This document shows positions 1-50,017 of a stretch of DNA of 50,017 bases, piece by piece. The DNA is from Candidatus Alistipes intestinigallinarum (GTDB taxonomy: Bacteria > Bacteroidota > Bacteroidia > Bacteroidales > Rikenellaceae). Location: assembly GCA_019115745.1 (NCBI GenBank), contig DXDA01000028.1, positions 1 through 50,017 of the forward strand, in the 5' to 3' direction. Below the pieces are notes generated by a model, which did not search any database, was not told the DNA's origin, and was given only the letters and a program-made list of their open reading frames with translations. The position numbers were made by a program, and so were the translations under genes. Each line of letters starts with the position of its first letter. The first letter of the stretch is position 1.

Positions 1-296
1 CGGGTTCAACATGGCCTCGACGTTTTCGGATTTTTGCCGCCGGAATTTCGGTATGCCGCCCGGGCAGATGCGGAAAAATTTCGAGAAATTGTAAAACGAC
101 CGTCAAGCCGAATTTTCCGACCTCCGATCAGAATCCGGGATTTATAGGCAACAGCTATTTTTAGCTCGTCGATGAACCCCGAATCCATGCGGAATCCGAT
201 AGTTCGAAAACGATGTCTCGCGGCCAGGTTGTTGAGGGGAGCGTCTTCCTCTCATCGACGGGTCTTGGAGGTCCTGAAGCATATGGCAGTCAAGCG
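1..296. other. Window edge, no gene recognised
   Basis: These 296 bases lie downstream of the minus-strand YdeI-GNAT gene and run off the window edge. Short open frames exist on both strands, but none has a recognisable protein pattern, and the longer ones run antisense into the neighbouring gene. I see no convincing hairpin terminator for the neighbouring gene here. Confidence 0.4.
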
Positions 297-1412
297 TCAT
301 CGGGGGCCTCCGCAAGTCGGTTGATCCGTTCTCCCGAGCAGCTCGTAGCAGTGGCAATCGACCAGCCTTCCATTCTTGAAACAGGCCTTGCGGAAGATGC
401 CGCATTTCCGGAAGCCGACCGTCTCCAAGACCCGCATGGAGCCCCGATTGGCGGCATAGACTCGTGCTTCGATGCGCACGACATCCGTCTGCCGGAGATA
501 CTCCTCGACGGCCAGCTTCAAGGCCCGGGACATGATGCCCCGGTTCCAGTAAGGTTCGGCAAGCCAATAACCCACTTCGGCATTGTAGCGCTCCACGTCC
601 GTTCCGCGGATGAATCCGATATTGCCTGCAGCTTCCTGCCGGATTTCGATGCAATAGTTCCGGGAGCCATCTTGCTCCGAGGCGGATCGGATGAACCGCA
701 GCGCGTCCTCTTCCGTATAGGGATACGGGAGGCCGTCGCGGCAATTGTCCCAGATCTTTTTGTTGTTTAGATGCTTGGCCAACGCGGAGCAATCCGATTC
801 GCGCCATGTTCTCAAAACGAACGGCTCTGCGACGGGCTCTTCCGGCAATAATCGGCCGTTGTCGTTCCACTCGCCGTAGAGGATTCCCTGACGGGTGTTT
901 TCGAGAAATTTGTCGAGTCGTTTCCGGAAAAGTTCGGGCTGGCTCTTTTTGATCTGAATGGTATCGATCCGCACCCGCTTGTAGAGGTCCGGCAGGCGGC
1001 AGAAGTTTTCCCAGAGAACAGAGTCGGCCTGCAATTCGTGCAGAATATCGGGATCGATGGTAAATCCGTTTTCGCTCATATCCGGCAAGACGGCTCGCCC
1101 CGCATCGGTCATCAGCCCCAGTCGTTCCATGCGGCGGCAGCGTTCCTTGTTCAGTTCCGACCAGTTGCTGCGAGGTTTTCGGGGACAAAGTTTCTGAGCC
1201 GTCACCTCTTCGGAAATCTTTTTGGTGGTACTGTCAATCCAACCGAAGCACAGAGCCTCCTCGACGGCATCGACATACCAGAAGGTGCCGTCATCAACAG
1301 GACGCCCCCGCTTGACCACCACCCAGCATTCCGTCTCCTTGTCGTAGTTTTGCAGGAGCCACTCGCGCAACTCCGACCTCGATTTTGCTTCTAATAAATG
1401 ATGGATCTCCAT
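297..1412 (-). CDS. YdeI/OmpD-associated domain fused to GNAT acetyltransferase
   Basis: A 371-residue protein with two parts. Residues about 1-185 resemble the YdeI/OmpD-associated family: an opening SRSELREWL segment, WYVDAVEEALCFGWIDS at about 45-61, and a KPRSNWSELNKERC segment at 79-92. Residues about 195-360 form a RimJ/RimL-like GNAT N-acetyltransferase domain, with FVLRTWRESD at 198-207, GYWLAEPYWNRGIMSRAL as the acetyl-CoA loop region, and a final ARVYAANRGSMRVLETVGF segment typical of the fold. The acceptor is unknown; proteins or small amines are usual for this branch. The two modules are normally separate proteins, so this is a natural fusion with no break in frame. The gene stands alone, and a TATATTTG box lies about 30 bases upstream of the start. 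The domain calls are firm; the function is open. Confidence 0.85.
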   Translation of the reverse strand: MEIHHLLEAKSRSELREWLLQNYDKETECWVVVKRGRPVDDGTFWYVDAVEEALCFGWIDSTTKKISEEVTAQKLCPRKPRSNWSELNKERCRRMERLGLMTDAGRAVLPDMSENGFTIDPDILHELQADSVLWENFCRLPDLYKRVRIDTIQIKKSQPELFRKRLDKFLENTRQGILYGEWNDNGRLLPEEPVAEPFVLRTWRESDCSALAKHLNNKKIWDNCRDGLPYPYTEEDALRFIRSASEQDGSRNYCIEIRQEAAGNIGFIRGTDVERYNAEVGYWLAEPYWNRGIMSRALKLAVEEYLRQTDVVRIEARVYAANRGSMRVLETVGFRKCGIFRKACFKNGRLVDCHCYELLGRTDQPTCGGPR

Positions 1413-1442
1413 GATTTACTTGCAGCTAACTGTTCAATATTG

Positions 1443-1450
1443 CAAATATA
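1443..1450 (-). promoter_or_regulatory. Likely -7 box of the YdeI-GNAT gene
   Basis: The minus strand reads TATATTTG, which fits the Bacteroidetes -7 consensus TAnnTTTG. It sits about 30 bases before the ATG at 1412. I do not see a clean TTTG -33 element at the right distance, so the assignment rests on the -7 box and its position. Confidence 0.45.
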
Positions 1451-1577
1451 GCGAATTAAAGCGTGAAAGGGTCCGAGAAGGAAAAAATATGTTATTTGTG
1501 GGGTTGTGTTGCCTGAGGTTGCGTGCTCATGTAGAGTCGGAGAGTGGGCACTTTATGCGTACTCTAATGCGTACCCT

Positions 1578-1600
1578 GCGCCCGAAAAAGGGCGCTTTTT
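1578..1600 (+). terminator. Orphan intrinsic terminator
   Basis: A perfect 6 bp stem (GCGCCC 1578-1583 with GGGCGC 1590-1595) with a GAAAAA loop is followed by five T. It faces the plus strand, but no plus-strand gene is recognisable just upstream. It may insulate the tRNA region or be left over from something lost. Confidence 0.7.
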
Positions 1601-1632
1601 GAGGTTCAAAACAAGGATTCGGGGTAGGGCAG

Positions 1633-1674
1633 AAAAACAAAAAGAGCCGATAATCGACTGATTATCAACTCTTT
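1633..1674 (-). terminator. Terminator of the tRNA-Lys gene
   Basis: Read on the minus strand, a 15 bp stem (1660-1674 with 1641-1655, including two T-G wobbles near the loop) closes a 4-base loop. It is followed by a T-rich tail (1633-1640). It begins within a few bases of the 3' end of the tRNA and ends that transcript. Confidence 0.85.
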
Positions 1675-1676
1675 CT

Positions 1677-1752
1677 TGGTGAACCCGCTGGGGCTCGAAC
1701 CCAGGACCCCAACATTAAAAGTGTTGTGCTCTACCTGCTGAGCTACGGATTC
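1677..1752 (-). tRNA. tRNA-Lys (UUU)
   Basis: A 76-base cloverleaf on the minus strand. The acceptor stem pairs GAATCCG with CGGGTTC over 7 bp with one T-G wobble. The anticodon arm is CAACA, loop CTTTTAA, TGTTG, giving anticodon UUU for lysine. The T arm carries GGTTCGA. The discriminator is A at 1680 and the CCA end is encoded in the DNA (1677-1679). A promoter lies upstream and a strong hairpin directly downstream, so it is a single-gene transcript. Confidence 0.96.
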
Positions 1753-1790
1753 TCCCGTGCCAAAAGAAAGTATCTTCCGTTTTGGTGGTG

Positions 1791-1820
1791 CAAATGTACG
1801 TATTTATTTTTAATTTCCAA
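1791..1820 (-). promoter_or_regulatory. Promoter of tRNA-Lys
   Basis: On the minus strand a TTG (1818-1820) is followed after 19 bases by TACATTTG (1791-1798), matching the Bacteroidetes housekeeping promoter. It would start transcription about 30 bases before the tRNA. Confidence 0.65.
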
Positions 1821-1919
1821 CACTCCGACGGCAAATTTTCTGTAAATATCGTTTTTGAATGCTCCGGCCCCCTCCCTGCATCCCCGACTATCCCGGGATG
1901 CGAAATTTCCTGTTCCGAT

Positions 1920-1950
1920 TTTGTTTTGCCGAAATAAAAAGATAATTTTG
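1920..1950 (+). promoter_or_regulatory. Promoter of the carboxyspermidine dehydrogenase gene
   Basis: TTTG at 1920-1923, a 19-base spacer and TAATTTTG at 1943-1950 match the Bacteroidetes sigma-ABfr consensus. The ATG follows about 40 bases later. This promoter is back to back with that of the tRNA gene. Confidence 0.7.
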
Positions 1951-1992
1951 TAGGCGTTAAACCCGAAATTTATTTTAAAACCCTGTATATCT

Positions 1993-3186
1993 ATGTGTAA
2001 AGCCTTGATTATCGGAGCCGGAGGCGTCGGAACCGTGGTGACCCAGAAGATCGCTGCCAACCCCGTCTTCACGGATGTGATGCTTGCCAGCCGTACGAAA
2101 TCCAAATGCGATGCCGTGGCGGCGGCCATTGGTGGTAATCGTGTGAAGACCGCCGAGGTCGATGCCGACAACGTGCCGCAGTTGTGCGAGTTGTTCCGGG
2201 CCTTCAAGCCGGATATCGTGGTCAACGTGGCGCTCCCGTATCAGGATTTGACGATCATGGATGCCTGCCTGGAGTGTGGCTGCAACTACCTCGACACGGC
2301 CAACTACGAACCCCGTGACGAGGCTCATTTCGAATATTCGTGGCAGTGGGCCTATCAGGACCGCTTCAAGGCCGCGGGACTGACGGCTATCCTCGGCTGC
2401 GGTTTCGACCCGGGCGTGACGGCGATCTTCACGGCCTACGCCGCCAAGCACCACTTCGACGAGATCCACTACCTCGATATCGTGGACTGCAACGCCGGTA
2501 ATCACGGCATGGCCTTCGCCACGAACTTCAACCCCGAGATCAACATCCGCGAGGTAACCCAGAAGGGCCGTTACTACGAAAACGGCGAGTGGGTTGTCAC
2601 CGAGCCGCACGAGATCCACAAACCGCTGAACTACCCGGGAATCGGCGAGCGCGAGTCGTACGTGATCTACCACGAGGAGCTGGAGTCGCTGGTGAAGAAC
2701 TACCCGACGATCCGGCGGGCGCGCTTCTGGATGACCTTCGGAAAGGAGTACCTGACGCACCTGCGCGTGATCCAGAATATCGGCATGGCGCGTATCGACC
2801 CGATTATTTACAATGGGGTGGAGATCGTTCCGATCCAGTTCCTGAAGGCCGTGCTGCCGGATCCGAAGTCGCTGGGTGCGAACTACCACGGCCAGACCTC
2901 GATCGGCTGCCGGATCAAGGGTGTGAAGGACGGCAAGGAGCGCACCTACTATATCTATAACAACTGCGACCACGAACAGGCCTACAAGGAGACCGGTACG
3001 CAGGCCGTTTCGTTCACGACGGGTGTTCCGGCAGCGCTGGGCGCTTCGATGTGGGCCAAGGGTCTTTGGCGCGGTGCGGGCGTCTTCAACGTCGAGGAGT
3101 TCGATCCGGACCCGTTCCTGGCGGAGCTGGGCGAGCAGGGGCTTCCGTGGCACGAGCTGTTCGACGTCGACCTGGAGGTGGATTGA
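1993..3186 (+). CDS. Carboxy(nor)spermidine dehydrogenase, saccharopine dehydrogenase family
   Basis: A 397-residue cytosolic enzyme of the saccharopine dehydrogenase family. The N-terminus carries the Rossmann motif GAGGVGTVV (residues 8-16), followed by the LASRTKSKCDAVA segment usual for the nucleotide-binding fold. A central GCGFDPGVTAIF stretch and the 397-residue length match carboxynorspermidine/carboxyspermidine dehydrogenases rather than lysine-pathway enzymes. The reaction is NADPH-dependent condensation of aspartate semialdehyde with putrescine (or diaminopropane) to give carboxy(nor)spermidine. The matching decarboxylase gene lies 200 bp downstream, which strongly supports the role. 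Which polyamine is made cannot be read from sequence; gut Bacteroidetes are known to make spermidine by this route. A terminator separates the two genes, so each has its own promoter. Confidence 0.92.
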   Translation: MCKALIIGAGGVGTVVTQKIAANPVFTDVMLASRTKSKCDAVAAAIGGNRVKTAEVDADNVPQLCELFRAFKPDIVVNVALPYQDLTIMDACLECGCNYLDTANYEPRDEAHFEYSWQWAYQDRFKAAGLTAILGCGFDPGVTAIFTAYAAKHHFDEIHYLDIVDCNAGNHGMAFATNFNPEINIREVTQKGRYYENGEWVVTEPHEIHKPLNYPGIGERESYVIYHEELESLVKNYPTIRRARFWMTFGKEYLTHLRVIQNIGMARIDPIIYNGVEIVPIQFLKAVLPDPKSLGANYHGQTSIGCRIKGVKDGKERTYYIYNNCDHEQAYKETGTQAVSFTTGVPAALGASMWAKGLWRGAGVFNVEEFDPDPFLAELGEQGLPWHELFDVDLEVD

Positions 3187-3220
3187 TCCCCGAAGGGAGG
3201 GCCGCATATCCGAACAAGAG

Positions 3221-3259
3221 GCACGGCGGGATGGAATGAGTCCCGGCCGTGCTTTTTTT
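3221..3259 (+). terminator. Terminator after the dehydrogenase gene
   Basis: GCACGGC (3221-3227) pairs with GCCGTGC (3246-3252); the stem extends inward with GGGA/TCCC across a one-base bulge. Seven T follow. It lies about 35 bases after the stop codon. Confidence 0.85.
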
Positions 3260-3353
3260 GTGGATGGCGGGGCGGTGCTTTCTGTCGGTAAGTATAAATG
3301 CGTATTTTCCGGAAATCCGCTCCGGTAACCCGCTCTTTTCGGGAGCTTTTTAC

Positions 3354-3361
3354 TATTTTTG
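3354..3361 (+). promoter_or_regulatory. Likely -7 box for nspC
   Basis: TATTTTTG fits TAnnTTTG and lies 27 bases before the nspC start codon, downstream of a strong terminator that makes a new promoter necessary. The -33 region is poor (only T-rich sequence). Confidence 0.5.
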
Positions 3362-3388
3362 TCCCTGTTTTGAGCAAAAAACGACGCG

Positions 3389-4528
<1,140 letters not shown>

Positions 4529-4575
4529 CCGGCGCCGTGCAGACTGTGAATACAAACAAGAAACCAAGAAGATAG

Positions 4576-5871
4576 ATGGAAAATTTCGAACCTACCGCTT
4601 ATACGCTCGAATGCGTGGCCACGGGCCGCGAGTTCGAGGATACGGGCTGGCTGCTGGCCGACCCGCAGTGCAAGGAGCCGTCGCTGATCCGCGCACGGTA
4701 TGCCAAGAAGCAGATCGAGGTGAAGCCCGCCGAGTGGGGGCTCTACCGCTTTGCGGACTGGATGCCGGTACGCCGGATCCTCAAGGGCTCGTCGGCTCCG
4801 GTGACCTACCGCAGCAAGGGGCTGGCGCAGCACCTCGGACTCGAAAACCTCTGGATTACCTTCAACGGCTACTACCCGGCCATCGGCGCGACGATGACGA
4901 CCTGCTCGTTCAAGGAGACCGAAGCCTATTCGGTGTGCGGACGTGCGGCGGCCGACGAGAAGCGGGTGCTGGTGGTGGCTTCGGCCGGAAACACGGCCCG
5001 GGCCTTCGCCAAGGTCTGCTCGGACAACGGCATCAAACTGCTGCTGTCGGTGCCGTATGACAACATCGACGCCCTGTGGTTCGAGGAGCCGCTGAACCCC
5101 TGCGTGAAGCTGATCTCGTGCGCTGCGGGCGGCGACTACTTCGATGCCATCCACCTGAGCGATCTGGCGCTTAAGGGCAAGGGCTTCTACGCCGAGGGCG
5201 GTGCGAAGAACATCGCGCGCCGGGACGGTATGGCCTGTACGGTGCTGTCGGCCGTCACGACCATCGGCCGCATTCCGGACTACTATTTCCAGGCCGTCGG
5301 CAGCGGTACGGGCGCCATTGCAGCCTGGGAGGCCAATATGCGACTGATCGAGGACGGACGTTTCGGAACGAACCTCATGAAGCTGATGGTTTCGCAGAAT
5401 GCGCCGTTTGTTCCGATGTACGATGCCTGGCAGGCGTCGTCGCGGGCCATGCTTCCGTATGACAGCGACAAGGCGCGGCGCGATGCGGAGATCATCGATG
5501 CGAAGGTGCTCTCGAACCGCAAACCGCCTTACAGCCTGGCGGGCGGTCTGTACGACGCACTGAAGGCCACCGATGGAGAGATGTTCGCCGTGACGAACGC
5601 CATGGCGCGCAAGGCCCGCAAGCTCTTCAAGGAGCTGGAGGGTGTGGACATCTACTCGGCGGCGGGTGTGGCGCTGGCCTCGCTCATCAACGCGGTGAAT
5701 GCCGGCAAGATCGCCAAGGACGCCACGGTGATGCTGAACATCACGGGCGGCGGCGAGGAGCACTTCAAGGAGACGAAGGAGCTCTGGTACCTGAAGCCGA
5801 GCCACGTCTTCCCGCTCGCCCCGGACACCGACGAGGTGGTGGCGAAGGTGGAGGCGTTGTTTGCCGAGTAA
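4576..5871 (+). CDS. Cysteate synthase (threonine synthase-like PLP enzyme)
   Basis: A 431-residue fold-type II PLP enzyme related to threonine synthase. TTCSFKETEAY places the PLP lysine at 113, and the SAGNTARAF loop (136-144) and ITGGGEEHF near the C-terminus are phosphate and substrate loops. The SFKETEA form and the ECVATG start fit cysteate synthase, which makes L-cysteate from O-phosphoserine and sulfite, better than housekeeping threonine synthase. Cysteate is the head-group precursor of sulfonolipids (capnine and sulfobactin type) known from Alistipes and related Bacteroidetes, so that is the likely use here; no acyltransferase for the next step lies in this window. In methanogens the same enzyme feeds coenzyme M. 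A divergent threonine synthase paralogue is the alternative. It ends at a perfect terminator. Confidence 0.8.
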   Translation: MENFEPTAYTLECVATGREFEDTGWLLADPQCKEPSLIRARYAKKQIEVKPAEWGLYRFADWMPVRRILKGSSAPVTYRSKGLAQHLGLENLWITFNGYYPAIGATMTTCSFKETEAYSVCGRAAADEKRVLVVASAGNTARAFAKVCSDNGIKLLLSVPYDNIDALWFEEPLNPCVKLISCAAGGDYFDAIHLSDLALKGKGFYAEGGAKNIARRDGMACTVLSAVTTIGRIPDYYFQAVGSGTGAIAAWEANMRLIEDGRFGTNLMKLMVSQNAPFVPMYDAWQASSRAMLPYDSDKARRDAEIIDAKVLSNRKPPYSLAGGLYDALKATDGEMFAVTNAMARKARKLFKELEGVDIYSAAGVALASLINAVNAGKIAKDATVMLNITGGGEEHFKETKELWYLKPSHVFPLAPDTDEVVAKVEALFAE

Positions 5872-5912
5872 GGCGGCGGACCTCGGTCCCGGAGCAATCC
5901 AACCGAATACAG

Positions 5913-5940
5913 AAAAAAGCGGCTTGCGGGCCGCTTTTTT
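5913..5940 (+). terminator. Terminator after cysteate synthase
   Basis: A perfect 11 bp stem (5913-5923 with 5930-5940) closes a 6-base loop. The A-run and T-run at the base form part of the stem, so it could work in both directions. Confidence 0.88.
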
Positions 5941-5956
5941 ATTTTCCCGAAATGAT

Positions 5957-5964
5957 TACCTTTG
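5957..5964 (+). promoter_or_regulatory. Likely -7 box for the TonB-dependent receptor gene
   Basis: TACCTTTG fits TAnnTTTG. It lies about 80 bases before the ATG at 6047 and just downstream of the preceding terminator. No riboswitch-like structure is obvious in the short leader. Confidence 0.5.
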
Positions 5965-6046
5965 TCGGCGGTTCCGCGCGGGGCGAAGCAGCCGGACCCT
6001 GCGCGGAGCGAACCGATTGTTTTATTAACCCAAATTTTCAACATTT

Positions 6047-8059
6047 ATGGAACACATCCAAGCACGGATGCTCCCCGCGGGGACGCGCTGGCGGCGTTGG
6101 AACCGCAAGGGCTGGTCGGCCTTTGCGAGCCTGCACCGGAGCGTGTCGATCGGGGTGCTCGCTGTGGGGATGTCGATCCTGCTGCTTGCGACGCAGGGAG
6201 CGTCGGCGCAGACCTCCGACACGACCTCGGTCCTGAAGACCCTTCGGATCCGGGAGGTGGGGGTTACGGGGAGCCAGACGGCCCCCACGCGCAACGCCCA
6301 GTCGCATACTCCGCTTTTCGACCGGAAGGCCCAGGCCTCGGCGCCTGTTCAGACGCTGGAATCCGCCCTGCGCCTCACGCCCTCGGTCGATGTCCGCGAA
6401 CGCGGAGGGAGGGGAGCGCAGGCCGACATCTATATCCGCGGCGGATCATTCGATCAAACCATGATTCTGCTCAACGGCATCGACTTCACGGATGCCCGCA
6501 CGGGACACCAGTCCCATTCGCTGCCGGTCGATCTCGATTGCGTTTCGGCCGTCGAACTCATCGACGGCGTTCCGGGCGTGGGGGCCTACGCCGGGGCGGT
6601 GAACATCCGCACGACGCCCCTTCGCCCGAATTACGTGCGCTTCGAGGGGTCGGGCGGCCAGTACGGCTACGGATCCGGCAACCTCTCGGGTGCCGTGACG
6701 TCGGGCCGCTTTTCGGTGCTGGGTGCGGCGTCGTACCGCCGCAGCGACGGTTACCGCCACAACACCGACTTCACGAACTGGAACACCTTCGTGCGGGCGA
6801 CCTGCGACGGCCGCCGGGCCGGGTTCTTCGATTTCCAGGCCGGGTGGCAGGACCGCGATTTCGGCTCGAACGGCTTCTATGCGGCCTACAACCCCGACCA
6901 GTGGGAGCATACGGCTACGGCCTTGACTTCGCTGCGGTGGACGAAGCGTGTGGATCGCTTCTCGCTGGGTGCGGCGGTGAGCTACCGGCTGAACTTCGAC
7001 CGCTACGACTGGACGCGCGGCACGGCGCTCAACCGCCACCGGACGGACAACGCCGGGGCAAAGGTGTGGGCCGACTGCAACTGGCGGTGGGGCACGACGA
7101 CCGTGGGGGGCGACTGGGCCTTCAACCACATCTACAGCACGAACCTCGGCGAATCGCTTGCGGTTCCCGAGGGACACTACACCCGTGCCAAGGCGCGCCA
7201 TACGGGAAACGTGTGGCTGCGGCACGCGCGGAACTGGCGGCGTTTCGACCTTGCGCTGTCGGGCGGTGTGAGCCTGACGCCCTACGGGACTTCGGCGCTG
7301 TGGAGCGCCTCGGCGGGCTATGCGCCGACGGACGGGCTGCGGATCGAGGCCGGGGCATGGCAGTCGATGCGGCTGCCGACCTTCACCGATCTCTATTACA
7401 GCTCCCCGGCACAGATCAACAACCTTGATCTGACTCCGGAACGCGCTGTTACATACCGTGTTAGCGTCGGTTATATGAAGCGTTGCTGGAACTTGTCGGG
7501 GCAACTCTACTACCGCCTCGGGCGCGATATTATCGACTGGGTGTGGTACGCCGATTCGGACGAGAGCCCCGCTGCCTGGCGCGGGAAGTGGCACTCCGAG
7601 CAGTCGAGCCGACTGAATACCTTCGGGGCCGAACTCTCGGGCGGTTACGCCGTGGACGAAGGGTTTCTGCGTCGCGTGACGCTCTCCTACGGGTACATCA
7701 CCAACGACCGCAACGCCGACATCATCGCCAAAAGCGCCATGGACTTCATGCGTCACAAGGCGGCTCTGTCCGTCGGGGTGCACTTCCTGCGGCGGATGTC
7801 GCTCACGCTGACCGGATCGCTCTACGACCGCAACGGCAGCTATACGGCCTATCCCGAGGTGGGGAATGCGTCGATCACCGAGGTGCACGACTACAAACCT
7901 TACTTCCTGCTGGACGGACGCCTGGCCTGGGAGAAGGGGTGGTGCCGCCTCTATGTCGACGCCACGAACCTCACCGACACCCGTTATTGCGACCTCGGGG
8001 GCATTCCGTTGCCGGGCATCTGGTGCACGGGTGGCGTGGTGCTGACCTTCGGCAAGTGA
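6047..8059 (+). CDS. TonB-dependent outer membrane receptor
   Basis: A 670-residue outer membrane beta-barrel receptor. The N-terminus is a long basic extension followed by a hydrophobic signal core ending in ASAQ at about residue 55. A plug domain follows (about 75-195), with ESALRLTPSVDVRERGGRGAQ, DIYIRGGSFDQTMILLNGI and VELIDGVPGVGAYAGAVNI as the usual plug signatures. The barrel fills the rest and ends in GGVVLTFGK, a typical C-terminal beta strand with an aromatic near the end. Size and plug resemble BtuB/CirA-type receptors, not SusC: there is no carboxypeptidase-like N-terminal domain and no SusD partner. The ligand (cobalamin, siderophore or other) is unknown. It is a single-gene unit between two terminators. 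Confidence 0.88.
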   Translation: MEHIQARMLPAGTRWRRWNRKGWSAFASLHRSVSIGVLAVGMSILLLATQGASAQTSDTTSVLKTLRIREVGVTGSQTAPTRNAQSHTPLFDRKAQASAPVQTLESALRLTPSVDVRERGGRGAQADIYIRGGSFDQTMILLNGIDFTDARTGHQSHSLPVDLDCVSAVELIDGVPGVGAYAGAVNIRTTPLRPNYVRFEGSGGQYGYGSGNLSGAVTSGRFSVLGAASYRRSDGYRHNTDFTNWNTFVRATCDGRRAGFFDFQAGWQDRDFGSNGFYAAYNPDQWEHTATALTSLRWTKRVDRFSLGAAVSYRLNFDRYDWTRGTALNRHRTDNAGAKVWADCNWRWGTTTVGGDWAFNHIYSTNLGESLAVPEGHYTRAKARHTGNVWLRHARNWRRFDLALSGGVSLTPYGTSALWSASAGYAPTDGLRIEAGAWQSMRLPTFTDLYYSSPAQINNLDLTPERAVTYRVSVGYMKRCWNLSGQLYYRLGRDIIDWVWYADSDESPAAWRGKWHSEQSSRLNTFGAELSGGYAVDEGFLRRVTLSYGYITNDRNADIIAKSAMDFMRHKAALSVGVHFLRRMSLTLTGSLYDRNGSYTAYPEVGNASITEVHDYKPYFLLDGRLAWEKGWCRLYVDATNLTDTRYCDLGGIPLPGIWCTGGVVLTFGK

Positions 8060-8143
8060 CCCTTCCGGGATGGAGGAACGATGACCGGCCGACCGCTTCG
8101 GCGTTGAGTGCGACCTCCTTTCCCGTTTCCGGCTGCAGGATGC

Positions 8144-8175
8144 GGGCCGCCCGAAATCCGGGCGGCCCTTTCTGT
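8144..8175 (+). terminator. Terminator after the TonB-dependent receptor
   Basis: GGGCCGCCCG (8144-8153) pairs perfectly with CGGGCGGCCC (8159-8168) around a 5-base loop, followed by a T-rich tail. Confidence 0.85.
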
Positions 8176-8234
8176 TTCTTTGTAAAACCTCGTGTTTTGC
8201 TTTATGACTATACGAAAATCTCCGGAAAAATTCG

Positions 8235-8242
8235 TACATTTG
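8235..8242 (+). promoter_or_regulatory. Likely -7 box of the hut operon
   Basis: TACATTTG matches TAnnTTTG and lies 28 bases before the ftcD start. The -33 region has no clear TTTG, which may mean activator dependence; that last point is inference. Confidence 0.55.
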
Positions 8243-8270
8243 AAGCAAAGAATCCTAAAAGCATCGAATT

Positions 8271-9971
8271 ATGCAGAAACGTATCGTGGAGTGCGTGCCC
8301 AACTTCAGCGAGGGCCGCGACAAGGAGGTGATTCGGCAAATCGTGACGGCCATCGAGTCGTCGGGCGGCGTGAAGGTCCTCGACGTGGACCCGGGCGAGG
8401 CGACCAACCGGACGGTCGTGACGTTCGTCGGCGATCCCGAATCGGTTGTCGGAGCGGCCTTTGCCGGGGTGAAGCGGGCCGCGGAGCTGATCGACATGCG
8501 CCGCCACAAGGGGGCACACCCGCGGATGGGCGCCACGGACGTCCTGCCGCTGATTCCGATTGCGGGAATCACCCTGGAAGAGTGTGCGGCGCTGGCCCGC
8601 GACCTGGCCAAACGCATTGCCGACGAGCTGCACGTCCCGACCTACTGCTACGAGGCGGCGGCCTTCCGTCCCGAACGGAAGAACCTGGCGGTCTGCCGTG
8701 CCGGGGAGTACGAGGCGCTGCCCGAGAAGCTGGCCCATGCGGAGACGGCTCCCGACTTCGGGGCGCGGCCCTACGACGAAGGGGTGGCCCGTACGGGTGC
8801 CACGACCGTCGGGGCACGCGATTTCCTGATTGCCGTGAATTTCAACCTCAATACGACCTCCACGCGGCGGGCCAACGCCATTGCGTTCGACGTGCGCGAG
8901 AAGGGGCGCCCGGTGCGTGAAGGAAACCCCATCACGGGCAAGGTGGTGAAGGATGCCGCCGGCAATCCCGTGATGCGCCCCGGGACCTTGAAGGCCACGA
9001 AGGCGATCGGGTGGTTCATCGAGGAGTACGGCATTGCGCAGGTCTCGATGAACATCACGGACATCTCGGTCACGCCGCTGCACGTGGCCTTCGACGAGGT
9101 GTGCCGCAAGGCCGATGCACGGGGCGTGCGCGTGACGGGCACGGAGATCGTGGGGCTGGTCCCGAAACGGGCGCTGATCGAGGCCGGGAAATACTTCCTG
9201 CGCAAGCAGCACCGTTCGGTGGGTATCTCCGAGGAGGAGATCGTGCGGCTGGCCGTGAAGTCGATGGGGCTGGACGACCTGAAACCCTTCAAACCCGAGG
9301 AGAAGGTGATCGAATACCTGCTTGAAGCGCAGGTTGAGAAAACGCGCCTTATCGATATGACCTGCAAGGGCTTTGCCGATGAAACGGCAAGCGAATCTCC
9401 GGCTCCGGGCGGCGGCTCGATTTCGGCCTACATGGGCGCTTTGGGGGCTGCGCTCGGAACGATGGTGGCGAACCTCTCGTCGCACAAGGCGGGGTGGGAC
9501 GACCGCTGGGAGGAGTTTTCTGATTGGGCCGAAAAGGGGCAGACGGTGATGGCCGAACTGCTGCACCTCGTGGATGAGGATACCGCGGCCTTCAACCGCA
9601 TCATGGCGGTCTTTGCCATGCCGAAATCGACCGATGAGGAGAAGGCGGCCCGCAGTGCGGCGTTGCAGGAGGCGACGCTCTATGCAACGGAGGTGCCGTT
9701 GCGTACGATGCGGGCGGCGCTGGCGGTCTTCCCGATTGTGCGGGCGATGGCCGAAGAGGGGAATCCCAATTCGGTGTCGGATGCCGGAGTCGGGGCGCTG
9801 GCGGCGCGGAGTGCGGTCTTCGGGGCGCGGCTGAACGTACGGATCAACGCCGCCGGACTGAAGGACCGTGCGAAGGCCGATGTGCTGACGGCCGAGGCCG
9901 ATGCCATTGCCGCCGAAGCCGAACGGCTCGAGAAGGAGGTCCTGGAGATCGTCGAACGGAAAATAGGGTAG
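8271..9971 (+). CDS. ftcD: Bifunctional glutamate formiminotransferase/formimidoyltetrahydrofolate cyclodeaminase
   Basis: A 566-residue cytosolic enzyme for the last step of histidine breakdown. Residues about 1-330 are the formiminotransferase, opening with IVECVPNFSEGRD and including RRHKGAHPRMGATDVLPLIPI. Residues about 345-560 are the cyclodeaminase (FTCD_C), with ESPAPGGGSISAYMGALGAALG. The first half moves the formimino group from formiminoglutamate to tetrahydrofolate; the second releases ammonia to give 5,10-methenyl-THF. The two-domain layout and length match the animal FTCD type (about 540 residues) rather than the separate proteins of many bacteria. It is the first gene of a run with hutU, hutH and hutI. 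The route therefore ends in glutamate plus a folate one-carbon unit and needs no HutF/HutG. Confidence 0.95.
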   Translation: MQKRIVECVPNFSEGRDKEVIRQIVTAIESSGGVKVLDVDPGEATNRTVVTFVGDPESVVGAAFAGVKRAAELIDMRRHKGAHPRMGATDVLPLIPIAGITLEECAALARDLAKRIADELHVPTYCYEAAAFRPERKNLAVCRAGEYEALPEKLAHAETAPDFGARPYDEGVARTGATTVGARDFLIAVNFNLNTTSTRRANAIAFDVREKGRPVREGNPITGKVVKDAAGNPVMRPGTLKATKAIGWFIEEYGIAQVSMNITDISVTPLHVAFDEVCRKADARGVRVTGTEIVGLVPKRALIEAGKYFLRKQHRSVGISEEEIVRLAVKSMGLDDLKPFKPEEKVIEYLLEAQVEKTRLIDMTCKGFADETASESPAPGGGSISAYMGALGAALGTMVANLSSHKAGWDDRWEEFSDWAEKGQTVMAELLHLVDEDTAAFNRIMAVFAMPKSTDEEKAARSAALQEATLYATEVPLRTMRAALAVFPIVRAMAEEGNPNSVSDAGVGALAARSAVFGARLNVRINAAGLKDRAKADVLTAEADAIAAEAERLEKEVLEIVERKIG

Positions 9972-10015
9972 TGCGCTCGAACAACTCACGAAAAATTACG
10001 AAAAACACGAAAAAT

Positions 10016-12037
10016 ATGACACGGGAAGAGTTTCAGAATGATATCCGCGCGGGAATTCCGGATCGGTTGCCCGCCGCGAAACCCTATGACAAACAGATCA
10101 ACCACGCCCCGAAGCGCAAGGAGATCCTTACGGACGAGGAGAAGGTCCTGGCGCTGAAGAACGCCCTGCGTTACTTCCCGGCCAAACACCACGCCGTGCT
10201 GGCGAAGGAGTTCGCCGAGGAGCTGCGCAAGTACGGCCGGATCTACATGTACCGGCTGCGTCCCGACTACGAGATGTACGCGCGTCCGATCGACGAATAC
10301 CCGGCACGGTGCCGTCAGGCGGCGGCCATCATGCTGATGATCCAGAACAACCTCGATCCGCGCGTGGCGCAGCATCCCCACGAACTGATCACCTACGGCG
10401 GCAACGGTGCCGTGTTCCAGAACTGGGCGCAGTATCGGCTGACGATGAAATACCTCTCGGAAATGACCGACCATCAGACGCTCGTGATGTATTCGGGACA
10501 CCCGCTGGGGTTGTTCCCGTCGCACCCGTGGGCGCCGCGCGTGGTGGTGACCAACGGCATGGTGATTCCCAACTATTCGAAGCCCGACGACTGGGAGCGC
10601 ATGAACGCCATGGGAGTCTCGCAGTACGGGCAGATGACCGCCGGGTCGTACATGTACATCGGTCCGCAGGGCATCGTCCACGGCACGACCATCACGGTGA
10701 TGAACGCCGCGCGCAAGCGTTTCGCCCCGGGGCAGACGGATGCCCGGGGAATGTTGTTCGTCTCGTCGGGGCTCGGCGGCATGTCGGGGGCCCAGCCCAA
10801 GGCGGGCAACATCTCGCAGGTGGTGTCCGTCATCGCCGAGATCAACCCCAAGGCCGCGCAGAAGCGTTATGAGCAGGGATGGGTCGATGAACTGCATGAA
10901 TCGCTGGATGAATTGATCCCGCGTATCCGTCGGGCAGTCAAGGAGAAAGAGGTCGTCTCGCTGGCTTATGTCGGCAACATCGTCGACCTCTGGGAGCGGC
11001 TCGCTGCCGAGGAGATTCCGGTCGATCTGGGGTCGGACCAGACCTCGCTCCACAACCCCTGGGCCGGCGGCTACTATCCCGTCGGGCTGAGCTACGAAGC
11101 CTCGAACAAGATGATGGCCGAAGAGCCGGTGCGCTTCCGTGAGTGTGTGCAGGAGTCGCTGCGCCGCCAGGTCGACGCCATCAACAAACTGACCGCGCGC
11201 GGCATGTACTTCTTCGATTACGGCAACGCCTTCCTGCTGGAAGCTTCGCGGGCCGGAGCCGCGGTTATGGGACGCGAGGGACGGTTCCGCTACCCCTCCT
11301 ACGTGCAGGATATTATGGGACCGATGTTCTTCGACTACGGATTCGGGCCCTTCCGCTGGGTCTGCACCTCGGGCCGCGAGGAGGACCTCGCCCTGACCGA
11401 CCAACTGGCTGCCGAGGTGCTCGAAGAGATTCGCAAAACCGCCCCGGACGACATCCGCGGGCAGTTGGACGACAACATCCACTGGATCCGTGAGGCCGGG
11501 CGCAACCACCTGGTTGTCGGGTCGCAGGCCCGGATCCTTTATGCCGACTGCGAGGGGCGCACGAAGATCGCCCTGGCGTTCAACCGTGCCGTGGCCGACG
11601 GACGTCTGTCGGCACCCGTGGTGTTGGGGCGCGACCACCACGACGTCTCGGGAACCGACTCGCCCTACCGCGAGACGGCCAACATCTACGACGGTTCGAA
11701 CCGTACGGCCGACATGGCCGTGCAGAATGTCATCGGCGACTCGTTCCGCGGCGCCACGTGGGTCTCGATCCACAACGGAGGCGGCGTAGGCTGGGGCGAG
11801 GTGATCAACGGCGGTTTCGGCATGGTGGTCGACGGTACGGAGGAGGCCGAGCGGCGGATCCGCGAGATGCTCTTCTGGGATGTCAACAACGGCATTGCCC
11901 GCCGCAGTTGGGCCCGCAACGACGGAGCCCGGGCCGCCATTCTCCGCGAGATGGAGCGTACGCCCGAACTGCGGGTGACGATGCCTCATGCAGCCGATGA
12001 TGAACTGGTGCGCAAGGCTTTGAACAAGAACGAATAA
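10016..12037 (+). CDS. hutU: Urocanate hydratase
   Basis: A 673-residue cytosolic NAD-dependent urocanase turning urocanate into imidazolone propionate. Family signatures are MYSGHPLGLFPSHPWAPR, YGQMTAGSYMYIGPQGIVHGT, and the C-terminal GGGVGWGEVINGGFGMVVDG. It belongs to the longer urocanase type common in Bacteroidetes, versus about 555 residues in proteobacteria. I start it at the ATG at 10016 (MTREEFQND); an in-frame GTG at 9971 directly after the ftcD stop would add 15 basic, asparagine-rich residues that look like untranslated leader. It lies 44 bases after ftcD and 15 bases before hutH, in the same transcript. Confidence 0.95.
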   Translation: MTREEFQNDIRAGIPDRLPAAKPYDKQINHAPKRKEILTDEEKVLALKNALRYFPAKHHAVLAKEFAEELRKYGRIYMYRLRPDYEMYARPIDEYPARCRQAAAIMLMIQNNLDPRVAQHPHELITYGGNGAVFQNWAQYRLTMKYLSEMTDHQTLVMYSGHPLGLFPSHPWAPRVVVTNGMVIPNYSKPDDWERMNAMGVSQYGQMTAGSYMYIGPQGIVHGTTITVMNAARKRFAPGQTDARGMLFVSSGLGGMSGAQPKAGNISQVVSVIAEINPKAAQKRYEQGWVDELHESLDELIPRIRRAVKEKEVVSLAYVGNIVDLWERLAAEEIPVDLGSDQTSLHNPWAGGYYPVGLSYEASNKMMAEEPVRFRECVQESLRRQVDAINKLTARGMYFFDYGNAFLLEASRAGAAVMGREGRFRYPSYVQDIMGPMFFDYGFGPFRWVCTSGREEDLALTDQLAAEVLEEIRKTAPDDIRGQLDDNIHWIREAGRNHLVVGSQARILYADCEGRTKIALAFNRAVADGRLSAPVVLGRDHHDVSGTDSPYRETANIYDGSNRTADMAVQNVIGDSFRGATWVSIHNGGGVGWGEVINGGFGMVVDGTEEAERRIREMLFWDVNNGIARRSWARNDGARAAILREMERTPELRVTMPHAADDELVRKALNKNE

Positions 12038-12052
12038 CAACGATCACTTCAC

Positions 12053-13537
12053 ATGGAATATCATCATATCTCGGCGGAGCGGCTGACTATTGCCCGCGTC
12101 CGCGAAATCCTCGAACGCCACCTCCCGATCGCCCTGAGCGACGACGCCAAACGGCGCATCGTCCGCTGCCGCGAATACCTCGACCGCAAGATGGAGAATC
12201 CCGACCGGCCGATTTACGGCATTACGACCGGTTTCGGGTCGCTGTGCGATATTTCGATCGGCCGCAAGGATCTGGCGCAGTTGCAGCGCAATCTGGTCAT
12301 GTCCCACGCCTGCGGAACCGGCGAGCGCGTCCCGTCGGAGATCGTCCGGCTGATCCTGCTCTTCAAGATTCAGTCGCTGGCATACGGCTATTCGGGCGTG
12401 CAATTGGCGACGGTCGAGCGCCTCGTGGAGTTCTTCAACCGCGACATCCTGCCGGTCGTCTATCAGCAGGGGTCGCTGGGTGCTTCGGGCGATCTGGCCC
12501 CGCTGGCCCATCTGAGTCTGCCGCTGCTGGGGCTCGGCGAGGTCGAATACAAGGGGGAGGTTCGTCCCGCGGGTGAGGTGCTTGCGGAACTGGGCTGGGA
12601 GCCCATCGAGCTGCAGTCGAAGGCCGGGCTGGCGCTGCTGAACGGCACGCAGTTCATGAGTGCCTACGGCGTCTGGTCGGTGATTGCCGCACAGCGCCTG
12701 AGCGAGTGGGCCGACCGCATCGGTGCCCTCTCGCTGGATGCCTTTGACGGTCGCATCGAGCCCTTCTGCGACGAGGTGCATGTGATCCGCGCCCACAAGG
12801 GGCAGCTCACCACCGCCCGCGCCATCCGCCACTGGCTCGAAGGCAGCGAGCTGATCGCCCGGCCGAAGAAACACGTGCAGGATCCCTATTCGTTCCGCTG
12901 CATCCCGCAGGTGCACGGCGCCTCGAAGGATACGATCGACTATGTGGCCGGGGTGCTCGAAACCGAAATCAACTCCCCGACGGACAATCCGACGGTCTTC
13001 CCCGAGGAGGACATGGTCGTTTCGGCCGGGAACTTCCACGGGCAGCCCATTGCTCTGGCGATGGATTTCCTGGCCATTGCGTTGGCCGAGTTGGGCAACA
13101 TCTCCGAGCGGCGGACCTATCAGTTGATCTCCGGAGCCCGCGAGCTGCCGAAATTCCTCGTGGCCAATCCCGGGCTGAACAGCGGCTTCATGATTCCGCA
13201 GTACACCGCGGCGTCGATCGTCAGCCAGACCAAGGGGTTGTGTATGCCTGCGTCGGTCGACTCGATCCCCTCGTCGCAGGGGCAGGAGGATCATGTCAGC
13301 ATGGGTTCCAATGCCGCCACGAAGCTCTGGCGCGTGGTCGGCAATACGGAACGCGTGTTGGCCATCGAGCTCTTCAATGCCGCGCAGGCCCTGGAGTTCC
13401 GACGCCCGGCCCGCACGTCGCCTGCGCTGGAGCGGATGGTGGCCGAATACCGTCGGCGCGTCCCTTTCATCGACAACGACCAGGTGATGTATCCCCATAT
13501 TGCCGCCTCGGTGGAATTTCTGCGTGAACAACGATGA
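12053..13537 (+). CDS. hutH: Histidine ammonia-lyase
   Basis: A 494-residue homotetrameric ammonia-lyase that makes trans-urocanate from histidine, the entry step of the pathway. The Ala-Ser-Gly triad that cyclises to the MIO cofactor is at residues 144-146, inside GSLGASGDLAPLAHL. The N-terminal YGITTGFGSL (55-64) carries the catalytic tyrosine loop, and the later DNPTVF and SSQGQEDHVSMG segments are typical. Length is normal. Its stop overlaps the hutI start in an ATGA, which suggests translational coupling. Confidence 0.96.
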   Translation: MEYHHISAERLTIARVREILERHLPIALSDDAKRRIVRCREYLDRKMENPDRPIYGITTGFGSLCDISIGRKDLAQLQRNLVMSHACGTGERVPSEIVRLILLFKIQSLAYGYSGVQLATVERLVEFFNRDILPVVYQQGSLGASGDLAPLAHLSLPLLGLGEVEYKGEVRPAGEVLAELGWEPIELQSKAGLALLNGTQFMSAYGVWSVIAAQRLSEWADRIGALSLDAFDGRIEPFCDEVHVIRAHKGQLTTARAIRHWLEGSELIARPKKHVQDPYSFRCIPQVHGASKDTIDYVAGVLETEINSPTDNPTVFPEEDMVVSAGNFHGQPIALAMDFLAIALAELGNISERRTYQLISGARELPKFLVANPGLNSGFMIPQYTAASIVSQTKGLCMPASVDSIPSSQGQEDHVSMGSNAATKLWRVVGNTERVLAIELFNAAQALEFRRPARTSPALERMVAEYRRRVPFIDNDQVMYPHIAASVEFLREQR

Positions 13538-14796
13538 AACGGCTGCTGGTTAAAAACATCGGCCGCATCGTCGGCATTCAGCCCGAAGGGCGTCTGCGGA
13601 TTTGCGGTGCGGAGATGGATCGGCTGGAGACGCTCGACAACGCCTGGCTGTTGGCCGAGGGGGAGCGGATTGCCGCGTTCGGGTGTATGGAGTCGCTGGA
13701 CGGCGTGACGCCCGACGAGGTGGTCGATGCCGAGGGCGGGATGCTCTTCCCGTCGTTCTGCGATTCGCACACCCATCTGGTCTATGCCGGGAGCCGCGAG
13801 CAGGAGTTTCTGGACAAGATTCACGGGCTCTCCTACGAGGAGATTGCCCGTCGTGGCGGCGGGATTCTCAATTCGGCCGACCGGCTGCACGAAACCTCCG
13901 AGGAGAAGCTCTACCGGCAGGCCATGGAGCGCGTCCGCGAGATCATCGCAATGGGAACCGGCTGCGTCGAGATCAAGAGCGGATACGGCCTTTCGACCGA
14001 GGATGAGTTGAAGATGCTGCGCGTCATCCGCCGCATTCGCGAGACCGCGCCGTTGGAGGTGCGGGCTACCTTCCTCGGTGCCCATGCCGTCGCGCGGGCC
14101 TATCGCGGGCGGCAGGCGGAATATGTCGATCTGGTTTGTCGTGAGATGATTCCCGCCGTGGCCCGTGAAGGGTTGGCCGATTTTGTCGATGTCTTTTGCG
14201 ACGAGGGCTTCTTCACTGTTGAAGAGACGCGCCGCATCCTCGATGTGGGGCGCCGGTACGGCCTGCGGGCCAAGATTCACGCCGATGAGTTGGCTGCGTC
14301 GGGCGGTGTGGAGGTCGGCGTTGCGTGCGGGGCCCTTTCGGTCGACCACCTCGAACGCGCCGGGGAGGCTCAGATCGAGGCGCTGCGCGGTTCGGAGACG
14401 ATGCCCACGCTGCTGCCCGGAGCCGCCTTCTTCCTCGGAATGAGCTATCCGCCCGCCCGCGAGATGATTCGCGCGGGATTGCCCGTGGCGCTGGCTTCGG
14501 ACTACAACCCCGGTTCATCGCCCTCGGGGAACATGCGCATGGTGGTCGCACTGGCCTCCATCCGCATGAAGATGACCCCAGCAGAGGCCCTTCATGCCGC
14601 CACGCTCAACGGTGCCTGCGCCATGGAGTTGAGTGCCGACTTCGGAAGCATTACTTCCGGTAAGGTGGCCAACTTCTTCATTACGAAGCCGATGCCCTCC
14701 GTCGAGTTCTTCTCCTATGCTTACCAGACGCCCGTTATCCGCAGGGTATTCCTGCAAGGGCGTCCGATAATAACGCTCCCTGACCCGATGGCGTGA
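13534..14796 (+). CDS. hutI: Imidazolonepropionase
   Basis: A 420-residue metal-dependent amidohydrolase that opens the ring of imidazolone propionate to formiminoglutamate, which ftcD then uses. The metal-binding DSHTHLVYAG (His79 and His81), the IHADELAASGG segment and the SDYNPGSSPSGNM segment are hallmarks of the family. Length is normal. It starts inside the last codons of hutH (ATGA overlap). It is the fourth hut gene; the EamA transporter gene follows after 65 bases. Confidence 0.95.
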   Translation: MKRLLVKNIGRIVGIQPEGRLRICGAEMDRLETLDNAWLLAEGERIAAFGCMESLDGVTPDEVVDAEGGMLFPSFCDSHTHLVYAGSREQEFLDKIHGLSYEEIARRGGGILNSADRLHETSEEKLYRQAMERVREIIAMGTGCVEIKSGYGLSTEDELKMLRVIRRIRETAPLEVRATFLGAHAVARAYRGRQAEYVDLVCREMIPAVAREGLADFVDVFCDEGFFTVEETRRILDVGRRYGLRAKIHADELAASGGVEVGVACGALSVDHLERAGEAQIEALRGSETMPTLLPGAAFFLGMSYPPAREMIRAGLPVALASDYNPGSSPSGNMRMVVALASIRMKMTPAEALHAATLNGACAMELSADFGSITSGKVANFFITKPMPSVEFFSYAYQTPVIRRVFLQGRPIITLPDPMA

Positions 14797-14861
14797 TGCC
14801 GCTTGTGCCGATTGATTCCGCCGGTTCTCCGATTTCCCCCACAACCGAATTCGTGTCATCC

Positions 14862-15764
14862 ATGAACAGTTTGAAAGGTATCCTCTGGGCGGCTCTCTCA
14901 TCGTCCACGTTCGGTCTGGCTCCCCTCTTTACGCTCCTGCTGCTCGGGGTCGGTTACTCCTCCTGCGAGGTGCTTACCTATCGCTGGGGCGTCGCCTCGA
15001 TCTGTCTCATCGCTTTCGGGGTGTTGTCCGGGCGCAACTTCAAACTCTCCCGCGATGAGTTGAAGAGTGTGCTGGTGTTGAGCCTCTTCCGCGCCACCAC
15101 GTCGTTCAGCCTGGTGATCGCCTACCAGAACATCGCCAGCGGCGTGGCTTCGACCATTCACTTCATGTATCCGCTGGCCGTGGCGCTCGCCATGATCTGT
15201 TTCTTCCAGGAACGCGGCTCGGTCCGCATCTTTCTGGCCGTCGCCCTCTCGATCGTCGGGGCCGTGCTCCTGTCGCTCGGAAACGAAGGGTTTGTCCGCG
15301 GTAACACCACGCTCGGAATCGTTGCCGCCGCCGTCTCGGTATTCTCCTATGGCGGCTACATCGTCGGCGTGCGCCGAAGCCGTGCCGTACAGATCGATTC
15401 CATCGTCCTGACCTGCTACGTGATGGGAATCGGCGCCCTGCTCTTCTTTATCGGCGGGTGCTGCTCCGGCGGCGTGCGGATAGAAACCGACCCCCGGGTC
15501 TGGCTCTATATCCTCGGAATCGCAATCCCCGCAACGGCCGTCTCGAACATGGCACTCGTCAAGGCGATCAAGTGTATCGGTCCCACGATGACCTCGATCC
15601 TCGGCGCCATGGAGCCCTTTACGGCCGTGGTGATCGGAATCCTCGTCTTTGCCGAACCCTTCACCGGACAGGGCGTGGCGGGAATCCTGCTGATTGTGGC
15701 CTCCGTTACGATCGTCGTGTGGAAGGAGCGCCGGAGCGAAGGTCGGGCAGAAATATCGCAATGA
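14862..15764 (+). CDS. EamA-family (DMT) membrane transporter
   Basis: A 300-residue inner membrane protein with about ten hydrophobic segments in two EamA repeats, for example GILWAALSSSTFGLAPLF at the N-terminus and the second repeat opening around TTLGIVAAAVSVFSYGGYIVG. I start at the ATG at 14862 (MNSLKGILWAAL), which places the first helix at the N-terminus as is usual; an upstream GTG at 14793 overlapping hutI would add 23 non-helical residues. The substrate is unknown. EamA proteins often export amino acids or other metabolites. Its position at the end of the hut operon suggests a link to histidine or its breakdown products, which is inference. Its 3' end overlaps the convergent MFS gene by 59 bases. 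Confidence 0.85.
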   Translation: MNSLKGILWAALSSSTFGLAPLFTLLLLGVGYSSCEVLTYRWGVASICLIAFGVLSGRNFKLSRDELKSVLVLSLFRATTSFSLVIAYQNIASGVASTIHFMYPLAVALAMICFFQERGSVRIFLAVALSIVGAVLLSLGNEGFVRGNTTLGIVAAAVSVFSYGGYIVGVRRSRAVQIDSIVLTCYVMGIGALLFFIGGCCSGGVRIETDPRVWLYILGIAIPATAVSNMALVKAIKCIGPTMTSILGAMEPFTAVVIGILVFAEPFTGQGVAGILLIVASVTIVVWKERRSEGRAEISQ

Positions 15765-16938
15765 TGCCCAGCAGCGGCAGGAACGAACTGACCCGGAAAA
15801 TGAAGTCGATGCTCGTGTGGTCGGCCAGCCACCCGAAGAAGGCTGAACCGATGCCGCCCAGCCCGAACATCAGTCCGAAGAAGATCCCCGAAATCATCCC
15901 CACCTTGTCGGGCTTCAGATCGGTGGCGTAGACCAGAATCGCCGAAAAGGCCGAGGCGATGATCAGCCCGATGAGCACCGACATGGTGATCGTCCAGAAC
16001 AGATTCAGGTAGGGGAGTGCCAGGGCGAAGGGCGCGGCGCCGAAAATCGAGAACAGAATGACGTATTTGCGCCCGTAACGGTCGCCGAGGAAACCCCCGG
16101 CCAGCGTTCCCGTGGCAAAGGCCGCCAGATAGGCGAACAGGCATAACTGCGACTGCTGGACCGTGATGCCGAACTTGTCGATCAGAAAGAAGGTGAAGTA
16201 GCTCGTCATGCACGAGGCGAAGAAGTATTTCGAGAAGATCATGACGATCAGGATCCACATCGCCCGGCGGATGGTTCGGGCCGGAAGCGGACAGACGGCG
16301 GGGCGGCGGTTGCGGAGCGGCGTGTCGGTCCCGGTGAGCATCAGGGCGTACCAGTTCCCGACCCGTACCAGCAGCAGGGCTGCCAGCAGAGCCGCGGCGG
16401 CAAACCATCCCACGGCATGTTGTCCGTAAGGCAGGACGATCAGGGCCGTCAGCAGCGGGCCTGCGGCACTCCCGCCGTTGCCGCCGACCTGGAAAATAGA
16501 CTGTGCCAGGCTCTTCCGACCTCCCGAGGCCAACTGCGCCACCCGTGAGGCTTCGGGGTGAAAGACCGACGACCCGCCGCCGATGAGCGCTACCGTCAAC
16601 AAAATGGCTCCGTAGGCCGACGTGAAGGCCAGGGCGATGAGTCCCGTCAGCGACAGGCACATCCCCAGCGAGAGCGAATAGGGTTGCGGATGGCGGTCGG
16701 CGTAGAGCCCCACGAAGGGCTGGAAGATCGACGAGGTGATCTGAAAGACCAGCGTGATGAGCCCGATCTGCGCGAAGGTGAAGCCGAAACTCTCCCGGAA
16801 AATCGGGTACATGGCCGGAATCACCGACTGGATCATGTCGTTCAGCAGATGGCAGAAGCCGATTGTGAAGAGAATCGAGTAGGTTGTTTCCGCCTTGAGC
16901 GTCGGGTGTCCCTTGAGTTTGTCCAGCAGGCTTTTCAT
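15706..16938 (-). CDS. MFS exporter, fosmidomycin-resistance (Fsr) like
   Basis: A 410-residue inner membrane transporter with 12 predicted hydrophobic segments. The N-terminal ILFTIGFCHLLNDMIQSVIPAMYP and IGLITLVFQITSSIFQP segments, the GGGSSVFHPEASRVAQLASGG loop and IFQVGGNGGSAAGPLL are the recognisable pattern of Fsr-type exporters. GFLGDRYGRKYVIL is the MFS loop in the second half. Fsr members export fosmidomycin and unrelated compounds, so a drug or metabolite efflux role is likely; the physiological substrate is unknown. Its last 59 bases overlap the EamA gene on the other strand. An AraC regulator gene lies just upstream on the same strand. Confidence 0.88.
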   Translation of the reverse strand: MKSLLDKLKGHPTLKAETTYSILFTIGFCHLLNDMIQSVIPAMYPIFRESFGFTFAQIGLITLVFQITSSIFQPFVGLYADRHPQPYSLSLGMCLSLTGLIALAFTSAYGAILLTVALIGGGSSVFHPEASRVAQLASGGRKSLAQSIFQVGGNGGSAAGPLLTALIVLPYGQHAVGWFAAAALLAALLLVRVGNWYALMLTGTDTPLRNRRPAVCPLPARTIRRAMWILIVMIFSKYFFASCMTSYFTFFLIDKFGITVQQSQLCLFAYLAAFATGTLAGGFLGDRYGRKYVILFSIFGAAPFALALPYLNLFWTITMSVLIGLIIASAFSAILVYATDLKPDKVGMISGIFFGLMFGLGGIGSAFFGWLADHTSIDFIFRVSSFLPLLGIIAIFLPDLRSGAPSTRRS

Positions 16939-16984
16939 CGCTTATCGGTTCGGTTTGCGGATCGTCACGCGGGCAATCCGGCCC

Positions 16985-16992
16985 CAAAGATA
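16985..16992 (-). promoter_or_regulatory. Likely -7 box for the MFS gene
   Basis: The minus strand reads TATCTTTG, about 45 bases before the MFS start codon and between the AraC stop and the MFS gene. No clear -33 element is visible. Confidence 0.5.
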
Positions 16993-17030
16993 GCAATTTT
17001 TACCCGACCCCGGCATCTCCTGCCGCCTGA

Positions 17031-17945
17031 TTACTTGCTCGATCGGTACGCCGAAGGGGTCATCCCCGTGTGCTGCTTGAAGTATTTCCCGAAAAACGAC
17101 TGGTTCGGGAAATTCAGGTAGTAGGCGATCTCCTGGATGTTCATCGTCGAGTATTTCAGCAGGTTTTTCGCTTCGAGGACCACGTATTCGTCGATCCACT
17201 CCGTCGCCGTGCGTCCGGTCGTCGTGCGCAGAATCGTGGTCAGGTATTTCGGTGTCAGGTGCAGTTGCTCGGCATAGAACCCTACCGAGCGCTCCTGCAT
17301 GTAGTGCTTCGACAACTCCTCCAGAAACCGGTTGAAATAGTCGTTTTTCCGATCCCGGACCGCAGCCTTTTCCGCCTGATGCGCCAAGCGCCGGTCGATG
17401 ATCCGGCAAAACCGGTAGGAGGCGGTACGGAACAGTTGGCGCATGATTTCGATCGAGATCGGGTCTTTGCGATGGCTGCGGCCCTCCTTGAACAACTCTT
17501 CGAGCGAATAGTTGACCTCTTCCCACTCCTCCTCGTCCAACGAAAGGCACGGATTCTCCCGAACGGCCATGAACAGGTACAAAAAATGTTTCAGGTCGAT
17601 GTTCATCCGCTGGATGAACTCCTCTTCGCACAAAACGAAATGCACGGCGGCATCCTTTTCCGATTCCACCTGCACGATCGTTCCCGGGGGACAGACGAAC
17701 ATCGACCGGGGGCCGATGACGAAGTGCTTCAGATTCGCAATTGTCGTTACCGAACCTTTGGAACAAAATACGACTCCAAAGGCATTGATGCGCGTCGGAA
17801 AGCGAAACAGTTCCAGCGGCGTATCTTCGTTCAGTAGCTCTCGGCGTCCCAGAATGCACCCCTCGTAGTACAGATCATTCGGCTGTGGTGGGTGAATTTT
17901 CATCAATGATGCGAGCGAAACGCTCAAAATCTCCTTTTCGTCCAT
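17031..17945 (-). CDS. AraC-family transcriptional regulator
   Basis: A 304-residue DNA-binding protein. The N-terminal part (about 30-150) looks like a cupin-type sensing domain with FVIGPRSMFVCPPGTIVQVES. The C-terminal 100 residues are the double helix-turn-helix of AraC/XylS, with VGFYAEQLHLTPKYLTTILR and the closing signature IAYYLNFPNQSFFGKYFKQH, TGMTPSAYR. The effector is not evident. It is divergent from the RND efflux operon (155 bases between starts) and 92 bases upstream of the MFS gene on its own strand, so either transporter is a plausible target. Confidence 0.9.
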   Translation of the reverse strand: MDEKEILSVSLASLMKIHPPQPNDLYYEGCILGRRELLNEDTPLELFRFPTRINAFGVVFCSKGSVTTIANLKHFVIGPRSMFVCPPGTIVQVESEKDAAVHFVLCEEEFIQRMNIDLKHFLYLFMAVRENPCLSLDEEEWEEVNYSLEELFKEGRSHRKDPISIEIMRQLFRTASYRFCRIIDRRLAHQAEKAAVRDRKNDYFNRFLEELSKHYMQERSVGFYAEQLHLTPKYLTTILRTTTGRTATEWIDEYVVLEAKNLLKYSTMNIQEIAYYLNFPNQSFFGKYFKQHTGMTPSAYRSSK

Positions 17946-17965
17946 TTTATAGTCTGTTTTCGCCG

Positions 17966-17973
17966 CAAATATA
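17966..17973 (-). promoter_or_regulatory. Likely -7 box for the AraC gene
   Basis: TATATTTG on the minus strand, 20 bases upstream of the AraC start codon, fits TAnnTTTG. The intergenic region also drives the divergent RND operon and is a natural place for AraC binding sites. Confidence 0.5.
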
Positions 17974-18070
17974 GGTGTTTTATCTTTACCTTTTTGTCGA
18001 AATGTACGAAATCGAACCTTTTGGCGAATTCGTCCGACGGGGAGGCCTTTCCCGCTGCCCCCGAAAAGAG

Positions 18071-18080
18071 TTCCTTTGCA
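18071..18080 (+). promoter_or_regulatory. Possible -7 box of the RND efflux operon
   Basis: TTCCTTTGCA resembles the extended Bacteroidetes -7 box (TAnnTTTGC) with one mismatch. It lies about 20 bases before the first adaptor start codon. The assignment is tentative. Confidence 0.35.
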
Positions 18081-18100
18081 CCGGAAACCAAGTGAAAAAA

Positions 18101-19123
18101 ATGATGGATATGAAACGTGTGATTTTGGGCACCGTGCTGCTGTTGGCAGCCGGCTGTTCCCCTTCCGGAAACACTTCCGAATCGACGCCTTTGCGGGTCG
18201 GAACCTGGGTCGTGGAATCCCGCTCCGATATTGGGGCGGATCTTTATGTCGGTGTGATCGAGGAGTGCGATGCCGCCGCTCTCAGCTTCCCGACGCCCGG
18301 AACCATTCTTCGATTGTATGTCGAGGAGGGGGACCGGGTTCGCCGGGGCGAGCCGATTGCCGAACTCGATCCGACGTCGGCCCGGCAGACCTTCGAGGCT
18401 GCCCGGGCCGCCTGGAAACAGGCCAGCGATGCCTGTGAGCGCCTCCGGCAGCTCCATGATGCCAACAGCCTGCCCGAAATCCAGTGGGTCGAGGCGCAAA
18501 CCCGGCTCCAACAGGCCGAAGCGGCCCTCGGAATCGCCGAGAAAAATCTCGAAGATTGCAAACTCTGCGCTCCGTTCTCCGGTGTTGTCGGCACGAAACG
18601 GGCCGCGGTCGGTGAGACCGCCATGCCCGGAGTGCCGGTTGTGACCCTGCTGGCCATCGACCCCGTGAAGGTGCGCTTCTCGGTCCCCGAGCAGGAGATC
18701 GCCGCCCTGAATGCCGACAGCCGGGTCACGCTCCGCGTGCCGGCGCTGGGCGATTCGCTCTTCGTGGCCGGAAGCATCGAGAAGGGCGCCGTAGCCAATC
18801 CCGCCGCGCATACCTATGACGTCCGCGCGTCGCTCGCCAACCCCGGGGAGCAGTTGCTGCCCGGCATGGTCTGCCACGTGACGGTCATCCCCGCCGGGGC
18901 TGTCGAGGAGATTGCCGTGCCGGTGCGTGCCGTGCAGCAGGCGGGTGACGGGCGCCGTTTCGTCTGGCGGGTCGAGGGCGATTCGGTCGTGCGGGCCGAG
19001 GTCCGAACGGGACGTTTCGTCGAGAACGGTGTCGTGATCGAGTCCGGACTCCGGGCCGGTGAGCGCATCGTGACGGACGGTATGCAGAAAATCGGTCAGG
19101 GTTCCAAAGTCTCGCTGCGATGA
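18101..19123 (+). CDS. RND efflux periplasmic adaptor (membrane fusion protein), lipoprotein
   Basis: A 340-residue adaptor linking the RND permease to the outer membrane channel. Starting at 18101, or three codons later at 18110, puts a lipoprotein signal at the N-terminus: MKRVILGTVLLLAAGC, with the lipobox cysteine in LAAGC. An upstream in-frame start at 17975 would bury that signal behind 42 residues and is rejected. The order is barrel-lipoyl-hairpin: TILRLYVEEGDRVRRGEPIAELD is the first lipoyl half, an alpha-hairpin rich in Ala/Gln/Glu follows, then LCAPFSGVVGTKRAAVGE as the second lipoyl half, and a C-terminal beta-barrel and membrane-proximal domain. Its stop overlaps the permease start (ATGA). 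The substrate is not predictable from sequence. Confidence 0.92.
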   Translation: MMDMKRVILGTVLLLAAGCSPSGNTSESTPLRVGTWVVESRSDIGADLYVGVIEECDAAALSFPTPGTILRLYVEEGDRVRRGEPIAELDPTSARQTFEAARAAWKQASDACERLRQLHDANSLPEIQWVEAQTRLQQAEAALGIAEKNLEDCKLCAPFSGVVGTKRAAVGETAMPGVPVVTLLAIDPVKVRFSVPEQEIAALNADSRVTLRVPALGDSLFVAGSIEKGAVANPAAHTYDVRASLANPGEQLLPGMVCHVTVIPAGAVEEIAVPVRAVQQAGDGRRFVWRVEGDSVVRAEVRTGRFVENGVVIESGLRAGERIVTDGMQKIGQGSKVSLR

Positions 19124-22100
19124 AAGCCTCGAACAACATCATAGCCTGGGCCATGCGGAATTTCCGCATCACTTTCCTCATCGTGGGCTGCCTCTTCCTC
19201 TTCGGAATCTATGCCCTGGCGCGGATCCCCAAGCAGGAGTTCCCGGAGTACACCATCCGGCAGGGGGTGGTCGTGGGACTCTATCCCGGTGCCTCCTCCG
19301 AAGAGGTCGAGGAGCAGTTGGCAAAGCCCCTCGAACAGTTCCTGATGACCTACAAGGAGGTCAAGCGCCGCAAAACGACCTCCACGTCGCAGAACGGCAT
19401 GTGTTACGTCATGGTCGAGCTGAACGACGACGTCAACAACAAGGACGAAGTGTGGTCGAAGATCAAGCACGGGCTGGTCTCCTTCAAGGCGCAGCTGCCC
19501 GCCGGGGTGGTCGCCCTGGTGGCCAACGACGACTTCGGGGATACCTCGGCACTGCTCATCACGCTGGAGTCCGATACGCGCTCCTACCGCGAACTCAAGG
19601 AGTACATGGATGACTTGAGCGACCGCCTGCGCCGCATCGAGTCGGTCTCGAATCTCCGTCCCTACGGCGTACAGCAGGAGCAGATCTCGGTTTATGTCGA
19701 CCGCGAGCGGCTGGCCGCCTACGGCATCGGCGAGAAGGTCGTCTCCACGGCGCTGGCCGCCCAGGGGCTGACCCCGATGGGCGGGGCGGTGAGCAATGTC
19801 GAGACCGAGACCCCGATTCACATCGCGCAGTCCCTGGCCAGTGAGCGGGAGGTTGCCGAGCAGATCATCTGGTCGGATCCCGACGGACACGTGCTCCGCG
19901 TGAAGGATGTGGCGCGTGTCGTACGCGAATACGACGATCCCGACAGCTACATCCGCAACAACGGACACCGCTGCGTGCTGCTCTCGATGGAGATGCAGGC
20001 CGGCAACAACATCGTCGAGTACGGCGAGGAGGTCGACGAGGTGCTGCGGCAGTTCGTCGAGGAGGTGCTCCCCGCGGATGTCTCCGTCGAGCGTATCGCC
20101 GACCAGGCCAAGGTCGTCGGCGACTCCGTGCACTCGTTCCTGAGGGATCTCTTCGTCTCGATGGCCATCATCATCGTCGTGATGATGCTCCTCTTCCCGT
20201 TCCGTTCGGCACTCGTCGCCGCCATCACCATCCCCGTCTCGACGTTCATTTCGGTCGGGGTGATGTACCTTTGCGGCATCCCGCTCAATACGGTGACCCT
20301 TGCCGCGCTGATCGTCGTCCTCGGCATGATCGTCGACAACTCGATCGTCGTCATCGACGGATACCTCGACTACCTCGGACGCGGACATTCGCGCTGGTAT
20401 GCCGCCGTCGAGAGCGCCCGCGAATTCTTCCCCTCGCTGCTGCTGGCCACGGTCTGCATCTGCATGATCTTCTACCCGCTGCTGTTGACCATGACCGGCA
20501 TGTTCCGCGACTTCCTGAACTTCTTCCCCTGGACGATTACGATCAACCTGATGGTCTCGCTGCTGCTCGCCGTGCTGGTGATCCCCTTTCTGGAGGTGCT
20601 CATCATCCCCGTCGTGCAGTCCCGCAAGGAGGGAAAGGTCGCCTTCACGGACCGCGTGCAGAACCTCTACCGCCGCGTCCTGGCCTGGACCTTCCGCCAC
20701 GGATGGCTCACCATCTCGATGGGAATCGCTTCGGTGGTCATCGCCCTGGCAATCGTCCCGCTGCTCAAGTTCCGCATGGTGCCCTTCGCCGACCGCGACC
20801 AGTTCGCCGTGGAGATCTACCTCCTGCCCGACGCTCCGATCGAAAGCACGGCCGAGGTGGCCGACTCGCTCTATCGCGTCCTGCGTGACGATGAGCGCGT
20901 GAAGTCCGTCACGTCGTTCGTCGGGTGCTCCTCGCCGCGCTTCCAGATGAGCTACGCCCCGCAGATCGCCGGGAAGAACTACGCACAGTTCATCGTCAAC
21001 ACCGCTTCGGTCGAGGCCACCGAGGCCATTCTCGACGACTATGCCGACGCGTGGGCCGACCGCTTCCCCGAAGCCTATGTCAAGTTCAAGCAGCTCGACT
21101 ATCAGAATGTCCCCTCGTTGGAGTTCCGCTTCTACGGCGACGACCTCGACTCGCTGCACGTGGTGGCTGAACGGCTGATGGAGCGGATGCGGGAGATGCC
21201 CGAACTGCAGTGGGTTCACTCCGATTACGAGGACCCGCGGGTGATCACCGAGGTGGCGCTCGATCCCGTGACCGCCTCGCAACTGGGCGTCACGCGGACG
21301 ATGACGGCCGCCAATCTGACCCTGGCCGCCGGAGACGTCGCCGTGGGGTCCGTCTGGGAGGGCGACTACAAGGTTCCCGTCGTGCTGAAGAACGAAAACC
21401 GCGGCGGCGAACGCTCGCTGGCGGACGTCGAGGATACCTATGTTTCGTCGCTCGTTCCGGGTGTGAGCGTCCCGCTGCGGCAGATCGCCACGGTCGGGCC
21501 CCGCTGGAGCGAAACCAAAATCGTACACCGCAACGGAATGCGCTGCATCACCGTCTCGGCCGACCTCAAGCGCGGCGAGAATGCCATGCGCATGACCTCC
21601 CGGATTCAGCAGGTCGTCGATCACGAACTGGTGATCCCGGCCGGGGTCACGACGGAGATTGGCGGCGCCCGCGAGTTCGACGAGGAGACCCTCCCGCCCA
21701 TCATCTACGGGCTGAGCATCTCGCTGGTCATCATCTTCTTCTTCATTCTCGTAAACTTCCGCAAGTTCGGCATTTCGCTGGTCATCATGGCCGCCATGTC
21801 GCTCTGTCTGTTCGGCGCGATGGTCGGGTTGTGGATAGCCGACTTCACCATCGGTCTGACCTCCGTACTCGGGTTTATTACGCTGTTGGGCATGATCGTG
21901 CGCAACGTCATTCTCATGTATCAGCACGCCGAGGACAAGCGCAAAACCTGCCACTGGTCGGCCCGTCTGGCCGCCTACGACGCCGGAAAACGGCGCATGG
22001 TCCCCATTTTCCTGACGACAGCCACGACCGCCGTGGGTGTCGTGCCGATGATGTTCGGCGGCAGCACCTTCTGGGCGCCGGTCGGCGTGACGATCTTCGC

Positions 22101-22170
22101 CGGCGGCATCGGGTCGCTGATCCTCGTGGTGACGATTCTTCCGGTTCTCTATTCCAAAATCTACAAGTGA
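19120..22170 (+). CDS. RND-family efflux permease
   Basis: A 1016-residue inner membrane proton-driven pump of the AcrB/HAE-like family. It has the usual order: first helix, large periplasmic loop, helices 2-6, helix 7, second periplasmic loop, helices 8-12. Helix 4 reads VVLGMIVDNSIVVIDGYLD, so the proton-relay pair that is Asp-Asp in AcrB is Asp-Asn here; the helix 10 position that is Lys in AcrB appears as Arg in LGMIVRNVILM. Such variants occur in other RND subfamilies. The N-terminus KASNNIIAWAMRNFRIT is typical. It is translationally coupled to the adaptor (ATGA overlap), and the TolC-like gene starts on its last base. Confidence 0.93.
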   Translation: MKASNNIIAWAMRNFRITFLIVGCLFLFGIYALARIPKQEFPEYTIRQGVVVGLYPGASSEEVEEQLAKPLEQFLMTYKEVKRRKTTSTSQNGMCYVMVELNDDVNNKDEVWSKIKHGLVSFKAQLPAGVVALVANDDFGDTSALLITLESDTRSYRELKEYMDDLSDRLRRIESVSNLRPYGVQQEQISVYVDRERLAAYGIGEKVVSTALAAQGLTPMGGAVSNVETETPIHIAQSLASEREVAEQIIWSDPDGHVLRVKDVARVVREYDDPDSYIRNNGHRCVLLSMEMQAGNNIVEYGEEVDEVLRQFVEEVLPADVSVERIADQAKVVGDSVHSFLRDLFVSMAIIIVVMMLLFPFRSALVAAITIPVSTFISVGVMYLCGIPLNTVTLAALIVVLGMIVDNSIVVIDGYLDYLGRGHSRWYAAVESAREFFPSLLLATVCICMIFYPLLLTMTGMFRDFLNFFPWTITINLMVSLLLAVLVIPFLEVLIIPVVQSRKEGKVAFTDRVQNLYRRVLAWTFRHGWLTISMGIASVVIALAIVPLLKFRMVPFADRDQFAVEIYLLPDAPIESTAEVADSLYRVLRDDERVKSVTSFVGCSSPRFQMSYAPQIAGKNYAQFIVNTASVEATEAILDDYADAWADRFPEAYVKFKQLDYQNVPSLEFRFYGDDLDSLHVVAERLMERMREMPELQWVHSDYEDPRVITEVALDPVTASQLGVTRTMTAANLTLAAGDVAVGSVWEGDYKVPVVLKNENRGGERSLADVEDTYVSSLVPGVSVPLRQIATVGPRWSETKIVHRNGMRCITVSADLKRGENAMRMTSRIQQVVDHELVIPAGVTTEIGGAREFDEETLPPIIYGLSISLVIIFFFILVNFRKFGISLVIMAAMSLCLFGAMVGLWIADFTIGLTSVLGFITLLGMIVRNVILMYQHAEDKRKTCHWSARLAAYDAGKRRMVPIFLTTATTAVGVVPMMFGGSTFWAPVGVTIFAGGIGSLILVVTILPVLYSKIYK

Positions 22171-23468
22171 TGAAAACTCCCTTCATATATCTGTTCCTCG
22201 GGGCGGGCCTGCTGTGCACCGTCCCGGTTGCGGCCCAGACGCTGACGCTTGAAGCGTGCCGTGAGGCCGCTGCGGAGCACAACCGCACGCTGCAAAACAG
22301 CCGCTTCGATCTGGAAGCCGCACTCCAGACCCGTCGTGAGGCCTTCACGAACTACTTCCCGCAGATCTCCGCCTCGGGCGGCGCCTTCCAGGCCCAGCAC
22401 GGGCTGGTACAGGCCGATTTCGGGTTGACGATCCCCCAGATGGGGATGATGAATCTCCCGATCTCGATGGTCAAGCGCGGAATATTCGGCAGCATCACGG
22501 CCGTGCAGCCCGTATTTGCCGGACTGAAGATCGTCAACGGCAACAAACTCGCCCGGCTGGGCGAAGAGGTCGGGCAGCTTCAGGTGCGGAAGACCGAAGC
22601 CGAGGTCCGCGAGCAGACCGACACCTATTTCTGGCAGATCGTCTCGCTGAAGGAGAACCTCTTAACGCTCGATGCCGTCGAGCGGCAGTTGGAGGAGATT
22701 CACCGGCAGGTCGAACTCTCGGTCAAGGCCGGGCTCGTGACGACGAACGACCTGCTGCGCGTCGAGTTGCGGCGGCAGGAGATCGCTTCCGACCGGCTGA
22801 AGGTCGAGAACGGGCTGAAGGTCTCGAAACTCCTCCTGGCCCAGCACATCGGCGTCGACTGGCACGGATTCGACATCGAGACGCCCGCGCTGGCCGAACC
22901 CGAGGCTCCGGAGCGTTTCTACGTCTCGGTGGAGGAGGCCCTCGACCGCAGGGCCGAGTACCTGCTGGCCGAAAAGAACGTCGAGGCACAGAAGTATCAG
23001 AAGCGCATGGAGCGCGGAAAACGGCTGCCGACGGTCGGCGTCGGGGCCGGGTATCTCTATTACAACATGACGGAGAAGGATGTCGACGACGGGATGGTTT
23101 TCGCGCAGGTTTCGGTGCCGATCTCCGAGTGGTGGGGCGGTGCCCACGCCTTGAAGAAGGCCCGCATCCGCGAGGAGCAGGCCGAGAATGACCGTCTGCA
23201 GGCCCGTGAGATGCTGGCCGTGGAGATCGAGAAGACCTGGAGCGAGGTCCAGGAGTCCTATGCCCAGATCCTGCTGGCCCGACGTTCGGTAACCTCCGCC
23301 ACGGAGAACCTGCGCCAGAACCGCAACTTCTACGAGGCCGGCACCGCACCGCTGACCGATCTGCTCGATGCCGAGACGCTCTATACCCAGAGCTGCAACA
23401 ACCTGACGTCGGCCTGTGCCGCCTACCGCACGTCGCTGGCCCGCTACATGCGGGTGACCGGGCGGTAG
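22170..23468 (+). CDS. TolC-family outer membrane efflux protein
   Basis: A 432-residue outer membrane channel completing the tripartite pump. I start at the ATG at 22170, which overlaps the permease stop by one base and gives a clear signal peptide ending in PVAAQ (about residue 23). Two repeats of the outer membrane efflux domain follow, rich in Ala, Gln and Glu coiled-coil segments; each starts with a pattern like LTLEACREAAAEHN and ends near the TLYTQSCNNLTSACAAYRTSLARYMRVTG tail. Translation of the same frame is open far upstream inside the permease gene, but that part has no family likeness. It ends at a strong terminator. Confidence 0.92.
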   Translation: MKTPFIYLFLGAGLLCTVPVAAQTLTLEACREAAAEHNRTLQNSRFDLEAALQTRREAFTNYFPQISASGGAFQAQHGLVQADFGLTIPQMGMMNLPISMVKRGIFGSITAVQPVFAGLKIVNGNKLARLGEEVGQLQVRKTEAEVREQTDTYFWQIVSLKENLLTLDAVERQLEEIHRQVELSVKAGLVTTNDLLRVELRRQEIASDRLKVENGLKVSKLLLAQHIGVDWHGFDIETPALAEPEAPERFYVSVEEALDRRAEYLLAEKNVEAQKYQKRMERGKRLPTVGVGAGYLYYNMTEKDVDDGMVFAQVSVPISEWWGGAHALKKARIREEQAENDRLQAREMLAVEIEKTWSEVQESYAQILLARRSVTSATENLRQNRNFYEAGTAPLTDLLDAETLYTQSCNNLTSACAAYRTSLARYMRVTGR

Positions 23469-23490
23469 CAGGGGGCGAGAATCAGAAAGG

Positions 23491-23531
23491 ATGCGGGAGG
23501 ACGATCGAAATCGTCCTCCCGCATCGTCTTT
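23491..23531. terminator. Shared terminator between convergent genes
   Basis: A perfect 15 bp stem (23491-23505 with 23510-23524) has a CGAA tetraloop. The plus strand continues with CGTCTTT. It sits between the TolC gene and the convergent GH20 gene; the minus strand side has the weaker T-tract, so the main effect is probably on the efflux operon. Confidence 0.85.
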
Positions 23532-23552
23532 GGGGGATGTTCCCGGTCGGAA

Positions 23553-25634
23553 TCAGCGCACGATGATCTCGTCGGTGAAGAGCCAGCCGCCCGGACGTCC
23601 GTTGTGCAGGGCCCGGTAACGGATATAGCGGCCGCGGTCGCTGCCCTGCCAGCCGAAGGCCCGGTAGGCGGGGCATTCAGCCTCCTCCGGGTAGTCGTTC
23701 GTGAGGGTGGTCAGGGTGCGGAACTCCCTGCCGTCGTCCGAAACCGCGATCTCGACCCGCCGCGGAAGCCAGATCCAGGCCGAATACCACTGGATGAAGT
23801 CCGCCGTCACCTCCCGCAGCGGACGGACCTCTCCGAGATCGAGCGTCACGTCGACGTCGCACGCCAGGAATCCCTGCCACCGCGTACCGTAGCTCCACGA
23901 TCCCCGCACACCGTCGGTCAGAGCCCCGTCGCCGCCCGCCGCGTAGCGTTCGCTCCACGGCGCGGCGTAGTCGACCCGGCAGCCCCGGGCCAGGTGGTCG
24001 GTTTCGGTGAGCGACTCGCGCCGTTCGCCCTGTTCGTGTGCCAGGTCGAAGGTTCGGTAGCCCGCCGCCCGGGCCCGCTCGGTCAGCCACAGCGCCCGGC
24101 GGTGGAAATCGGCGTAGTCCTTCCCCTCCGGTGTGCTCCACGCCACCTCCGCCAAGGCGAAAAGACGCGGGTAGAGCATGTATTCGACCTGCTCCGGCGT
24201 CGGGATGTACTCCGTCCAGAGGTTCGCCTGCACGCCCAGCACCCGTTCGCGTCCCGGCATCGACGCCGGAGCCGGATCGTATGAATAGACCTTTCGCAAG
24301 GGTAGATACCCCGAAAAGGCCTGCGGCTCGGTGGTCGGGTTGTCCTGGTAGCCGTCCAGGTAGCAGTGCGAGCCCGGAGTCATCACCACGTCGTGTCCCG
24401 CGGCGGCCGCCTTCCGGCCGCCCTCCTCGCCCCGCCACGACATCACCACCGCATCGGAGGCCAGTCCGCCGTCGAGAATCTCGTCCCAGCCGATCATCTG
24501 CCGGCCGTGTTCGGCCAGAAAGCGTCCGATGCGGCGGATGGCGTAGCTTTGCAGTTCGTCGGTCGATGTCAGCCCCTCGCACCGCATCCGCTCCCGGCAT
24601 TTCGGGCAGCTCGCCCAACCCGTTTTCGCCGCCTCGTCGCCCCCGATATGGATCATCGGCGAGGAAAAGAGCTCCAGAACCTCCGTCAGCACCTGCTCCA
24701 TGAATGCGAAGGTCGCCTCGTTGCCGATGCAGAAGTCTCCCGTCGTGCCGGGCTTCCCGCTGCACGACAGCGCGGGGTAGACCGCCAGCACCTCCTCGGA
24801 GTGGGCCGGAAATTCGATCTCCGGGATGATCGTGATGTGCAGCGAGTCGGCCAGGGCCACCACGTCGCGGATCTCCTCCTTCGTGTAGAAGCCGCCCGAG
24901 GCCTGAGGGTCGCCGCGGCGGCTGTAGCGGTATCCTCCGTCGCGCCACGTCTGCCACGTCGCACCCTGACGCCAGGCCGCCCGCTCGGTCAGCTCCGGGT
25001 AGCGGTCGATCGCCAGACGCCAGCCCGCACCGTCCGTCAGGTGCCAGTGGAAACGGTTCAGTTTCAGCGCCGCCATCATCCGCAACTGCTTCTTTACGAA
25101 CTCCGCATCGAAAAAGTGGCGCGAGACATCCAGGTGCAGGCCCCGGTAGGCAAAGCGCGGCGTGTCGGTGATCTCCAGGACCGGGAGGCGGTCGCCGCAA
25201 CGGTCGTGGAGCTGTCGCAGCGTCTGGATGCCGTAGAAGAGTCCGGTTTCGCCCCGTGCGCTCAGTTCGATTCCCCGTCGGGAGATCGTCAGCCGGTAGC
25301 CCTCCTCCGAGTCGGGCAGCAGGGCGTCGTCCGCCATCCGCAGACGGAGGGTCGGGCGGTTGTCGGATGGGCGGGGTGGGGTGGCCGTATGGGTCGGTCG
25401 GAGGTCGGGGTCGAGCGGAAGGCCGCAGGTCAGAAGGGTGTGTCGTAGCCTTGCGGCCGTCGTGTCGGGCGTCTCGATGCGCACTCGCAGGGGCTCTTTC
25501 AGGGGCAGGTTGCCCCGGAGGTGCTCGATCTGCATCGGGCGCGGAAGGAGAAACTCCTCCACGGGAATGCGGGTTCGGCACGAAAGGCCGCTCAGCAGCA
25601 GGCCGACAAGCAGCAGACGGTAGATTCGGATCAT
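23553..25634 (-). CDS. Beta-N-acetylhexosaminidase, GH20 lipoprotein
   Basis: A 693-residue glycosidase that releases terminal beta-linked GlcNAc or GalNAc. The N-terminus is a lipoprotein signal (LLVGLLLSGLSC, Cys19), so it is membrane-anchored. Residues about 30-145 form the GH20b domain. The catalytic GH20 barrel follows, with YRGLHLDVSRHFF, HWHLTDGAGWRL, IPEIEFPAHSEE and the catalytic Asp-Glu pair in HIGGDEAAKTGW. A C-terminal discoidin-like region (about 590-693) starts near VTLDLGEVRPLREV. Substrate-assisted catalysis is known for the family. It has its own promoter but lies next to the N-glycan-type locus on the same strand, so cooperation in glycoprotein glycan breakdown is likely. 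Confidence 0.94.
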   Translation of the reverse strand: MIRIYRLLLVGLLLSGLSCRTRIPVEEFLLPRPMQIEHLRGNLPLKEPLRVRIETPDTTAARLRHTLLTCGLPLDPDLRPTHTATPPRPSDNRPTLRLRMADDALLPDSEEGYRLTISRRGIELSARGETGLFYGIQTLRQLHDRCGDRLPVLEITDTPRFAYRGLHLDVSRHFFDAEFVKKQLRMMAALKLNRFHWHLTDGAGWRLAIDRYPELTERAAWRQGATWQTWRDGGYRYSRRGDPQASGGFYTKEEIRDVVALADSLHITIIPEIEFPAHSEEVLAVYPALSCSGKPGTTGDFCIGNEATFAFMEQVLTEVLELFSSPMIHIGGDEAAKTGWASCPKCRERMRCEGLTSTDELQSYAIRRIGRFLAEHGRQMIGWDEILDGGLASDAVVMSWRGEEGGRKAAAAGHDVVMTPGSHCYLDGYQDNPTTEPQAFSGYLPLRKVYSYDPAPASMPGRERVLGVQANLWTEYIPTPEQVEYMLYPRLFALAEVAWSTPEGKDYADFHRRALWLTERARAAGYRTFDLAHEQGERRESLTETDHLARGCRVDYAAPWSERYAAGGDGALTDGVRGSWSYGTRWQGFLACDVDVTLDLGEVRPLREVTADFIQWYSAWIWLPRRVEIAVSDDGREFRTLTTLTNDYPEEAECPAYRAFGWQGSDRGRYIRYRALHNGRPGGWLFTDEIIVR

Positions 25635-25672
25635 GGCGGTTCGGGTTTCGGTCGGGTGGGCAGCGCCCGAAA

Positions 25673-25680
25673 CAAAGATA
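25673..25680 (-). promoter_or_regulatory. -7 box of the GH20 gene
   Basis: TATCTTTG on the minus strand, about 40 bases before the GH20 start codon and just past the glycan-locus terminator. A -33 match is not clear. Confidence 0.5.
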
Positions 25681-25692
25681 CGAATTTTCGCC

Positions 25693-25735
25693 CAACAAAA
25701 AACAAAGAGAGCATCCCTTTATCGGGATGCTCTCT
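25693..25735 (-). terminator. Terminator of the glycan utilisation locus
   Basis: A perfect 12 bp stem (AGAGAGCATCCC, 25706-25717, with its complement at 25724-25735) is followed on the minus strand by a T-rich tail. It closes the long SusC-to-lipoprotein operon about 35 bases after the last stop codon. Confidence 0.9.
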
Positions 25736-25769
25736 CTTGAAGGATTGCTCGGAGGACCCGAGCTTCGGT

Positions 25770-26792
25770 CTATTTGTCCAGTCTGACGACGATGTAACCC
25801 TTGTAGAGTTGATCCTCCTTCTGGGTCCAGAAGGTGATCCATACCGTGTCGCCGTCGGCTTTGATAACCTCGGCATGGGCGTCGAGGTTGTCCAAGATTA
25901 TACCTCCATTGCTGCCATCTCGGTAAAAGATATACATGTTTTCGTAGGCCTTGACCTCATGCATATCAATCCATTGTTTATCGATAGTTTTCACATACAA
26001 TTCTTTCCCTTTGCCTGCAAAGGACCAGATGCCCCAGACCGGTTTCCCATAGCCATCGTTCGAACCGCCGCAATAGGTGCCGCCCGTAACCTGTGTGTCG
26101 TTGATCACGCAGGTATTGACGCCGGCAGCCTTGATCGTTTCGAGCTCTTCGTCGCTAAACGGCGAATCCGTAGCCGTGTTGACGATCGAGACCTGCTGTG
26201 TCAAACCGCGGGCATCGGTGACCGTAATCGTCGCCTCTCCCTCTTGCAGACCGCGGACATTGACGGTCGTGCCGTCTTCGGCCAGCGTCGCCGTAGCAGT
26301 CTCATCCGAGTTGGATGCTACCGAATAGGGCGGGTTGCCCGCGTCGATTGTGAAGGAGCCGTCGGCTGCAGCACCCATGGCCAGCGTCAATTCGATCTTC
26401 GACGTGCTCAACGTGATTGCGTCGCTCAGATATACGTTTGCCAGAATGCTCTTGTACGATCCGCCCTGGTCCGAAATGACGATGTCCGTCACTCCGTAGG
26501 CAAGTCCCTCTACCGTGATGGTGTTGCCTTCGACCGAAGCCGAGGCGATCGCCGGATCCAGTACGTTGACTTGGTACTCTCCGGCTCCGGAGGTGATCTC
26601 CAGACTCTGCGTGCTGCCCTTTTTTACATCGAAGAGTTCGGCGCCAAGCTCGATGGCCGGGCTTTCCGGAAGCTCCGGGTCCACAATCGGCGAAGGCTCC
26701 GGCTTCACCAGCGTGTCGTCGTCGCTGCACGACGCGCTCCCAACGGCTATCAGCAACGCGAGAACGCCATATCTAAAATAGTTGTGTTTCAT
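25770..26792 (-). CDS. Surface lipoprotein with Ig-like repeats, unknown C-terminal domain
   Basis: A 340-residue lipoprotein with signal ending at the lipobox cysteine (LIAVGSASC, Cys22) followed by acidic residues SDDD, the pattern often seen on surface-exported Bacteroidetes lipoproteins. Two Ig-like segments follow (about 45-120 and 125-210), each with the A/S-rich turn pattern of bacterial Ig folds such as TVEGLAYGVTDIVISD and NVRGLQEGEATITVTDARG. Residues about 215-340 form a separate module with paired cysteines (VNTCVIND, TYCGGSND) and many aromatics, which I do not recognise. It is the last gene of the SusCD operon, so a glycan- or glycoprotein-binding role is plausible; no catalytic motif is visible. 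Confidence 0.8.
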   Translation of the reverse strand: MKHNYFRYGVLALLIAVGSASCSDDDTLVKPEPSPIVDPELPESPAIELGAELFDVKKGSTQSLEITSGAGEYQVNVLDPAIASASVEGNTITVEGLAYGVTDIVISDQGGSYKSILANVYLSDAITLSTSKIELTLAMGAAADGSFTIDAGNPPYSVASNSDETATATLAEDGTTVNVRGLQEGEATITVTDARGLTQQVSIVNTATDSPFSDEELETIKAAGVNTCVINDTQVTGGTYCGGSNDGYGKPVWGIWSFAGKGKELYVKTIDKQWIDMHEVKAYENMYIFYRDGSNGGIILDNLDAHAEVIKADGDTVWITFWTQKEDQLYKGYIVVRLDK

Positions 26793-26873
26793 CGCTGTTT
26801 TTCTTCTTTTGGGGTCCGAATCCGGAGCCGGGACCTTGCATTCCCTGACTCCGAAGTCGATCTCCCCAGGTTC

Positions 26874-28373
26874 CTATTTTTTATAGTCGGCCTCGTATTT
26901 GACACCGTCGTAATCCAGCTCTTCGTCGAAAAGCGTCTCGCAAACCCGCTCCAATGCCTGAAGCTGCGTCAGCTTCTCGCCCGAACTCGTGCCTATGGGC
27001 GTCGTATCGAACGAGTTCGACGGATGGAACGGATTCATGCCGTAGATGACCACACTCTTGTAGAGGTCGCGTACCTCCTCCAGATCCGCTACTTTCGGCC
27101 AGCTCGGAGAGTTGCTGTTGAAGTTGTAGTTGTGCAGGGCAAAACGATTGCTCGGAAGCCCCGGGAATTCCGACAACTTGGCCACCCAACTGTCGCTGTA
27201 GTCCACCATAACGTAGTCGATATAGTCGCCCGGCTGCCAGATCTTGCCGGTCGGATCTTCGAACTTGCAGCCTTCGCTCGTCATGTTCTGGATCGCTCCC
27301 AGACGGTAGGCAATCACCATCCGATCGGGCATCAATTGCTTGACACGGTACATCAGGTCGGCTGCGGCTTCGGCCGTATTGGTGGGGTAGAAGCCCGTCG
27401 GTGCGGGATCCTGCAGGGCGGTGTACTCATCGTCGAAGAAGACGCCGTCCAACGAGTAGGTGTCGCAGATGATCTTCAACTCCTTGGCAAAGGCCTCGGC
27501 CGTGGCCGGCATCAGATTGGCGACTCCGGCGTGCGTGTGGTACGGCGTGATGGCCAAAACAACCTTCATGCCCCGATCCTGCAACGGCTTGAGGTACTTG
27601 TCGCGGTTGTTCAGAATGCTCTTGATTTGCTCGTTGACCAGGGCGTGAACCGTGCCCGTCGTCTCGTCCAGTATGATGTTGTCCGAGAAGAGAACTACGA
27701 TGTCATAGAAGTATTTGCCTGAATCCTTCAGTTTGAAACTCAGTGCATTGAGTGGGTTCACGTCGTTGGTCTCCAGGACGCAGAGAACCTTCGAGCGGTC
27801 ATCGCCCTTGTTGCAGTCGCCCGGATTCTCCACTACATTCAGGAAAATCAGGTACTCGCTGTCCTCGGTGTTCATCTTCAGCGATCCCGAAACCACCGTG
27901 GCTCGCAGCGGAATGACGTACGTATTGCCGGCCGTCTGCTCCCCGGACAACGTATAGCTGAGATTCAGCGCCGTTGAGCGCTGGCTCGACGCCTCCAGCG
28001 TGAAATGCTCCTCCGGAAGCGTCACCTGACTCTCCGGAAGCGCCTCGTACATGTTGCCCGTCCGGTCGTTGTAGGCCTCGACCAGCTCCGGAGCGTAGGT
28101 CAGCGACACCTCGCTGACACCCTCGCCGGGTTTCGTCGCCCGAAGGTAGAGCGAGACCGTTCCGTTGCCCTCGACCCGAACTTCCGTCGTGTGGCTGCCG
28201 CGCAGCGAGTTCTCGTCCGTCAGATAGCCTTTCTGGATCGTCGTCGGGGTGATGCCGCTGTTGTCTGCGGGCTCCGTCCCGATCTCCGTCTGGTTGCAGC
28301 CTCCGGCAAGGCCCGCCGTCAGCAGAACCGCCAGCGAAAGGGCTGTGCGTTTTATGATTGCGTATGTCTTCAT
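26874..28373 (-). CDS. Endo-beta-N-acetylglucosaminidase, DUF1735 plus GH18, lipoprotein
   Basis: A 499-residue lipoprotein (lipobox LLTAGLAGGC, Cys26). Residues about 40-185 are a DUF1735-type beta-sandwich. Residues about 192-480 are a GH18 barrel of the EndoF/EndoH type: KVLCVLETNDVNPLNAL opens it, GMKVVLAITPYHTHAG is strand 3, and SLDGVFFDDEY is strand 4 with Asp314 and the catalytic acid Glu316. Compared with the DxxDxDxE consensus, the second Asp is Phe312; the residues needed for catalysis remain. Such enzymes cut the chitobiose core of N-glycans and free the glycan from protein. In a SusCD operon with glycan-binding lipoproteins it resembles the high-mannose N-glycan locus of Bacteroides thetaiotaomicron (around BT_3987). 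Glycan specificity cannot be told. Confidence 0.88.
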   Translation of the reverse strand: MKTYAIIKRTALSLAVLLTAGLAGGCNQTEIGTEPADNSGITPTTIQKGYLTDENSLRGSHTTEVRVEGNGTVSLYLRATKPGEGVSEVSLTYAPELVEAYNDRTGNMYEALPESQVTLPEEHFTLEASSQRSTALNLSYTLSGEQTAGNTYVIPLRATVVSGSLKMNTEDSEYLIFLNVVENPGDCNKGDDRSKVLCVLETNDVNPLNALSFKLKDSGKYFYDIVVLFSDNIILDETTGTVHALVNEQIKSILNNRDKYLKPLQDRGMKVVLAITPYHTHAGVANLMPATAEAFAKELKIICDTYSLDGVFFDDEYTALQDPAPTGFYPTNTAEAAADLMYRVKQLMPDRMVIAYRLGAIQNMTSEGCKFEDPTGKIWQPGDYIDYVMVDYSDSWVAKLSEFPGLPSNRFALHNYNFNSNSPSWPKVADLEEVRDLYKSVVIYGMNPFHPSNSFDTTPIGTSSGEKLTQLQALERVCETLFDEELDYDGVKYEADYKK

Positions 28374-28401
28374 AAATCTTGCTTTTCTTCGTTGTTATTA
28401 C

Positions 28402-29601
28402 CTATTTCGCGGGAAGTTCCACCGAATTCCACGTCAGCACCTTCGTCGCCGAAGCGTCGTTCCCGTACGACGAGTAGTCGGTCACCGTCGTACCGTTGCC
28501 GTCGTTGAATTTCCAGTAGGCGACCAGGTTGTAGTTCGTGGCCGGATCGTAGATCTTGTAGAAGTGGTTCGTGGCGTTGATCTCCTCCTCGCTCAGAACC
28601 TTGTTCCAGACACGGACCTCCGCGATGTCGCCGTCCAGATAGCGGTCCTCATCATACGAGTAGCCGATCCAGAAACTCCGTTCCGTCTCCGTCTCCTCCT
28701 TGTAGTAGCGGCCCCAGTTGACGTTGCCCGTGAAGGTCGTGAACGTCTGGGGCGTCTTTTTGACACCGTTGATGTAGACATTCACCTCGTGCGTCGAACT
28801 GTCGTACGTCACGGCGATATGCGTCCATTCGTCCGCCTTGACCGTCCAGTCCGACGACGTCAGTTTCTCGTCGTTCGTTGCACCTGGCATGCGGCCGGCG
28901 ATCTGAAGCTGATTGTTCGGTGCCGTATCGCCGAAGCGGAGCAGGAAGTGGGCCTCGACGCCCATCAGGGTCGAGATGTTGCTGCCGCGTCCGTCGGCGA
29001 AGGCGTCCACCTTCACCAGCGCTTCGGCCGTCAACCGGGAGAGATTCTGCAGCACATGGGCATTGTTCCACTTCGGAACGCACACCGAATTCTCGCGCAG
29101 GTTCGCGACCGTGTTGACCAGCGATGCCTCCTTGACAACGAAATAGACCGTCCGGCGGCTCGCAAGCGCCGCAATGCTGGAGCCCTCGATCGAAACCGGA
29201 AGCACGTAAACCTGCTCCTTGTCGAGCGTCAGCAGGTTCTTGAAGCGCACTTCAACCCCGTTCGATACCGTCGCCCCGGCGGGGATCGTCACCGTCGCCT
29301 CCGGAATTTCGTAATACTCCTCCGGCAGCAGGGTGGCTGCAGCCGAGTAGGCCGTGTTGTACCATGCAACCTGAGTCCCGTCGACCGCATAGGTGAACGT
29401 GACATCCGTCGAGGCCGGCATCGCAAGCTCCGCCTGCAGCGTCCGCGTGTAGCTATCGGCTTCCTCCTCGACGTAGACCATGCCGACCTGGTCCGTCGTG
29501 TTGTAAATTCTGTTGTCGAAACTCTCCATGTCGTCCTGGCACGAAACCAGCACGCCCGCTCCGGCCAGCAACATGAAGATCTGTTTGATATGGCGTTTCA
29601 T
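28402..29601 (-). CDS. DUF1735 and LamG-type lipoprotein, probable surface glycan-binding protein
   Basis: A 399-residue lipoprotein (lipobox LAGAGVLVSC, Cys21, then QDD). Residues about 35-155 match the DUF1735 N-terminal domain also found in the GH18 protein next door. Residues about 185-385 form a concanavalin-like LamG fold: TAEALVKVDAF, EWTHIAVTYDSSTHEVNVYINGVKK, DGDIAEVRVWNKVLSEEEI and LVAYWKFNDGNGTTVTDYS are characteristic. No catalytic residues are evident. Encoded between the GH18-like pseudoenzyme and the GH18 endoglycosidase, it is likely to hold glycoprotein glycans at the cell surface. Gaps of about 30 bases or less on either side place it in the operon. Confidence 0.86.
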   Translation of the reverse strand: MKRHIKQIFMLLAGAGVLVSCQDDMESFDNRIYNTTDQVGMVYVEEEADSYTRTLQAELAMPASTDVTFTYAVDGTQVAWYNTAYSAAATLLPEEYYEIPEATVTIPAGATVSNGVEVRFKNLLTLDKEQVYVLPVSIEGSSIAALASRRTVYFVVKEASLVNTVANLRENSVCVPKWNNAHVLQNLSRLTAEALVKVDAFADGRGSNISTLMGVEAHFLLRFGDTAPNNQLQIAGRMPGATNDEKLTSSDWTVKADEWTHIAVTYDSSTHEVNVYINGVKKTPQTFTTFTGNVNWGRYYKEETETERSFWIGYSYDEDRYLDGDIAEVRVWNKVLSEEEINATNHFYKIYDPATNYNLVAYWKFNDGNGTTVTDYSSYGNDASATKVLTWNSVELPAK

Positions 29602-29615
29602 CTCTTCGTCCTTGT

Positions 29616-30623
29616 TTATTTGATCGACGGGTTCAGCGTCGAGATCATGTTACGCATGTTCTTGTAGGTGTTGACCGCGTTGAAGTAGTCGCCCGAGAAG
29701 TCGTAGACGCCCACCGCGCGAATCCGGGTGCCCTGCTGCGGCGTGTTGGCCCAGGCGGCCACGGCATCCGTCGCCGGCGTGCCGTCCGTATAGGTCGAAT
29801 ACTTGTTCGTCCCCGAGAGCGGCAGACCCGTGACGACCATGCCGTAGCGGTCGGCGTATTCCGACTGGTAGGCTCTCGTCAGGAGCGTCGTCAGCTCGTT
29901 CGTGGCCGTCGCCGTGCGCCCGTCGAGCAGGAGCATCGAGCAATCCGCCAGGATGCTCTGGTCGAGCAGGTTCTCCGGCGAACCGAGGAATGTCAGCTCG
30001 ACACCCTCGTTGCGCGAACACCAGTCCTTCAGAATGCCGATGAAGCAGTTTTCGTTCTCCATGTACTCCTTCTTCTCCTCCTCGTCCATCAGCGTCGTCT
30101 GTTCGCCGGTGTAGCCGATGCAGATCCCGTCGTAGGGGTACTTCTTCAGCAGCGACAGCGCGTAGGAGAGCGAGTCGGTCAGGTACGAGCGGAACGTACG
30201 GTCCGGATCGTTCGGCGCGATGTTGTTCGTGTAGTCGCTCTTCATCCGGTCGAAGTCGATCGTGTAGATCACCTTCATGCCCTTGTCGTTCTGCAACTCG
30301 GCGATCTGCTCCAGTTCGCTCTGCGTCAGCTTGTCCGGGTAGATCAGGCTCACCACGTCGATGCTGTCGGGGATGTCGCGCAGGTAGTGGGCGCGCGATA
30401 CGGGCACCTTCACGCTGTTGTCGTACCACGCGTAGATCTGCGTGTGATCGCTCTTGCGGTAGGCCCGCAGCGACGCAAGGTATTCGGCGTAAAGCTCCGG
30501 ATTCTCCTCCTCCACGTTCCCGTACTCGAACTTCTGGTTGTCCACGTCGGTCCAGTCGTCGCAGGAGGCGAGTGTCAGTGTGGCCGCCATAAGCAGCACT
30601 CCTATATTGATTCCTTTTTTCAT
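29616..30623 (-). CDS. GH18-like pseudoenzyme lipoprotein
   Basis: A 335-residue lipoprotein (lipobox AATLTLASC, Cys21, then DDW). The body has a GH18-like barrel pattern: IDVVSLIYPD, MKVIYTIDFD and KYPYDGICIGYTGE (about 162-174) correspond to strands 2 to 4. At the strand 4 motif only the first Asp (Asp165) of DxxDxDxE is left; the other positions are Cys168, Gly170 and Thr172, so neither the assisting Asp nor the acid Glu is present. It should therefore be catalytically dead and probably binds glycan. It lies 14 bases after susD, in the position often held by SusE/F-like binding proteins. A different hydrolytic activity cannot be ruled out by eye. Confidence 0.82.
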   Translation of the reverse strand: MKKGINIGVLLMAATLTLASCDDWTDVDNQKFEYGNVEEENPELYAEYLASLRAYRKSDHTQIYAWYDNSVKVPVSRAHYLRDIPDSIDVVSLIYPDKLTQSELEQIAELQNDKGMKVIYTIDFDRMKSDYTNNIAPNDPDRTFRSYLTDSLSYALSLLKKYPYDGICIGYTGEQTTLMDEEEKKEYMENENCFIGILKDWCSRNEGVELTFLGSPENLLDQSILADCSMLLLDGRTATATNELTTLLTRAYQSEYADRYGMVVTGLPLSGTNKYSTYTDGTPATDAVAAWANTPQQGTRIRAVGVYDFSGDYFNAVNTYKNMRNMISTLNPSIK

Positions 30624-30637
30624 CGTTCTCTTGTGAT

Positions 30638-32212
30638 TTATTCGTTAACCAGATCCGGATTGCAGTCCCACCACGTGTGCGTCGAGAACTTGTCTCCGCC
30701 GTCGGGCAGGTCGCGGCCTACGGCGCGCGTCAGGTTGACGCCGTTGGTCTTGTATTCGTCCGAAGGATAGGTCAGACGCCGGGCGAATTTCCCCGTGGCG
30801 ATGTCGCCGCCGCTCAGGTTCACCGCCGTGGGCTGCAGTTTCGGATAGCCCGTGCGGCGGAACTCGGCCCACGCCTCGTGTCCCAGCGGGAAGTTGGCGA
30901 TCCACTTCTGCGTGATGATCTGTTCGAGCTGGAGCTTCGCGGAACTCGGATTCCAGGCCGGAACGCACTCCGTCTGGGGCGTGAAGGTATAGGTGCCGTT
31001 CGGGTCGTTGTAGGTCCCCACCGGCGTGTAGCACGACAGGTAGCTGCTGCTTTCCACGCCCCACTTCTCGAACGAGAGCTCCACGCCGCGGCGGTAGTAG
31101 TTCTCGGCCGTATCGCCCGTGTCCCAGCCGTAGAGCGCCATCTCGGCCCGCAGGAACATCACCTCCGAGACGTTCATCCACAGAATCGGGTCGTTCTGGC
31201 CGATGTTCAGGTTCGAATAGGCCTGGCCCTTGGCAATCGCGTATTCGTTGCCGATGCGCAGACCCCAGTATTCGCTCGTGCGGCCCGTGATCGTGCAGGG
31301 TTTCGCGTAGACGCCGATGCGCGGGTCGTCCCAGCTCTTCATGTAGTTCAGCAGGTCGGCCGACATGCGCGTCTCACCGCCGTTGTACTCGTAGGCAACC
31401 TTGTAGAAGGGGTTGATGTTGATCCCCGAAAGGTAGGCGTTGTCGTCGTTCGTCGCCATGACGCCCAGCTTGCCGTCCGAGGTGTCGATCGCCTCCCGGG
31501 CACGCTGCTCCGCCGTCGTCGGGTCGGCGTAGACCAGACGGATCGCCATGCGCAGCTTCAGCGAATTGGCAAACTTGATCCATTTGTCCAGATCCCCGGC
31601 GTAGACCTTGTCGGCTGCGGCCGAGATCGACGTCCCGCGGTGCTCCATCAGCGTGGCGACCGCCTCGTCCAGCTCCTCGAAGATCTTCGTATAGACCTCC
31701 TTCTGCGTATCCAGCGGCGCCGTCACCTTGCCGTCGGTGCCGATCTGGCTGTAGGGGATCGGCCCGTAGGCGTCCGTGATGCGCTGGAAGGCCGCGGACT
31801 TCACGATCTTGCCCACGGCGAGGATCGCTTCGTCGCTCGTGGCGGCCTGAAGTCCCAGCCAGTTCGAATAGACGTTCGGAATGACGTCCAGGTACATCTT
31901 GCCCAGCCAGTCCTGCGACGGGTTGAAGTACGAGAACGACGTCGCCCACGACTGCGAGTCGGCGAAATAGCCGCCCCAGATGCCGCCCAGCAGGCACTCC
32001 GTAAACTGGTTCAGGTGCTCCTCGGCCGGAATCACGTTGTTCTGCATTCCGCCCAGCAGCGAGCTGATCAGGTATTCGTCGCGCTGCATCTCGTCGGCGG
32101 TAACCTCCGCCCAGTTGCGGTTGTAGTCCATGTAGTCTCCGGTGCACGAGCCCAGCACAAGGCTCCCAAGCAGTCCCGCACCGAAACATATCTTGCTGTA
32201 TATCGTTTTCAT
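30638..32212 (-). CDS. SusD/RagB-family glycan-binding lipoprotein
   Basis: A 524-residue outer membrane lipoprotein (lipobox LLGSLVLGSC, then TGDY). The helical SusD fold is shown by the N-terminal EMQRDEYLISSLLGGMQNNVIP segment, the tetratricopeptide-like helices in the middle, and the closing pattern near GRDLPDGGDKFSTHTWWD; it belongs to the SusD-like_2 branch. SusD proteins form the lid on the SusC channel and hand over captured oligosaccharide. It starts 9 bases after the susC stop, as expected for a pair. The ligand is inferred to be an N-glycan from the downstream GH18. Confidence 0.94.
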   Translation of the reverse strand: MKTIYSKICFGAGLLGSLVLGSCTGDYMDYNRNWAEVTADEMQRDEYLISSLLGGMQNNVIPAEEHLNQFTECLLGGIWGGYFADSQSWATSFSYFNPSQDWLGKMYLDVIPNVYSNWLGLQAATSDEAILAVGKIVKSAAFQRITDAYGPIPYSQIGTDGKVTAPLDTQKEVYTKIFEELDEAVATLMEHRGTSISAAADKVYAGDLDKWIKFANSLKLRMAIRLVYADPTTAEQRAREAIDTSDGKLGVMATNDDNAYLSGININPFYKVAYEYNGGETRMSADLLNYMKSWDDPRIGVYAKPCTITGRTSEYWGLRIGNEYAIAKGQAYSNLNIGQNDPILWMNVSEVMFLRAEMALYGWDTGDTAENYYRRGVELSFEKWGVESSSYLSCYTPVGTYNDPNGTYTFTPQTECVPAWNPSSAKLQLEQIITQKWIANFPLGHEAWAEFRRTGYPKLQPTAVNLSGGDIATGKFARRLTYPSDEYKTNGVNLTRAVGRDLPDGGDKFSTHTWWDCNPDLVNE

Positions 32213-32221
32213 GATCCTTGG

Positions 32222-35200
32222 TTAGAATTTAAGTCTGATGTTGAAGCCCAGGTTCCGCGTCGAAGGCATCATGAAGTTGTCGATGCCCTGGTAGTAGTTG
32301 CCCGTCGTGGCCACGGCCTCCGGGTCGAACGGCGCCTCGCAGTAGATCATCCAGAGGTTGCGCCCCACGAGCGAAATCGTGACGTCCGCGATGTTCCAGA
32401 ACTTCTCCTTCGGGATCGTATAGCCGACCGATACCTCCTGCAGCCGGAAGTTCGTCGCCGAATAGGTGTAGTATTGCGGAAGTCCGCCCTGCGCCGCAAC
32501 GACCGAGTACCAGTTCTCGGCGCTGATCAGGTCGCCGTTGACCACAACGCCCCCGAAGTCGCGCGCGGCGGCCGAGGCCTCCGATACGCCGTAGTAGTCC
32601 ATGTAGGCCTGCGTGGCCGAGTAGACGATGCCGCCCAGGCGTGCCGAGAGCATGAACCCGAAGCTCAGGTTGCCGTAGTTGAAGTCGTTGCGCCAGGCGA
32701 GGTTCGCCTTCGGGAAGACCGAACCCAGCTTGATGTCGTCGACGTCGGTCGTGTTGCTGACCACCTTGCCGTCGGCATCCACGTAGACGTAACCCTTGCT
32801 GTCGCGCCGCAGGTCGGCCGTCGAGTAGAGGTCGCCCAGCGAGCCGCCCTTCTTCAGCAGGAAGCGGGCATAGCCCAGTCCGCCGATGTCCAGGCGGTCG
32901 AGCGTCATCGGCTCGTTCGTGATCGGGATCACGTAGCCCTCCATGAGTTCGAGGATCTCGTTGCGGTTGGCGCTGAAGGTGAAGTTCGACGACCAGCCGA
33001 ATTTACCCCATTCGTTCGAGTAGCCCGCCGAGAGCTCGATACCCTTGTTGCGGACCGAACCCGTCTGGATGTACATCGTCGAGTAGCCGGACGAGGGCGA
33101 GATCCCCGGGTCGAAGGTCTGGTTGTAGGTCTTCGCCGTATAGAGGCTCAGGTCGACGTTGAAGTGCTTCAGGAAGCGGGCCGTCAGACCGATCTCCCAC
33201 GAATCCGTACGTTCGGGTTTCAGCTCGCCCATCGGGTAGTGGGTCTTCGACGACCACTGCTGCGTGGCGTTGTCCCACTCGTAGGTCTGCTGCGCCAGGA
33301 AGCGCGGGATCGGAAGTCCCACCGAGGCGAACGAACCGCGGAGTTTCAGGTAACCGATCCATTTCGGCATCGGAAGCGCCTCGGACAGCACCACCGATGC
33401 GCCCACCGACGGGTAGAAAAAGGACTTCTTCACCGAGAAGTCGCCGGCCAGTTGCGAAGGCCAGTCGCTGCGCCCGGTGAGCGTCAGGAAGTAGGTGTTC
33501 CTGAATCCGGCCTCGACCGATGCGAAGACCGACTGCGTCTGGTCGTGGTAGCTCGACTGGATCCGTTTGGTCTTGCTGTTGTCGAGCTGCATGACGTTGA
33601 AGACGTTGGCGATGCCCGTCGACATGATCGGACCCTCGTTGCTGAAGAGGCTCTGCTGCATGTCCGAATAGGAGGTGCCGAGGTTGGCCTGCAGCGACCA
33701 GTTCTCACCGAACGTCTTGTTGATGTTCACCAGCAGGTCGGCGTAGGTCTGCTTGTCGAGCGTGCGTTCGAGCATGAACGAACCCTTCGACAAGGCGTCC
33801 GAACCCTCGTTCGTCAGCGTCGAGTTCGACGTGGCGTAGAGCTTCTTCGTGTATTCGTTGTTCGAGTTGTCGATCCGCACGCGCCCCGAGACCGACAGCC
33901 AGTCGAGGATCTTGTAGTTCAGGTTGGCGTTGAGCATGTAGCGGTCCTTCCGGTTCTCGCGCAGGTTCCGGTAGGAGATCCAGTAGGGGTTCTGACCCGT
34001 CAGTGCCGAGAACATCTTGTCCGGCCAGTATTGCGTGGCGATCTTGCGGTCCGAATCCCAGCGCTCGTACATCTGGATGTCCGCCCAGTCGTTCCCGCGC
34101 GGAAAGAGGTAGGCCGTCACCAGCGGGTTCGAGTAGGTTCCCTGGTTGACCATGTTCATGTCGCTCTGCTTGATGTACGATGCACCCACGTCGAGCGTCA
34201 TGCGGTCCTTGAGGAACGACGTCGTGTTGCGGAACGTGAAGTTGTAGCGGTCGTAGTCGTTGTTCGGAACCATGCCCTGCGAATTGACGGCCGAGGCCGA
34301 GATGTAGGTCTGGTTCTTCTCGGTTCCCGTCGAAAGCGCTACGGTCTCGGTCGTCACGATACCCGTCTGCAGGAAGTCGCTCGCCGGGTCGTAGCCCTGC
34401 ATCGTGGCCGAATTGAGGCGGGCGCCCCAGCTCTTGTCCACCGACGAGCCGTTCGAACTGCCCGTGCCGTAGCGGTTCTGGAACTCCGGCATCCGGAACG
34501 GACGCAGGAACTCCGTGTTCTGCGACAGCGTCACGCTCAGCGTGCCGGCCTTGCCCTTCTTCGTGGTGATGACGATGGCGCCGTTGGCGGCGTTGTTACC
34601 GTAGAGGGCCGCGGCCGCAGCTCCCGTCAGCACCGAAATCGACTCGATATCCTCGGGGTTGATGTCGGCGATGGCCTCCGTCGTACCGCGCGAGTCGAAC
34701 TCCGTACCGCCCTCGTTGCCGAGGTTGAACATCGGGATACCGTCGATCACGTAGAGGGCGTTCGACGACTGCGAAATCGCCTTGCTGCCTCGCATGACCA
34801 CCTTCGATGCACCGCCGACTCCCGACGACGAGGCGTTGATCGTCACACCGGCCACCTTGCCGTTGAGCGAGTTGATGAAGTTGGCGTCCTTGTTGCCGAT
34901 GATGTCTTCGGAGTTCACCTGCTGGACGTTGTACGAAAGGGCCTTCTCCGAGCGTTTGATACCCAGGGCCGTGACCACGACGGCTCCGATCTCGGCCGTG
35001 CTCTCCTGCATCTGCAGGTCGATGGTCGTCTGGCTCCCGGCGATCCGCTCCTGGGTTTCGTAACCCACGTAGGAGAAGGTGATCTTGGCGCTCGATCCCG
35101 GAACCTTGATACTGTAGTCGCCGTTCAGGTCCGTGACGGTGGCGAAATTCGTCCCCGGAACCAGCACCGTTACGCCGATCAGCGGAAGCCCCGTGGCGTC

Positions 35201-35608
35201 GGTGATCTTACCGGTGATGGTCCGCTCCTGGTCGTCGGGATTTCCCCCCCCCTTGTAGAGCACCACGCGGTTCTCCGCAATCCGGTAGGCGATGCCCGTG
35301 CCGCGCAGCACGTCGTTGACCACGGCATTGATGTCGCTGCTCGAAACATGAGCCGTCACCGTTTGGGCGACGTTGATTTCGTTGTTGTAGAAAAAGGTGT
35401 AGCTGCTTTGCTTCTCGATGCTTTTCAGCACTTGTTCCAGCGGCGTGTCGGTCACGTCGATCCGGATCTGCTGCTGCAAAGCCTCCTGTGCCAGAGCCTC
35501 TTGACTGAAAAGGCCGAGAACGGCGACCGTCACTCCGACAGAGATGCTCCGACGGGTCCGGGCACAAAATTTCAGGCAATAAGTTTTGAACTTATCAAAA
35601 GTTGTCAT
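32222..35608 (-). CDS. SusC/RagA-family TonB-dependent transporter with STN signalling domain
   Basis: An 1128-residue outer membrane importer. After the signal peptide (cleavage near Ala40-Gln41) comes an STN (secretin/TonB short N-terminal) domain at about 45-118, with IDVTDTPLEQVLKSIEKQ. A carboxypeptidase-like regulatory domain follows at about 128-205 (ITGKITDATGLPLIGVTVLV), then the plug with NALYVIDGIPMFN, and a large barrel ending in FNIRLKF. The STN domain is the part that talks to an inner membrane anti-sigma factor, and a FecR gene and an ECF sigma gene lie directly upstream. A run of nine G on the coding strand (35244-35252) encodes Lys-Gly-Gly-Gly between the STN and regulatory domains and is a possible slippage site. 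The frame is intact here. Confidence 0.96.
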   Translation of the reverse strand: MTTFDKFKTYCLKFCARTRRSISVGVTVAVLGLFSQEALAQEALQQQIRIDVTDTPLEQVLKSIEKQSSYTFFYNNEINVAQTVTAHVSSSDINAVVNDVLRGTGIAYRIAENRVVLYKGGGNPDDQERTITGKITDATGLPLIGVTVLVPGTNFATVTDLNGDYSIKVPGSSAKITFSYVGYETQERIAGSQTTIDLQMQESTAEIGAVVVTALGIKRSEKALSYNVQQVNSEDIIGNKDANFINSLNGKVAGVTINASSSGVGGASKVVMRGSKAISQSSNALYVIDGIPMFNLGNEGGTEFDSRGTTEAIADINPEDIESISVLTGAAAAALYGNNAANGAIVITTKKGKAGTLSVTLSQNTEFLRPFRMPEFQNRYGTGSSNGSSVDKSWGARLNSATMQGYDPASDFLQTGIVTTETVALSTGTEKNQTYISASAVNSQGMVPNNDYDRYNFTFRNTTSFLKDRMTLDVGASYIKQSDMNMVNQGTYSNPLVTAYLFPRGNDWADIQMYERWDSDRKIATQYWPDKMFSALTGQNPYWISYRNLRENRKDRYMLNANLNYKILDWLSVSGRVRIDNSNNEYTKKLYATSNSTLTNEGSDALSKGSFMLERTLDKQTYADLLVNINKTFGENWSLQANLGTSYSDMQQSLFSNEGPIMSTGIANVFNVMQLDNSKTKRIQSSYHDQTQSVFASVEAGFRNTYFLTLTGRSDWPSQLAGDFSVKKSFFYPSVGASVVLSEALPMPKWIGYLKLRGSFASVGLPIPRFLAQQTYEWDNATQQWSSKTHYPMGELKPERTDSWEIGLTARFLKHFNVDLSLYTAKTYNQTFDPGISPSSGYSTMYIQTGSVRNKGIELSAGYSNEWGKFGWSSNFTFSANRNEILELMEGYVIPITNEPMTLDRLDIGGLGYARFLLKKGGSLGDLYSTADLRRDSKGYVYVDADGKVVSNTTDVDDIKLGSVFPKANLAWRNDFNYGNLSFGFMLSARLGGIVYSATQAYMDYYGVSEASAAARDFGGVVVNGDLISAENWYSVVAAQGGLPQYYTYSATNFRLQEVSVGYTIPKEKFWNIADVTISLVGRNLWMIYCEAPFDPEAVATTGNYYQGIDNFMMPSTRNLGFNIRLKF

Positions 35609-35793
35609 ACCTTTACTGATTGATGAATGGATTAACTCTGGCAGGTGGCCGCCTGCCGGAGTTCTTGAGATTGATTCATTGTTGACAGCGGGACCTCTTT
35701 TTCGGAAGGGGTTCCGCCTTTTTTTCGGTTCCTGGGTTTATTTCATAGGCTGTAGTTGGTTTTAGGCGGTTGTCGGGTGGAAGAGGGGGCTCT
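35609..35793 (-). other. susC leader region between fecR and susC
   Basis: The 185 bases upstream of susC hold two inverted repeats. GGCAGG (35640-35645) pairs with CCTGCC (35652-35657) in what would be the susC leader. Another near 35688-35717, followed by seven T on the plus strand, would stop antisense reading. I see no clean TAnnTTTG box, which fits control by the linked ECF sigma factor, but I cannot identify its promoter by eye. Confidence 0.35.
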
Positions 35794-36696
35794 CTACTTG
35801 AGAATGAGCGTCTCTTCCTTGAGTTCGTAGTCGAAGGGCGTCGTGATGCGGATGACCTCCAGGATGGATTCCAGCGAGTCGTCGAAGTGGAATTCGCCCG
35901 TGAAGTTCTTTTCGACGAGTGCGTCGTTCAGGATCACGACCTTGATGTGGAACTGCCGTTCGAGGCGTTTGCACACCTCCAGGAACGGGGTCTGGTGCAG
36001 CACCCAGATGTTGTCCGTCCAGCGGATGCTCTCCTCCGATTCGGTCAGCGTGTTCAGTTGCATCTCGCCGCTGCGCGTGTTGTACGAAAGCTGCTGGTTC
36101 GGGATCATGCGCACACTCCGGTGGCTGAGCTGGCTCTCCACTTCGACCGAACCCTCCAGCAGTGTCGTGGTGATCGTCTCCGAGTCGGGGTAGCTCTCGA
36201 TGTTGAATTTCGTGCCCAGGACCTTGATGCTCAGGTCCCCGACCCGCACCACGAAGGGGTGTTTGCTGTCGTGGGCCACATCGAAGTAGGCTTCGCCCGT
36301 GAGGAAGATTTCCCGTTGGTCGCCCGTGAAGCGGTCGGGGTAGATCAGTTGGGCTCCGCGGTTGAGTGTCAGGTGCGTGCCGTCCTCCAGCGTGAGGTTG
36401 CAGACCTTCTCCCAGTTGTTGCTGTGCACGCGCATCTCGGCTTCCGGACGCAGCACGGCCGAGAGCCATCCCGCGCTCAGGAACACCACAGCCGTCGAGG
36501 CGGCAGCCAGCCAGATCCGGTAACGACGCGTCCGGTCGTGAAGGAGCTTCAGATGGGGCATCGCATCCGCGTGGATGCGTGTCATCAGCCGTTCGAGGGC
36601 CTCTTCGGCCCGGTGCCCGGCTCCCGGGCGGGGACTCTCTACCCGAAGCCGTTCGTAAAGGGTTTCGGTATCGTTCGTATGCAGGGAATCTTTCAT
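35794..36696 (-). CDS. FecR-family anti-sigma factor
   Basis: An inner membrane anti-sigma factor of about 300 residues. A cytoplasmic N-terminal part is followed by one membrane helix (YRIWLAAASTAVVFLSAGWL) and a periplasmic FecR domain with NLTLEDGTHLTLNRGAQLIYPD and EIFLTGEAYFDVAHD. A DUF4974-like C-terminal domain (about 210-300) ends the protein. I start at 36696 (MKDSLHTND); the ATG at 36729 would add 11 residues and is also possible. The periplasmic part receives the signal from the STN domain of the adjacent SusC and releases the ECF sigma factor encoded just upstream. Confidence 0.92.
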   Translation of the reverse strand: MKDSLHTNDTETLYERLRVESPRPGAGHRAEEALERLMTRIHADAMPHLKLLHDRTRRYRIWLAAASTAVVFLSAGWLSAVLRPEAEMRVHSNNWEKVCNLTLEDGTHLTLNRGAQLIYPDRFTGDQREIFLTGEAYFDVAHDSKHPFVVRVGDLSIKVLGTKFNIESYPDSETITTTLLEGSVEVESQLSHRSVRMIPNQQLSYNTRSGEMQLNTLTESEESIRWTDNIWVLHQTPFLEVCKRLERQFHIKVVILNDALVEKNFTGEFHFDDSLESILEVIRITTPFDYELKEETLILK

Positions 36697-36775
36697 GATC
36701 GGATATGCGGATTTATGCGTTTTCTCCATAAGACTCGGATCGACGCAAAAACCACTAAACCGATTTCCACTTTTT

Positions 36776-37348
36776 TCAGATTTTTTTCACAAACGGCGCT
36801 GCAACCTCCTTCAGCCGCCGTTTGGCAATGGCCAGTTGCCCCTCGACGGTCGTGACGGCGATCTCCAGGACGGAGGCGATCTCGCGGTGGCTCATTCCGT
36901 CCTCGCGCGCCAGCTTGAAGATCATCCGGCACCGTTCGGGAAGTTGCTCGACGGCTTCGCTCAAGGCGTTGTTCAGCAACTGGTAGTCCACCTCTTCGTC
37001 GGCCGCGAAGGCCGGGTCTACGCTGACCTGCATCTTCGGGTGCGAAAGGTCGTAGTCCAGCTTTCGGCTGCTGGCCCGGAGGCTGTCGTTGCAGCCGTTG
37101 CGCACGGCACGGTAGGCGTAGGCGTTGAAATTGTCGATCGACGGCAGGCCCGCACGGCTCTTCCAGAGCTGGAAGAAGAGTTCCGAGACGATATCTTCGG
37201 CCGTTTCATCGTGGTGTAGCTGCATCCGGGCGAACTGGTACAGACGCTCGTAGTAGGCCAGGTAGAGCGACCGAAACGCCGCTTCGTCCCCGGCGGCAAT
37301 GCGCCGGAGAAGCTCCTTGATCGTTTCGGGTTCCAGTTCCTTGTTCAT
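36776..37348 (-). CDS. ECF-type RNA polymerase sigma factor
   Basis: A 190-residue extracytoplasmic function sigma factor of the Bacteroidetes (SusCD/FecR-linked) type. Region 2 contains FRSLYLAYYERLYQFARM and ETAEDIVSELFFQLWKSR; region 4 contains LPERCRMIFKLAREDGMSHREIASVLEIAVTTVEGQLAIAKRRLKE. I start at 37348 (MNKELEPETIKELL); the frame stays open upstream to 37528, but that stretch has no family likeness and contains the promoter. It is followed by fecR and then the SusC operon, so the three make a cell-surface signalling cascade that turns on the glycan locus when substrate is bound. Confidence 0.94.
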   Translation of the reverse strand: MNKELEPETIKELLRRIAAGDEAAFRSLYLAYYERLYQFARMQLHHDETAEDIVSELFFQLWKSRAGLPSIDNFNAYAYRAVRNGCNDSLRASSRKLDYDLSHPKMQVSVDPAFAADEEVDYQLLNNALSEAVEQLPERCRMIFKLAREDGMSHREIASVLEIAVTTVEGQLAIAKRRLKEVAAPFVKKI

Positions 37349-37370
37349 ACCGTTCAGGTCAGCATAAACA

Positions 37371-37402
37371 CAAATGTAACGATTTTTTCCAGAGTTGTCA
37401 AA
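37371..37402 (-). promoter_or_regulatory. Promoter of the ECF sigma-fecR unit
   Basis: On the minus strand TTTG (37399-37402), a 20-base spacer and TACATTTG (37371-37378) give a good housekeeping promoter. It lies 22 bases before the sigma factor ATG, supporting the chosen start. Confidence 0.75.
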
Positions 37403-37474
37403 TTTTTCAGACCTCAGCATCATTCGTCCGGAGAATTCGAAATCCCTTTTTCCGGGGACGGTTTCGGACGGCAC

Positions 37475-37505
37475 AAAAAACGGATGCCGGGAAGCATCCG
37501 TTTTC
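37475..37505 (-). terminator. Terminator of the glutamine synthetase gene
   Basis: An 11 bp stem (37478-37488 with 37495-37505) with a 6-base loop is followed on the minus strand by a T-run. It separates the glutamine synthetase from the downstream sigma factor gene. Confidence 0.88.
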
Positions 37506-37549
37506 AGCAGGTTGTTGTCGCCCGGCACCGCAGGGCGGCGGCCCGACGA

Positions 37550-39052
37550 TCAGCCGCAATGGAACCACCGCTCGACGAGTTCCCGGATTCGCTTCTCGTC
37601 GCCCGCGATCTCCTGTCGTAGCGCCGCATCGTGGAAACCCTCCAGGCGGGTGATGATCCCGTCCAGCAGACGGGGCGGGAAAACCCCGTAGCGTTCGTAG
37701 ATCGCACGCTGCTCCGCCAGACACCGCGCCGACTCCTCACACGAGGCCGGGAGCTGGCTCAACCGGGCCAGAACCTCCTTGTGCCGCTCGTCGAAGATGT
37801 TGACGTCGACGTACCGCTCGCGGGCATAGCGCACCCCTGCCTCCATCTCGAACCCGTGGCGAGCCGCCACGGCAAGCCCCGCCAGCAGCAGGTAGAGGTC
37901 TGCCGAGCCGTCCGGACAGCGGAATTCGACCGTCTGCTTCAACTCCGTATTCACCTCGGCGGGCTCCTCCGACGGGTTGGCGTCGCAGGCCATGCGCCCG
38001 GCTCCGGCGCTCCAGCCCAGCGGCACGCGGACCAGCACCGAACGGTTGCGGTCGCCCCAGCAGATGTTCGTCGGGGCCTCCTGATGGGGCACGAGCCGGA
38101 AGTAGGAGGTCGGATTCGTATTCCCGAAGGCCGTCAGCGAGGGGGCCAGGGCCAGATAGCCCGCAATGGCCTTCAGGGCCCGTTCCGAGAGCGAACCGTC
38201 GGCGTTGACCATGGCGTTGTGCTCGCCCTCCATCAGACGCGTGTGGATGTGCAGCCCGCTCCCGGCCTTCCCGACGGTGATCTTCGGCGCGAAGGTCACC
38301 TCCACGCCGTATTCCCAGGCCAGTGTCCGCAGGATCCATTTCGCCACGACCAACTGGTCGGCGGCCGATGCGAGGTCGGTGGGCAGGAATTCGATCTCGT
38401 TCTGTTCGTACATCCATTCGCCCTGCGTGAAGTTCCCCACCTCGGAGTGTCCGTACTTGATCTCTCCGCCCGCTTCGGCGATGTACTTCATCGCCCGGGC
38501 GCGGAATTCGGCCCCCTTGTTGAAGGGGGTGGATTCGTGATAGCCCCGCTGGTCGGCGGCCGGGAAGAGCCGCTCCTTCGGACTTACGACGTAGAACTCC
38601 AGTTCGCCCATGACATGCAGGTCGAGCCCCGTCACACGGCGCAGCGCCTCACCGGCACGCCGGAGCGTCTGCTCGGGAGCCAGGTCGAACGGCGTGCCGT
38701 CCTTCGTGTAGTAGCTGCACAGCAGGTCGACGGTCGGGATCTCGCAGAACGGATTCCGGAAGGCGGTCCGGTAGCGCGGAACGACGTACAGGTCGCTCGC
38801 CCCGGCCTCGATGTAGGGGAAGAGGCTCGAACCGTCGACCCGCTCGCCGCAGGTGAGGATACTCTCCAGATAGGATTCGTCGTTGATGACGAAGTTCAGC
38901 GTCTTGAGCCGTCCGTCAGCTCCCGGGTAGCGGAGGTTGAGCATTTCGATGTCGTTCTCCCGGATGTAGCGGACGAGGTCCGAACGGGTGAAGGCCGCCC
39001 GTGGCTTGCCGAGAAAGCGCACGAGCGGATCGGGATTCAGAGTCGTGTCCAT
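37550..39052 (-). CDS. Glutamine synthetase family protein
   Basis: A 500-residue cytosolic enzyme of the glutamine synthetase fold. Residues about 20-110 form the beta-grasp N-domain with LRYPGADGRLKTLNFVI. The catalytic domain carries LHVMGELEFYVV (metal ligands), FAPKITVGKAGSGLHIHT (the ammonia/ATP region) and AFGNTNPTSYFRLVP, near the canonical N-x-N-P-T-S-Y-R motif. It is the class I-like size, unlike the 730-residue GlnN type found in many Bacteroidetes. It probably makes glutamine from glutamate and ammonia, but the family also includes gamma-glutamyl polyamine synthetases, and the HYH/GYH loops do not settle this for me. It is a single gene with its own terminator. Confidence 0.88.
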   Translation of the reverse strand: MDTTLNPDPLVRFLGKPRAAFTRSDLVRYIRENDIEMLNLRYPGADGRLKTLNFVINDESYLESILTCGERVDGSSLFPYIEAGASDLYVVPRYRTAFRNPFCEIPTVDLLCSYYTKDGTPFDLAPEQTLRRAGEALRRVTGLDLHVMGELEFYVVSPKERLFPAADQRGYHESTPFNKGAEFRARAMKYIAEAGGEIKYGHSEVGNFTQGEWMYEQNEIEFLPTDLASAADQLVVAKWILRTLAWEYGVEVTFAPKITVGKAGSGLHIHTRLMEGEHNAMVNADGSLSERALKAIAGYLALAPSLTAFGNTNPTSYFRLVPHQEAPTNICWGDRNRSVLVRVPLGWSAGAGRMACDANPSEEPAEVNTELKQTVEFRCPDGSADLYLLLAGLAVAARHGFEMEAGVRYARERYVDVNIFDERHKEVLARLSQLPASCEESARCLAEQRAIYERYGVFPPRLLDGIITRLEGFHDAALRQEIAGDEKRIRELVERWFHCG

Positions 39053-39179
39053 ATCGTTATCGTCGTTTTAAGGTTTGTTTGCTGTCGATCCGAAAGCAAA
39101 TCGCTCCTTAAAGATATGAAAAAATAATTGAATCCCGTCTGTTTTTTACGAAATAATAATTTCGCGGCCCGGGCGCGGC

Positions 39180-39392
39180 TCAGAAATAGAACTCCGAATC
39201 GAGCGGGTAGATCTCCGTGCCGTTGCGACCGATCCGCTCCTCGCGGGCCAGCCATCCGAGGGCCAGCAGCAGTTCGGCGGTCGGGAGTCCGGTCCGCGAT
39301 TCCAGTTCCGGGATTGTACTGCGGCCCGAATGCCGGAGCTCCGCATAGAGCCGGCGGGCATTCTCCGCAATCGGTTGGTTGCACTTCTCCAT
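39180..39392 (-). CDS. Small winged helix-turn-helix protein (DUF2582-like)
   Basis: A 70-residue protein whose pattern (AENARRLYAELRHSG, TIPELESRTGLPTAELLLALGWLAREERI, ending DSEFYF) fits the small winged-helix DUF2582 family common in Bacteroidetes. The family is thought to bind DNA, with unknown targets. It starts three bases after the Ppx/GppA stop codon, so it is the last gene of that compact operon and could regulate it. Confidence 0.8.
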   Translation of the reverse strand: MEKCNQPIAENARRLYAELRHSGRSTIPELESRTGLPTAELLLALGWLAREERIGRNGTEIYPLDSEFYF

Positions 39393-39395
39393 GAT

Positions 39396-40298
39396 TCAGC
39401 GATATTGGGGGTTGTATTGTCGGTATAACAGACGGATGATGCCGTCGGCAAGACCCTGACGCGGCACACACACCGTCGCAATGCGGCAGATGCGCGTCAC
39501 GTCGGTGAAGATCCCGAGGGCCGGGACGATCACCTCGGCACGGCTCTGGTTCAGGTAGAACTGCTCCATGCGCTCCTCGACGCTCAGTACCCGCAGCCGG
39601 TCGTAGAGCGTCGTCAGCTCCTTCGTGCGGATCGACTCCCGGGACTTCTTTTCGAGCAGTTTGTGCACCTTGTTGATGTTGCCTCCCGAACCGATCACGG
39701 CCGTCGGGTTGTGGAGCGCGGCAACCTGGGCAAGCCACCCTTCAAAGCGGCTCCATTCGGCCGGATCGGTCGCATGGCTGAGGATGCGCACCGTCCCGAG
39801 ACGGAACGATTCCGCGGCGGCCTTCTCCCCCGAGGCGTAGACCACGATTTCGGTGCTGCCGCCTCCGACATCGACATAGAGGTAGGTTTTCGACCGGTCG
39901 AGCAGCTCCTTCAGGCCGCCCGCTGCAAAGATCGTGTCAGCCTCCTCCGTGCCGCTGATCGTTTCGACCGTGATGCCGCTGCGCAGCCGCACGCGTTCGA
40001 GGATGTCGCGGCCGTTGGCCGCCTCGCGCATCGCACTCGTCGCACACGCCCGGTAGTCGCGCACGCCGTAGGCCCGCAGCAGCGCCGCAAAGCCCTGCAT
40101 GGCGTCGCACAACGCTTCGGCGCGGTCGTTGCCGATATGTCCGCGCAGGAAGACGTCGTCGCCCAGGCGGATCGGAACCCGCACGAAGGCCGCTTTCTTG
40201 TACTCCGTACGACCGTCGTCGTACTGCTCCACGTAATCGATCAGGAGCCGGATGGCGTTCGAGCCGATGTCGATGGCTCCGAAAGTTTCCCGATTCAT
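39396..40298 (-). CDS. ppx: Ppx/GppA-family phosphatase (exopolyphosphatase)
   Basis: A 300-residue enzyme of the ASKHA fold. It starts with GAIDIGSNAIRLLI, the phosphate-1 loop; RACATSAMREAANG and YVDVGGGSTEIVVY are the second phosphate-binding loop and the catalytic region; GSGGNINKV is the adenosine-loop equivalent. The length fits the short form lacking the C-terminal HD-like domain of E. coli Ppx. It should cleave terminal phosphate from polyphosphate or act on pppGpp. It overlaps the PPK1 gene by four bases (ATGA), putting synthesis and breakdown of polyphosphate under one transcript. Confidence 0.92.
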   Translation of the reverse strand: MNRETFGAIDIGSNAIRLLIDYVEQYDDGRTEYKKAAFVRVPIRLGDDVFLRGHIGNDRAEALCDAMQGFAALLRAYGVRDYRACATSAMREAANGRDILERVRLRSGITVETISGTEEADTIFAAGGLKELLDRSKTYLYVDVGGGSTEIVVYASGEKAAAESFRLGTVRILSHATDPAEWSRFEGWLAQVAALHNPTAVIGSGGNINKVHKLLEKKSRESIRTKELTTLYDRLRVLSVEERMEQFYLNQSRAEVIVPALGIFTDVTRICRIATVCVPRQGLADGIIRLLYRQYNPQYR

Positions 40299-42352
40299 TT
40301 TTCGCTCTGTTGCTTGTAGTATTCATACAGGGCGGTCTGGCTGCGGAGCGGTGCCGCATCCTTCGCCGCCTTCACGTGCGGATTGTTCTCCGGGTCCGCC
40401 AGGTCGCGCGCCTTCGTGTTGTCGCTCCACTGGATCTCGAAAACCCGGTGCAGGAGTTTCAGGATTTGCCGGTCGAGGATCGGCGTGCAGACCTCCACCC
40501 GGCGGTCGAGGTTCCGCGACATCCAGTCCGCGGAGCCGATGTAGGCCACCTCCTCACCCCCGTTGGCGAAGAGGAACAGCCGGGCGTGTTCGAGGTATTT
40601 GTCCACGATGCTGATGGCGCGGATGTGCTCGCTCATCCCCTCCACGGAGGGTTGCAGGCAGCAGGCGCCGCGGACGATCAGCCGCACCTCGACTCCCGCA
40701 CGGCCCGCCGCATAGAGGCGTTCGATGATCCGTTCGTCGGTCAGCGAGTTGCATTTGGCGCAGATCCAGGCCTTGCGGCCCTTGCGGGCGTTGCGGATCT
40801 CGCGGTCGATCAGCGCCGTGAAGGCATCGCGCATGAAGTAGGGCGAGACGAGCAGGTGCTTGTAGCGGTAGCGTTTGTGGCTGTTCATCAGGAACCCGAA
40901 GACGTTGCGCACATCCTCGACGATCCCCTTGTGGGCGGTCAGCAGCCCGTAGTCGCCGTAGATGCGTGCCGTGTCCTCGTTGAAGTTCCCCGTGCCGATG
41001 TAGGCGTAGCCCCGCACGCCCGACCCTTCGCGCCGTTCGACCAGGATGATCTTGCTGTGGACCTTCAGGTCCTCGATCGTCGGCAGGATCCGGACCCCTT
41101 CGCGTTGCAGCAGGTCGGTATGCTCGATGTTCTGCTCCTCGTCGAACCGCGCCTTCAACTCGACGAGCACCGTCACCTCCTTGCCGTTCTTCGCGGCGTT
41201 GACCAGCGCGTTGATCACCTTCGAGTGTTCGGCCGTGCGGTAGAGCGTGATGCAGATGCGCTCCACACGCGGGTCGATGGCCGCTTCGCGCAGGAAGTCG
41301 ATGACGTGCTGGAACGAATGGTAGGGGAAGTTCAGGAAGATATCCTTGCGGCGCACCACCTTCAGAATGCTCTGAAACGGCAGAATGTCCCGGTGGCGCA
41401 GTGCCTCGGGATTCTCGGTGAGCAGCTCGGGACGCACCTTCGGGAACTTCATCAGGTCCTTCATCAGATGGTAGCGCTCGCCCGGGGCCAGCATCCCCGG
41501 CGTCAGCTTGAGCTTGGCGACCAGCATGTCGAGCAGGTCCTGCGGCATCTCGCGGTCGTAGATCAGGCGGATGGGCGACCCGTAACGCCGCTCCTCGACC
41601 CCTTCGGCAATGCGCTCGAAGAGGCTCTTCGAGACGTCGTCGTCGATCGTCAGCTCGGCGTCGCGCATGATCTTGAACGTGTGGACCGAGATCCGGTCGT
41701 AGGTGAACATGAAGAAGATGTCGTCGATCATCAGCCGGATGATGTCGTCGAGGAAGATCACGTCGCTGCGCCCCTCCTCCGAAGGCAGCATCACGAAGCG
41801 CGGACAGGCCGAACTGACCGGGATGCGCACCACGGCGTAACGCGCCGTTCCCTCGCCCGCACAGGCCATCCGGATGCCCAGATAGGCATTGCCGTCGGGC
41901 AAGAAGGGGATCTTCACCGACTTGCGCAGGATGAGCGGCACGAGCCGCGGCGAGACCACCGAGGCGAAGTAGTCGCGGCAGAAAGCCTCCTGGGCGGGCG
42001 AGAGCTGCGTTTCGTCCAGTACGTGAATGCCGCAGCGTTCCATTTCGTGAAGGATGGAGCGGTAGGTCGTCGTGAAGGCCTCCTGTGCCCGGTCGGCGCG
42101 CCGGCTGACGGCTTCGAGCAGCGCTCCGGGCGTATAGCCGCCCAGCAGCAGCCGGTTGCGCTGTTTGCGCGAACGGCTCAGTCGCATCAGGTTGGCGATG
42201 CGCACCTTGAAGAATTCATCCTGGTTGTTGGAGTAGATGCCCAGGAACTGAAGGCGCGAAAGCAGCGGCACGGTGGGGTCCTGCGCCTCCTGCAGAACCC
42301 GTTCGTTGAACGATAGCCAGCTCAATTCGCGGTTGTTGAACGAAAAATCCAT
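40295..42352 (-). CDS. ppk1: Polyphosphate kinase 1
   Basis: A 685-residue enzyme that polymerises the gamma-phosphate of ATP into polyphosphate. FNNRELSWLSFNERVLQEA opens the N domain. The catalytic part has ITLYRTAEHSKVINALVNAA, TVLVELKARFDEEQNIEH, the first phospholipase D-like His in LKVHSKIILVE, YIGTGNFNEDTARIYGDYG, and the second in YLEHARLFLFANGG. The start at 42352 (MDFSFNNRELSW) is typical for the family; the frame stays open 57 codons upstream into the glycosyltransferase gene, but that stretch is unrelated. It lies seven bases after the glycosyltransferase gene. Confidence 0.95.
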   Translation of the reverse strand: MDFSFNNRELSWLSFNERVLQEAQDPTVPLLSRLQFLGIYSNNQDEFFKVRIANLMRLSRSRKQRNRLLLGGYTPGALLEAVSRRADRAQEAFTTTYRSILHEMERCGIHVLDETQLSPAQEAFCRDYFASVVSPRLVPLILRKSVKIPFLPDGNAYLGIRMACAGEGTARYAVVRIPVSSACPRFVMLPSEEGRSDVIFLDDIIRLMIDDIFFMFTYDRISVHTFKIMRDAELTIDDDVSKSLFERIAEGVEERRYGSPIRLIYDREMPQDLLDMLVAKLKLTPGMLAPGERYHLMKDLMKFPKVRPELLTENPEALRHRDILPFQSILKVVRRKDIFLNFPYHSFQHVIDFLREAAIDPRVERICITLYRTAEHSKVINALVNAAKNGKEVTVLVELKARFDEEQNIEHTDLLQREGVRILPTIEDLKVHSKIILVERREGSGVRGYAYIGTGNFNEDTARIYGDYGLLTAHKGIVEDVRNVFGFLMNSHKRYRYKHLLVSPYFMRDAFTALIDREIRNARKGRKAWICAKCNSLTDERIIERLYAAGRAGVEVRLIVRGACCLQPSVEGMSEHIRAISIVDKYLEHARLFLFANGGEEVAYIGSADWMSRNLDRRVEVCTPILDRQILKLLHRVFEIQWSDNTKARDLADPENNPHVKAAKDAAPLRSQTALYEYYKQQSEK

Positions 42353-42359
42353 ATCCGGT

Positions 42360-43439
42360 TTACGATCGGGTGAGCAGTTGCAGAAAACACCCCTCGGCCG
42401 AGTCGACCCAGTGGCGGAACCCCGGGTCGGGTTGCGGACGGCGGGCGAGGAATTCGTTGAAACGGTCCAGGTCGAACGATTCGGCCGTGATGCCGGCTCC
42501 GGACGCTGCGGCATCCGCCGCATTGATGCGCTGTTCGATGTGGGCCGGGATGAGCATCATCGGCTTGCCGTGGTACATCGCCTCGCAGACCGATTCGAAT
42601 CCCGCCGTGGTGACGTAACCCCGGCAGCGGCGCATCATGTCGAGGAAGAGCCGGTCGTCGAGCCGGTGCAGCACGAGCTGTCCTTCGGCGTGCCACGTTT
42701 CGGGTGAGAGCGGGTGGTCCCAGAAGACGTGGACCGGGCATTGCGGATGTCCGCCGCACCAGTTCCGCAGGTCGCGGGCAAAGCCGTTGTTGACCATGTA
42801 CCCGAGGATGAACCCGGCGTTCGAGGCGGTTCCCGTCAGGGCCTCGCGCCGGAGCAGCGGCGGAACGACCCGGATCCGGTGGCGCAGGTCGGGCTTCTCG
42901 GGCCGGAACGACAGCGCCAGCAGCTCCGTGCATCCGCAGGCCGTCAGCCGGGCGTGGAGCCGCAGCAGCCGACCCTGGATACCCGTGTGGCGGGTGTAGG
43001 GGTAGTCGCTGTGGTTGAGCAGGAACTGGTGCGCGATGCCCGTCATCGGGATCCGGATTCCGTAGCGGCGGACGGTCAGGCTGGTGAGCAGTTCGTAGAA
43101 GTTCACGATCCGGTCGGGTTGCAGCTCCGCGATCCGGTCGCGGATCAGGTGCATACTCCGCTCGAAGGTTGCGGTCCGGGTCGGCGAGAGGTTGCACAGC
43201 AGCGTGCGCAGCAGGCTGACGCTGCGGTTCGCCCGGTCGAAGGCAAACTGCGGGGCTTCGAATTCCGTGACCGGAACCCCGATCTTCTCGATGAAAAAGC
43301 CCGGAAGTCTCCGCTCGGGGCTCAACCCCACGAGCGCCCCCACGATCTCGTGTCCGTGGCGCCGGAGCATCGAGGCCAGCGACAGCGCCTGGGTCAGATG
43401 CCCGCGCCCTTCGCCCTGGATAACAAACAGGTAACGCAT
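42360..43439 (-). CDS. Glycosyltransferase, MurG/UGT-like
   Basis: A 359-residue GT-B-fold enzyme. The start MRYLFVIQGEGRGHLTQALSLASMLRRHGHEI is the N-terminal Rossmann half of family 1/28-like transferases; the C-terminal half has RGYVTTAGFESVCEAMYHGKPMMLIPA, the nucleotide-sugar binding motif, followed by QRINAADAAASGAGI. The architecture resembles the MJ1255/VC2487-type group of glycosyltransferases. Donor and acceptor are unknown. The gene starts on the last base of the metallophosphoesterase gene and is seven bases before ppk1, so it is tightly coupled in the operon. A link to envelope glycolipid is suggested by the LpxH-like neighbour. Confidence 0.85.
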   Translation of the reverse strand: MRYLFVIQGEGRGHLTQALSLASMLRRHGHEIVGALVGLSPERRLPGFFIEKIGVPVTEFEAPQFAFDRANRSVSLLRTLLCNLSPTRTATFERSMHLIRDRIAELQPDRIVNFYELLTSLTVRRYGIRIPMTGIAHQFLLNHSDYPYTRHTGIQGRLLRLHARLTACGCTELLALSFRPEKPDLRHRIRVVPPLLRREALTGTASNAGFILGYMVNNGFARDLRNWCGGHPQCPVHVFWDHPLSPETWHAEGQLVLHRLDDRLFLDMMRRCRGYVTTAGFESVCEAMYHGKPMMLIPAHIEQRINAADAAASGAGITAESFDLDRFNEFLARRPQPDPGFRHWVDSAEGCFLQLLTRS

Positions 43440-44194
43440 CACCGGCCGGTTTTTTCGGAGTCGTAGCGGAGAATCTCCCAGTTGCCGTCGTAATCCTCGG
43501 CCAGTGCCGTCATCGATTCGACCCAGTCGCCCGAATTCAGGTAGAGAATCCCGTCGATCATGCGTTTGTCCGCCTGGTGGATGTGGCCGCAGATGATGCC
43601 CGCACACCCCTTTTGCCGCGCAACCTCGACCAGATGCTTCTCGAAGTCGCTGATGTACGACACCGACGCCTTGACCTTCTGTTTGATTTTCTGCGAGACC
43701 GAGTAGTAGGGGAGTCCCCGCTTCTGGCGGCGGCGGTTGTAGAGCCGGTTGAACCACATCAGCAGCGAATAGCCCACGTCACCCACCTTGGCCAGCCACT
43801 TCATCGACGAGGTCACGTGGTCGAAAACATCGCCGTGCAGCACGTAGTAGTGTTTGCCGCCGCTCGTGTAGACGTAGTCCTTCAGGACGCTGACGTTGGC
43901 GAACCGGAGCGGCAGAACCCGATCCAGAAAATCGTCGTGATTCCCCCGCAGGTAGATGATCTGCGTGTCGTGCTGGAGCTCCAGCAGGCGGCTGATGAAG
44001 TTCGTGTGGCGCCGTTTCCACTTCTCGCGCCGTCCGCGGACAAGTTCCCAGCCGTCGATGATGTCGCCGCAGAGGATCAGCGTGTCGCAGGTGTGGTACT
44101 TCAGAAAACGATTGGCCTCCTTGGCCTTCGACCATTTCGATCCGAGGTGGATGTCGGACATCACGATGGTCTTGAAGTGTTTGGTTTCGGGCAT
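43439..44194 (-). CDS. Metallophosphoesterase, LpxH-like (UDP-2,3-diacylglucosamine diphosphatase family)
   Basis: A 251-residue calcineurin-fold hydrolase with the full metal set: MSDIHLGS, GDIIDGWE, RGNHDD, LHGDVFDH and GHIHQAD. The mid-protein insert rich in Arg/Lys (WFNRLYNRRRQKRG) and overall length suit the UDP-2,3-diacylglucosamine diphosphatase group that acts in lipid A synthesis at the inner membrane. Whether this copy is the essential LpxH or a paralogue cannot be told from sequence. I start at 44194 (MPETKHFKTIVM); an upstream ATG at 44320 would add 42 residues that do not look like protein and cover the terminator of the neighbouring operon. It is the first gene of the polyphosphate operon. 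Confidence 0.87.
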   Translation of the reverse strand: MPETKHFKTIVMSDIHLGSKWSKAKEANRFLKYHTCDTLILCGDIIDGWELVRGRREKWKRRHTNFISRLLELQHDTQIIYLRGNHDDFLDRVLPLRFANVSVLKDYVYTSGGKHYYVLHGDVFDHVTSSMKWLAKVGDVGYSLLMWFNRLYNRRRQKRGLPYYSVSQKIKQKVKASVSYISDFEKHLVEVARQKGCAGIICGHIHQADKRMIDGILYLNSGDWVESMTALAEDYDGNWEILRYDSEKTGR

Positions 44195-44299
44195 TGCAAT
44201 TCCATGTTGACACTGCAAAAGAACACGAGACGCTTTTCGCCGGTACGACATATCCGTTACAATGTCGTGACATTCCGCCGCAGCACCTTGCCCGTTCAT

Positions 44300-44337
44300 G
44301 AAAATCGGGCGGTTCCCCACCTGGAAACCGCCCGATT
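44300..44337 (-). terminator. Terminator of the fimbrillin/IdeS-like operon
   Basis: A perfect 12 bp stem (44303-44314 with 44326-44337) is followed on the minus strand by TTTTC. It lies about 45 bases after the fimbrillin stop codon and ends that operon ahead of the metallophosphoesterase gene. Confidence 0.85.
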
Positions 44338-44383
44338 GTTTCGGGTCTTGCGGCGCGTTCAGCCCTCCGCGCCGGAGCTTGCG

Positions 44384-45253
44384 TCAGAGAATGATCTCAT
44401 CGTCGACCGTCCCCTGGTCACCCCAGCCCTCGATCGAAATCCCTTCGATGCGGATCGTCCCGTCGGCGATTGTCAGGTTGACCGTCACCTGCTTGCCGCC
44501 CTCCAGTTCCGGATAGGAGAAATCCGTCTCCGAGAGTTTCCAGGTGCGGCTCACGCTGCCGGCGTGGATCTCCAGCGTCACCTCCTCCGCCGACTGCGGC
44601 AGCAGCAGGAAGCTGACCTCTTTGTTTGTTGCGGTGAAGGTCTGCTTCGAGTCGTTCAGCAGGATCCGGCCTTCGGACAGCTCGACGCGGGCCGTTGCAC
44701 AGGCCGTGCAGCGCGTCTCGATCTGCGAGGCGTCGATCGACGGGTCCTCGACCGTGTACTTGACCACCAGCCGGTGCAGGGCATGACGGAACGTCAGCGA
44801 TACGGGCTTCTCCGATCCGACGCTCACGTCCGCGGCCGAAGCCCAGAGCAGGTCGCCCGCCGCATCCTGCGTCGTCGTGAAGTCGAAGCCTCCGTTCGAA
44901 AGGGTCTGCTTCGGGTAGCAGGCCTCGAAATGAACCTTCCCGCCCTCGGAGGCGAAGGTCAGATCGCGCCAGTAGAGCGCCGTGGTGCCTATGCTGTAAT
45001 CGACGGTTGCGGCGCCCTGCGCATCGTCGTGGGCATAGAGCGTGAAGGTGTCGCCCGGGGTGAACGACCCGCTGCCGTCCTCCTCCAACTGCGGGGCGCG
45101 TGTCGCGGCAATCGCCGTCGTGAAGGTGATCCGACGCTCTTCGGAAGGGGTCGGCGTCCCGGAATCTCCGCCTGAGTTGCCGGATTCGTTTTTGTCGCAT
45201 CCGGTGCTGATTGCGGCCAACAGCAGGGCCGCTCCGTAAATCATTCGTTTCAT
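44384..45253 (-). CDS. Fimbrillin-family lipoprotein
   Basis: A 289-residue lipoprotein (lipobox LLAAISTGC, Cys19, then DKNESG). The body is a fimbrillin/Mfa-like fold: GSFTPGDTFTLYAHDD, the YWRDLTF strand, FEACYPKQTL, and the conserved SLTFRHALHRLVVKY. Fimbrillin-type lipoproteins form stalks of type V pili or act as monomeric surface proteins. It appears to be a paralogue of the N-terminal domain of the preceding gene, sharing the same order of motifs (ISF/ITF, GD-LY, YP, DLL-A, TF-HALHRL-V). It lies 33 bases after the IdeS-like gene in the same transcript. Pilus assembly genes are absent here, so a non-pilus role is likely. Confidence 0.87.
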   Translation of the reverse strand: MKRMIYGAALLLAAISTGCDKNESGNSGGDSGTPTPSEERRITFTTAIAATRAPQLEEDGSGSFTPGDTFTLYAHDDAQGAATVDYSIGTTALYWRDLTFASEGGKVHFEACYPKQTLSNGGFDFTTTQDAAGDLLWASAADVSVGSEKPVSLTFRHALHRLVVKYTVEDPSIDASQIETRCTACATARVELSEGRILLNDSKQTFTATNKEVSFLLLPQSAEEVTLEIHAGSVSRTWKLSETDFSYPELEGGKQVTVNLTIADGTIRIEGISIEGWGDQGTVDDEIIL

Positions 45254-45286
45254 ATGGTTCTGTTTTTGCTTGTTCCGATGGGTTTG

Positions 45287-46981
45287 TTATTCGGCATCGG
45301 CCTGTGAGGCCTGTTGGGCGAAGTATTCCTCCCATTTGTCCTGCGCCAGCGGGAGCAGGATCAGGCGGGTGATCGCAATAGGCTTGCTGCCCTCCATGTA
45401 TCCGGTATCGTAGGCCGTATAGGTTGCCCCTTCGGGGTATTTTTCGTAGCGAATTTTAAAACGGATACATCCGACGCCGAACTCCTCGTCATAATCCCGA
45501 TCGTTGTTATCGGCCATGTAGATGGCAGACACGTCGCCATTTTCATCGAATTCGGCACCCCAGATGGTCTCAAAGTGCCCCTCCTTAAGCGTGCCTTTGC
45601 ATACGGCGATTCCCTTTTTGTTGGCCAACGCATCCTTGATCGTATTGTTGAAGCGTTCCTTGCCCAAACCTCCGACACTGTAACTCAGAAGGTCTGTCGA
45701 CGTGGAGTTTACAGGGAAGACATCCTTGAAATATCCGGCCGGGTTATACGGCTCGATATAGGGCTGGCTGACCGGTTTCTTCCCTTGAATGAACCAGTTG
45801 ATACCTTCATCCGTATATCCGGCCTCATTCTTGAACGAATCGCAGAAACTCTTGAAGATATCGCTTTCCGGCATTTTCTTCAACGGATAGTTGTAGTCGG
45901 GACCCTGATATTTGCCGTAGCGCTCGATGTAGCTCTTGTTCTGTTCGATCCACCAGTGCAGCAGGTTCGAAGCCGCGGCAGCCCAACACATGTAACAGTC
46001 TACGCCTCCGACCACCGCGTCCACCTTGTTGCAATCATACCAGCCGTACTCGGGCTTCCAGGCAAGCGCGTAATAGTCATACAGCCGGTCGATGAAATAC
46101 TGTTTCCAGGCGCTCTCCTCCGGAGCTTTGATGCCGTAGACCCACACCTTGCGGTTGGCCCACTCGGGATCGCCCGTACTGGTCAGATTCAGCCGGATCG
46201 TCAACTGCTTGCCGGCCTCGAACTCCGTGAGGGGCTGGCCGTTGATCTGGTCGGGGGCCTTGTAGACGACCTCACGGACCGCAGTCGGGATTTTCAGCAA
46301 CCCCTCTTCGTCGCGGTAGGTATCGACGGCCTGCGGGAAGATTACCGCCTCGTACGTGCCGTCGCTGTTCGTGCACGGTGTGATCCATCCGAAATCGTCC
46401 CCGGCGGCCGTCACCTCGCCGGTGAGCAGGTCGACCGTAGCGTTCATCCGGCTGCGGAGACTCGGCGTGGAGACGCCCTCGCCCTGGATTTCGACACGCA
46501 GCCGATGCAGGGCGTGTGTGAAGGTCATCGTGGCGCGGTAACTGTCGGCCGGGATGCTCTGTCGGGCGAAGAGCAGGTCCGAGGCTGCAAAGCCTTCGGC
46601 GCTTTGGTTGTCGGCAAGCGTGAAGGCGGCGTGTGTCGGATCGGCCGCCGTTTCGGGCAGAACGGGGTAGTGGGCCGCAAGGGTCAGTTCGCCCTCGCCG
46701 AACTCGCTGCGCCGAAGCCGCGGCTGCCACTCTCCGGAGGTGTAGGTCAGTTCGCGGTAGCGGGTTTCGCTGCCGTTGTCGATGTAGAGGCCGACGCAGT
46801 CGCCCTCCGAAAAGTTGCCGGCACCGCTTTCGTCCAGATCGGCACGGGTCGTGCGGGAGAAGGAGATTTCGAGGTAGTTGTCGTTCGGCCCGCCCGTCGG
46901 GTCAAGAGGTTCGTTGTTGCAGGCGGCCAGCAGGCAGATCAGCAGTCCGGCAGCCATTCTGGATCTCTTCCAAGTTGTCAT
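45287..46981 (-). CDS. Fimbrillin-like domain fused to IdeS/Mac-type cysteine protease, lipoprotein
   Basis: A 564-residue surface lipoprotein (lipobox LLICLLAAC, Cys21). I start at 46981; an ATG two codons upstream (46987) is possible, and earlier ones are not. Residues about 38-275 are a fimbrillin-like domain (GNFSEGDCVGLYI, FTHALHRLRVEI). Residues about 300-564 match the IdeS/Mac family (MEROPS C66): GWYDCNK with Lys319, then CWAAAASNLLHWW with Cys332, GHFETIWGAEFDENG with His469, and AIYMADNN with Asp491. In IdeS as I recall it these are Lys84, Cys94, His262 and Asp284; the His-to-Asp distance of 22 is identical. The C-terminal QDKW echoes QDSW of IdeS. The known members cleave IgG in the hinge. 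The substrate here is unproven. It heads an operon with a fimbrillin paralogue. Confidence 0.9.
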   Translation of the reverse strand: MTTWKRSRMAAGLLICLLAACNNEPLDPTGGPNDNYLEISFSRTTRADLDESGAGNFSEGDCVGLYIDNGSETRYRELTYTSGEWQPRLRRSEFGEGELTLAAHYPVLPETAADPTHAAFTLADNQSAEGFAASDLLFARQSIPADSYRATMTFTHALHRLRVEIQGEGVSTPSLRSRMNATVDLLTGEVTAAGDDFGWITPCTNSDGTYEAVIFPQAVDTYRDEEGLLKIPTAVREVVYKAPDQINGQPLTEFEAGKQLTIRLNLTSTGDPEWANRKVWVYGIKAPEESAWKQYFIDRLYDYYALAWKPEYGWYDCNKVDAVVGGVDCYMCWAAAASNLLHWWIEQNKSYIERYGKYQGPDYNYPLKKMPESDIFKSFCDSFKNEAGYTDEGINWFIQGKKPVSQPYIEPYNPAGYFKDVFPVNSTSTDLLSYSVGGLGKERFNNTIKDALANKKGIAVCKGTLKEGHFETIWGAEFDENGDVSAIYMADNNDRDYDEEFGVGCIRFKIRYEKYPEGATYTAYDTGYMEGSKPIAITRLILLPLAQDKWEEYFAQQASQADAE

Positions 46982-47061
46982 TCGCATTTGTTTTTGGAAC
47001 GGCAGCCTCGTCCGGGCGAATTCAATCGCGTGCGCGAGGTCGTTACCGTCATTTTGGGGCG

Positions 47062-47092
47062 CAAAGATACGCCAAACCTTGCGATTCTGCAA
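47062..47092 (-). promoter_or_regulatory. Promoter of the IdeS-like operon
   Basis: On the minus strand TTG (47090-47092), 20 bases, then TATCTTTG (47062-47069) fit the housekeeping consensus. The leader would be about 70 bases to the start codon at 46981. Confidence 0.6.
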
Positions 47093-47242
47093 GTAACATG
47101 GGTTACGCATTTTATCGAAACCCCTTCGGAATCTCTTCTGACGGGGTTTTTGATCTCGTGAAAAATGGAGATGGAATATCAAATGGCGAACAAACAAACA
47201 TTCAAAGCGTCACATCGATCATTTTTTTTCGTCCGAAAAACG

Positions 47243-47250
47243 GAACTTTG
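47243..47250 (+). promoter_or_regulatory. Possible -7 box for ftsH
   Basis: GAACTTTG is a one-base variant of TAnnTTTG-like boxes, 26 bases before the ftsH start, with a T-rich run at about 47222-47229 in the -33 region. It is weak. Confidence 0.3.
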
Positions 47251-47275
47251 CCTCCGAATTCTATCTATTTGCAAG

Positions 47276-49144
<1,869 letters not shown>

Positions 49145-49167
49145 CCACTCGCAAGGTGTGGAAAGCG

Positions 49168-49211
49168 AGTTCCCGGGGCACGAAGGGCGTGCTGCCGGGA
49201 ACTTGTTTTTT
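49168..49211 (+). terminator. Terminator after ftsH
   Basis: AGTTCCCGG (49168-49176) pairs with CCGGGAACT (49195-49203), with a nested GCACG/CGTGC stem inside and a run of T after. It sits about 25 bases after the stop codon. Confidence 0.88.
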
Positions 49212-49233
49212 CGACGGGCTTTTCGTAACTTGG
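49203..49233 (+). promoter_or_regulatory. Possible promoter of the nitroreductase gene
   Basis: TTG (49203-49205), 20 bases and TAACTTGG (49226-49233, one mismatch to TAnnTTTG) lie 21 bases before the start codon. The -33 element overlaps the tail of the ftsH terminator. Confidence 0.45.
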
Positions 49234-49254
49234 CACTCGCTAAAACATCCGAAC

Positions 49255-49902
49255 ATGGCTGATGACTACCTGGGCCGCAAGATGGAGGAGTACCGGGCCC
49301 GAAAGGATAGCCCGGTCCGCCGACCGGCCGTAACCCTGACGAAACTCTTGCTCAAGAACCGCAGCTACCGCGGTTATGATTCCCGTTTTACGGTCCGTGA
49401 GGACCAGCTTCGGAGCATCATCGAGGTCAATACCCGGATCCCTTCGGCCCGGAATCAACAGGTGTTGCGCTTTCGGCCCGTGCTGGCGGACGAGGCACGT
49501 CTTGTGCTGCCGCTCATCCGTCTGGGTGGGGCGCTGCCGGAACTGCACCTGCCGCTGCCCGGCACCGAACCCAATGCCTTCATCGTCATCTGCTCGACCG
49601 TTCCCGAGGATCGTTATGTGGATATCGATCTCGGGATTTCGGCCCAAAGCATGTTGCTGCGGGCGGCGGAGACCGGCCTGAACGGCATCTGTATCGGGGC
49701 ATTCGACCGGGTGCGGATCCGCGAGGAGCTGCGGCTTCCGTACGATCCGCTCCTGCTGCTGGCCATCGGAAAGGGAGCCGAACGAATCGAACTCGTGGAG
49801 ATCGGTGCGGAGGAGAGTCACGCCTATTATCGCCGCGACGGGGTGCATTACGTCCCGAAAGTCCGTTTGGCGGATTTGCTGATCGCCCGGGACGGAGATT
49901 GA
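49255..49902 (+). CDS. Nitroreductase-family protein
   Basis: A 215-residue protein of the FMN-dependent nitroreductase fold. KNRSYRGYDSRFTVREDQL near residues 38-57 is the N-terminal phosphate-binding pattern, TRIPSARNQQVLRFRPVL the first flavin loop, and DLGISAQSMLLRAAETGLNGICIGAF the central helix typical of the family. The start at 49255 (MADDYLGRKMEEY) follows the promoter and terminator; earlier starts would cross them. It should reduce quinones, nitro compounds or another substrate with NAD(P)H; the natural substrate is not evident. It is a single gene. Confidence 0.85.
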   Translation: MADDYLGRKMEEYRARKDSPVRRPAVTLTKLLLKNRSYRGYDSRFTVREDQLRSIIEVNTRIPSARNQQVLRFRPVLADEARLVLPLIRLGGALPELHLPLPGTEPNAFIVICSTVPEDRYVDIDLGISAQSMLLRAAETGLNGICIGAFDRVRIREELRLPYDPLLLLAIGKGAERIELVEIGAEESHAYYRRDGVHYVPKVRLADLLIARDGD

Positions 49903-50017
49903 TCCCGAGATTGGACCCGCATCACCCCCCCCCGGAAGTTGCTATTAGCTGCAAGCTGGAAAGGACGGTGCGAAAGAGATTAATGCTTTACAAAAAACGG
50001 ATTTTATTTGTTCGAAT
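49903..50017. other. Window end, no gene recognised
   Basis: The last 115 bases hold a run of nine C (49925-49933) and A/T-rich sequence near the edge that may be a promoter for a gene beyond the window. Nothing else can be supported. Confidence 0.3.

What the first reader, a model, noticed from the sequence alone, without database searches (positions are those of the whole stretch)
45287..46981. IdeS/Mac-like immunoglobulin-protease domain on a commensal surface lipoprotein
The C-terminal half aligns with streptococcal IdeS (family C66) through the active-site blocks: GWYD-x-x-K, C-[GW]-A-A-[TA]-A-x-N-[ML]-LHWW, GH/NH-x-x-x-[IL]WGA-[DE]-FD-x-NG, and AIY-x-x-D. Cys332, Lys319, His469 and Asp491 match IdeS Cys94, Lys84, His262 and Asp284 as I recall them, with the same 22-residue His-to-Asp spacing. 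IdeS is known for cutting IgG below the hinge. A full-length, apparently active relative fused to a fimbrillin-like stalk in a gut anaerobe would be a new kind of antibody- or glycoprotein-targeting surface enzyme.
Basis: partly seen in the sequence, partly recalled or inferred. Interest (0 to 1): 0.93.

Follow-up and report, generated by a model that had tools for sequence, protein, structure and literature searches.

The report
Swappable protease heads on fimbrial mounts
A bacterium closely related to Alistipes carries a gene that joins a fimbria-type domain to a protease domain of the antibody-cutting IdeS/Mac family, with a conserved fimbria-type partner gene beside it; in one relative the protease part has been replaced by another while the surroundings stayed, so this is likely an adaptable surface tool that would cut a still unknown host defence protein.

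Summary

Antibody cleavage is not established: T-Mac of Treponema denticola, the best sequence match among solved structures, cuts complement proteins and not IgG.

The next gene (44384-45253), a second fimbrillin-like lipoprotein, sits beside 35 of 42 fimbrillin-fused Mac genes examined. At comparable score it was found in no PF09028-negative genome among 180 genus and 393 order genomes. Both proteins keep features of type V fimbrillins.

Partner divergence tracks the protease's fimbrillin domain (r 0.88), not its catalytic domain (r 0.58). Between two Alistipes loci with 95-99% identical flanks, the partner is 88% and the fimbrillin domain 69% identical, but the catalytic domain only 34%; there one matches a third species at 95%.

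Best reading: a surface module with a more constant fimbrillin mount and exchangeable C66 heads. Export, assembly, activity and substrate are inferred.

The parts
45287..46981 (-). fimbrillin-Mac gene, 564 aa: lipoprotein-type protein with N-terminal fimbrillin-like domain and C-terminal C66 (IdeS/Mac) protease domain
   Evidence: translation; Pfam PF13149 and PF09028; model, mean pLDDT 90.4
46919..46981 (-). signal peptide ending in lipobox Cys21 (LLAAC)
   Evidence: sequence; Cys at this column in 85 of 94 rows, the other 9 gapped there
46178..46882 (-). fimbrillin-like domain, residues 34-268
46844..46846 (-). Arg46 in the low-confidence loop after the first strand (pLDDT under 50 at 45-54), where type V fimbrillins are clipped
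   Evidence: R 75 + K 8 of 84 non-gap rows; mechanism from PMC5789003 passages
45314..46159 (-). C66 catalytic domain, residues 275-556 (the exchangeable head)
46025..46027 (-). Lys319 (IdeS Lys84)
   Evidence: 94 of 94 rows
45986..45988 (-). Cys332, predicted nucleophile (IdeS Cys94)
   Evidence: 94 of 94 rows
45575..45577 (-). His469 (IdeS His262)
   Evidence: 94 of 94 rows
45509..45511 (-). Asp491 (IdeS Asp284 by spacing; T-Mac Glu583)
   Evidence: D 86, E 6, N 2 of 94
45503..45505 (-). Asn493 (T-Mac Asn585 by alignment)
   Evidence: 93 of 94 rows; alignment
44384..45253 (-). partner gene, 289 aa, fimbrillin-like lipoprotein-type protein, 33 bp after the protease gene, same strand
45098..45100 (-). 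partner Arg52 in the flexible loop after the first strand
   Evidence: R 24 + K 14 of 38 rows; loop 51-55 pLDDT under 50
44387..44425 (-). partner Trp277 and C-terminal tail (277-289), candidate donor strand
   Evidence: 277-288 mean identity 0.68 against 0.49 for 29-276, ninth of 249 windows; pLDDT under 50 at 279-289

Best explanation
This is a conserved two-gene module of Bacteroidales in which a C66 (IdeS/Mac-type) domain, predicted to be an active cysteine protease, is fused to a fimbrillin-like domain and is likely mounted at the cell surface together with a fimbrillin-like partner, and in which the protease head has been exchanged between lineages while the partner and the location stayed. 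Shown here: the domain make-up, the conserved catalytic positions, the IdeS/T-Mac fold of the model, the conserved neighbouring partner, the co-divergence of the partner with the fimbrillin domain rather than with the head, and one head exchange mapped on DNA (its direction is not known). Inferred: both proteins are exported as surface lipoproteins; the first strand of each fimbrillin domain is clipped at the conserved basic residue; the partner's conserved, flexible C-tail fills the gap in the protease's fimbrillin domain (donor-strand exchange as proposed for type V fimbriae). The protease's fimbrillin domain runs straight into the catalytic domain, so it has no free donor tail and would be a tip subunit. 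The head would cut a host mucosal defence protein, an immunoglobulin or a complement protein being the first candidates, and head exchange would adapt the module to another substrate or host.
For: Domains and fold. Catalytic positions. Partner: beside 35 of 42 fimbrillin-fused Mac genes, against 3 of 38 loci where no fimbrillin part was seen (in those 3 the Mac gene is cut or broken); Fisher p 2e-12. Genus: 17 partner copies in 13 of 180 genomes, all 13 PF09028-positive, 15 of 17 copies directly next to a Mac gene; 247-362 bits against at most 84 for any other fimbrillin scored. Order: 6 copies in 5 of 393 genomes, all 6 next to a Mac gene. No other gene recurs near the pair in more than 6 of 35 loci. 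Co-divergence over 26 pairs: partner against fimbrillin domain r 0.876, partner against catalytic domain 0.575, fimbrillin against catalytic domain 0.575; partial correlations 0.815 and 0.18. Head exchange: L014 and L002 share 95-99% identical flanks; in the head they are 45-70% identical by 100-base windows, while L014 is there 87-99% identical to L016. Proteins, as fimbrillin domain / head / partner: L014-L002 69/34/88, L014-L016 58/95/57, L014-window 73/32/75. Type V anatomy.
Against: Activity, export and complex formation were not tested. The substrate is unknown: the two characterised groups closest in fold differ (IgG for IdeS, complement for T-Mac). Seven of 42 fused genes have no partner beside them (L005, L008, L013, L037, L038, L043, L052; L013 and L037 are broken), so the partner is not always needed, and one intact orphan partner exists (L099). 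The fimbrillin domain also differs between L014 and L002 (window identity falls from 99 to 60% towards the boundary), so the mount is more constant, not fixed. The Trp before the C-tail occurs in 11 of 11 control fimbrillins, and several go on with a similar W-x-D-x-G-S/T start (clearest in L111), so the tail is only partly specific to the partner. Only one exchange was mapped on DNA, and L002 and L014 are MAGs. Related sequences are not independent points in the correlation.
Confidence: 0.6

Rival explanations
1. The protein is an antibody protease in the strict IdeS sense: the head cuts IgG (or IgA/IgY) near the hinge, and the fimbrillin domain is only a tether.
Against: T-Mac, slightly closer by sequence, does not cut human IgG (PMC11833123); the loop before the catalytic His is shorter than in IdeS and T-Mac; a plain tether does not explain the conserved partner.
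Confidence: 0.3
2. The head cuts complement proteins (C3/C3b/C4, factor H) as T-Mac does, or another mucosal glycoprotein.
For: T-Mac is the best sequence match among solved structures and ties for the best fold match; Asn493 aligns with T-Mac Asn585.
Against: Only one complement-cutting member turned up in my calls; identity is about 26%, too low to carry specificity.
Confidence: 0.3
3. The partner is a cognate inhibitor or self-protection protein of the protease, as some bacterial cysteine proteases have (recalled, from no call: staphostatin and Spi-like neighbours).
For: Adjacency and co-occurrence.
Against: Between L014 and L002 the heads are 34% identical while the partners are 88%, and the partner follows the fimbrillin domain, not the head; the partner's fold is a fimbrillin.
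Confidence: 0.08
4. The partner catches the substrate for the protease, as the antibody-binding half of the mycoplasma MIB-MIP pair does.
For: A two-protein arrangement with a non-catalytic, adhesin-like half; the nearest solved structures are titled putative cell adhesion proteins.
Against: The partner changes little when the head changes; no sequence link to MIB was tested.
Confidence: 0.2
5. General nutrient protease: a surface peptidase for luminal protein, with no immune target.
For: Spread over many Bacteroidales and, for the C66 domain, Akkermansia.
Against: The characterised relatives met in the papers seen (IdeS, IdeC, T-Mac) cut selected host defence proteins; the patchy spread, 10 of 393 order genomes, is unlike a core nutrient enzyme.
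Confidence: 0.12

Closest known systems
T-Mac (TDE0362, C-terminal part C0362) of Treponema denticola, PDB 9arc/9mdk/9mdm/9mdo, PMC11833123
   Different: Ig-like (Big) domains instead of a fimbrillin domain; Glu583 where this protein has Asp491; longer loop before His; no fimbrillin partner mentioned in the sections read
IdeS / Mac-1 of Streptococcus pyogenes, PDB 1y08, 2au1, 8a47
   Different: streptococcal enzyme without a fimbrillin domain; longer middle region and loop before His; cuts IgG, untested here
IdeC of Streptococcus canis, PDB 9hb1/9hb2, PMC12418751 (title and passages)
   Different: streptococcal; IgG-specific according to the paper's title
Type V fimbriae (Mfa1-5 and FimA of Porphyromonas gingivalis; PMC5789003, passages)
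   Same: fimbrillin fold of both proteins, basic residue in the loop after strand 1, Trp plus flexible C-tail in the partner; the tip protein Mfa3 also carries extra sequence after its Trp
   Different: here the extra part is a protease, and only two genes are conserved together, with no anchor gene; clipping and polymerisation untested
MIB-MIP antibody-cleavage pair of mycoplasmas (PMC12994834; listing and start of abstract only)
   Same: two-protein arrangement of a protease and a non-catalytic partner
   Different: no sequence relation tested; as I recall, the protease is of another class; there the partner binds antibody, for which there is no evidence here

Membership tests
Peptidase family C66 / IdeS-Mac (PF09028) | profile match above the curated cut-off | tested here: met
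   80.3 bits against 20.3, E 1.7e-22
Peptidase family C66 / IdeS-Mac (PF09028) | catalytic Cys, His, Asp and Lys84 equivalent in register | tested here: met
   K319, C332, H469 94 of 94; position 491 D 86, E 6, N 2 of 94; His-Asp spacing 22
Peptidase family C66 / IdeS-Mac (PF09028) | papain-like fold of the IdeS subtype | tested here: met
Peptidase family C66 / IdeS-Mac (PF09028) | active-site residues meet in space | not testable with these tools
   model coordinates not exposed; only the superposition is known
Peptidase family C66 / IdeS-Mac (PF09028) | cysteine protease activity | not testable with these tools
   needs purified protein
IgG endopeptidases (IdeS sensu stricto) | cleavage of IgG at the lower hinge | not testable with these tools
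   the relative T-Mac lacks it (PMC11833123)
Type V fimbrillins | fimbrillin fold and Mfa_like profile | tested here: met
Type V fimbrillins | lipoprotein signal | tested here: met
   lipobox Cys21 (protease; 85 of 94 rows) and Cys19 (partner; invariant in 38 rows)
Type V fimbrillins | basic residue in a flexible loop after strand 1 | tested here: met
   R/K in 83 of 84 non-gap rows (protease) and 38 of 38 (partner); loops pLDDT under 50. Cleavage itself untested
Type V fimbrillins (shaft type) | conserved Trp followed by a long flexible C-tail | tested here: inconclusive
   partner W277 invariant, tail conserved yet pLDDT under 50; but 11 of 11 control fimbrillins have the Trp and 3 of them also end in a tail of their own (L110, L111, L120), so the feature does not single out shaft proteins here
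Type V fimbrillins | donor-strand assembly into a filament | not testable with these tools
   needs complex prediction or experiment
MIB-MIP systems | homology to MIB and MIP | not tested
   used only as an analogy

The most novel reading that the evidence does not exclude
Gut Bacteroidales carry a modular weapon-mount: a type V fimbria-like assembly of two dedicated fimbrillins whose tip is a C66 protease, with the tip's catalytic head swapped by recombination between species so that the same mount is retargeted to different host immune proteins (antibodies in one lineage, complement or others in another).
Probability: 0.35. Interest if true: 0.9.

Novelty: new variant of a known kind. Interest (0 to 1): 0.72.

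Why it matters
The characterised IdeS-type enzymes in the papers I saw come from streptococci and one oral spirochaete, where they disarm antibodies or complement. Finding them in gut-type Bacteroidales as part of a two-gene module with exchangeable heads would show how members of the normal flora may handle mucosal immunity, give a natural set of related proteases whose substrates can be compared on one kind of mount, and add protease-bearing subunits to what type V fimbrillins are used for. It makes one question directly testable: does the head alone set the target?

Tried and rejected
NCBIfam gave no match for either protein at E up to 1. Literature: nine library searches were run; one search returned nothing. 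Terms for C66, PF09028, IdeS with Bacteroides, Bacteroidales, Alistipes, fimbrillin and tip pilin listed no paper with a title or abstract start on a fimbrillin-C66 protein or its partner; the listed papers were not all opened, and subscription journals are mostly not held. The T-Mac paper does mention relatives in the CFB group (passage).

A further conserved gene was looked for around 35 pairs. The largest clusters (10 and 8 loci) are reverse-strand shadow ORFs of the two genes themselves; the largest other cluster, a reductase-like ORF, is in 6 of 35 loci, so none is claimed as part of the module. A promoter/terminator scan was at chance level. The inhibitor idea was set aside because the partner does not follow the head. 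Absences from the VIA-align and Foldseek lists are not used as evidence.

Control fimbrillins: 11 were fetched from the genus. A Trp is visible near the end of the matched part in 11 of 11; 4 end within two residues of it (L112, L115, L116, L117), 3 go on with a C-terminal tail (L110, L111, L120) and 4 continue into further sequence (L113, L114, L118, L119). The tail of L111 is fairly like the partner's. So only Gln280 and the last residues are held to be typical of the partner, and the donor-strand step stays an inference.

Limits of counts: only the top candidates of each genome were scored (up to 13 and 6). The 80 loci are the best 80 of 213, ranked by similarity to a query made of fimbrillin-fused proteins, so that class is over-represented. 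Search with the protease's fimbrillin domain alone hit 15 of 180 genus genomes at 1e-20; one of them (G006, a fragment) has no PF09028 match and no partner, and one partner-bearing genome (G159) is not among the 15. The co-divergence test used 26 loci with complete single-frame genes; broken or partial genes, L028 (same species as L021) and eight near-duplicates (L082-L086, L088-L090) were left out. Hosts of the loci were not tabulated.

Full report
What is there. It begins with a lipoprotein-type signal peptide (LLAAC, Cys21). Residues 45-268 match PF13149 (Mfa_like_1, fimbrillin-like) and residues 279-511 match PF09028 (Mac-1) at E 1.7e-22, 80.3 bits against a cut-off of 20.3. phmmer finds T-Mac of T. 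denticola first (1.1e-17), then streptococcal IdeS/Mac-1 (2.7e-14); a profile of 94 sequences finds both at about 1e-38. The neighbouring FtsH is 96% identical to that of an Alistipes MAG (L002), so the host is an Alistipes relative.

Catalytic residues. In the 94-row alignment (P0001 plus 93 of the 120 listed of 223 homologues) Lys319, Cys332, His469 and Asp328 are kept in 94 of 94; position 491 is Asp in 86, Glu in 6, Asn in 2; Asn493 in 93. In PMC11833123 (sections 10 and 11 and the first part of 16 read) the IdeS residues are Lys84, Cys94, His262, Asp284 and Asp286. The paper pairs Asp284 once with T-Mac Asn585 and once with Glu583; by spacing and by the alignment, Asp491 here corresponds to Asp284/Glu583 and Asn493 to Asn585. 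So this family is IdeS-like at one position and T-Mac-like at the other.

Substrate. T-Mac cuts C3, C3b, C4 and factor H and does not cut human IgG (PMC11833123). IdeS encloses the IgG hinge, with a loop before the catalytic His and wide exosites (PMC9759587, passages). In the profile alignment that loop is about two residues longer in IdeS and four in T-Mac than in this family. Fold and catalytic residues cannot choose between antibody, complement or another target. IgG is a candidate, not a result.

The neighbour. The gene 33 bp downstream on the same strand (44384-45253) encodes a 289-aa fimbrillin-like lipoprotein-type protein, 26% identical to the protease's own fimbrillin domain. Comparing window proteins with 80 named genome loci (best 80 of 213) showed this gene beside the Mac gene again and again. 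With profiles: of 42 loci with a fimbrillin-fused Mac gene, 35 have the partner adjacent; the other seven are L005, L008, L013, L037, L038, L043 and L052 (L013 and L037 broken). Of 38 loci where no fimbrillin part was seen, 3 have it (L017, L041, L059; their Mac genes are cut or broken) (Fisher p 2e-12). In L035 and L056 it lies upstream. No other gene recurs near the pair in more than 6 of 35 loci.

Independence from adjacency. The partner profile was built from adjacent genes, so I asked where else it occurs. In 180 genus genomes there are 17 hits of 247-362 bits, and the next best is 84 bits; the 17 lie in 13 genomes, all of which have PF09028 (55 of 180 do), and 15 lie beside a Mac gene. 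Of the other two, one runs off a contig end (G158) and one is an intact orphan (G001, locus L099). In 393 order genomes there are 6 hits of 263-362 bits in 5 genomes including the window's own, all 6 beside a Mac gene; the next is 90 bits. Only the top candidates of each genome were scored.

Head exchange. Over 26 complete pairs, partner distances follow those of the protease's fimbrillin domain (r 0.876) far better than those of its catalytic domain (0.575), although the last two are on one chain (0.575 with each other); partial correlations are 0.815 and 0.18. A second alignment with 25 pairs gives 0.87, 0.60 and 0.61. L014 shows why: against the window it is 73% identical in the fimbrillin domain, 32% in the head and 75% in the partner; against L016 it is 58, 95 and 57%. 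L002 and L014 share 95% identical DNA over 5.3 kb on the FtsH side and 3.0 kb on the partner side, then 99% over 4.7 kb. Inside the protease gene their identity falls from 99% at the start to 60% near the domain boundary, is 45-70% in the head, and returns to 97% and more within the partner gene. From L014 8801 to 9800, about residue 275 to the stop, L014 is 87-99% identical to L016, against 48-74% before it and 58-84% after it within the partner gene. The tract has two ends inside one locus, which a simple assembly chimera would not give. Which of the loci holds the older head is not known. A second pair, L024/L033, has heads 89-92% identical with fimbrillin domains and partners at 50-58%. 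The head tree puts L014 with L016 (100/99) and the window with L002 in another clade of 14 (100/99).

Mechanism. Shown: module, co-occurrence, head exchange. Inferred: surface display, strand clipping, donor-strand mounting, protease activity, immune target. An inhibitor role for the partner is unlikely, since the partner changes little when the head differs. A substrate-catching role is possible but should also follow the head. A structural mount fits best.

Novelty. C66 in gut Bacteroidales is not new as an annotation: NCBI names a Phocaeicola relative so, and the T-Mac paper mentions CFB relatives. The searches listed no paper on the fimbrillin fusion, the partner or the head exchange. I file it as a new variant of a known kind.

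Noticed in passing
Genus genomes, for example L078:2333-7205: Most of the 55 of 180 genus genomes with PF09028 hold a second, divergent C66-like group with short matches around the Cys and His blocks; several have two such genes a few kb apart (ORFs of about 580 and 1000 aa, for example G030, G057, G074, G113). None of those four has a partner-level match.
   Followed up: partly
L075:6849-9849, L077:6908-8855, L080:6908-8855: Akkermansia genomes carry tandem C66-like genes (two or three in a row) in a separate deep clade of the head tree.
   Followed up: partly
L044:7261-7779 and L047:7280-7768: Two Barnesiella/Porphyromonadaceae-type Mac genes with another N-terminal part have a small ORF (163-173 aa) just upstream, perhaps a different kind of partner.
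   Followed up: no
L099:4764-5609: An intact orphan partner gene without a Mac gene beside it, in a genome that has a complete pair elsewhere.
   Followed up: partly
L013:7848-9569 (L084 looks like the same locus), L009, L022, L029, L037, L040, L042: Several relatives of the Mac gene are interrupted by stops or frame breaks, which suggests loss of the gene or MAG sequence errors.
   Followed up: no
L060:232-4384: A Mucispirillum contig holds C66-like ORFs on both strands.
   Followed up: no
L051, L058: Mycoplasmopsis lipofaciens and Mycoplasma bradburyae encode C66 proteins at 36 and 35% identity, among the closer non-Bacteroidota matches.
   Followed up: no
window 47165-49144: FtsH gene next to the module; of the named loci, L002, L004 and L014 also show FtsH beside the pair.
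   Followed up: partly
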